The notes under the pieces: generated by a model | Seen by the model: only the letters and a program-made list of their open reading frames with translations | The model's database searches: none | Told to the model about the DNA's origin: nothing | Translations under genes and position numbers: made by a program | In this document: piece after piece, positions 1-32,404 of the stretch | Layout: the number at the start of each line of letters is the position of its first letter | Position numbering within the stretch: position 1 is the first letter of the stretch | DNA from: an uncultured Opitutia bacterium | GTDB lineage: Bacteria; Verrucomicrobiota; Verrucomicrobiia; Opitutales; Opitutaceae | Direction: 5' to 3' | Assembly: GCA_903859715.1 (NCBI GenBank) | Contig: CAIONS010000049.1 | Coordinates: 1-32,404 of the forward strand | DNA length: 32,404 nt

Positions 1-3
1 ACT

Positions 4-61
4 TCCATCCCTGGCGCCGGTCAGGCCCGCCGAGCCGGGCCTTCCCTCCGCCAGGGATGGA
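4..61. repeat. Imperfect hairpin repeat (TCCATCCCTGGCG type)
   Basis: A perfect 13-bp inverted repeat (TCCATCCCTGGCG at 4-16, its complement at 49-61) encloses a second 7-bp stem (23-29 with 36-42) around a 6-nt loop. The motif AGGGATGGA recurs as a direct copy at 111-119. There is no T-tract, so it does not look like a simple intrinsic terminator. It lies just beyond the stop codon of the minus-strand membrane protein gene and is probably part of a dispersed repeat. Confidence 0.6.
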
Positions 62-137
62 CAACCAGCGTCAGTCGTATCAACATCAACCAATCGCCCA
101 GACCGACTCTAGGGATGGACCGAAAAGAGGGATCCAC

Positions 138-1100
138 TCAGTCCACCTCCGGCGCCGTGGCCGTGAGGAACGTCCGCTGGCTCGCGGGCTCCGCCGTGGA
201 ATCACCGAACTTCAGCGCCACATTCTGGGCGGCGAGCGCCACCGGGTTTCCCGTCAGCAAAATATTGCGCGCGATCCAGGGCGCCGTCACGACCGCGAAG
301 CCTGCGGTCACCAAGGCCAGCGCCATCCAGCGGGCCCGGCCTTCTGAATGCCACGCCATGTGACCCAGCACCACCAGCACCAAGGCCCCCGCTGAATACT
401 CCGTGAGAAACAGCAGGCCGCACACCGCGCCGAGCGCAGCAGACCAGCCCGGCGCCATCCGCCCTTCCCCCACTCCTTCGATCCGCGCCAGGATCCAAAA
501 CGCGGCCAGGACCAGCACCATGAGCAGCGGAGTGCCATCGAGGGAAACCGTCTGCTGCCAGGCCGCGACCGACACCAGCAGCGCGAGGGCCGCCAGCCAG
601 CCTGTGCGTGCGTCAAAGAGCCGCCGGGCGAGCGCAAACGTCAGTCCGGCCGCCAGCCAGAACAGGAGGAGGTTGATCCCCAGCAAAAAATAATCCGCGG
701 CAAATCCATCCGGCGGCACCGGCGCGGCCGCAAAAAGGGACTCGCGCGTGTGCACCGGCAACACCCGCAGCGCCGCCGCAATGACGATGGAGTAAAACGG
801 CGCCTGGTGGAGCTCAGGATAAGGCCGGTTCGGATCGAACGGGACGCCGCGCTTCTGGAAAAACGCCACGGTCTGCGGGTAGTTGACCAGCGTCGTGAAC
901 CCTTCGCCTCGCGCGAGTTGGCGCCCGGTGTCAGCCTGCAGCAGCGTCATCTCGCTGGCCGGGCCATGAAACTGAACCCACGCCACGCGCAGTGATAGCG
1001 TCGCCGTCACCGCCAGCACCGCCGCAAACATGATCACGCGGGCACCCGCGCCCACCTCGAGCCAGTGGATGAGCTCCTGGATGGTCTTCGGGCGGCTCAT
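138..1100 (-). CDS. GT39/ArnT-like (PMT_2) membrane glycosyltransferase, short or truncated
   Basis: 320 aa, ATG start. The protein is strongly hydrophobic. One membrane segment lies at about residues 20-42, followed by a periplasmic-type loop with an acidic residue in LLQADTG and the motif HQAPFYS. About five to six further hydrophobic segments follow, in the second half of the chain. The pattern matches the N-terminal half of the PMT_2 / ArnT family, which moves sugars from polyprenyl-phosphate donors onto proteins or lipids at the inner membrane. The late RNILLTGNP motif is typical of the family, but members usually run to 450-600 aa. Here the protein stops about 35 residues after it, right before a palindromic repeat (4-61). 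It may be a truncated gene or a short divergent member. It is the last gene of the minus-strand block and is separated from the response regulator by two perfect inverted repeats. The donor and acceptor cannot be told from the sequence. Confidence 0.65.
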   Translation of the reverse strand: MSRPKTIQELIHWLEVGAGARVIMFAAVLAVTATLSLRVAWVQFHGPASEMTLLQADTGRQLARGEGFTTLVNYPQTVAFFQKRGVPFDPNRPYPELHQAPFYSIVIAAALRVLPVHTRESLFAAAPVPPDGFAADYFLLGINLLLFWLAAGLTFALARRLFDARTGWLAALALLVSVAAWQQTVSLDGTPLLMVLVLAAFWILARIEGVGEGRMAPGWSAALGAVCGLLFLTEYSAGALVLVVLGHMAWHSEGRARWMALALVTAGFAVVTAPWIARNILLTGNPVALAAQNVALKFGDSTAEPASQRTFLTATAPEVD

Positions 1101-1106
1101 CTAGAT

Positions 1107-1160
1107 AGCGCAGGCATCCTGCCTGCAGTGACTGCCGGATGCAGGCAGGATGCCTGCGCT
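1107..1160. repeat. Perfect 20-bp inverted repeat
   Basis: The left arm (1107-1126, AGCGCAGGCATCCTGCCTGC) and right arm (1141-1160) are exact complements around a 14-nt loop. Each arm is itself partly palindromic (GCAGGCA/TGCCTGC). It lies between the response regulator and the GT39-like gene with no T-tract on either side, which fits a REP-like intergenic element better than a classical terminator. Confidence 0.85.
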
Positions 1161-1168
1161 GCCCGGCC

Positions 1169-1250
1169 TGTCATTCTGAGCGAAGCGAAGAATCCAGTGC
1201 GACACCGTTGGCCGGGTCCAATTGGATTCTTCGCTTCGCTCAGAATGACA
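1169..1250. repeat. Perfect 28-bp inverted repeat (TTCTGAGCGAAGCGAAGAA family)
   Basis: Arms 1169-1196 and 1223-1250 are exact complements over 28 bp around a 26-nt spacer. The core is ATTCTGAGCGAAGCGAAGAA. A diverged copy of the same family is at 21984-22138 in this window. It ends 8 nt before the stop codon of the response regulator gene, so a transcript of that gene would end in a very stable hairpin. The perfect arms suggest a recent or actively homogenised element. Confidence 0.85.
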
Positions 1251-1258
1251 AATGTGGC

Positions 1259-2638
<1,380 letters not shown>

Positions 2639-2672
2639 GGACTAAGAATTCAGGTTTGAAGCCCGAAGGTCA

Positions 2673-2772
2673 AAGCACGAAATCCGAAATTCCGGGCGTG
2701 CCCTCCGCGGCGGTAATCCAGCCTCGCTTCGACTCTTCGAATTTCAGATTTCTTCCTTCGGATTTCGTGCTT
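2673..2772. repeat. Inverted repeat with AAGCACGAAATCCGAA arms
   Basis: A perfect 16-bp inverted repeat, AAGCACGAAATCCGAA at 2673-2688 and its complement at 2757-2772, fills most of the 165-nt spacer between the GH2 gene and the response regulator. Further partial copies of the same words (TTCAAGCTTCGTGCTTCG) follow at the right edge. It looks like a dispersed intergenic element. Confidence 0.75.
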
Positions 2773-2803
2773 CAAGCTTCGTGCTTCGCCCGCCGTGGGC
2801 GCA

Positions 2804-4759
2804 TCAGCGCTTCAGCGCCGCGTACCCTTCCTTCACGTCCTGCAGGCTCTTTTTGGGATGGTACGGGTAGGCGATGTACGCGTCGGACATCTGCGGCCAG
2901 CTGTCGGCCAGGTTCCAGAGGAAGATGCCCCAGCAGTTCGGCTGGTTGCCGTAGAACTCGATCCAGAACTTCGACGCTTCGCCCTGCAGTTGCTGCGATT
3001 TCTTGATCAGGTCGGCCAGGTCCTTCGGCGCTTCCCAACCGCGCGCGGCGATGCTCTCAAAGTTCAGCCGGTAACGCGCGACGCGGTCCAGGCGGATGCA
3101 GTCCGCGCCGTGGGTGAGATACTCCTCGTTATAGACCGGCCAGAGATTCTGCGGGCTCACATAGGTCCGGATGACTTCCTCCGACGGCAGGCTGAGGTGG
3201 CCGATTTCCGTCACCATGCGCGGCTTCTGCTTCACATAGAAATCCGCTTTGTACGACATGCCGTGGCCCCAGATATGGCAGTCGCCCTCGGTCGGCGCGT
3301 TCTGGTCATAGGTCAGCGGCGAGTACGGCGAAGTCGGCACGTAGGGCGTCAGCGGCGCGTGCGTGTGCACGACCGACTTCAGCACTTCCTTGCTCAGGCG
3401 GTTGTGCCGGTAAGTGGGATAGTTGAAACTGTTGTCGGCCAGCACGTCGTTCTCGTTGTCGCCAAACCACGCCACGACACACGCATAGTGCCGCAGGCGC
3501 TTCACCTGGAACTCCGCCTCGCGGCGCGCCTCGTCGAGGAACGCCAGATCCTGCGGATAGCAGCCACAGGCGAACATGAAGTCGTGCGTGATGAGCAGGC
3601 CAAGCTCGTCGCACTTCGCGTAAAACGAATCGAGTTCATAGACGCCGCCGCCCCAGACGCGCATGGCGTTGATGTTGGAATCCTTCGCCGCAGCGAGCAG
3701 CTGGTCGTACCGGGCGTCGTTCACCCGCGCGAAGATCGCGTCGGCCGGCGTCCAGTTCATGCCCTTCAGGAAGATCTTCTTTCCGTTGATCGCGATCACG
3801 AACGAGATGCCGCCGTCGTCATCGGGTTCCTGGATGAGAGCAACCGTGCGAATGCCGAAGCGGCCGCTGCGCCGGTCCATGACCTTGCCACCGCGGCTCA
3901 GCGTCGCGCTCCAGTCGTAGAGCGGCTGGGCACCGTGGTTGTGCGGCCACCAGAGCTTCGCCTGCGGGACCGTGAAACGCTCGACGTGACGGCCGCCGCT
4001 GGGATCGCACGCGATGGACACCTTGCGTTTTTGACCCGCCACCGTGAGCTCAACCTCGACCGCGCCCGGCGCGCCGTGATTGGGGCGAAGTTCAACCAAG
4101 GCCTCCAGCTCGGCCGTGCCGTCCTTCAGCGTGACGGTGCTCACGAACACGTCGGCGAGTTCGACTGCATCAACCAGGAGAAACGAAACGGGCTTCCAGA
4201 TGCCGGTCGTGACCATGCGCGGCGAGATGTTCCAGCCGTAGCAAGACTGGGATTTCCGTACCTGCAGACGTGTGATCTGCCCGTAGCCGCGCACGTCGGA
4301 CTGGCGGGCCGGACGGTCGGGCGGGAACAGCGGTGCACCGAGGCAAACCTCGAGCTTGTTGGCGCCGGGCTTCACATGATCGGTCACGTCGATCCGCAGC
4401 GGCGTGAACATATTGCTGTGTTTGCCGACTTCCTTGTCGTTCAGAAAAATCGTCGCGAACACATCGAGGCCCTCAAACAGCAGATGCAGGCGCTGACCCG
4501 GACCCGGCACCGGCGGCGTGATCTCGGTGCGATACCACCAGTCCATTTCCTCCATCCAGCGCAGCTTGTCGTGGTTGATGCCAAAGAAAGGATCGGCGAT
4601 CAGCCCGGCGCGCTGGTAGTCGAGATGCACATCACCCGGCACCTGCGCCGGCACCCAGCGCTCCTCCAACGGCATGGCCGAGCAGGCAAGCGTCGGCCCC
4701 AGGTTGGGCTCGGCATGCATGAGTTTCCAGGACGCGATCAGGGGTACGGAGGTTTTCAT
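2804..4759 (-). CDS. GH2 family glycoside hydrolase, beta-mannosidase-like
   Basis: 651 aa, ATG start, no signal peptide, so probably cytoplasmic. The N-terminal sugar-binding domain shows beta-mannosidase-type words (VPGDVHLD, DPFFGIN, WWYRTE). An immunoglobulin-like domain follows, then the TIM barrel (NWTPADAIF, MRVWGGGVYE). The putative acid/base is E436 in WFGDNEN, where the family usually has W-x-G-N-N-E. The putative nucleophile is E518 in VTEIGHLS. It ends soon after WNLADSWPQ, so the C-terminal beta domains seen in beta-mannosidases of roughly 800 aa or more are missing. It probably removes terminal beta-mannosyl or related residues from imported oligosaccharides. It sits between a histidine kinase and a response regulator on the same strand, and downstream of an exported lyase gene. 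The family call is firm; the substrate is inference. Confidence 0.88.
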   Translation of the reverse strand: MKTSVPLIASWKLMHAEPNLGPTLACSAMPLEERWVPAQVPGDVHLDYQRAGLIADPFFGINHDKLRWMEEMDWWYRTEITPPVPGPGQRLHLLFEGLDVFATIFLNDKEVGKHSNMFTPLRIDVTDHVKPGANKLEVCLGAPLFPPDRPARQSDVRGYGQITRLQVRKSQSCYGWNISPRMVTTGIWKPVSFLLVDAVELADVFVSTVTLKDGTAELEALVELRPNHGAPGAVEVELTVAGQKRKVSIACDPSGGRHVERFTVPQAKLWWPHNHGAQPLYDWSATLSRGGKVMDRRSGRFGIRTVALIQEPDDDGGISFVIAINGKKIFLKGMNWTPADAIFARVNDARYDQLLAAAKDSNINAMRVWGGGVYELDSFYAKCDELGLLITHDFMFACGCYPQDLAFLDEARREAEFQVKRLRHYACVVAWFGDNENDVLADNSFNYPTYRHNRLSKEVLKSVVHTHAPLTPYVPTSPYSPLTYDQNAPTEGDCHIWGHGMSYKADFYVKQKPRMVTEIGHLSLPSEEVIRTYVSPQNLWPVYNEEYLTHGADCIRLDRVARYRLNFESIAARGWEAPKDLADLIKKSQQLQGEASKFWIEFYGNQPNCWGIFLWNLADSWPQMSDAYIAYPYHPKKSLQDVKEGYAALKR

Positions 4760-4929
4760 CGGGGCAGCAGATAGGAAACGGGAGCCATCAGCCCCGGCAA
4801 GTTTATCCGGAAACCGCCGGATGATGGCTTGTTTCCAAGAGGAGAAATCCGGATTACTTCCTTTCGCCCGAAATTATTTCGAGTTTCGAACTTCCACCTT
4901 CGAGCTTCCGCGCGCCCGCGGCGCGCGGC

Positions 4930-6111
4930 TCAGTTCCCCAGCATCCGCACGCGGCGGTCCTTGCGCGGAAACTGGAGCGTCACGACCGTGCCGAGGCCTT
5001 CCTTGCTCTCGACCCCGATCTGGCCGCCGTGCTCGCGCATGATGCGCTGCACGATCATCAGCCCGAGCCCGTGCCCGCCGGCCTTGGTGGTATGGTATGG
5101 CTGGAAAAGCCGCCCGAGATCCTCCGCTTTGATCCCCGCCCCGGTGTCGCCAAACAGGAGAAACACGCTGTCATCATCGGACCGCGACCGGATCTTCAGC
5201 TTGCCGCCGGGCTTCATCGCCTCGACGGCATTCTTCGTGATGTTGAAGAAAACCTGCTTCAGCTGGTTCCGGTCGGCCATCACGACCGGCAGATCCGCCG
5301 GCGTCTCGGCCTCGACCTTGATGCCCCGGTCGGCGAGTTCGCTGTGCTGAAACCGCAGCACATCCGACAACACATCCGACAGGTTCGTTTCGGCCAGGTC
5401 GGGCGGATGCGGGCGGATGGCCTCGAGGAAATTGCTGATGATGCCATCGAGCCGGCGGACTTCCTCCTGGCAGACATGGATCGACTCGGCGAGCGACTTG
5501 GACTCCCTGTCGGACGCAGCCTGGAGCTTTTTCAGCTTCCGCTCGATGAGCTGCAGGTGGATCGTGAGCGAGTTGAGCGGGTTGCCCAGCTCGTGCGCCA
5601 CGCCGGCTGCGAGCAGCAGGATGGAGGACGTGCGCTCGCTCTCGATGCGCGCCTCGGTGGTCTGCTTGTCCTTCGTGATGTCGGACAGGATGACGGCAAA
5701 ACGGCGCTGGGCGGACTTCCCCTCCCCGCGAAACGGCACCATGTAGAGCCGCACGCTGCGCGGCTCGGGATAAGTCAGCTCAAATTCCCGCGCCACGACA
5801 GGCGACACCGCCCGATCGGCATCGAGCGCCGACTCCAGCGAGGCGCGCAGCCCTGGGACGATCCGCCAGAGGGTCTCACCCGTGATGGCATCCACCCCAA
5901 GGCCGACCAGCCGCTGGGCGGCGGCGTTGGCATATTCGATGCGGCCATCGGCACTGATGACGAGAACACCCTCCTGGAGCGTATTGAAGATGTCCTCAAA
6001 CAGCCCGCGCTCGCGCGCGAGACGTTGCACGAGGTTCGCCAGATTGACTGAGTCGAGCGCATCAAGCCGTCCGAGTACGCGGTCGAGCGAGGAGTTTTTC
6101 TTGCCAGGCAT
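4930..6111 (-). CDS. Soluble PAS-domain sensor histidine kinase
   Basis: 393 aa, ATG start. There is no membrane segment or signal peptide, so it should sense a cytoplasmic cue. A short N-terminal helix (about 1-40) leads to a PAS domain (about 40-150, with ADGRIEYAN) and then the HisKA dimerisation helix with phosphoacceptor H173 in [13 protein letters not shown]. The HATPase domain shows the N box ([10 protein letters not shown]), G1 (DTGAGI) and G2 (GHGLGL). The architecture resembles NtrB-, AtoS- and ZraS-type kinases, which signal to sigma-54 activators. That fits the NtrC-family regulator two genes downstream. A GH2 hydrolase gene lies between the two components and a heparinase-like lyase gene is 69 nt upstream, so sensing of sugar breakdown or carbon status is a reasonable guess. 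Confidence 0.92.
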
Positions 6112-6148
6112 CAGACGTGGTTGTGCATGAGCCCGCGCAGCCGGTCAA

Positions 6149-6176
6149 TGTCCGGCGGACGCGACCCCGCCCTACA
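6149..6176. repeat. REP-like palindrome (GTAGGGCGGGGT family)
   Basis: On the minus strand this 28-nt element begins TGTAGGGCGGGGTCGCG and ends CCGCCGGACA, giving a partly palindromic unit (TGT-N2-GGCGG against CCGCC-N2-ACA). The same opening appears at 21948 and 32380. A related TGTGGGCGGGGT form lies inside dnaE. It fills the 69-nt spacer between the heparinase-like gene and the histidine kinase. Confidence 0.65.
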
Positions 6177-6180
6177 TTCC

Positions 6181-9100
6181 TCAACCCTTCCATTCGGCCA
6201 ACGCCGGCGCAAAGAACGGTTCACCCGGCGCAAAATCGCCGATCCACACGTCCTCCCCTGCTTTCACCGCCCCTGCCGTCAAAGGTGTCACGAGATCGAT
6301 GCCTTCGCTGTCCACGTGCTTGATCCGGCCCTCAAATCGCCCCGTGGCAGTATAGAGAGCCGCCCCGGCATAGGCATCCGCCAGAATCAAGTGCGTCGCC
6401 GTCGTGAGCCGCACCCCGCTCACCGCCGAGACCCGCGCCAAGCCCACGATCACATCATCGTGCAGCGTGAGAACCAGTTCGTCTCCTTCCAGCCGCGCGG
6501 CCGTGACGGTGTTCGCCGTCCGGCAGTCACGGCCGAAGTGCACCACGCGGCCGACCAGCGCACCCGCCTCTGCTGCCGTTGCGGGCGAAGTCAGCCGCAC
6601 GGTGACCGTCGAGCTGGACAGGTCCACGCGGCTGATTTCACCCGTCCACGTTTTCCCAATCGTCACGAGCCGGCCGTCGAGTTGCGCGCCCTCCCCGTCC
6701 GCCGTCCATGCGCGCTCCCAGGCCCCGCGCGCATCGAGCGATGCCACGGTCACCCGCGCCGAGGTCATGAGCCGGTGACCCCGGACCTCGACCTGTTTCA
6801 CCGCGCCCGGAGCACCAACGACAATGACATCCGCACCGCCATCGGGCCGGCTGGTCACCACCGCGACACCGTCCGGCAACTCGATCCGCTGCGCTCCGGT
6901 CAGGAGTCCCTCGCCGTCGTTCGGCTCCAGCACACTCACAAAGCGACTCTCCAGCGCTTCGCCCGCTCGGGCCACGTGGCGGGCGATCATGAAATGCACC
7001 TTCTGCGGAAACTTCACGGGCGAGACGCGCGCCTCCGCCACAATGATCTCCTGCCCGGCCTGCGGCAGCAGGCGCACGCGCAGCTTCGCCTTCGCATCCT
7101 TCTCGTGGGTGTAGTCGCCCACGACCTCGCCCTGCACCAGCCGGCGCACACCCCCCAGATGCTGGAAACCGGAGCCGCGATAAGTGGCGTAACCGCCCTG
7201 ATAGGTTTTCGCGCCCAGCTTGGGGTCATCATAAATCTCGCCCATCTTCACGTTCTCGCCGGCGAGCGTCCCCGTCACCTGCACGCGCCAGTCACCGCCA
7301 ACGAGGCTAAATTCCCCCGGCGGTCCGTGCAGGCTGTAGTCGTGCTGATGGCCGCCGCGCACCTCGAACACGTCGACAACATAACTCCGCCCCGCGCCGG
7401 AATCGACCATCACCTGCGTACGCCGGTATAGATCGCACTGCGGGTAGGTGCCCGCCGCATTCATCGCCATCGCGCGCGCCCAGCCGCCGTCGGCAAACAG
7501 TTCGACCGTGCCGGCGACGTTCGCCGGCTGCGCCCCGGCGTCGACCGTCACCGTGTTGTGAGAAATGGTGTTGAGCGACCACGTGTAGATGCCCGGCACC
7601 AGTTCGTTCATCGCATCGGGATAACCGAGCCCGGGCATCATCGGCTGGCCCTGCGCGAAGAGCTCGAAGCCCAGCCGGTCATAATGGGAATGCGTCACAT
7701 GCAGTCCGTAATACAACGAAAGCGCGGTCGTGTCCGCCGGGTTGTTCAGCAGGCCGAGCCCGAACCCCGACAGCAGCCGCGAGGGCTGCGGCGGCAGGTG
7801 CCGCCCGGCCGCCACCTGGGCCTGCACTTCGACCGGCGGGTACAGCAGGGCGTTGAAATCGCGGAAGCCCGTGGCGCCCGCCGCACCGAAGCCGGCCAGC
7901 ACCTGCGCATAGCGCGGGTCGTGGTATAACTGATAAGCGATCTGGTAGGCCGTCAGGTTTTCCTCGATGGCCGTGCCACCATAGACCGTGAAACTGTCGC
8001 CGATGGCGGGCGTGTATTTCCCGATCGCCATTGCCGCCATCGGCGCATCAAACAGCCGGCGCAGCCGCGGCAGCGTCGCCACGTCGCGGCCGAGTCGCGG
8101 CAGCAGGCTAGCCAGCTGGCTGAGGTTTGCGACCCAGTGGGCGTTGTACTCGGGCGACTCGTAGGGCTCACCGTCGCGCCAGATCAGGCTGTTGAGGGCG
8201 TAGCGCAGGCCCATGAACATCGTGCCACCGGGCTCGTCGATGATCGAGGCAAGGTAGCGCGCGTTGTCGCCGTGCTGGCGGACGATCGCGAGCACGAGCA
8301 GCGAACGCTGGTGCATGCCGTAGTTGCCACGCGTCTTCCACTGATAATAGGCGTCGATGCCGTCCTCCAATAGGTTGGCCTCGATGAAAGCGCGCATCGC
8401 CGGGCCATCCTGGCCGTAGAGCCGCTGCAGCGCCGTGTCGCCGTCGAGCGACGGCCAGATGGCGTCGTAAGCCTCGGCAAACCCGGCGATGAGATAACTC
8501 TCCCAGATGGCGTTGACGACCTTGCCGGTGTAGCGCTCGCCTTTCGCCGCCAGGATCTCCCCGAAGCGCGACTGGCTCTCGTAGTCCATGTTGGGATAGA
8601 CCTCGGCGATGCGGCGCAACAGCACCGCGGCCTTGTGCGCATAGCGGGCGTCGCCGGTCAGCAGGTAGGCCCGTCCGAGCGCGGCCAGGCCGGTCGCGAG
8701 GTTCGGGTGCGGCGCCGTGCCGTGCATCATCCAGAGCCAGTGGTTCCAGTGCGCGACGAACCAGTAGCGCTGACCATCGGGCGCCACCCAGCCGCGACCG
8801 TCATCCACATACGGACCGTTGAAATCGCTGCGGTCCTTGAAGCCGCTGTGGTAGAACTTGCCATAATCGTTGCTCGGGTAGGTCTCGCCGCCGATCGGGC
8901 ACTTCACCTTGAAAGGATCCTTCGGGTCGATGATCCACGGATAGGTGCTGCCCGTGACCTCAAAGATCTTCCGGCCATGAATAGGGCAGCCCGCCGGACA
9001 GCAGTCGAACGCCCGCGGCACTTCCGCACCCGTGACCACGTCGCGCAGCGCCTCGTCCGTCCAGCTTACCCAGTAGTCGGCATCCTTGATAAATCCATCC

Positions 9101-9351
9101 GCCAGCGCCAGCGCCGCCGGATACTGCGCAACATTAGCCCGCGCCTGGGCAATCTCGGCGTCGGTGAACAGCGTGCGTTTGTCCTTCAGCGGAAACTGCG
9201 GCGTGCGCGGCCGGACCGGCAGGATCTCGCCGACCTTGAGCGTGGGGTGCGGCGTGCCCGGGGCCGCCCAGTCGCTGGCCGAATGCGCCAGCAACAGCGG
9301 GCCTACGCCCAAGCCCACGAGTGCCATCAGGTATTTTCTAAATAAATTCAT
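6181..9351 (-). CDS. Exported heparinase II/III-like polysaccharide lyase
   Basis: 1056 aa, ATG start supported by an AAGGA Shine-Dalgarno 5 nt upstream. A signal peptide is evident (basic MNLFRK, hydrophobic core, cleavage near AHSAS), so it acts in the periplasm or outside. The N-terminal two thirds fit the alpha-toroid of heparinase II/III and alginate lyase families, including NYGMHQ with Y344 and H347. The following beta-sandwich carries HSHYDRLG (H554, H556) and SHNTVTVD (H598). These Tyr/His residues are candidates for the catalytic and metal sites. About 200 C-terminal residues form an extra beta-rich region. A cysteine-rich stretch near residue 117 (FDCCPAGCPIHG) and KCPIGGETYPSND are notable. 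It probably cleaves an acidic polysaccharide by beta-elimination. The substrate could be a uronate-containing glycan such as alginate or a glycosaminoglycan, and cannot be fixed from sequence alone. Confidence 0.85.
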   Translation of the reverse strand: MNLFRKYLMALVGLGVGPLLLAHSASDWAAPGTPHPTLKVGEILPVRPRTPQFPLKDKRTLFTDAEIAQARANVAQYPAALALADGFIKDADYWVSWTDEALRDVVTGAEVPRAFDCCPAGCPIHGRKIFEVTGSTYPWIIDPKDPFKVKCPIGGETYPSNDYGKFYHSGFKDRSDFNGPYVDDGRGWVAPDGQRYWFVAHWNHWLWMMHGTAPHPNLATGLAALGRAYLLTGDARYAHKAAVLLRRIAEVYPNMDYESQSRFGEILAAKGERYTGKVVNAIWESYLIAGFAEAYDAIWPSLDGDTALQRLYGQDGPAMRAFIEANLLEDGIDAYYQWKTRGNYGMHQRSLLVLAIVRQHGDNARYLASIIDEPGGTMFMGLRYALNSLIWRDGEPYESPEYNAHWVANLSQLASLLPRLGRDVATLPRLRRLFDAPMAAMAIGKYTPAIGDSFTVYGGTAIEENLTAYQIAYQLYHDPRYAQVLAGFGAAGATGFRDFNALLYPPVEVQAQVAAGRHLPPQPSRLLSGFGLGLLNNPADTTALSLYYGLHVTHSHYDRLGFELFAQGQPMMPGLGYPDAMNELVPGIYTWSLNTISHNTVTVDAGAQPANVAGTVELFADGGWARAMAMNAAGTYPQCDLYRRTQVMVDSGAGRSYVVDVFEVRGGHQHDYSLHGPPGEFSLVGGDWRVQVTGTLAGENVKMGEIYDDPKLGAKTYQGGYATYRGSGFQHLGGVRRLVQGEVVGDYTHEKDAKAKLRVRLLPQAGQEIIVAEARVSPVKFPQKVHFMIARHVARAGEALESRFVSVLEPNDGEGLLTGAQRIELPDGVAVVTSRPDGGADVIVVGAPGAVKQVEVRGHRLMTSARVTVASLDARGAWERAWTADGEGAQLDGRLVTIGKTWTGEISRVDLSSSTVTVRLTSPATAAEAGALVGRVVHFGRDCRTANTVTAARLEGDELVLTLHDDVIVGLARVSAVSGVRLTTATHLILADAYAGAALYTATGRFEGRIKHVDSEGIDLVTPLTAGAVKAGEDVWIGDFAPGEPFFAPALAEWKG

Positions 9352-9441
9352 GGTTATCCTTCACAGTTGCAGCGGTCAGACCACGGACGAAATCGCACCA
9401 GCCCGCGATAAAAATTACCGTGAGCGGGATTCACCGGCGGT

Positions 9442-10194
9442 TCACAGAAAATCCATCTGCGCTGGGTCCGTATGCTGGGCGAAAAGCTTCCGCAGAAACA
9501 AATCGCGGTGCTGCACACAGCGCCCGCGCCGCAGCACCGCCTCGCGGTGCTCCTCCGTGCCATAGCCCTTATGCTGCCCGAAACCATAGCCCGGGAACTG
9601 TCCATCGAGCTCGTTCATCAGCCGGTCCCGGGTGACCTTCGCGATGATGCTCGCCATCGCGATGCTCAGGGAGCGTGCATCCCCGCTGATAATACCCGTG
9701 TGCGGGTACGGAAAATTGCGCAGCGCCAGGCCGTCGATGAGGATTCGGGCCGACACCGTCGGCTGAAACGCCGCGACCTCCTCGCTCGACGCAAACAGGT
9801 CAGGCTCGCTCTTCCGTTCAAACGCCTCCGGCGGATAAATGCCCGCGATGGCGCGGCGCATCGCGAGCTTGGTCGCGCCCAGGATGTTGAACTGCTCGAT
9901 CTCCGCCACGTCGGCCACGCCGAAGTGCGCGTGAATCTGCCCCTGGGCCGCCAGAGTTTCAAATTCCAGCCAGAGCTCCTCGCGCTCGGCCGGGGTGAGC
10001 TGCTTCGAGTCGTTGACGCGCGCCGCCTTCGTCGTCGCCCAGCGGCCGTCGAGAAATTCCTTGGTCACCAGCACGGCACCCGCAACCACCGGTCCTGCCA
10101 GCGCGCCGCGTCCCGCCTCATCCACCCCGATCAGACCGGCGACACCCTCGATCTGCTTCAGGTCAAACCCACGGAGCTGGCGGCGCTTGGCCAT
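9442..10194 (-). CDS. rnhB: Ribonuclease HII
   Basis: 250 aa, ATG start. The protein opens its RNase H fold with LIGVDEAGRGALAGPVV, which supplies catalytic D25 and E26. The conserved NDSKQL motif, the ASIIAKVTRD segment with another catalytic Asp, and the C-terminal GYGFGQHKGYGT motif follow. It removes single ribonucleotides and RNA primers from RNA/DNA hybrids in the cytoplasm. The length is slightly above the usual 200-220 aa because of an internal insertion rich in charged residues (around FERKSEPDLFAS). It starts 16 nt after the end of rnhC on the same strand, so the two RNase H type 2 genes are probably co-transcribed. Confidence 0.96.
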   Translation of the reverse strand: MAKRRQLRGFDLKQIEGVAGLIGVDEAGRGALAGPVVAGAVLVTKEFLDGRWATTKAARVNDSKQLTPAEREELWLEFETLAAQGQIHAHFGVADVAEIEQFNILGATKLAMRRAIAGIYPPEAFERKSEPDLFASSEEVAAFQPTVSARILIDGLALRNFPYPHTGIISGDARSLSIAMASIIAKVTRDRLMNELDGQFPGYGFGQHKGYGTEEHREAVLRRGRCVQHRDLFLRKLFAQHTDPAQMDFL

Positions 10195-10210
10195 GGCGTT
10201 CGATACAACC

Positions 10211-11218
10211 TCACCACTCCATCTTCGGCGGCGGCGGCTTGAGCGGGAGCTCGTCGAGCTTGCCGGCCGCGGAGACCACCTCGTAGGCCGTGCGGAAATG
10301 CAGCTTCGCGAACTCGCCCAGGGCGCGCACGCCGAACTTCGCCATGATTTCGTTCGCCTGCTCCTTCACGAGCGGACCGGCGCCCTTCTGCAGCTTTCCG
10401 CCGAATTTCTTGGAGAGCGCATGCATCTGCCGGACGAACTCGGCGCGCGCGACCACCGATGCCGCGGCCACGACCGGGTCTTCCTCAGCCTTCGTGCGCA
10501 TCCGCAGTTCGAAGCCTTCGACCTTCTTTTTTGCGAGCTCGCGCTGGACAAGCGGCTGCTCCGTGAACTGGTCCAGCAGTCCCCACGGCACGCGCTTCGC
10601 CAGCAGCGCCTGCTCCAGCGCCGTGGCATGCTGCCAGGCCAGCAGGCTGTTCAGGTTGGCCCGCGGCCGCGCCATCAGCTCGTTGTACTTCGGCATGCCG
10701 CAGAAACACGTCCGTACAATGACGCCCTTCGTCTCCCGGATCAGCTTGTCGAGTTTGATGATCTGGGTCTCGGCAATTTTCTTGGAATCCTTCACGCCCG
10801 CCTTGATCCAGGCATCGATGGCGGGCCGGTCCGCAATCACGGTGGCCGCAATCACCGGCCCGAAAAAATCGCCCTTGCCGCTTTCGTCCAAGCCGGCGTG
10901 CGACTCAAACCAGTCGGGATGCAGCACCTCGTCGTAGCCCAGCTTCGCCGCGCCCGTGACCTCGGGCTCGAGCGTGTTGGTGACAAATTCCTCCGTACCC
11001 TTGCCGGCGATGACGACCTTGCCACTCGTGTAGGCGGCGATGTTGATCTTCAGGTGGTCGGCCTTGAAGGCGAAGCGGGTGTACGCGACCTCAAACGGCA
11101 GGAAACTCCGCGCCTCACAGATCGCTCGCAGCTTCTCCATCTGGGCGTCGTCCAGCTTGGCCGTGTAGGAGGCGAGCTTCTTGGGGGCCTCTTCGTCGGA
11201 GGTCGGCTTCTTGGGCAT
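10211..11218 (-). CDS. rnhC: Ribonuclease HIII
   Basis: 335 aa from the ATG at 11218. The frame stays open further upstream, but that part is repeat-derived sequence and not protein-like. The N-terminal TBP-like domain of RNase HIII is visible (YTRFAFKADHLKINI, YTSGKVVIAGKG). The catalytic domain follows with D111-E112 in GLDESGKGDFFGPV, then VKDSKKI and ASVVARAEF. It cleaves the RNA strand of RNA/DNA hybrids. The D-E-S-G-K-G signature separates HIII from HII (D-E-A-G-R-G). The lysine- and proline-rich tail (PLKPPPPKMEW) is not conserved. It is the promoter-proximal gene of the rnhC-rnhB pair and is divergent from mutY across a spacer holding an inverted repeat. Confidence 0.93.
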   Translation of the reverse strand: MPKKPTSDEEAPKKLASYTAKLDDAQMEKLRAICEARSFLPFEVAYTRFAFKADHLKINIAAYTSGKVVIAGKGTEEFVTNTLEPEVTGAAKLGYDEVLHPDWFESHAGLDESGKGDFFGPVIAATVIADRPAIDAWIKAGVKDSKKIAETQIIKLDKLIRETKGVIVRTCFCGMPKYNELMARPRANLNSLLAWQHATALEQALLAKRVPWGLLDQFTEQPLVQRELAKKKVEGFELRMRTKAEEDPVVAAASVVARAEFVRQMHALSKKFGGKLQKGAGPLVKEQANEIMAKFGVRALGEFAKLHFRTAYEVVSAAGKLDELPLKPPPPKMEW

Positions 11219-11279
11219 TGCGGTAGAAAGCCGCAAAAAACCGCCGAAAGCGCAAAGGAGAAAATTGAATACGAATTTC

Positions 11280-11366
11280 AACCACGAATGAACACGAAGG
11301 GACACAAATGACGGCGGCCGCAAAGGTCTTCTCTGCTTTCGTGTCTATTCGTGTCCATTCGTGGTT
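11280..11366. repeat. Inverted repeat of the CCACGAA...CACGAA family
   Basis: Arms 11280-11305 (AACCACGAATGAACACGAAG...) and 11341-11366 are complementary over 26 bp with three mismatches. It lies between the divergent rnhC and mutY genes. Another fragment (GAAATCCGTGGTTAAAG, 11417-11433) overlaps the proposed mutY start. Similar elements are at 25441-25521 and 31060-31143, with half-copies at 17855-17877 and 26635-26663. Confidence 0.8.
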
Positions 11367-11414
11367 AAAAATGCCTTGGTTGGGATCGAATAAAACCTGT
11401 ATCCGTGTTCACCT

Positions 11415-12458
11415 TTGAAATCCGTGGTTAAAGACCAAGAGCGCTTAATCGCCGCTGCCCCCGCCTTCCAGCGCGCGCTGTCCGACTGGTACCGCCTCAA
11501 CGCCCGAGTGCTTCCCTGGCGCACGTCGCCGTCGCTCTACCAGACCGTCGTGAGCGAATTCATGCTGCAACAGACGCAGGTTAAAACGGTTCTGCCCTAC
11601 CTCGCCCGCTGGCTCGTCGAGCTGCCCGACTTCGCCGCCCTCGCCGCCGCGCCCGAGGCGCGCGTGCTGAAACTCTGGGAAGGCCTCGGCTATTACTCCC
11701 GCGCGCGCAACCTCCACCGGCTCGCCCAAATCATCGCCGCCCTGCCCGCGCCGCCGCGCACCCCGGCCGAGTGGCGCGAACTCCCCGGCGTGGGCCCGTA
11801 CACCGCCGCCGCGATCACCAGTATTTCCTTCGCTGCCCCGGCGGCCTGCGTGGACGGCAATGTTGTCCGCATCCTCGCGCGCCTGACCGCCGACGCCACG
11901 CCCTACCGCGATTCCGCCAGCGCTTCAAAAGCCTTCACGCCACTCGCCGAGGCGCTCCTGCCCGCCGCCCACCCCGGCGACCACAACCAGGCCATGATGG
12001 AACTCGGGGCCACGGTCTGCTTCCGCCAGAACCCGCTCTGCCTAACCTGCCCGGTGTGCGAATTCTGCGCCGCCGGCCGGCAAGGCGATCCCGAGGCCTA
12101 CCCGCGCCTCGCGCCCAAAAAAATGGAGCAGCTGTCCGTCACGCGCGTTTGGTCCGAGCGCAAGGGCTCGCTCCTGCTGCACCTGACCGCGGCCGGCGCG
12201 CGACGCTTCGCCAACATGCACGAGCTTCCTACCGCGGAACAAGCCGGCCTGACCGAGACCCAGGTCACGCGCGGAAAACTCCTCGCCAAGAAACGCCGCG
12301 GCATCACGCGCTACCAGATCACGGAGTCGATTTACGCCGCCGCACCCCGTGGAAAACTGAAACCCGGCCTGGTCCGGGTCCCGCTCGCACAGCTCGACAC
12401 CCTCACCCTCTCCGGCCCCCACCGCCGCTGGGTGAAGGAAATCCTCGCGTCGAAGTAA
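11415..12458 (+). CDS. mutY: A/G-specific adenine glycosylase
   Basis: 347 aa from a TTG at 11415. A GTG at 11424 is an equally good start, and no ATG lies upstream of the conserved core. The protein removes adenine mispaired with 8-oxoguanine. It shows LPWR, catalytic E48 in SEFMLQQTQV, the helix-hairpin-helix ELPGVGPYTAAAI and catalytic D147 in CVDGNV. The [4Fe-4S] ligands C202, C209, C212 and C218 have the expected C-x6-C-x2-C-x5-C spacing. The C-terminal third is a NUDIX-like domain that normally recognises the oxidised guanine. The 5' end of the gene lies in repeat-derived sequence, so the start is uncertain. It is divergent from the rnhC-rnhB pair, giving a small cluster of genome-maintenance genes. 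Confidence 0.95.
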   Translation: MKSVVKDQERLIAAAPAFQRALSDWYRLNARVLPWRTSPSLYQTVVSEFMLQQTQVKTVLPYLARWLVELPDFAALAAAPEARVLKLWEGLGYYSRARNLHRLAQIIAALPAPPRTPAEWRELPGVGPYTAAAITSISFAAPAACVDGNVVRILARLTADATPYRDSASASKAFTPLAEALLPAAHPGDHNQAMMELGATVCFRQNPLCLTCPVCEFCAAGRQGDPEAYPRLAPKKMEQLSVTRVWSERKGSLLLHLTAAGARRFANMHELPTAEQAGLTETQVTRGKLLAKKRRGITRYQITESIYAAAPRGKLKPGLVRVPLAQLDTLTLSGPHRRWVKEILASK

Positions 12459-12490
12459 GCGCGAAACTGCGAAGGCGCCAAGATCGGTCC

Positions 12491-12525
12491 GCAAAGGAAG
12501 TCCTCGGCTTCGCTCCGTCCTTTGC
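12491..12525. repeat. Short inverted repeat between mutY and the epimerase gene
   Basis: GCAAAGGA at 12491-12498 pairs with its complement at 12518-12525. Flanking words (GCGAAACTGCGAAGGCG on the left, CTTCGCGTCTTTGCG on the right) form a weaker outer palindrome. The two neighbouring genes converge here, so it could act as a terminator, but no T-tract is present. It probably derives from a dispersed GCGAAG/CTTCGC repeat. Confidence 0.45.
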
Positions 12526-12552
12526 CTCTTCGCGTCTTTGCGTTTTGCCCAA

Positions 12553-13536
12553 CTACATCAGCGACTCGATCCGCTCTTTCGAGCTGCGTACATCGTCCAC
12601 TTCGATCCGCGGGCTGAGCTCGAGCACCAGCAGGTGCTCGGGCCGCCAGAAGCTGCTGACCATCTTGAAATCGATCTGGCCCGTTCCGACGCCCTGATGG
12701 TCGTAACCCTCCGCGTTCACGTCATGCAGATGAAATCCGATCAGGCGCGACGCCATTTTTTCCAGGTGCGCCCGATGATCGAGCACGCCCATCGTCTGCT
12801 TGATGTCGGCGTGGCCCGTATCGTGCCAGTAACCGACCGGCGCATCGGCCAGCAGACCGGCCAGAAACCCGGGATAATCGGCATCGAGCGGCAGCTCGTC
12901 GAATTTCTCGCGGTTCTCGAACCCGAGCTTGATGCCCTTCTCCGCCGCATAGCCCAGGATCAGGTTCACGCTGGCCTGGGTCTGCGTCCAGAACGGGCCC
13001 ATTTGCTTCCGCAGCCGCACGAATGATTTCGCCAGCAAGGCTTGATAGGTCTTGTCGGCCGCGAGGAGGACGCCCGGATGCCGGTCGGCATAGGCCGCAA
13101 GCTTCTCGGCGGGATTGAACCAGAAAAATCCCACGCTCCCGAGATGGCAGACCAGCACACGCGCCTTCACCTGCGCGGCGAAATCGATCGAGCGCTTGGT
13201 GTACCGCAGCCACTGGTCGTGCTCCTGTTGCGCACTGGAGGAGGGCTGAAACAGGTTCGGCGCCGCATGCACGACCCCTGTTGGCAACGGGCAGAAATTG
13301 TGGGTGGAGCCGATTTTGACCACGCCTTCGTCCACCGCCTTGAGGAGGCCGGGGACCAGGGTGATCCGGATCCCATGGCTCAATTCGATGAATTCGAAGC
13401 CCAGACCGGCCATTTCCTGCGCCATGGCATAGCCGTCCGTGTGCCGGGACGAACACCAGCTGGTGGAAAGGGACAGGGTCGGTTTCGCGCGGGCCACGGG
13501 GCTTGACGAAGTCAGCGCCCCGCCGGATTGCACCAC
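12553..13536 (-). CDS. Sugar phosphate isomerase/epimerase (xylose isomerase-like TIM barrel)
   Basis: 327 aa from a GTG at 13536. The conserved region begins at about residue 18 (KPTLSLSTS), so a start 10-15 codons downstream is possible. The AP endonuclease 2 / xylose isomerase TIM-barrel fold is indicated by FIELSHG near the N-terminus and by four likely metal-ligand motifs in order: GFENREKF (Glu), WHDTGHAD (Asp/His), GFHLHDV (His) and VLELSP (Glu). Members isomerise or epimerise sugars, or act on inositol-type intermediates; the substrate here is unknown. The gene follows rpsU on the same strand, but the rpsU terminator lies immediately before its start, so it probably has its own promoter or relies on readthrough. 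Its 3' end faces mutY. Confidence 0.8.
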   Translation of the reverse strand: MVQSGGALTSSSPVARAKPTLSLSTSWCSSRHTDGYAMAQEMAGLGFEFIELSHGIRITLVPGLLKAVDEGVVKIGSTHNFCPLPTGVVHAAPNLFQPSSSAQQEHDQWLRYTKRSIDFAAQVKARVLVCHLGSVGFFWFNPAEKLAAYADRHPGVLLAADKTYQALLAKSFVRLRKQMGPFWTQTQASVNLILGYAAEKGIKLGFENREKFDELPLDADYPGFLAGLLADAPVGYWHDTGHADIKQTMGVLDHRAHLEKMASRLIGFHLHDVNAEGYDHQGVGTGQIDFKMVSSFWRPEHLLVLELSPRIEVDDVRSSKERIESLM

Positions 13537-13571
13537 AAAAAAGCCGCGCCCCCTGAAAATGGAGGCGCGGC
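13537..13571 (-). terminator. Intrinsic terminator of rpsU
   Basis: On the minus strand, GCCGCGCC (13571-13564) pairs perfectly with GGCGCGGC (13550-13543), with a short AT-containing loop between them, and a run of six T residues follows. It begins 31 nt after the rpsU stop codon. This is the clearest intrinsic terminator in the window. It abuts the GTG start of the epimerase gene. Confidence 0.88.
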
Positions 13572-13602
13572 GAAAGTTGTCTAACTCGCTCCGGGCAAAG
13601 AC

Positions 13603-13800
13603 TTACTCGGCGTAACGGCGGCGGAGCATCTGGGTGAAGGCCTGGACCTTCTCCTTGCGGCGGCGCTTCTCGCAGGGCTTCTCGTAGTAACGCTTGGCGC
13701 GGGTGCCCTTGATGATGTTCTCGCGATCGAGCTTCTTCTTCATGCGGCGAAGCGCACGGTCAACCGGCTCGTTCTTGCGGATCTTGATTTCGATGGACAT
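13603..13800 (-). CDS. rpsU: 30S ribosomal protein S21
   Basis: 65 aa from the ATG at 13800; an upstream in-frame start would add unrelated residues. The sequence is very basic and starts MSIEIKIRKNEPVDRALRRM, typical of S21. The rest (YYEKPCEKRRRKEK and a C-terminal MLRRRYAE) is the usual lysine/arginine-rich helix. S21 binds the small subunit near the 16S rRNA 3' end and helps translation initiation. No clear Shine-Dalgarno precedes the start. The gene stands alone, with a strong terminator after it and a possible promoter upstream, and is divergent from dnaE. Confidence 0.95.
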   Translation of the reverse strand: MSIEIKIRKNEPVDRALRRMKKKLDRENIIKGTRAKRYYEKPCEKRRRKEKVQAFTQMLRRRYAE

Positions 13801-13833
13801 GTGATCGGACGTGTTTGTGAAAGGAAAAGCCGA

Positions 13834-13864
13834 CAAATAGGCCAAGCCTCGCGCCGCGCGTCAA
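13834..13864 (-). promoter_or_regulatory. Possible sigma-70-type promoter of rpsU
   Basis: On the minus strand TTGACG (13864-13859) is followed 19 nt later by TATTTG (13839-13834), about 34 nt upstream of the rpsU start. The -35 box is good. The -10 box and spacing are only fair. A 17-nt spacing to CCTATT is an alternative. Assignment is by inspection only. Confidence 0.3.
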
Positions 13865-13899
13865 TGGCTTTTTTGGGCCGTTTTCGGGGGCAGATTTTG

Positions 13900-13999
13900 A
13901 ATGTGGAACTCAGGAACTCTGGAACCGGCCAGCCCGGCCCGCTGGCAGGACAACCGAGAAATTCCCCGGCTCCATTCCTGATTTCCTGAGTTCCACATT
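13900..13999. repeat. Inverted repeat with AATGTGGAACTCAGGAA arms
   Basis: A perfect 17-bp inverted repeat, AATGTGGAACTCAGGAA at 13900-13916 and its complement at 13983-13999, encloses 66 nt that contain a smaller hairpin (GGCCAGC/GCTGGC-like). It sits in the 256-nt spacer between divergent rpsU and dnaE and could separate their promoters. Otherwise this spacer shows only the possible rpsU promoter. Confidence 0.75.
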
Positions 14000-14056
14000 A
14001 CTTCCCATTTCCCGCCTTGCGCATGCCCGCCGACTGGCTTGCTTAGGCCTCTCTCC

Positions 14057-17000
14057 GTGCCGTCCGTCGATAAAAACTTCGTCCACCTCCATGTCCACTC
14101 GGACTACAGCCTGCTGGACGGCGCCTGCCGCATCGACCGGCTGATGGACCGGGCCGTCGAGCTCGGCATGGGCGCCCTCGCCCTCACCGACCACGGCAAC
14201 CTCTACGGCGCGATCGAATTCTATAACACCGCCAAGTCCAAGGGCATCAAGCCCCTCATCGGCTGCGAACTCTACCTGGTCGAGACCTCCCGCCTGGAGA
14301 AACACGGCCGCTCGGACGACGAGGGCAAGAGCATCTTCCACCTCGGCCTGCTCGCCAAAAACCTCACCGGCTACCAGAATCTGCTCAAGCTGGTCTCCGA
14401 CGCGCACCTCAAGGGCTTCTACTACAAGCCCCGCACCGACCTCGACACCCTCGCCCAGTACGCGAACGGCCTCATCGGCTTCACCGGCTGCCTCGCCTCG
14501 CTCGTCCCGCAGCACCTGCTCCACGACCGCTACGAGGACGCCCAGAAGGCCTGCGCCCGGTTCGTCGACATCTTCGGCCGCGAGAATTATTTCGTCGAGA
14601 TCCAGGACCACGGCATCCCCGAGCAGCGCAAGATCATCCCCGGCCTGCTCAAGCTCGCCGAGGAATTCAACCTCAAGGTCATCTGCACGAATGACGTTCA
14701 CTACGTCCGCAACGCCGATGCCGGCCCGCACGACGCCATGCTCTGCATCCAGACCGGCGCGAAGATCGAGGATGAGAAGCGCATGCGCTTCGACGGCACG
14801 CAGTTTTACCTGAAGTCGCGCGACGAGATGTCGAAGCTGTTCCTCGAAGTGCCGGAGTCCGTGCTGAACACCCAGCTCGTCGCCGAGATGTGCGACCTGA
14901 CCATCCCGTTTCCGAAGGGCAGCGAGCGCTACCCGAAATATCCGCTGCCCGCCGAGCTCAAGACCGACCGCACCGGCTACCTGCTGGATCTCTGCATCGC
15001 CGGCCTGAAGCGGCGCTATGGCGTGGATTACCACGAGGCAAAGGCGGGTGAGGGCACCCGCCCCACATCAAATTCCTCCGCTGTGGGCGGGGTGCCCCCA
15101 CCCCGCATTGACCCCGCGCTCGCGCAGGTCCTCGTCGAGCGCCTCGACTTCGAGCTCAGCATCATCGGCAAGACCGGCTTCATCGACTACTTCCTCGTCG
15201 TCTGGGATTTCATCGACTGGGCGAAAAAGCAGGGCATCCCCGTCGGTCCCGGCCGCGGCTCCGGCGCCGGCTGCATCGTCGCCTACCTCCTCGGCATCAC
15301 CAACCTCGACCCGCTCCGCTTCAAGCTGCTCTTCGAGCGCTTCCTCAATCCCGAGCGCGTCTCGCCGCCGGACTTCGACATCGACTTCTGCATGCGCCGC
15401 CGCGGCGAGGTCATCGACTACGTCCGCCAGAAATACGGCAACGACTGCGTCGCCAACATCATCACCTACGGCACGCTCGGCGCGAAGATGGTCATCCGCG
15501 ACGTCTCGCGCGTCCACAACCTCCCCTACGCCGAGGCCGACCGCCTCGCCAAGATGATCCCCGACGAGCTCAACATCTCGCTCGAGGACGCCCAGAAGAA
15601 ATCCGCCGAGCTCCGCGACGAGATCGCGAAGAACCCGGTCGCGAAGAAAATCTTCGACCAGGCGCTCGTGCTCGAGGGCATGGTGCGCAACACCGGCAAG
15701 CACGCCGCCGGCATCATCATCACCGACCGGCCGCTCGAGGAATTCGTCCCGCTCACCCAGCAGGAAGGCGACGTCACCGTGCAGTATGACATGAACGCCG
15801 TGTCGAAGCTCGGCCTGCTGAAGATGGACTTCCTCGGCCTCAAGACGCTCACCGTCATCGCCGACGCCATCGACAACATCCGCCGCACCGCCGACCCGAA
15901 GTTCGACCTCGAGGCCGTCGGCTTCGAGGACCCGAAGACTTACGCCCTGCTCAACACCGGCCGCACCACCGGTGTGTTTCAGCTGGAATCCACGGGCATG
16001 CAGGCGCTCTGCCGCCAGATCAGCCTGTCCTCGATCGACGAGATCGTCGCTCTCATCGCCCTCTACCGTCCGGGCCCGATGGAGTGGATCCCCGACTACG
16101 TCCGCGGCAAAAAGGACCCGAGCACCGTCAAGTTTCCCCACAAGCTCCTCGAGGAGGTCTGCCGCGAGACCTATGGCGTGATGGTCTACCAGGAGCAGGT
16201 CATGGAGGCCGCCAAGATCGTCGCCGGCTACACGCTCGGCGGCGCCGACATGCTCCGCCGCGCCATGGGCAAGAAGGATGAAAAGGCGATGGCCGACGAA
16301 CGCGCCAAGTTCGTCGAGGGCGCGAAGCGCGTGAACGGCATCGAGGAAAAGACCGCCAACTCGATCTTCGACATCCTGAACAAGTTCGCGGGCTACGGTT
16401 TCAACAAATCCCACTCCGCTGCCTACGCCGTCCTCAGCTACCAGACCGGCTACCTCAAGGCGAACTACCCCGTGCAGTTCATGGCCGCCATGCTGTCGAG
16501 CGAACTCGGCAACTCGGAAAAGGTCTCCCACTTCGTCGCCGAGTGCGAGTCGATGGGCCTGCACGTGCTCGGCCCGGATGTGAACGAGAGCCGTGAGAAC
16601 TTCACTCCGGTCGGCGACAAAATCCGCTTCGGCCTCGCCGGCATCAAGGGCGTCGGCGAGCAAGCCGCGGTGAAGATCATCGAGGAGCGGGATAAGAACG
16701 GCCCCTTCCACGACTTCGCGGACTTCATCTCCCGCGTCGACGCCCGCGCGCTCAACAAGCGCGTGCTCGAGCACCTCGTGAAGACCGGCGCCTTCGACTT
16801 CAGCGGCGCCCCGCGCAAGCCGCTCTTCGACGGCATCGATGCCGCCATGGCCACCGTCGCCTCCACCGCCCGCGACAAGGCCGCCGGTCAGAACAACTTT
16901 CTCGACATGCTCGCCGAGGACGCCCCGGCCAAGGTTGTGGGCGGGGTGCCTTCACCCCGCGTGGTCACCCAGCACGACACCGCCGGCGATTTCAGCTCGG

Positions 17001-17683
17001 CCGAGCGCCTGCAGTTCGAGAAGGAGCTCCTCGGCTTCTACGTGTCCGGCCACCCGATGAACGTCTACGCCGGCCTCGCCGAGGCCATCAACACGTTCAC
17101 CGAGGACGAACTCATGCGGCTCGGCGACCGCACCGAGTTCCGGCTCTGCGGCATCGCCTCGAACATCGCCAAGAAACTTTCGAAAAAGGACAACCGCCCG
17201 TGGGCCGCGTTCACGCTCTCCAGCAAACGCGCCGCGCTTCAGCTCAACATGTTTGCCGACGCCTACGCCGCCTACGCGCAGAACCTGCTGACCGATACGC
17301 CCGTGCTCGTGCAGGGCAACATCATCGGCGGCAACGACGGCACGCGCATCAACATCAAGGAGTGCTACCCGCTCGATAATTTCGCCACCGGCATCGTCCG
17401 CAAGGTCACTTGGCTCCTCCATCCTTCCCACGCCGAGCTGCCCGGCTTCTTCCGCCTGTTGCGCGACACGATCAACGGGCAGTCGGGCGACACGCGCATG
17501 GAGTTCGCGTTCGTCTTCCCGGACCGCGCCGCGCCCGTCGCCGAAGCCAGCGGGGCCCTCGGCTGGAAACTCACTGCCGCCGTCTTCCAGGAACTTCGCG
17601 CCCACCCCGCCGTCGCCGGTGTCCAGCTTGAGACCAAGCGCCTCGAGCTAAAGCAGGACCGCCGCTGGTCAAAGCGCGGCTAA
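14057..17683 (+). CDS. dnaE: DNA polymerase III alpha subunit with repeat-derived inserts
   Basis: 1208 aa from a GTG at 14057; a TTG at 14039 would add six residues. The replicative polymerase opens with a PHP domain (HLHVHSDYSLLDG, residues 10-22). The palm follows with GPGRGSGAGC, catalytic D439 and D441 in SPPDFDIDF, and D591 in KMDFLGLKTL. The fingers/thumb region includes YRPGPMEWIPDYV and YQEQVM, then the HhH region, the LGFYVSGHP segment and an OB-fold. Two stretches look foreign. Residues 330-350, in the linker before RLDFELSIIGKTGF, and residues 960-968, before LGFYVSGHP, are encoded by copies of a REP-like palindrome read in the same frame (VGGVPPPR and VGGVPSPR). The rest of the gene is intact, so the inserts appear tolerated. 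The repeat at 17695 follows 11 nt after the stop codon. Confidence 0.97.
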   Translation: MPSVDKNFVHLHVHSDYSLLDGACRIDRLMDRAVELGMGALALTDHGNLYGAIEFYNTAKSKGIKPLIGCELYLVETSRLEKHGRSDDEGKSIFHLGLLAKNLTGYQNLLKLVSDAHLKGFYYKPRTDLDTLAQYANGLIGFTGCLASLVPQHLLHDRYEDAQKACARFVDIFGRENYFVEIQDHGIPEQRKIIPGLLKLAEEFNLKVICTNDVHYVRNADAGPHDAMLCIQTGAKIEDEKRMRFDGTQFYLKSRDEMSKLFLEVPESVLNTQLVAEMCDLTIPFPKGSERYPKYPLPAELKTDRTGYLLDLCIAGLKRRYGVDYHEAKAGEGTRPTSNSSAVGGVPPPRIDPALAQVLVERLDFELSIIGKTGFIDYFLVVWDFIDWAKKQGIPVGPGRGSGAGCIVAYLLGITNLDPLRFKLLFERFLNPERVSPPDFDIDFCMRRRGEVIDYVRQKYGNDCVANIITYGTLGAKMVIRDVSRVHNLPYAEADRLAKMIPDELNISLEDAQKKSAELRDEIAKNPVAKKIFDQALVLEGMVRNTGKHAAGIIITDRPLEEFVPLTQQEGDVTVQYDMNAVSKLGLLKMDFLGLKTLTVIADAIDNIRRTADPKFDLEAVGFEDPKTYALLNTGRTTGVFQLESTGMQALCRQISLSSIDEIVALIALYRPGPMEWIPDYVRGKKDPSTVKFPHKLLEEVCRETYGVMVYQEQVMEAAKIVAGYTLGGADMLRRAMGKKDEKAMADERAKFVEGAKRVNGIEEKTANSIFDILNKFAGYGFNKSHSAAYAVLSYQTGYLKANYPVQFMAAMLSSELGNSEKVSHFVAECESMGLHVLGPDVNESRENFTPVGDKIRFGLAGIKGVGEQAAVKIIEERDKNGPFHDFADFISRVDARALNKRVLEHLVKTGAFDFSGAPRKPLFDGIDAAMATVASTARDKAAGQNNFLDMLAEDAPAKVVGGVPSPRVVTQHDTAGDFSSAERLQFEKELLGFYVSGHPMNVYAGLAEAINTFTEDELMRLGDRTEFRLCGIASNIAKKLSKKDNRPWAAFTLSSKRAALQLNMFADAYAAYAQNLLTDTPVLVQGNIIGGNDGTRINIKECYPLDNFATGIVRKVTWLLHPSHAELPGFFRLLRDTINGQSGDTRMEFAFVFPDRAAPVAEASGALGWKLTAAVFQELRAHPAVAGVQLETKRLELKQDRRWSKRG
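15043..15106. repeat. REPIN-like inverted doublet inside dnaE
   Basis: Two 25-nt units in opposite orientation (15043-15067 and 15082-15106) flank a 14-nt spacer. They are complementary with five mismatches. Each unit is also a hairpin: GCGGGTG-AGGG-CACCCGC on the left and GCGGGGTG-CCCC-CACCCCGC on the right. Paired inverted REP copies are the hallmark of REPINs. The whole element lies in frame in dnaE and encodes about residues 330-350. Confidence 0.85.
16936..16960. repeat. Single REP-like palindrome inside dnaE
   Basis: A 25-nt unit starting TGTGGGCGGGGTGCC and ending TTCACCCCGC differs from the copy at 15082-15106 at two positions. Its core is GCGGGGTG-CCTT-CACCCCGC, a perfect 8-bp stem in which both differences fall in the loop. 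It is read in the same frame as the first copy and encodes VGGVPSPR at residues 961-968 of DnaE. Confidence 0.85.
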
Positions 17684-17694
17684 GATCGAGGTGG

Positions 17695-17716
17695 AGCGCA
17701 TTGCCCCCAATGCGCT
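17695..17716. repeat. Palindrome AGCGCATTG-CCCC-CAATGCGCT
   Basis: A perfect 9-bp stem around a CCCC loop starts 11 nt after the dnaE stop codon. There is no T-tract, but a strong hairpin at this point could protect or end the dnaE transcript. The design (stem with a C4 loop) resembles the other REP-like units. The rest of the spacer to 17881 holds fragments of AATTCGCG and CTTCGTG repeats. Confidence 0.65.
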
Positions 17717-17854
17717 GAGCCGCACTGCCCGCCTTTGACCGTCGACTAAGCCAAGCAACTCGTCCCACCTCGGGGACCTTCGCCTGTCCGGTTGTAATCC
17801 ACGTAAATTCGCGCAATTCGCAGGAAGGTTTGATTTCCGGGTTTGTGCTTCAGG

Positions 17855-17877
17855 CCCTTCGTGTGCTTCGTGGTGAA
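17855..17877. repeat. Half-copy of the CTTCGTG/CACGAAG repeat
   Basis: CCCTTCGTGTGCTTCGTGGT followed by GAA matches one arm of the inverted repeats at 25441-25521 and 31060-31143. It ends 4 nt before the ATG of the RsmB-type methyltransferase, so it forms the immediate 5' leader of that gene. Confidence 0.65.
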
Positions 17878-17881
17878 ACAC

Positions 17882-19039
17882 ATGCCCGATCAAGCCACGC
17901 TCAACCACGCCGCCCAGGTCCTCGCCGGCATCTCAGCCGACCAGCGCGCGGACACCGCGCTGCGCTTCTACTTCGAGGGCCGCCGCTATCTCCAGCCGCC
18001 GGTGAAGCGCGTCATCAGTCACACTGTCTTCGTCTACTTCCGCTGGCTGTCCTGGCTCGATTCCAAGGCCTCCCCGCAGAAGCGCCTGGAACAGGCTGTC
18101 GCGCTCCACGAGCGCTTCATGGCCGATCCGAAGTCCGTCAAGGCCGAGACCCTCGCCGTCCGCGCCGTTCCGGCCTGGCTTTGGACCGAGCTCGATTTTC
18201 CTGCCGACGCCGCCGGCGAAACCACGGCGAAGGCGGATTACCTGCGCCAGCTGCAGCGCGATCCCGCCCTCTGGCTCCGCGCCCGCCCCGGCAAGGGTGC
18301 CGCGCTCGCGAAATCCCTCTTCGCCTGCGAATCCACCGAGCGCGCCGTCGACGCCCTCCGCTTTACCGGCACGCAGGACCTCTTCAAGACCGAGCAGTTC
18401 AAGACCGGCGAATTCGAAATCCAGGACCTCGCCTCGCAGCTGGTCGGCCACGCCGCCGCGCCCGTGCCCGGCGAAACGTGGTGGGACGCCTGCGCCGGCG
18501 AAGGCGGCAAGACGCTCCACCTCGCCGACCTCATGCAGAACAAGGGCGTGGTCTGGGCCACCGACCGCAATGAAAAGCGCATCGACACCCTGAAACGCCG
18601 CGCCGCCCGCGCGAAGCTCTTCAACTTCCGGACCGAATTCTGGGATGGCGGCTCGCGCCTTCCGACCAAGGTCAAGTTCGACGGCATCCTCCTCGACGCC
18701 CCGTGCAGCGGTGTCGGCACGTGGCAGCGCAACCCACACGCCCGCTGGACCACCACTCCGGACGACGTCCGGGAACTCGCGGCCACGCAACTCGCCCTGC
18801 TCAACAACGTCGCCGGTTCGCTCAAGCCCAAGGGCCGGCTCATCTACGCCGTCTGCACGCTCACCCGCAGCGAAACCACTGCCGTCGCCGATGCCTTCGC
18901 CGCCGCGCATCCGGAACTCGAGCCCCTGCCGCTGGCCATCGCCAAGCCCGGCTCGCCCGACCCCTCGCGCGTCACCCTCTGGCCGCAGGAGATCAACGCC
19001 AACGGCATGTTCATCGCCGGCTGGCGGAAAAAGACCTGA
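17882..19039 (+). CDS. RsmB/NOP2-family RNA cytosine-C5 methyltransferase
   Basis: 385 aa from the ATG at 17882; in-frame sequence upstream is repeat-derived. The N-terminal 150 or so residues are helical and may correspond to the NusB-like region of RsmB. The SAM-binding motif I is WWDACAGEGGKT. Motif IV is DAPCSGVGTWQRNP with C275, and motif VI is YAVCTLTRSE with C325. The two cysteines are the enzyme-releasing and catalytic residues of m5C methyltransferases. It most likely methylates 16S rRNA (C967 in E. coli for RsmB), but other NOP2-type targets cannot be excluded. It lies downstream of dnaE on the same strand, with repeats between them. Confidence 0.88.
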   Translation: MPDQATLNHAAQVLAGISADQRADTALRFYFEGRRYLQPPVKRVISHTVFVYFRWLSWLDSKASPQKRLEQAVALHERFMADPKSVKAETLAVRAVPAWLWTELDFPADAAGETTAKADYLRQLQRDPALWLRARPGKGAALAKSLFACESTERAVDALRFTGTQDLFKTEQFKTGEFEIQDLASQLVGHAAAPVPGETWWDACAGEGGKTLHLADLMQNKGVVWATDRNEKRIDTLKRRAARAKLFNFRTEFWDGGSRLPTKVKFDGILLDAPCSGVGTWQRNPHARWTTTPDDVRELAATQLALLNNVAGSLKPKGRLIYAVCTLTRSETTAVADAFAAAHPELEPLPLAIAKPGSPDPSRVTLWPQEINANGMFIAGWRKKT

Positions 19040-19124
19040 TGGGACCGATGGGAGCCATGAGACGGATGGGACCTATCTCCAAAGCCGTTCAGCCTGTCGC
19101 TCCATAAGTCCTATCCGTCCCATC
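19038..19124. repeat. Inverted repeat of GATGGGAC words
   Basis: GATGGGACCGATGGGA at 19038-19053 pairs with 19109-19124 with two mismatches over 16 bp. More GATGGGAC copies lie between. It begins at the stop codon of the RsmB-type gene and ends 14 nt before the next methyltransferase. The structure suggests a dispersed spacer element. Confidence 0.65.
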
Positions 19125-19138
19125 CCCGGCCGCGCCCG

Positions 19139-19912
19139 ATGCCCCCGACCAACGCCATCTCCTGCTCCACCGTCCGCGCCGACTTCAACGACCTGCTGGC
19201 CGTGGTGCATTATACCCGCGCCGCGCACAAGCTCGGCCTGTGGGCCTCGGAGCGGATCCTGATCGACCGGTTTTTCCCGGATAAGAGCGCGCGGCTGCTC
19301 GAAGCCGGCTGCGGCGCCGGCCGCGTCGCCGTCGCGCTCTGGGAACTGGGCTACCGTCACCTGCACGCCTTCGACTTCGCCCAGGAACTCCTCGACCAGG
19401 CCCACAGCCTCGTCCTCGAGCGCCACGCCTCGATCACCCTCTTCTCCGCCGACGCAACCGCGCTTCGCCAATGTCACCTAATAAGTGACATTCAATTCGA
19501 CGGCGCCCTCTTCATGTTCAACGGGCTGATGCAGATTCCGCTGCGGCGGAACCGCCGGCGGGCGCTGCGCGGACTGGCCGCGGCTTGCCGGCCGGGCGCT
19601 CCGTTCCTGTTCACGACGCACGACCGCGACAGCTCCTCCGCGGAACAGGCCATGTGGCGGCTCGAGGCCTTGCGCTGGGCCAAGGGTGCGCAGGACCCCC
19701 GGCTGCGCGAGTTCGGCGACCGCTATTTTTCCGAGGAGGGCACCGGTCGCACATTCATGCACCTGCCCGACCGTCAGGAAATCCTCGCAGACCTCAAGGC
19801 CACCGGCTGGACCCACACCTACGACGTCATGCGCCGGGAAATCGCACAGGAGTCCCGCGCCGTACGTGATTTCTCCGATGATTGCCGTTTCTGGGTGGTG
19901 CAGCGGACCTGA
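19139..19912 (+). CDS. Class I SAM-dependent methyltransferase
   Basis: 257 aa, ATG start. The Rossmann-type SAM site is clear: LLEAGCGAGRVAVALW (motif I, residues 53-68), followed by the acidic FDFAQELLDQA (motif II) and FSADATAL (motif III). The post-motif FDGALFMFNGLM begins at residue 120. The C-terminal half is specific to this protein, with FLFTTHDRD and GRTFMHLP. Substrate unknown. Between motif III and the FDGAL strand lies the loop RQCHLISDIQ, encoded by an AT-rich 23-nt palindrome with codons such as CTA and ATA that look foreign beside the GC-rich gene. The gene follows the RsmB-type methyltransferase at 99 nt and is probably expressed with it or from its own promoter. Confidence 0.8.
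   Translation: MPPTNAISCSTVRADFNDLLAVVHYTRAAHKLGLWASERILIDRFFPDKSARLLEAGCGAGRVAVALWELGYRHLHAFDFAQELLDQAHSLVLERHASITLFSADATALRQCHLISDIQFDGALFMFNGLMQIPLRRNRRRALRGLAAACRPGAPFLFTTHDRDSSSAEQAMWRLEALRWAKGAQDPRLREFGDRYFSEEGTGRTFMHLPDRQEILADLKATGWTHTYDVMRREIAQESRAVRDFSDDCRFWVVQRT
19470..19492. repeat. AT-rich palindrome inside a methyltransferase gene
   Basis: AATGTCAC at 19470-19477 pairs perfectly with GTGACATT at 19485-19492 around CTAATAA. Allowing one mismatch the arms extend to 11 bp. It encodes part of the loop QCHLISDIQ. Its low GC contrasts with the surrounding GC-rich sequence. It may be an inserted element or an operator-like site within the gene. Confidence 0.7.
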
Positions 19913-20079
19913 CCAGCATCCAGGATTCGGCCCGCCAATGGCCGCTAATTTTCACGAATCAAGCCATGGAACGGCCAGGCAGCTGGCCACGCTCAGACCG
20001 CTTCGCGAGGGTTTGAAAGAATCCGCCTGCTCTGAAATTCGCGTTGATTCGCGCTATTAACGGGCAACCGGCTTCAAGT

Positions 20080-20871
20080 TCAGTTCCGGCTCCAGACGAG
20101 CGGGAAATGTTTGCCCTGCATCATCTCGCCGTCGGCGACTTCGACGAACGGTTTCATGCAGTGCGAACCCGCGGCGACGTAGCGCGTATCCGTGGTCATG
20201 AAATGCAGCGCGATCGCGCGGCGCGGGCGGCCGCTCGTGTTCGCCCGCGAGCCATGCCAGGTCAGCGAATGATGGTAATGCACCTCGCCTTTTTTCACCG
20301 GGCAGGTCCGGACGTCGACGGCGTGGCCTTCAAACTCCTTCGGCACATCAGTGAAAAAATCCTTCCACGTCGCCAGATATTTCATGTGGTCGCCCCAGAG
20401 ATGCGAGCCGGGCACCATGCTCATGCAGCCGTTGTCCACATCGACATCGTCCAGCGCGACCCAGGCGGAAACCTCGGTCATCGGGGCGAGGATCGGCCAG
20501 AGCGGCGCGTCCTGGTGCCACATGTTCACGCCGCCCGTGGTCGCGGGCTTGTACTGGATCTGGTCGTGCCAGATCCGCAGGGCCGTCGCACCCGTCAGCT
20601 GGGCCATCTCCTCGCCGATCACCGGATGATGCGTCAGCTGCGCAAACGGCGCGCTCGCCTCCCAGATGTTCACGATCTGCCAGACCGGCGCCGCCTCGTT
20701 GTAGGTGAAATTATGGCAGAGCACGGGCTGCGGGATGTCCTTGCGGTCCCGCTGTGTGATCACCCGCTCGATCTCGCCGCGCAGCACGTCCACTTGGGCG
20801 TCGGTGAGCACCTGTGATCCGCGCAGATAGCCGTTGGTCTTGAATTCAGCAACTTGGGCCGGGGTAAGCAT
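20080..20871 (-). CDS. Phytanoyl-CoA dioxygenase (PhyH) family protein
   Basis: 263 aa from the ATG at 20871; a GTG three codons upstream is an alternative. It belongs to the Fe(II)/2-oxoglutarate dioxygenases. The 2-His-1-carboxylate triad is visible as H119-x-D121 in WHQDAPLW and H206 in SLTWHGS. A downstream Arg (RPRRAIALH) probably binds 2-oxoglutarate. N-terminal FKTNGYLRG is typical of PhyH. The protein is predicted to be cytoplasmic. The substrate is unknown; bacterial members hydroxylate small molecules as often as lipids. An AraC-type regulator is encoded 71 nt upstream on the same strand and may control it. A second, clearly different PhyH protein is encoded at 26701-27474. Confidence 0.88.
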   Translation of the reverse strand: MLTPAQVAEFKTNGYLRGSQVLTDAQVDVLRGEIERVITQRDRKDIPQPVLCHNFTYNEAAPVWQIVNIWEASAPFAQLTHHPVIGEEMAQLTGATALRIWHDQIQYKPATTGGVNMWHQDAPLWPILAPMTEVSAWVALDDVDVDNGCMSMVPGSHLWGDHMKYLATWKDFFTDVPKEFEGHAVDVRTCPVKKGEVHYHHSLTWHGSRANTSGRPRRAIALHFMTTDTRYVAAGSHCMKPFVEVADGEMMQGKHFPLVWSRN

Positions 20872-20942
20872 AGTGGACACAGCTTGGCCGACTTTGCCCG
20901 CTTGTCATTCGCCGACCCTTGGCCGCGACGCGCAGGTGTTGG

Positions 20943-21893
20943 CTATTTCTCCTGCCGGCCCGCCAGCAGCGCATCCCGGTAATGCGCCGGCGACAGGCCG
21001 TCGACCCGGCGGAACACCTTGCTGAAGTGGCTGGTATCCCGGAACCCGGTGAGCGCCGCGACCTCCTTCACCGAGAGCCGCCTGTCCGCCAGCAGCCGCC
21101 GCGCCTCCTCCACGCGCAGCCGCCGCAGGTAATCCAGCGGCGGATGACCCGTGACTTCGCGAAAGAGCGCCTGCAACCGGCTCGGGCTCAGTCCCGAGGC
21201 CCGCTCCAGCGCCGCATGATCGACCCGACCGGCCAGATTCTCCGTCATGAAACGCACCATCGCCTGCACCCGCGTCTGGTCGCGCAGCGCCATGTCGCCC
21301 GGTCGCGCTTTCACCGGCTCTGCCAGCAACGCGAGCAGCACCCCGGACAAATGCACCGACGCCTGCGCGGGTCCGAGGACCTGTGCGGACGCCTGCGCCG
21401 CGACGATCTCATTGAGGGCCCGCGCCAGCCGATGACCCGGAAACAGCCGGCGCTGCGTCGCGATGCTCATGCCATGGGTGAACCGCACGCCGTAGGGTCG
21501 CCGGCGATCCAGACCTCGCGTGGCCGGCGGAACGTCCGGCGCAAAATCAAAGTGCACGGCCACATGCTCGGACGACACCCGCTCATCGGCATGGATCGAA
21601 TGCGGCGAAAACGGCGGGATAAACAACAGGTCGTGCATCGCATAGGGCCGCCGCACCCCGTCGAGCACCCATTCCCCACAGCCCTTCACAATGAGGACCA
21701 GTTCGTGGTCGAAGATGATTCGCTCGGGAATCTGAAGGTTGCCCGGCAGCCGGTGCGCAATGCGCACGACCGGATGCAGTTCACCAGGCAGCAGGACATG
21801 CGCCCGCAGGTAACTGAGCGGTCCAAACGGCGCCTGCCGTTCGATCTTGATCCCGCTGGGAATTCGGACTGCCGCCCGCGTCGCTGCACACAT
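20943..21893 (-). CDS. AraC-family transcriptional regulator
   Basis: 316 aa, ATG start. The N-terminal cupin-like effector domain (about 20-150) includes FDHELVLIVKGCGEW and the repeated-strand words DLLFIPPFSPHSIH. The C-terminal DNA-binding domain (about 210-312) has the two helix-turn-helix motifs of the family, with LERASGLSPSRLQALFREVTG in the first and VAALTGFRDTSHFSKVFRR in the second. Such regulators with a sensory cupin usually respond to sugars or related small molecules. The gene sits directly upstream of a PhyH dioxygenase gene on the same strand, so it may control it. The 329-nt region upstream of its start (21894-22222) contains no gene, only three palindromic repeats. Confidence 0.92.
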   Translation of the reverse strand: MCAATRAAVRIPSGIKIERQAPFGPLSYLRAHVLLPGELHPVVRIAHRLPGNLQIPERIIFDHELVLIVKGCGEWVLDGVRRPYAMHDLLFIPPFSPHSIHADERVSSEHVAVHFDFAPDVPPATRGLDRRRPYGVRFTHGMSIATQRRLFPGHRLARALNEIVAAQASAQVLGPAQASVHLSGVLLALLAEPVKARPGDMALRDQTRVQAMVRFMTENLAGRVDHAALERASGLSPSRLQALFREVTGHPPLDYLRRLRVEEARRLLADRRLSVKEVAALTGFRDTSHFSKVFRRVDGLSPAHYRDALLAGRQEK

Positions 21894-21947
21894 GCCGGCA
21901 GGTTGGGCGGTTCGACGGGCGTTTCAAGCCGGAGCGCGCCTGCAACA

Positions 21948-21974
21948 GTAGGGCGGGTCTCTGACCTGCCCTAC
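21948..21974. repeat. REP-like palindrome (GTAGGGCGGGTC family)
   Basis: GTAGGGCGGGTC at 21948-21959 pairs with 21963-21974 with one mismatch over 12 bp around a TCT loop. It belongs with the units at 6149-6176, 32380-32404 and, in a TGTGGGCGGGGT variant, inside dnaE. It lies in the spacer between the AraC gene and the hemX-like gene. Confidence 0.7.
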
Positions 21975-21983
21975 CCCAAACAC

Positions 21984-22138
21984 CGTCATCCTGAGCGAAG
22001 CCGAAGGATCCCTGTGACTATTTCCAGTCAGCCCGCTTGCAGCCACAGACACTCCTACCGCGCCGCTCAAGTGTCCGCATCAAACCCGGCATCATCGGAC
22101 AAGATCACAGCGATCCTTCGGCCCCGCTCAGGATGACG
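21984..22138. repeat. Diverged copy of the CCTGAGCGAAG inverted repeat
   Basis: Arms 21984-22017 and 22105-22138 are complementary over 34 bp with three mismatches, around an 87-nt spacer. The sequence (CGTCATCCTGAGCGAAG...) is clearly related to the perfect copy at 1169-1250. It fills most of the 329-nt gap between the AraC and hemX-like genes. Confidence 0.8.
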
Positions 22139-22141
22139 AAA

Positions 22142-22175
22142 AATGGAGCCGCGGCGCCCTCGCCGCGTCTCCATT
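22142..22175. repeat. Palindrome AATGGAGCCGCGGCG-CCCT with complement
   Basis: A 15-bp stem with one mismatch (22142-22156 and 22161-22175) closes on a CCCT loop. It is adjacent to the diverged repeat at 21984-22138 and about 47 nt upstream of the hemX-like start. The compact stem and 4-nt C-rich loop resemble the REP-like units in dnaE and after dnaE, though the stem sequence differs. Confidence 0.65.
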
Positions 22176-22222
22176 ATGGCCGCACTTGCCCCAAGGGCCG
22201 AAAGCCCTACGGTCTCCCCTCC

Positions 22223-23074
22223 ATGTTTGCCGGTCTCACGGATCGTTCCTGGTTGTGGCTTGCCGCCGAGTGCTACCTCGTCGGCCTGCTGCTGGGCACG
22301 TTTTCACTGCTGCGCGGCCATCGTCAATCGGGCGCCTGGATCAACACCGTCATCGCCGCCGGCTATCTGTTTCAGGTTCTCGGCCTCTATGTGCGCGGCC
22401 GCGCCGTGGGTGGCTGCCCGCTGGGCAACACCTTTGAAATCCTCCAGTTCACTGCGTGGTCGGCCATCACGCTCTACTTCTTCGTCGGCGTCACCTTCCG
22501 GCTGAGCCTCCTCGGATTCTTCACGTCCAGCCTCGCCGCGGCCCTCACCCTCGTCTCGCTCTCGATCCCGGCGTGGGATGCCACGCGGCGCGAACATATC
22601 TTCGGCGGCAACGCCTGGATCGAACTCCACGCGGCCCTCGCCCTCTTCAGCTACGGCGTGTTCGCCCTGCTCGCGCTCACCTCCGGCATGTTTCTCCTGC
22701 GGCATTACTCGCTCAAGTCCAAGCACCCCGGCGGCGCATTCTCCTTCCTGCCTTCGATCTTCGACCTCGACCACATCAGCGTGCGGCTGCTCGCCGCGGG
22801 CGTGACCCTGATGACCGCCTCGCTCGCCGTCGGTTCGGTCTACTGGCTCCGCGATACCGCGAGCGTCAACCCCACCAAGCTGCTTTTCACCGCCGCCATC
22901 TGGGTCGCCTATGCGGCGGCGCTCGGACTGCGCCTGCGCGGCGTCCTGCTCGCCCGGCGCTTTGGCTGGGCCGGTGTGCTCCTGTTTGCCGCGGCGCTGC
23001 TTTCCCTCTGGCCGGTGGATGCGAGCCGCCATTCGCCGATTCCGTCTCCCGCCACCCGCACCGTACCACGATGA
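22223..23074 (+). CDS. CcsA/HemX-like cytochrome c assembly family membrane protein
   Basis: 283 aa from the ATG at 22223; upstream in-frame sequence is repeat. About eight hydrophobic segments are spread over the whole protein, with CPLGNTFEILQFTAW in the second region and a conserved-looking His in WIELHAALALFSYGVFALLAL. This fits the PF01578 family that includes CcsA (heme delivery for cytochrome c maturation) and HemX. The stop codon overlaps the hemA start (ATGA), a tight coupling. Next to hemA, HemX-like proteins are reported to affect the level of glutamyl-tRNA reductase, so HemX is the more likely identity. The tryptophan-rich WWD motif of true CcsA was not seen. Confidence 0.8.
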   Translation: MFAGLTDRSWLWLAAECYLVGLLLGTFSLLRGHRQSGAWINTVIAAGYLFQVLGLYVRGRAVGGCPLGNTFEILQFTAWSAITLYFFVGVTFRLSLLGFFTSSLAAALTLVSLSIPAWDATRREHIFGGNAWIELHAALALFSYGVFALLALTSGMFLLRHYSLKSKHPGGAFSFLPSIFDLDHISVRLLAAGVTLMTASLAVGSVYWLRDTASVNPTKLLFTAAIWVAYAAALGLRLRGVLLARRFGWAGVLLFAAALLSLWPVDASRHSPIPSPATRTVPR

Positions 23075-24150
23075 ACGGGGAAAATCTTTTCGTTCTCGGG
23101 GCCACCCACCACACCGCGCCGCTGGCGGTGCGCGAGCGTCTGTCGCTCGATGCCGGCGCCACGGAAGCCTTGCGGGCCGAGCTCGCCGGCATCGCCGGGT
23201 TGCGGGAGTTCACGCTGCTGAGCACCTGCAACCGCGTCGAATTCTACGGCGTGGCCGCCGCTCCCGGCGTGGCCGCCGAGGTGCAACAGGCCTTCTGCAC
23301 GCGCCAGAAATTTTCTTCCACGGAGTTCGAGCAGTTCCGCCTGAGCCTGACCGGGCCGGGGGCGTTGCAGCACCTGCTCGAGGTCACCGCCGGCCTCGAT
23401 TCGCAGATGCTCGGTGAGACGGAAATCTTCGGCCAGGTAAAGGAGGCCTATGGCGCAGCGCAGGCTCACGGCCATACCGGCGCCGTGCTCAACCGCGTTT
23501 TTCAAAAAGCCTTTCAGGCGGCAAAGCATGTCCGCACGCACACCGCGATCACCGAAGGTCACGTCAGCGTGGCCAACGTCGCCGTCGACCTCGCGACGAA
23601 CATTTTCGGCAGCCTTGCCCAGACCCGGATCCTCCTGCTGGGCGCGGGCGAGATCGGCGAGAAGACGGCCAAAGCCTTCCAAAGCCGGGGCGCCGCGGCG
23701 CTGTCCGTCGCCAGCCGGCGGCTCGAGCGTGCGATGGAACTCGCCGAGACCCTGGGCGCCTTCGCGATGCCCTTCTGGCTGATGCCGGTGAAACTCGCCG
23801 AGTTCGACATCGTCGTCTGTGCCACGTCCGCGACTGAAACCGTCGTGTCGCGGGCGGCGGTCGAAGCCGCCATGCGCCGGCGCCCCGCCCGACCGCTGTT
23901 CTTCATCGACCTCGCCCTGCCCCGCGATGTGGACGCCTCCGTCGCCGAACGGGAGAATGTGTTTCTCTACAACCTCGACGATCTCGCGCGCATCGCCGAC
24001 GAAAACCGGGCCGCCCGCGAGGCCGAGATCGGCAAGTGCCGCGCCCTGCTCACCGAGCGCGCCGACGCATTGTGGCGGCAGATCGAGCCGCGGCTGCAGG
24101 CCGGAGCGGCCGGCGAGGGAACCGTCGATCACCGGACGGAACCCGCCTAA
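23071..24150 (+). CDS. hemA: Glutamyl-tRNA reductase
   Basis: 359 aa from the ATG at 23071, which overlaps the previous stop by 4 nt. It makes glutamate-1-semialdehyde from glutamyl-tRNA with NADPH, the first committed step of C5-pathway tetrapyrrole synthesis. The N-terminal catalytic domain shows GATHHTAPLAVRE and nucleophile C53 in LLSTCNRVEFYG, then GETEIFGQVKEAY. The NADPH domain has LLLGAGEIGEKTAKAF, and ALPRDVD follows. The C-terminal dimerisation region is shorter than in typical proteins of about 420 aa and ends AEGTVDHRTEPA-like after one helix. This may be natural in this lineage. It is coupled to the hemX-like gene and convergent with lpxB. Confidence 0.95.
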   Translation: MNGENLFVLGATHHTAPLAVRERLSLDAGATEALRAELAGIAGLREFTLLSTCNRVEFYGVAAAPGVAAEVQQAFCTRQKFSSTEFEQFRLSLTGPGALQHLLEVTAGLDSQMLGETEIFGQVKEAYGAAQAHGHTGAVLNRVFQKAFQAAKHVRTHTAITEGHVSVANVAVDLATNIFGSLAQTRILLLGAGEIGEKTAKAFQSRGAAALSVASRRLERAMELAETLGAFAMPFWLMPVKLAEFDIVVCATSATETVVSRAAVEAAMRRRPARPLFFIDLALPRDVDASVAERENVFLYNLDDLARIADENRAAREAEIGKCRALLTERADALWRQIEPRLQAGAAGEGTVDHRTEPA

Positions 24151-24227
24151 GCCAGTAGCAGCCGACGTGAGGAGGCTGGTTCGAAGGACAGCGTGAGCCC
24201 AGCCTCCTCACGTCGGCTGCTACTGGC
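24151..24227. repeat. Perfect 29-bp inverted repeat between convergent genes
   Basis: The arms at 24151-24179 and 24199-24227 (starting GCCAGTAGCAGCCGACGTGA) are exact complements over 29 bp around a 19-nt loop. It starts immediately after the hemA stop and lies 46 nt before the end of the convergent lpxB gene. No T-tract is seen. The hairpin could still end or stabilise both transcripts. Confidence 0.85.
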
Positions 24228-24273
24228 CGGGGAGGCATCGCAGAACGCCGGCCACAGTCCCGTCATGGGCTCA

Positions 24274-25434
24274 TCAGAGTTGCCGAGCCAGCCAGTCCGC
24301 CGCCGTGCCGCTCGCGGGCTCGCTGAGCAGTGCGTGCAGGCGCGCCGCCTGTTCAGCCGTGCGCCCGCGCCGCGCCGGATCATCCACACAGGCGCGCAGT
24401 TCCGCCGCAAGCGCCGGGGGCGTGGCGGCTCCCTGGATAAATTCCGGGTACATCGGTTCCTTGAGGAGCAGGTTGGCGATGCCGATGTACTCCACCTTCA
24501 CCAGCATCCGGCCGAGGAGGTAGGTCAGCGGATTCGTCCGGTAGGCGATCGCCCCGGGAATCGCCGCCAGCGCGCAGTGCATCGACATCGTGCCCGAGCT
24601 GGTCAGCACCGCCGAGGCCGCAAGCGCCGGCGCCCCGCCCTCTGCGATCCGTTGCAACCTGACCGTGGCCGGCGGATTCGCCGCCCGCAGCACCGCAAGA
24701 ATCTCGTCGCTCGGATAAAGCACCACCGCCTCGCGGCCGCCAAACACCCGGAATCCTTCCAGCAACGGCGGAAAAATCCGCGCGACCGCCTGCTTGCGGC
24801 TGCCCGGCAGCAGCAGCACCGGCCCCGCCGGATCATACCGCACCGGCGACACGTGGCCCGGCGCCACAAAGGGATGCCCGACAAACTCCACCGGCAGCGC
24901 GGTGTCCGCATAACAGGCGACCTCAAACGGAAAGATGACCGCCATCGCATCGAGATCGCGCGCCATCGTGAACCGTCGCTTCGCCTTCCATGCCCAGATC
25001 TGCGGGCTGATATAGTAGAGCGTCCTGATCGTGCCTCCACCCTTCACCGACAGCCCGCGCTCGCGCAGCGCCGCGGCGAGCCGCAGATTCAGCCCGGGAT
25101 AATCCACGAAACACACCGCCTTCGGCCGGTGCTCGGCAATCCAGCGCAGCGTCTCGTTGAACAGCGTCCGGAAGAAAGGATAGTTCTTCAGCACCTCCAC
25201 GAACCCGACCACCGACGTCGCCGTCATGTCGTGCAGCAACTGGGCGCCCGCCGCGGCGAGTTCGGGCCCGCCCAGCGCGGCAATCGCGAGTCCGGGCTGG
25301 CTCGCGCGCAGCTCGCGCACCATCCGCGCCCCATGCTCATCCCCCGAGTGTTCTCCCGCCACAATCAGCAGATCAACCCGGCCATCGATAGGCGGCGACA
25401 GACGAAATGGCGGTGACTTGGGAGCTGATGACAT
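24274..25434 (-). CDS. lpxB: Lipid-A-disaccharide synthase
   Basis: 386 aa, ATG start. GT19 glycosyltransferase that joins lipid X and UDP-2,3-diacylglucosamine to make the lipid A disaccharide at the inner membrane. Family words are seen in order: LIVAGEHSGDEHGARMV near the N-terminus, FVDYPGLNLRLA, YYISPQIWAWKAKR, VIFPFEVACY, VEFVGHPF, LLLPGSRKQAV, and the SGTMSMHCALAAIPGAIAYR acceptor/donor region, then the end near PEFIQGAA. The length is typical. It follows a Gfo/Idh/MocA oxidoreductase gene on the same strand at 89 nt, with an inverted repeat between. The repeat ends at the start codon context, with no Shine-Dalgarno visible. Its presence confirms an LPS-type outer membrane. Confidence 0.96.
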   Translation of the reverse strand: MSSAPKSPPFRLSPPIDGRVDLLIVAGEHSGDEHGARMVRELRASQPGLAIAALGGPELAAAGAQLLHDMTATSVVGFVEVLKNYPFFRTLFNETLRWIAEHRPKAVCFVDYPGLNLRLAAALRERGLSVKGGGTIRTLYYISPQIWAWKAKRRFTMARDLDAMAVIFPFEVACYADTALPVEFVGHPFVAPGHVSPVRYDPAGPVLLLPGSRKQAVARIFPPLLEGFRVFGGREAVVLYPSDEILAVLRAANPPATVRLQRIAEGGAPALAASAVLTSSGTMSMHCALAAIPGAIAYRTNPLTYLLGRMLVKVEYIGIANLLLKEPMYPEFIQGAATPPALAAELRACVDDPARRGRTAEQAARLHALLSEPASGTAADWLARQL

Positions 25435-25440
25435 CGGATT

Positions 25441-25521
25441 TTAACCACGAAGCGCACGAAGGTCACGAAGCCCGGACCCTATCCGGTTTGGCTTCGTGCT
25501 CTTCGTGCGCTTCGTGGTGAA
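25441..25521. repeat. Inverted repeat of the CCACGAAG...CACGAAG family
   Basis: Arms 25441-25472 and 25490-25521 are complementary over 32 bp with three mismatches around a 17-nt loop. The unit CACGAAG recurs within each arm. It fills the spacer between the Gfo/Idh gene and lpxB, ending 6 nt from the lpxB start on one side and 2 nt from the Gfo/Idh stop on the other. Confidence 0.85.
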
Positions 25522-25523
25522 CT

Positions 25524-26507
25524 TCATTTTTGCCCGGCGCGGATTTGCTCCGTGATCGTGATCGCGACCTCCAGTGCACTCTTGCCGAGCGCTCCGCCCA
25601 CCTTGGGCTGCTGGGCTTTCGTCACGCTGTCCACAAAATGCGCCAGCTCGAGCGCCAGTGGCTCACCCTTCTCGATCGGGATTTCCTTCACCGGGATCGC
25701 GCTCAGGTCGCCGGCCTTCACCAAGCCGATCTTCATCTTCAACCCGTAGGCGATGATGTCGTTCTTCTTCACGAGATGCCCGGCCTGGTTCATGAAATCC
25801 AGCGAGAGGTAGGCGTCCGACTGGAAGATCCGGATTTCCCGCGCCTTCTTCGTGCTCATGCGGCTGGCGCTCAGGTTCGCCACGCAGCCGTTCTGGAACT
25901 GGATCCGGGCGTTGGCAATGTCCTCACTCTTCGAGAGGACGGTCACGCCCACGCTGTCAATTTTAGCGATGGGTGATTTCACCAGCTCCAGCACGATGCC
26001 GATGTCATGGATCATCAGGTCGAGCACCACGCCGACCTCCGTGCCCCGCGGCTGGTAGGGCGCCAGCCGCTCGGCGGTGATGTAGCGGGGCTCGTCGATT
26101 TCCTTCTCCAGGAAACTCATGACGGGGTTGAAATGCTCGATGTGCCCGACCTGGACCAAGCAGCAGTACTGCCGGGCGGCGGCCAGCACGCGCTCCGCCT
26201 CGGCGAGCGACGCGCAGATCGGCTTCTCGATCAGGAGGTGGGTCTTCTTTTTCAGCAGCGGCAGCGCGACCAGCTCGTGCTTGTCCGTCGGCACCACGAC
26301 CGAGACCGCGTCGCAGGCCTCGCCGAGCTCCTCCAGCGTGGCGAAGCGGCGGCAGTTGAACTTCTCGCAGATCTCCTTCGCCCGCGCATCGCTGGTCTCG
26401 AAGATCCCGGTCAGCTCCGCACCGGGCAGCGACGCATAGATGCGGGCGTGATGCTGGCCGAGCGAGCCGACGCCAGCGACGCCACAGCGGATTTTCAGGG
26501 ATGCCAT
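25524..26507 (-). CDS. Gfo/Idh/MocA-family oxidoreductase, possibly GnnA-like
   Basis: 327 aa from the ATG at 26507; the open frame upstream is spacer sequence. The N-terminal Rossmann domain has GVAGVGSLGQHHARIY (nucleotide-binding GxGxxG). The catalytic-type E94-K95-P96 motif is in LLIEKPICA. The substrate domain includes DLMIHDIGIVLEL and the beta-sheet region with SKSEDIANARIQF. The enzymes oxidise sugars or nucleotide-sugars with NAD(P). Its position directly before lpxB recalls gnnA of Acidithiobacillus, which oxidises UDP-GlcNAc at C3 on the way to a 3-amino sugar for amide-linked lipid A. The aminotransferase partner gnnB is not in this window, so this role is a hypothesis. Other LPS-sugar roles are possible. 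Confidence 0.85.
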   Translation of the reverse strand: MASLKIRCGVAGVGSLGQHHARIYASLPGAELTGIFETSDARAKEICEKFNCRRFATLEELGEACDAVSVVVPTDKHELVALPLLKKKTHLLIEKPICASLAEAERVLAAARQYCCLVQVGHIEHFNPVMSFLEKEIDEPRYITAERLAPYQPRGTEVGVVLDLMIHDIGIVLELVKSPIAKIDSVGVTVLSKSEDIANARIQFQNGCVANLSASRMSTKKAREIRIFQSDAYLSLDFMNQAGHLVKKNDIIAYGLKMKIGLVKAGDLSAIPVKEIPIEKGEPLALELAHFVDSVTKAQQPKVGGALGKSALEVAITITEQIRAGQK

Positions 26508-26634
26508 GCCTCGACGGTACCGGCGCCCCTCCGCAATTCGATCCGAAAAACGTTCGCGGCACGGCAGACGGAAGATTTCCCCGCCGAGGACAGGCGGCGC
26601 CCCAAGATCGAACTTTAGGATTTGATTCCCCCGG

Positions 26635-26663
26635 CCTTCGTGTGCTTCGTGCCCTTCGTGGTT
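26635..26663. repeat. Half-copy of the CTTCGTG repeat
   Basis: CCTTCGTGTGCTTCGTGCCC followed by TTCGTGGTT matches one arm of the repeats at 25441-25521 and 31060-31143. No full second arm is present; a short AAACCACG at 26670-26677 may be a remnant. It lies between the divergent Gfo/Idh and PhyH genes. Confidence 0.65.
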
Positions 26664-26700
26664 AGAATTCAAACCACGCTCCAGGAATTCCGCCTACCCC

Positions 26701-27474
26701 ATGACCTCGACCGCCGGGCTCACCGCCCCTCTCTCGGAAACCGAAACCAAGGACGTGATCGACCGCTTTTACCGCGACGGCTACGCCATCGTGCGCAACG
26801 TCCTGAGCAGTGACGAATGCGCCGAACTGCGCAAACTCACCGACGACATCGCCAAGCAGAGCCCGTCCTTCGTCATCCGCAATCCCGAGGACCGGAATAT
26901 CGCCTACACCCGCCTCTTCATCCGCGAGCCAATCCTGTCCCTCGTGCAGCAAATCCTCGGGCCCGCGGCCCGTTTCTGCGCCCAGAACGTGATCCGCAAC
27001 GAGCCCGGCCAGGCGATCTCGCACTGGCATGTCGACGACCTGGTCGAATACCCCCTGCCGCCCGATGTCCCGCGCTGGGATGCCCGCGTGCGTCTGCCAC
27101 TCATCTGGCTCAGCGTGCAAGTCCCGCTCAGCGACATCCCGGCCGTAGAAGACGGCCCCACGGAAGTCGTGCCCGGCAGCCAGTATTCCGGCCGGCCGTC
27201 GCCAAAGGAGAACCCCGTGTTTGAAGGCCGCGGCGCCGAGCCCATCCTCTGCAACGCGGGTGACATCTACCTTTTCAACCACCAGGTCTGGCACCGCGGC
27301 CGGCCCAACACCGGCAAGCGCACGCGCTACCTGATGCAGCTGCAATATTCACGGGGCGATACGCTCGCCTGGCGTTGCCACGGGGAGGCGCGCACGCCGG
27401 CCCTGGAGAAGATCCTGGAGGGCGCCGACCCGAAGCTGGTGAAGCTCATGCTTGGCCCGCCGACGCGTGCTTGA
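26701..27474 (+). CDS. Phytanoyl-CoA dioxygenase (PhyH) family protein
   Basis: 257 aa, ATG start. Fe(II)/2-oxoglutarate dioxygenase fold. The metal triad is H110-x-D112 in HWHVDDL and H198 in QVWHRGRPN; a following Arg (GKRTRYLMQLQYS) probably binds 2-oxoglutarate. FYRDGYAIVRNVL near residue 25 is the usual PhyH opening. The ligand spacing and surrounding words differ from the PhyH protein at 20080-20871, so the two are not recent duplicates. The substrate is unknown. It diverges from the Gfo/Idh-lpxB pair and ends 10 nt from the stop of the convergent lolD, leaving little room for terminators. Confidence 0.87.
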   Translation: MTSTAGLTAPLSETETKDVIDRFYRDGYAIVRNVLSSDECAELRKLTDDIAKQSPSFVIRNPEDRNIAYTRLFIREPILSLVQQILGPAARFCAQNVIRNEPGQAISHWHVDDLVEYPLPPDVPRWDARVRLPLIWLSVQVPLSDIPAVEDGPTEVVPGSQYSGRPSPKENPVFEGRGAEPILCNAGDIYLFNHQVWHRGRPNTGKRTRYLMQLQYSRGDTLAWRCHGEARTPALEKILEGADPKLVKLMLGPPTRA

Positions 27475-27484
27475 GGGGAAGCGC

Positions 27485-28141
27485 TCAGCTGAACTGCCCC
27501 GCGCGCAACAGCAGCTGGCGCGAGCATTTGGCCGCGTGCGCCACGTTGTGCGTGACCAGAACCAAGGTGGTCTTGGTCTCGGCACTCAGGCCGAGCAGGA
27601 GCTCGATGATCGCGCCGCCCGTCTGCTCGTCGAGATTGCCCGTAGGCTCATCGGCCAGAATGAGCCGCGGGGTGTTCATCAGCGCGCGGGCCACGGCCAC
27701 GCGCTGGCGTTCGCCGCCGGAAAGTTGCGTCGGCAGATGGTGCGCGCGCTCGGCGAGTCCGACCCGTGCCAGCAACTCCTTCGCCCGGGCGAGTTCGATG
27801 GCACCGGGACCCTTGAGGATCCGCGCCGCCATGAGCACGTTCTGCAACGCATCGAGTTCGGGGATCAGATAAAATGATTGAAAGACAATGCCGAGATACG
27901 TCGCGCGGCGCTTGGCCCCGGTGTCGGCCGATCCCACCCACGTGAGCGTCCCGGCGTCGGGCGTGTCGAGCCCGGCGAGCAAGTTGAGCAAGGTGGATTT
28001 GCCCGAACCCGACTCGCCACGGATCGAGACCGTCTCGCCGGCCCCGACTTCCAAGTCGACGCCCCGCAGGACCTCGATGCGGCGGTCGCCGCTGAGGAAG
28101 GTCTTCGTCAGGCCGCGGGCGCTGATAATCGCGTCACTCAC
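27485..28141 (-). CDS. lolD: Lipoprotein-releasing ABC transporter ATP-binding protein
   Basis: 218 aa, GTG start. ABC ATPase of the LolD/MacB class. Walker A is GESGSGKST (42-50), the signature LSGGERQ (140-146), and Walker B LILADEPTGNLDE soon after. Q-loop (FQSFYLIPELDAL) and H-loop (LVTHN) are present. It powers extraction of outer-membrane lipoproteins from the inner membrane with a LolC/E-type permease. Its start lies inside the end of the permease gene (8-nt overlap), so the two are translated together. Only one permease gene is next to it, which suggests a homodimeric LolC-type permease or a second subunit encoded elsewhere. Confidence 0.92.
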   Translation of the reverse strand: MSDAIISARGLTKTFLSGDRRIEVLRGVDLEVGAGETVSIRGESGSGKSTLLNLLAGLDTPDAGTLTWVGSADTGAKRRATYLGIVFQSFYLIPELDALQNVLMAARILKGPGAIELARAKELLARVGLAERAHHLPTQLSGGERQRVAVARALMNTPRLILADEPTGNLDEQTGGAIIELLLGLSAETKTTLVLVTHNVAHAAKCSRQLLLRAGQFS

Positions 28142-29360
28142 TGCGCAGCGCCTCCACGGGTTTGAGTCGCGCGGCGATCACCGCGGGGATGATACCGGCT
28201 AGGGTCGAGAGGACTAGCGCCGCAGTCACAATCACCACGAGGTCGCGCACCTCGATATGCTCGGGTAATTCGCTGAATTGATAAAAACGGGCCATCAGCT
28301 CCTGGCCGCCCGTGACGCGTGTGATGGCCCGCACGATGTCGTTGCGGAAATGCAGCACCGTCAAACCCAGGCCCAGGCCCGCCGCCGTGCCCACCACGCC
28401 CACTCCGATGCCTTGCAGGCAGAAACAAAGCGCGATTTGCCGCCGGCTCGCGCCGAGCGCGCCGAGCAGGCCGATCTCGCGGGTCTTCTTCAGCACCAGC
28501 ACCAGCAGCAGGCTCATCGTGAGAAAGGCCGCCACCAGCACGACGAAGAGGAGGACGAACGTCATCATGTTCTTCTCCAGTTTAAGGACGGTCAGGAAGT
28601 CCGCAAAGCTGTCCATCCACGAGAACGCGCGCATGTCCGGCGGCAGCACCGCGTTGATCCGTCCGGCCACCTCGTCCTCCTTCGCTCCGGGCTGGATGCG
28701 GATGTTGATCCCATGCACGTCGCCCACGAGCCCGTAGAGTTCCTGTGCCAGCCGCAGCGTGCAATAGATCGTGGACTTATCGAGTTCCTGGTGACCAAAA
28801 CGCATCACTCCGACCACCTTGACCGTGTGGGGCAGGATGACCTCGGAATCGCGTCGGGCCAGCATTAGCGGCGTATAGACTTCAATATTCGCGCCAATGG
28901 GCACGCCCAGCGCATCGGCCAGGCCCTCGCTGAGGATCACCGCGTCGTCGTCCAAGGCGTCCAGCGAACCGGCGGTCACAAATTTTTCCAATGATACGAC
29001 ATGGCCGATGCTCGCCATGTCCAACCCGCGCATCAGGGGAAAGGAAGGCTTGTTTTGGTACACGACCATCAGCATGCCCGACGCGTACGGTGAAGCGCCG
29101 GCCACACCAGGCACCGCCTCGATCCGCCGCACGACCTCATGGTAATTGCCGATCGAACCCCGGGCCTTGATCTGGATCTCACCCTCGGTCTGGATGATCG
29201 TCTGGCGGATCTGATAGGCGAATCCCCCCATGACCCCGAGGACCACGATCAACAGCGCCACGCCCAGTGCCACGCTCACCACCGAGATCGCCGTGAAAAA
29301 CGGAAACCGCCGCCCGGTCGGGAACAGCTGTTTCAGGGCGAGATAGAAGTACCAGGGCAC
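28134..29360 (-). CDS. lolC: Lipoprotein-releasing permease, LolC/LolE family
   Basis: 408 aa, GTG start 6 nt after the lysS stop codon. One N-terminal membrane segment (about 22-46) precedes a large periplasmic domain with NYHEVVRRIEAVPGVAGASPY and LGVPIGANIEVYTP. Three further membrane segments follow in the last third, with LKKTREIGLLGALGASRRQI, the typical FtsX/LolE coupling helix region, in the middle. The architecture (1 + 3 segments) is that of MacB/LolC/LolE permeases, which release lipoproteins to LolA. It overlaps lolD, its ATPase. LolC and LolE cannot be told apart here; the symbol lolC is by convention. Confidence 0.9.
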   Translation of the reverse strand: MPWYFYLALKQLFPTGRRFPFFTAISVVSVALGVALLIVVLGVMGGFAYQIRQTIIQTEGEIQIKARGSIGNYHEVVRRIEAVPGVAGASPYASGMLMVVYQNKPSFPLMRGLDMASIGHVVSLEKFVTAGSLDALDDDAVILSEGLADALGVPIGANIEVYTPLMLARRDSEVILPHTVKVVGVMRFGHQELDKSTIYCTLRLAQELYGLVGDVHGINIRIQPGAKEDEVAGRINAVLPPDMRAFSWMDSFADFLTVLKLEKNMMTFVLLFVVLVAAFLTMSLLLVLVLKKTREIGLLGALGASRRQIALCFCLQGIGVGVVGTAAGLGLGLTVLHFRNDIVRAITRVTGGQELMARFYQFSELPEHIEVRDLVVIVTAALVLSTLAGIIPAVIAARLKPVEALRSE

Positions 29361-29366
29361 GGAAAG

Positions 29367-30929
29367 CTAGTTGGCCGGCTTCGGATTCAAATCGTTGAAA
29401 TGCTTGTCCAGAGCGGTCGATGCTTCCTGTGTGCTCTGTTGATCGTCACGTCGTTCGCCTTCCGCGCGCTGTCTAAGTTGAGGAAATAAAATTACGTCAC
29501 GAATACTCTCGGCGCCGGTGAGCAAAATGCACAGACGATCAATGCCTACGCCCATGCCGCCGGCCGGTGGCATACCGTACTCCAGCGCGAGCAGAAAATC
29601 CTGGTCGATGTTCTGCTTCTCCTCGCCGGCCTGTGCCTCGAACATCGCGCGCTGCACGTCGGGGTCGTTCTGCTCCGAATAGGCGGGTGCGATTTCCATG
29701 CCGCCGATGCACAGCTCGAACACGTCGAGCGTCGTGGAATCGTCCGGCGTGATCTTCGCCAACGGGCAGAGTTCCTTCGGCAGGTGCGTGACAAAGGTCG
29801 GCTGGATGAGGTTCGGCTCGATCCGCTTCGAGAAGATCTCGTTGGTGATCTCAAACTCCTCCCACTTCGGGTCGACGGAGAGCCCGAGCTTCTCGGCGCC
29901 GGCGATCTTCTCTGCCTTTGAACGGTCGAACCATTGCGGGTCACCCGTCTCAGTGCGGATGAGGTCCTTGTACTTCACCTCGCGCCACGGCCCGCCGAAA
30001 TTGATCACCTGGCCGCTCGCGGCATGCTTGATCTCACTCGTGCCCAGCACGTCGAGGCAGAGCGTGGTCAGCAGGTCCTTGATGAGCGTCATCATCCCGC
30101 GGTAGTCGCTGTAGGCTTGGTAGACCTCGAGCATGGTGAACTCGGGATTGTGCCGGCGCGACACGCCCTCGTTGCGGAAATTGCGGCCGATCTCGAACAC
30201 GCGGTCATAGCCGCCGACCAACAGGCGCTTGAGATAGAGTTCGAGCGAGATGCGCAGCACGAAATCCACGCCGAGCGTGTTGTGATGCGTCGTGAAGGGC
30301 CGGGCCGCAGCCCCGCCGGCGATATTTTGGAGCACGGGCGTCTCGACTTCGATGAACTTCTGGTCCTCGAGAAACCGGCGGATATGCGAGACGATGCGCG
30401 AGCGCAGCATCAGCCGCTTCCGCGACTCGTCGTTCACGATCAGGTCGAGGTAACGCTGACGGTACACCTGTTCCGGGTCGCTGAGGCCGTGCCACTTTTC
30501 CGGCAACGGACGCAGCGCCTTCGACACGAGCGTGTAGCTCTCAACGCGCACGGTGACCTCGCCGGTCTTCGTCTTGAAGAGTGTGCCCTTCGCGCCGAGG
30601 ATGTCGCCCAAGTCGAGCTTCTTGAAGGCCGCGTAGGCCTCGTCACCCACCACGTCCTTCTTCACATAGAGCTGGATCTGGCCCTGCTGGTCGAGAATCT
30701 TGACGAACTGGCTCTTCCCCATGTCGCGGATGACCACCAGGCGGCCGGCCACAGCGACGGTCACGGCGTTGTCCTGGCCGTCGACATGCAGCTTGAGCGC
30801 ATCCGCCGAGAAATGAGTCGTCGCAAACGACGCACGAAACGGATCGAACCCCGCCGCGCGCATCTCCGCGAGCTTCTGCCGCCGCACGGCATGCTGGTCG
30901 TGACTGATATCGATGGGAGTATCGCTCAT
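29367..30929 (-). CDS. lysS: Lysyl-tRNA synthetase, class II
   Basis: 520 aa from the ATG at 30929; an upstream in-frame ATG adds a poorly conserved stretch. The N-terminal OB-fold anticodon-binding domain (about 50-160) is followed by the class II core. Motif 2 is FRNEG (251-255) in [20 protein letters not shown], and motif 3 is [10 protein letters not shown] with R465. The C-terminus runs about 35 residues past the usual end ([20 protein letters not shown] and onward), a charged tail of unknown role. It charges tRNA-Lys. It leads a lysS-lolC-lolD operon with very short spacers and is separated from the next upstream gene by a 263-nt spacer with a repeat. Confidence 0.97.
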
Positions 30930-31059
30930 GAAAGGGAAGAAATAGCCATGCCCGGCGGCGCGGGGCAAATGGATTTTGCGAATGAAACCGGCGGAATCCA
31001 GATTTTACCCGCTAATGGACGCGGATGAATGCTAATCCAGAATCAGAACGGCAAATTTA

Positions 31060-31143
31060 ACCACGAAAGACACGAAGCACACGAAAGGAAATGTTCTGCG
31101 AGGATTCGCCCGATCCTTTCGTGTGCTTCGTGTTTTTCGTGGT
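31060..31143. repeat. Inverted repeat of the CCACGAAAGACACGAAG family
   Basis: Arms 31060-31089 and 31114-31143 are complementary over 30 bp with a single mismatch around a 24-nt loop. It is the best preserved of the CACGAAG repeats here. It lies in the 263-nt spacer between lysS and the GH172-like gene. The rest of that spacer has AATTCGCG and TAATGGACGCGGATG fragments of other repeats and no gene. Confidence 0.85.
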
Positions 31144-31192
31144 GCCCTCCTTATTCGCGGTAATTCGCGCGATTCGCGGGTGACCCAAATCG

Positions 31193-32302
31193 TCACCGCT
31201 GCCAGCGTTCGTTCAGCGCCGGAAACTTCGGAAACGCCACGTGCGGCTCGCTCTGGTACCAGAACGCCGTCGACGCCACGTCCTCCGTGAGCGGCTGGTA
31301 GATATGCCCGGGCCACCATCCCAGCGTCTGTACCGTCACCTTCAGGTCCTTCGCGAAGCCGATGCTGTCGAGCACATGCCAGCGGTAGAGGCTGAAATAG
31401 CGCGGGCCATCCGCACTGCCGGTGTGCGCCAGCGGCATGCCGACAAACGGCGCGTTGAACGCCTGCTCGACCTGGTCCTTCTTGGGGTCGCGGAAGAAGC
31501 CCCACGCGCCGCCGAAGTAATCCTCGGTACCGTTGTCGCAGATGGTCGGGAATTCCTTGTCCCCATCGAGGTAGAATTTCACCTCTCCTTCGCCCCACCA
31601 GCCACGCGAGAGCGCCGTCCAGGCGAGGTACGTGCCGACGTAGAGGCCCTTGCCCTTCACGCCGTCGAGGATCGTGTGCTCGGGATGTTCGCGTGTGGTC
31701 AGGCTGCGCCGCCATTGTGCATGGAAATAGGCGGCACCGGCCGGCACGGCGTGCAGCTTGTAGAGCACCTTGTAGGCGATGATGCGGACATCCACCTTGC
31801 CGTCGTTGCTCAGCGTGATGCGCGCGTGCTTGCGGAACGGCATCTGCCAGTAACAGCCGCAGCCGCGATGCGGCGCCACGACCACCGGCAGCGAGGTCAC
31901 CGTGTGCGGCTGCGTGTCGAAACCCATCGCAAAGAAATCACCCAGCGGCGCCTCGACGGAAGGTGTCTTTTCATTGTCCCAGTACATTCGCAGCACGAGC
32001 GTGCGGAATTCCTCGGCGCTCGCCGTGATCCAGAACTGGTTGATGCAGCCGGGACCCTTGATGTCGGCCAGCACGGTGGTCTCACCGGCCTTGAGGCTGA
32101 TGAACGGGCGCACCTTCCAGCCGCGGCCGAGATGCTTGGCCGGGCCGCTGTGCGCGAGGAAAGGATCGTCGGGGTTCGGATCCCAACGCGCCGCGCCGCC
32201 CTTCTCGCCGGTCGGGTTCTCGGCGTTGATCATGCGCGTGACGGCACCGGCCTGAAAAGGCAGTTGCCCAAGGAGGTTGTTCATGGAGAGCGGGGTAAGC
32301 AC
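31193..32302 (-). CDS. GH172 (DUF2961) family protein
   Basis: 369 aa from a GTG at 32302, which has GGAGGAG just upstream; an ATG at 32284 gives 363 aa. No signal peptide is visible. The N-terminus shows AENPTGEKGGAARWDP, then a jelly-roll with VLADIKGPGCINQFWITA and LRMYWDNEKTPSVEAPLGDFF, and later CDNGTEDYFGGAWGFF. All are typical of DUF2961 proteins. Characterised GH172 enzymes act on alpha-fructofuranose or D-arabinofuranose linkages, with two glutamates at the active site. The Glu in GTEDYF (residue 260) is a candidate; the other was not assigned. Members form trimers or hexamers. The gene is not in an evident operon in this window. The substrate is unknown, but it adds to the carbohydrate-active theme. 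Confidence 0.88.
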   Translation of the reverse strand: MLTPLSMNNLLGQLPFQAGAVTRMINAENPTGEKGGAARWDPNPDDPFLAHSGPAKHLGRGWKVRPFISLKAGETTVLADIKGPGCINQFWITASAEEFRTLVLRMYWDNEKTPSVEAPLGDFFAMGFDTQPHTVTSLPVVVAPHRGCGCYWQMPFRKHARITLSNDGKVDVRIIAYKVLYKLHAVPAGAAYFHAQWRRSLTTREHPEHTILDGVKGKGLYVGTYLAWTALSRGWWGEGEVKFYLDGDKEFPTICDNGTEDYFGGAWGFFRDPKKDQVEQAFNAPFVGMPLAHTGSADGPRYFSLYRWHVLDSIGFAKDLKVTVQTLGWWPGHIYQPLTEDVASTAFWYQSEPHVAFPKFPALNERWQR

Positions 32303-32379
32303 CCTCCTCCGATACCAGATCCCCGGTCCGCGCCAAGCTGAACGCGCTGAAAATTAGACCGGCCGGAATCCGGCATAAT

Positions 32380-32404
32380 TGTAGGGCGGGGTCGCTGACC
32401 CCGC
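32380..32404. repeat. REP-like palindrome at the window edge
   Basis: A 25-nt unit starts TGTAGGGCGGGGTC and ends GACCCCGC, giving a perfect 8-bp stem (GCGGGGTC/GACCCCGC) with a GCT loop. Its length and layout match the TGTGGGCGGGGT units in dnaE. The window ends exactly here, so a second arm beyond the edge cannot be judged. Confidence 0.7.

Follow-up and report, generated by a model that had tools for sequence, protein, structure and literature searches.

The repeat units found in the window (the whole stretch of DNA analysed, 32,404 nucleotides, which constitutes an entire contig, C49, of a 3.18-Mb genome that is 97.8% complete) are very probably structured, dispersed and mobile elements, and one of their subfamilies, here called B, is repeatedly read in frame inside protein genes, among them dnaE. 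We consider it likely, and hold this view with good confidence, that the units are REPs of the GTAG superfamily which were copied as REPINs by RAYT enzymes, and that B copies subsequently entered protein linkers as selected in-frame insertions. The five best relatives of the dnaE gene that were named are MAGs labelled Opitutus, Opitutaceae or Opitutae, with 69-82% identity over the best segment, which places the host in Opitutaceae or Opitutae (Verrucomicrobiota).

Repeat units in the window

A sequence-only reading of this DNA had placed the units at 6149-6176, 21948-21974 and 32380-32404, together with those in dnaE, in one REP-like family defined by a common opening and a short-loop stem. 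The common opening is confirmed at all three units, with GTAGGGCGGG exact at 6166-6175 (-), 21948-21957 (+) and 32381-32390 (+); allowing one mismatch gives 8 sites in the window, where 2.69 would be expected, and 1 of 100 shuffles yields as many. The second word, TGTGGGCGGGGT, is exact at 15082 and 16936, both in dnaE, and with up to two mismatches it stays at chance level in the window (8 sites against 4.74 expected; 12 of 100 shuffles reach 8). An additional third unit lies in dnaE on the minus strand, and the features are as follows.

6151..6175, minus strand: A1 REP unit, intergenic, with decayed 3' arm (4/9 stem pairs)
14039..17683, plus strand: dnaE, DNA polymerase III alpha, with PHP, DNA_pol3_alpha, finger and HHH_6; frame open across all three units
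15043..15066, minus strand: B REP unit in dnaE, GTGG tag, left half of a tail-to-tail pair; peptide AGEGTRPT
15083..15106, plus strand: B REP unit in dnaE, GTGG tag, right half of the tail-to-tail pair; peptide VGGVPPPR
16937..16960, plus strand: B REP unit in dnaE, GTGG tag, single; peptide VGGVPSPR; common to relative G005
21948..21974, plus strand: A2 REP unit, GTAG-tagged; stem of 8 bp, one of them G-T; loop TCT
32381..32404, plus strand: A1 REP unit, GTAG tag and GGCGGGGTC stem, GCT loop; truncated where the contig ends

The short-loop stems that had been proposed hold for the dnaE units (8/8 pairs in each of the three) and for the 21948 unit, whose palindrome reaches 21974 (8/8 including the G-T pair), and fail for the unit at 6151-6175, which lacks the 3' arm of the family, forms a different and shorter hairpin, and stands 5 bp past the stop codon of the ORF at 6181-9351(-). 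The 32381 unit is incomplete because the contig itself stops at 32404, mid-repeat. Folded in isolation, the 21948 unit gave a z of -5.5, the dnaE site-1 pair -4.2 and the 32381 unit -3.1; the single dnaE site-2 unit reached only -1.45, and 20 of 200 shuffles folded equally well. A scan of the window with 4227 Rfam families returned 0 matches at the gathering threshold. Adjoining the A2 unit, a different intergenic repeat was observed as two inverted copies (GTCATCCTGAGCGAAGCCGAAGGATC and GATCCTTCGGCCCCGCTCAGGATGAC) at 21985-22010 and 22112-22137, about 100 bp apart.

Subfamilies and genome census

Across the fetched loci the repeats resolve into separate subfamilies. A1 consists of GTAG followed by GGCGGGGTC-GCT-GACCCCGCC, with a 9-bp stem and a 3-nt loop; A2 of GTAG and GGCGGGTC-TYT-GACCCGCC, with an 8-bp stem and a 3-nt loop, also found in a GGCAGGTC/GACCTGCC version; A3 of GTAG and GGCGGGACC-GCT-GGGCCCGCC, which contains a stem mismatch; and B mostly of GTGG with GCGGGGTG or GGCGGGTG, the loop CCCT (CCYY in the three window units) and the matching right arm, giving an 8-bp stem and a 4-nt loop. 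Three of these are represented in the window, namely A1 (32381 and the decayed 6151-6175 unit), A2 (21948) and B (all dnaE units). The assignment of all six window units to a single family with intergenic and coding members was therefore dropped, since A1, A2 and A3 are distinct from B and none of the A1 units detected lies in a gene; the repeats as such are real.

The genome-wide scan with a covariance model that had been suggested, built here from the six window units, gave at least 141 matches with paired changes at E<=1 in the 3.18 Mb of the genome itself, a lower bound because 150 of 1424 candidates were scored, with rough E-values. These comprise 90 A1 units, 49 B units and 2 in neither; of the six source units, those at 6151-6175 and 21948 are missing and the other four are included. 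Such numbers, together with the paired changes, argue for structured, dispersed and very probably mobile repeats. The tag was GTAG in 85 of the 90 A1 units, and GTGG in 39, GTAG in 7 and another in 3 of the 49 B units, proportions that are not independent because units were picked partly by tag. A flank preference also exists, a T standing directly before the tag in 89/90 A1 and 47/49 B units. Matches within 200 bp of contig ends numbered 17 of 141 against about 1.3 expected, in a count for which only the start of two contigs was checkable. The repeats thus display the features of the GTAG superfamily: a GTAG tag or a variant of it, a stem within 6-13 bp, which in many families of the superfamily carries a loop of 2-3 nt, and many dispersed copies. 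Among 387 genomes drawn from the phylum, the full B1 unit was detected in five, all in the family of the window genome.

Stem covariation and the chance control

The stem was fully paired in 48/66 A1 (with A3), 34/41 A2 and 36/40 B units, these having been chosen by their 5' half only, with units 10 nt or less from a locus end (hence the one at 32381) excluded. When right halves were re-dealt among units, the observed pairing was reached in 0/2000 shuffles for A1 (with A3), 1/2000 for A2 and 0/2000 for B. At pair 6-23, the 48 B units that are 24 nt long show CG 30 times, GC 11 times, AT 4 times and TA once, with T-G and A-C cells besides, and pair 7-22 is GC in 30 and CG in 17, with one C-C; in the 41 A2 units, pair 8-20 is GC in 27 and AT in 8. 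These counts are not independent events, as copies descend from one another, and the four Watson-Crick types at one B pair nevertheless show that pairing in the stem is preserved even as the letters vary. A3 runs against such stem-keeping, its nine copies retaining the stem mismatch. Compensatory change, which the sequence-only reading had proposed, is thus found inside B and inside A2, although the example it offered sets an A1 stem against a B stem. Its further claim that the folded form is what matters is supported for the life cycle of the element itself, RAYT enzymes being described as readers of REP hairpins (PMC8266576), but finds no such support inside dnaE, where the reading frame must be what selection keeps.

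Coincidental GC-rich palindromes in a GC-rich genome can hardly account for these repeats. The background of bare short words is large, as seen from GTRGGGCGGG (197 matches against 74 in the control) and from the 12-mer TGTGGGCGGGGT, which with two mismatches is no commoner in the window than chance. The longer cores, however, refute this explanation, with 84 matches of the A1 core against 2 in the reversed control and 21 of the B core against 1, and both covariation and dimers oppose it.

Paired units, spacers and nested repeats

Within 150 bp of one another, B units form 14 head-to-head pairs and one tail-to-tail pair, the latter at dnaE site 1. For A1, 22 head-to-head rows were obtained, of which 21 are real since one row is a single palindrome matched on both strands, and four mixed rows were found in addition. 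The 21 A1/A1 and 14 B/B head-to-head pairs are inverted doublets of the REPIN kind. Their spacer in B measures 9 nt in 7 of 14 pairs and ranges from 5 to 29; in the three in-gene pairs it is 5, 8 and 11, in all cases 2 modulo 3, compared with 3/11 of the other pairs, so that a tie between spacer length and coding is suggestive only.

In several A1 pairs the spacer is occupied by a further REP, GTAGGGCGAATCCTCCGGATGAGCCG. At eight loci (L014, L017, L020, L016, L149, L150, L162 and L181) a nested REP of GTAGGGCGAATCC type comes after the A1 unit, and at L017 and L020 this REP lies between the halves of an A1 head-to-head pair, forming a composite of about 100 bp.

Coding copies of subfamily B

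An open coding-like frame was assigned to 11/49 B units and 0/90 A1 units (Fisher p ~5e-6) by a home-made codon-usage score trained on seven window genes, which is not a gene finder. Counted by site, the contrast is 7/34 for B and 0/68 for A1 (p 3e-4), and it becomes 7/29 against 0/60 once the flank-poor sites are removed, since units at contig ends with less than 120 nt of flank (5/34 B and 8/68 A1 sites) cannot score. An earlier and partly overlapping set, retrieved by regular expression and judged at a codon-score cut of 0.15 instead of the 0.1 applied to the model census, gave 7/36 coding for B and 0/100 for A1, A2 and A3.

The seven B coding sites lie in DnaE (two), FtsY, a SpoU/MRM3-type methylase, a DUF255 protein, a CobW protein and a second methylase. 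Proteins were named by Pfam, apart from the methylase at C9:42979 and the epimerase-like protein at C48:33223, which were named from the translated sequence. The last of these sites and two weaker cases are listed here.

C9:42979: second SpoU-type methylase with a B unit
near the end of a DUF58 protein: B unit, weaker case, below the codon-score cut
C48:33223: B unit in an epimerase-like protein, weaker case, below the codon-score cut

At the seven sites a single phase is used by 6/6 forward-read and 5/5 reverse-read units, which would give the forward peptide VG[GR]VP[SP]P (for example VGGVPSPR) and the reverse peptide [RTA]GEGT[PR]PT (for example RGEGTPPT). Because the DUF58 and epimerase-like cases owe their acceptance to peptide and frame, they are excluded from this count of 11/11; with them included, one phase is found in 14/14 in-gene units. 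The peptides in DnaE and FtsY are predicted by translation. As to position, the insert separates the two Pfam domains of FtsY and likewise those of CobW; elsewhere it falls just ahead of the aligned part of the polymerase core at DnaE site 1 (where the profile match begins at position 16), behind HHH_6 at DnaE site 2, and within the range of the substrate-binding model in the SpoU protein.

Stop codons alone were considered as the reason why only B is coding. Of the three forward phases, one is open in A1, one in A2, two in A3 and three in B, and of the three reverse phases, three are open in A1, A2 and A3 and two in B. We estimate the resulting advantage of B at about two-fold per head-to-head pair and less per single unit, which we judged too small for 7/34 against 0/68 sites, and this account was rejected.

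Filled and empty sites in relatives

The block at DnaE site 1 is 57 nt longer in the window (123 nt) than in G005 (66 nt), whose DnaE is 95% identical. Among 23 aligned relatives, 17 are short at this site, 5 are longer with unrelated sequence, and one, G034, has a B unit of its own, which is GTAG-tagged and reads VGGVPPPR; GTGG is thus not required for a coding copy. This alignment covers 23 of the 29 relatives' loci, leaving out G016, G018, G021, G024, G030 and G052, and longer, unrelated linkers occur at site 1 in G016, G021 and G030. At DnaE site 2 the unit is common to the window and G005, and a B-like unit is present in the same linker of G012. There is no clear length gain over the aligned relatives at this site and the net gain is small, so the insertion at site 2, read from the sequence alone, is less certain.

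The FtsY insert is common to G005 only among 17 aligned relatives, the other 16 being without it, and several of the aligned linkers are long as well without a B unit. The DUF255 insert is absent in 18/18 aligned relatives, including G005 at 91% identity. More distant loci and a second G010 paralogue were excluded from these two alignments. In ftsY of G011 (L246), a different palindromic in-frame insert, PTPSSAQRGEGAAAPS, was observed in the same linker, which suggests that the FtsY linker was hit by more than one REP type.

The distribution of both subfamilies is patchy within one genus. Copies of the A1 core number 84 in G000, 64 in G010, 20 in G009 and 0 in both G001 and G008, and copies of the B core number 21 in G000, 22 in G005, 23 in G008 and 0 in G010.

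Around dnaE residue ~859 (window ~16613), in-frame inserts of 25-46 residues were seen in 13/23 relatives, compared with 3 residues in the window, whose genome is without such an insert. These inserts (L207, L223-L233 and L235) belong to neither A1 nor B, and some contain inverted or direct DNA repeats, for example runs of CTCTCAGCTCTCAGCT.

Alternative readings

The strong hairpins of most window units, and the A1 unit at 6151-6175 lying directly behind a stop codon, would suit elements that act mainly at the RNA level, as terminators or mRNA stabilisers conserved for function and not as mobile DNA. We regard this as unlikely, since A1 cores fall from 84 to 0 inside one genus, inserts are present or absent between orthologues that are 91-95% identical, head-to-head pairs with a 9-nt spacer in 7/14 B cases fit a copied unit, and B copies reside within coding sequence. 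It also appears unlikely that the coding copies were domesticated, that is, kept for the use of their peptide or mRNA hairpin, for example as a pause or as a linker with a set length, and not merely tolerated. The single frame in 11/11 in-gene units (14/14 with the weaker cases), the separate G034 unit in the same dnaE linker and the B-like G012 unit in the site-2 linker, and the dnaE site-2 and FtsY copies common to G000 and G005 count in favour of domestication. Most aligned relatives, however, manage without the inserts, and the unrelated in-frame DnaE inserts at ~859 in 13/23 relatives fit a tolerance of anything flexible. Selection presumably stands behind the single frame, and the peptide itself is probably without function.

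A further and tentative reading, to which we assign a minor yet appreciable chance, regards B as a REP lineage made compatible with translation and adapted to coding space, its tag and its spacer modulo 3 having been shaped by selection through host genes. If true, the mostly GTGG tag and the CCCT loop would leave one phase per strand that encodes a harmless linker peptide (VGGVPSPR/RGEGTPPT), and B would be a mobile element able to spread into the linkers of proteins, DnaE and FtsY among them.

Relation to known repeat families

Di Nocera et al. (2013; PMC3733652) described GTAG REPs in Opitutus terrae with GTGG-tagged members and many intragenic copies, in the families GTAG-17, -19 and -20, the GTGG tag being present in the majority of GTAG-20. 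Intragenic GTAG REPs in Opitutus are therefore already in print, and the window repeats belong to a known kind. They resemble those of O. terrae in a host related by dnaE, the GTAG/GTGG tag, short stems and both HH and TT dimers, and B resembles GTAG-20 in a GTGG majority (39/49 units here), although A1, A2 and B were compared with GTAG-17, -19 and -20 by description and not by consensus sequences (PMC3733652). In the main-text sections of that report drawn on here, Opitutus copies inside DnaE, FtsY, SpoU, DUF255 or CobW were not seen, and dnaE appears there for Rickettsia conorii and, as dnaE2 genes, for unnamed species. The subfamily contrast, the single frame and the filled and empty DnaE, FtsY and DUF255 sites were likewise not seen in those sections, and its supplementary lists may hold part of them.

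Like the REPINs of Bertels and Rainey (2011; PMC3116915), the repeats are numerous and occur as inverted REP doublets, which are taken to be what is copied, with singlets regarded as remnants. They differ in that REPINs are placed in extragenic space in the portions of that study drawn on here, whereas B also occupies coding sequence. The REP-Sm of S. maltophilia, belonging to TnpA-REP group 3 in PMC8266576, combines GTAG with an 8-bp perfect stem and a 3-nt loop in 23 nt, as does A2; A1 shares the GCT loop with REP-Sm and differs by its 9-bp stem, and B, known here as a sequence, differs by its 4-nt loop and GTGG tag. Rickettsia palindromic elements are similar in being palindromic repeats that lie within many protein-coding genes, the one for R. 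conorii DnaE among them (PMC3733652). RPE-4 and RPE-6, as reported in the same source, are CGTC-tagged and without a dedicated transposase, unlike the GTAG/GTGG-tagged repeats here, and the CGTC tag of RPE/CGTC REPs does not occur among our units. Taken as a natural experiment within one genus, the sister subfamilies offer one REP that is unseen in genes and another that is repeatedly in frame in proteins, and filled versus empty orthologue sites make the coding entry of REPs testable, including whether the change from GTAG to GTGG matters.

Candidate RAYT enzymes and proposed mechanism

Many of these GTAG-superfamily REPs stand as head-to-head pairs (REPINs). According to the mechanism we favour, a RAYT/TnpA-REP enzyme would work in trans on the hairpin in its single-stranded form and would copy the pair, or move it, to a position preceded by a T. 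Paired stem changes would keep the hairpin readable and could thereby lead to new subfamilies. B could be inserted in frame because its tag, mostly GTGG, is without the TAG stop of GTAG and its body is stop-poor, and copies in linker or loop segments of proteins would survive selection as a Gly/Pro/Ser/Thr-rich peptide, VG[GR]VPSP and [RTA]GEGT[PR]PT. The tag, the mostly perfect stem, the 3-4-nt loop and the inverted pairs are those of TnpA-REP/RAYT substrates. The tail-to-tail pair at dnaE site 1, unlike the other 14 B pairs, speaks against this scheme.

Published assays in PMC8266576 bear on the enzymatic step. TnpA-REP of Stenotrophomonas cuts its REP-Sm, a 23-nt element whose 8-bp stem is perfect and whose loop is GCT, at CT, and cutting is sensitive to stem mismatches. 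In the S. maltophilia enzyme the tested changes of the third and fourth GTAG bases abolish cutting, and the E. coli enzyme tolerates no tag change, a strictness that speaks against GTGG-tagged B as an easy substrate. The Marinomonas TnpA-REP cuts a GTGG-tagged REP, less efficiently (all PMC8266576).

Neither Y1_Tnp gene of the genome itself is tied to A1 or B, and a RAYT is the presumed motor of these subfamilies. The 22 Y1_Tnp loci inspected (2 in the genome itself and 20 in relatives, the latter fetched out of 28 matches in seven relatives) yielded no RAYT with A1 or B in its flanks, so that the cognate RAYT expected of a REPIN was found for neither subfamily in these loci. In a flank scan run without a chance-hairpin control, 7/20 of the relatives' loci have a GT[AG]G hairpin on either side, among them G034:C104, which is GTGG-tagged, and one in G014 with the A1 loop and inner stem, GTAGCCGGGGTCGCTGACCCCGG. 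G008, with 23 B cores, gave zero Y1_Tnp matches at E<=0.001.

The two Y1_Tnp proteins of the genome itself score 58 and 46 bits against an NCBIfam RAYT cut-off of 80. One is a 335-aa protein at C47:20336-21343 (L186), which was rejected as a motor of A1 and B as the scan showed no GTAG REP in its flanks; a REP of GTAGGGCGAATCC type is likewise absent beside it, and the GGGGTCAG beside its start fits the GGGGWSAS motif of the 'TIRYT' genes reported in PMC3733652. The other, at C48:1-700 (L187), is a decayed RAYT whose frame breaks off at an internal stop ahead of the C-terminal motif, and it sits between two copies of the GTAGGGCGAATCCTCCGGATGAGCC REP, which is of GTAGGGCGAATCC type.
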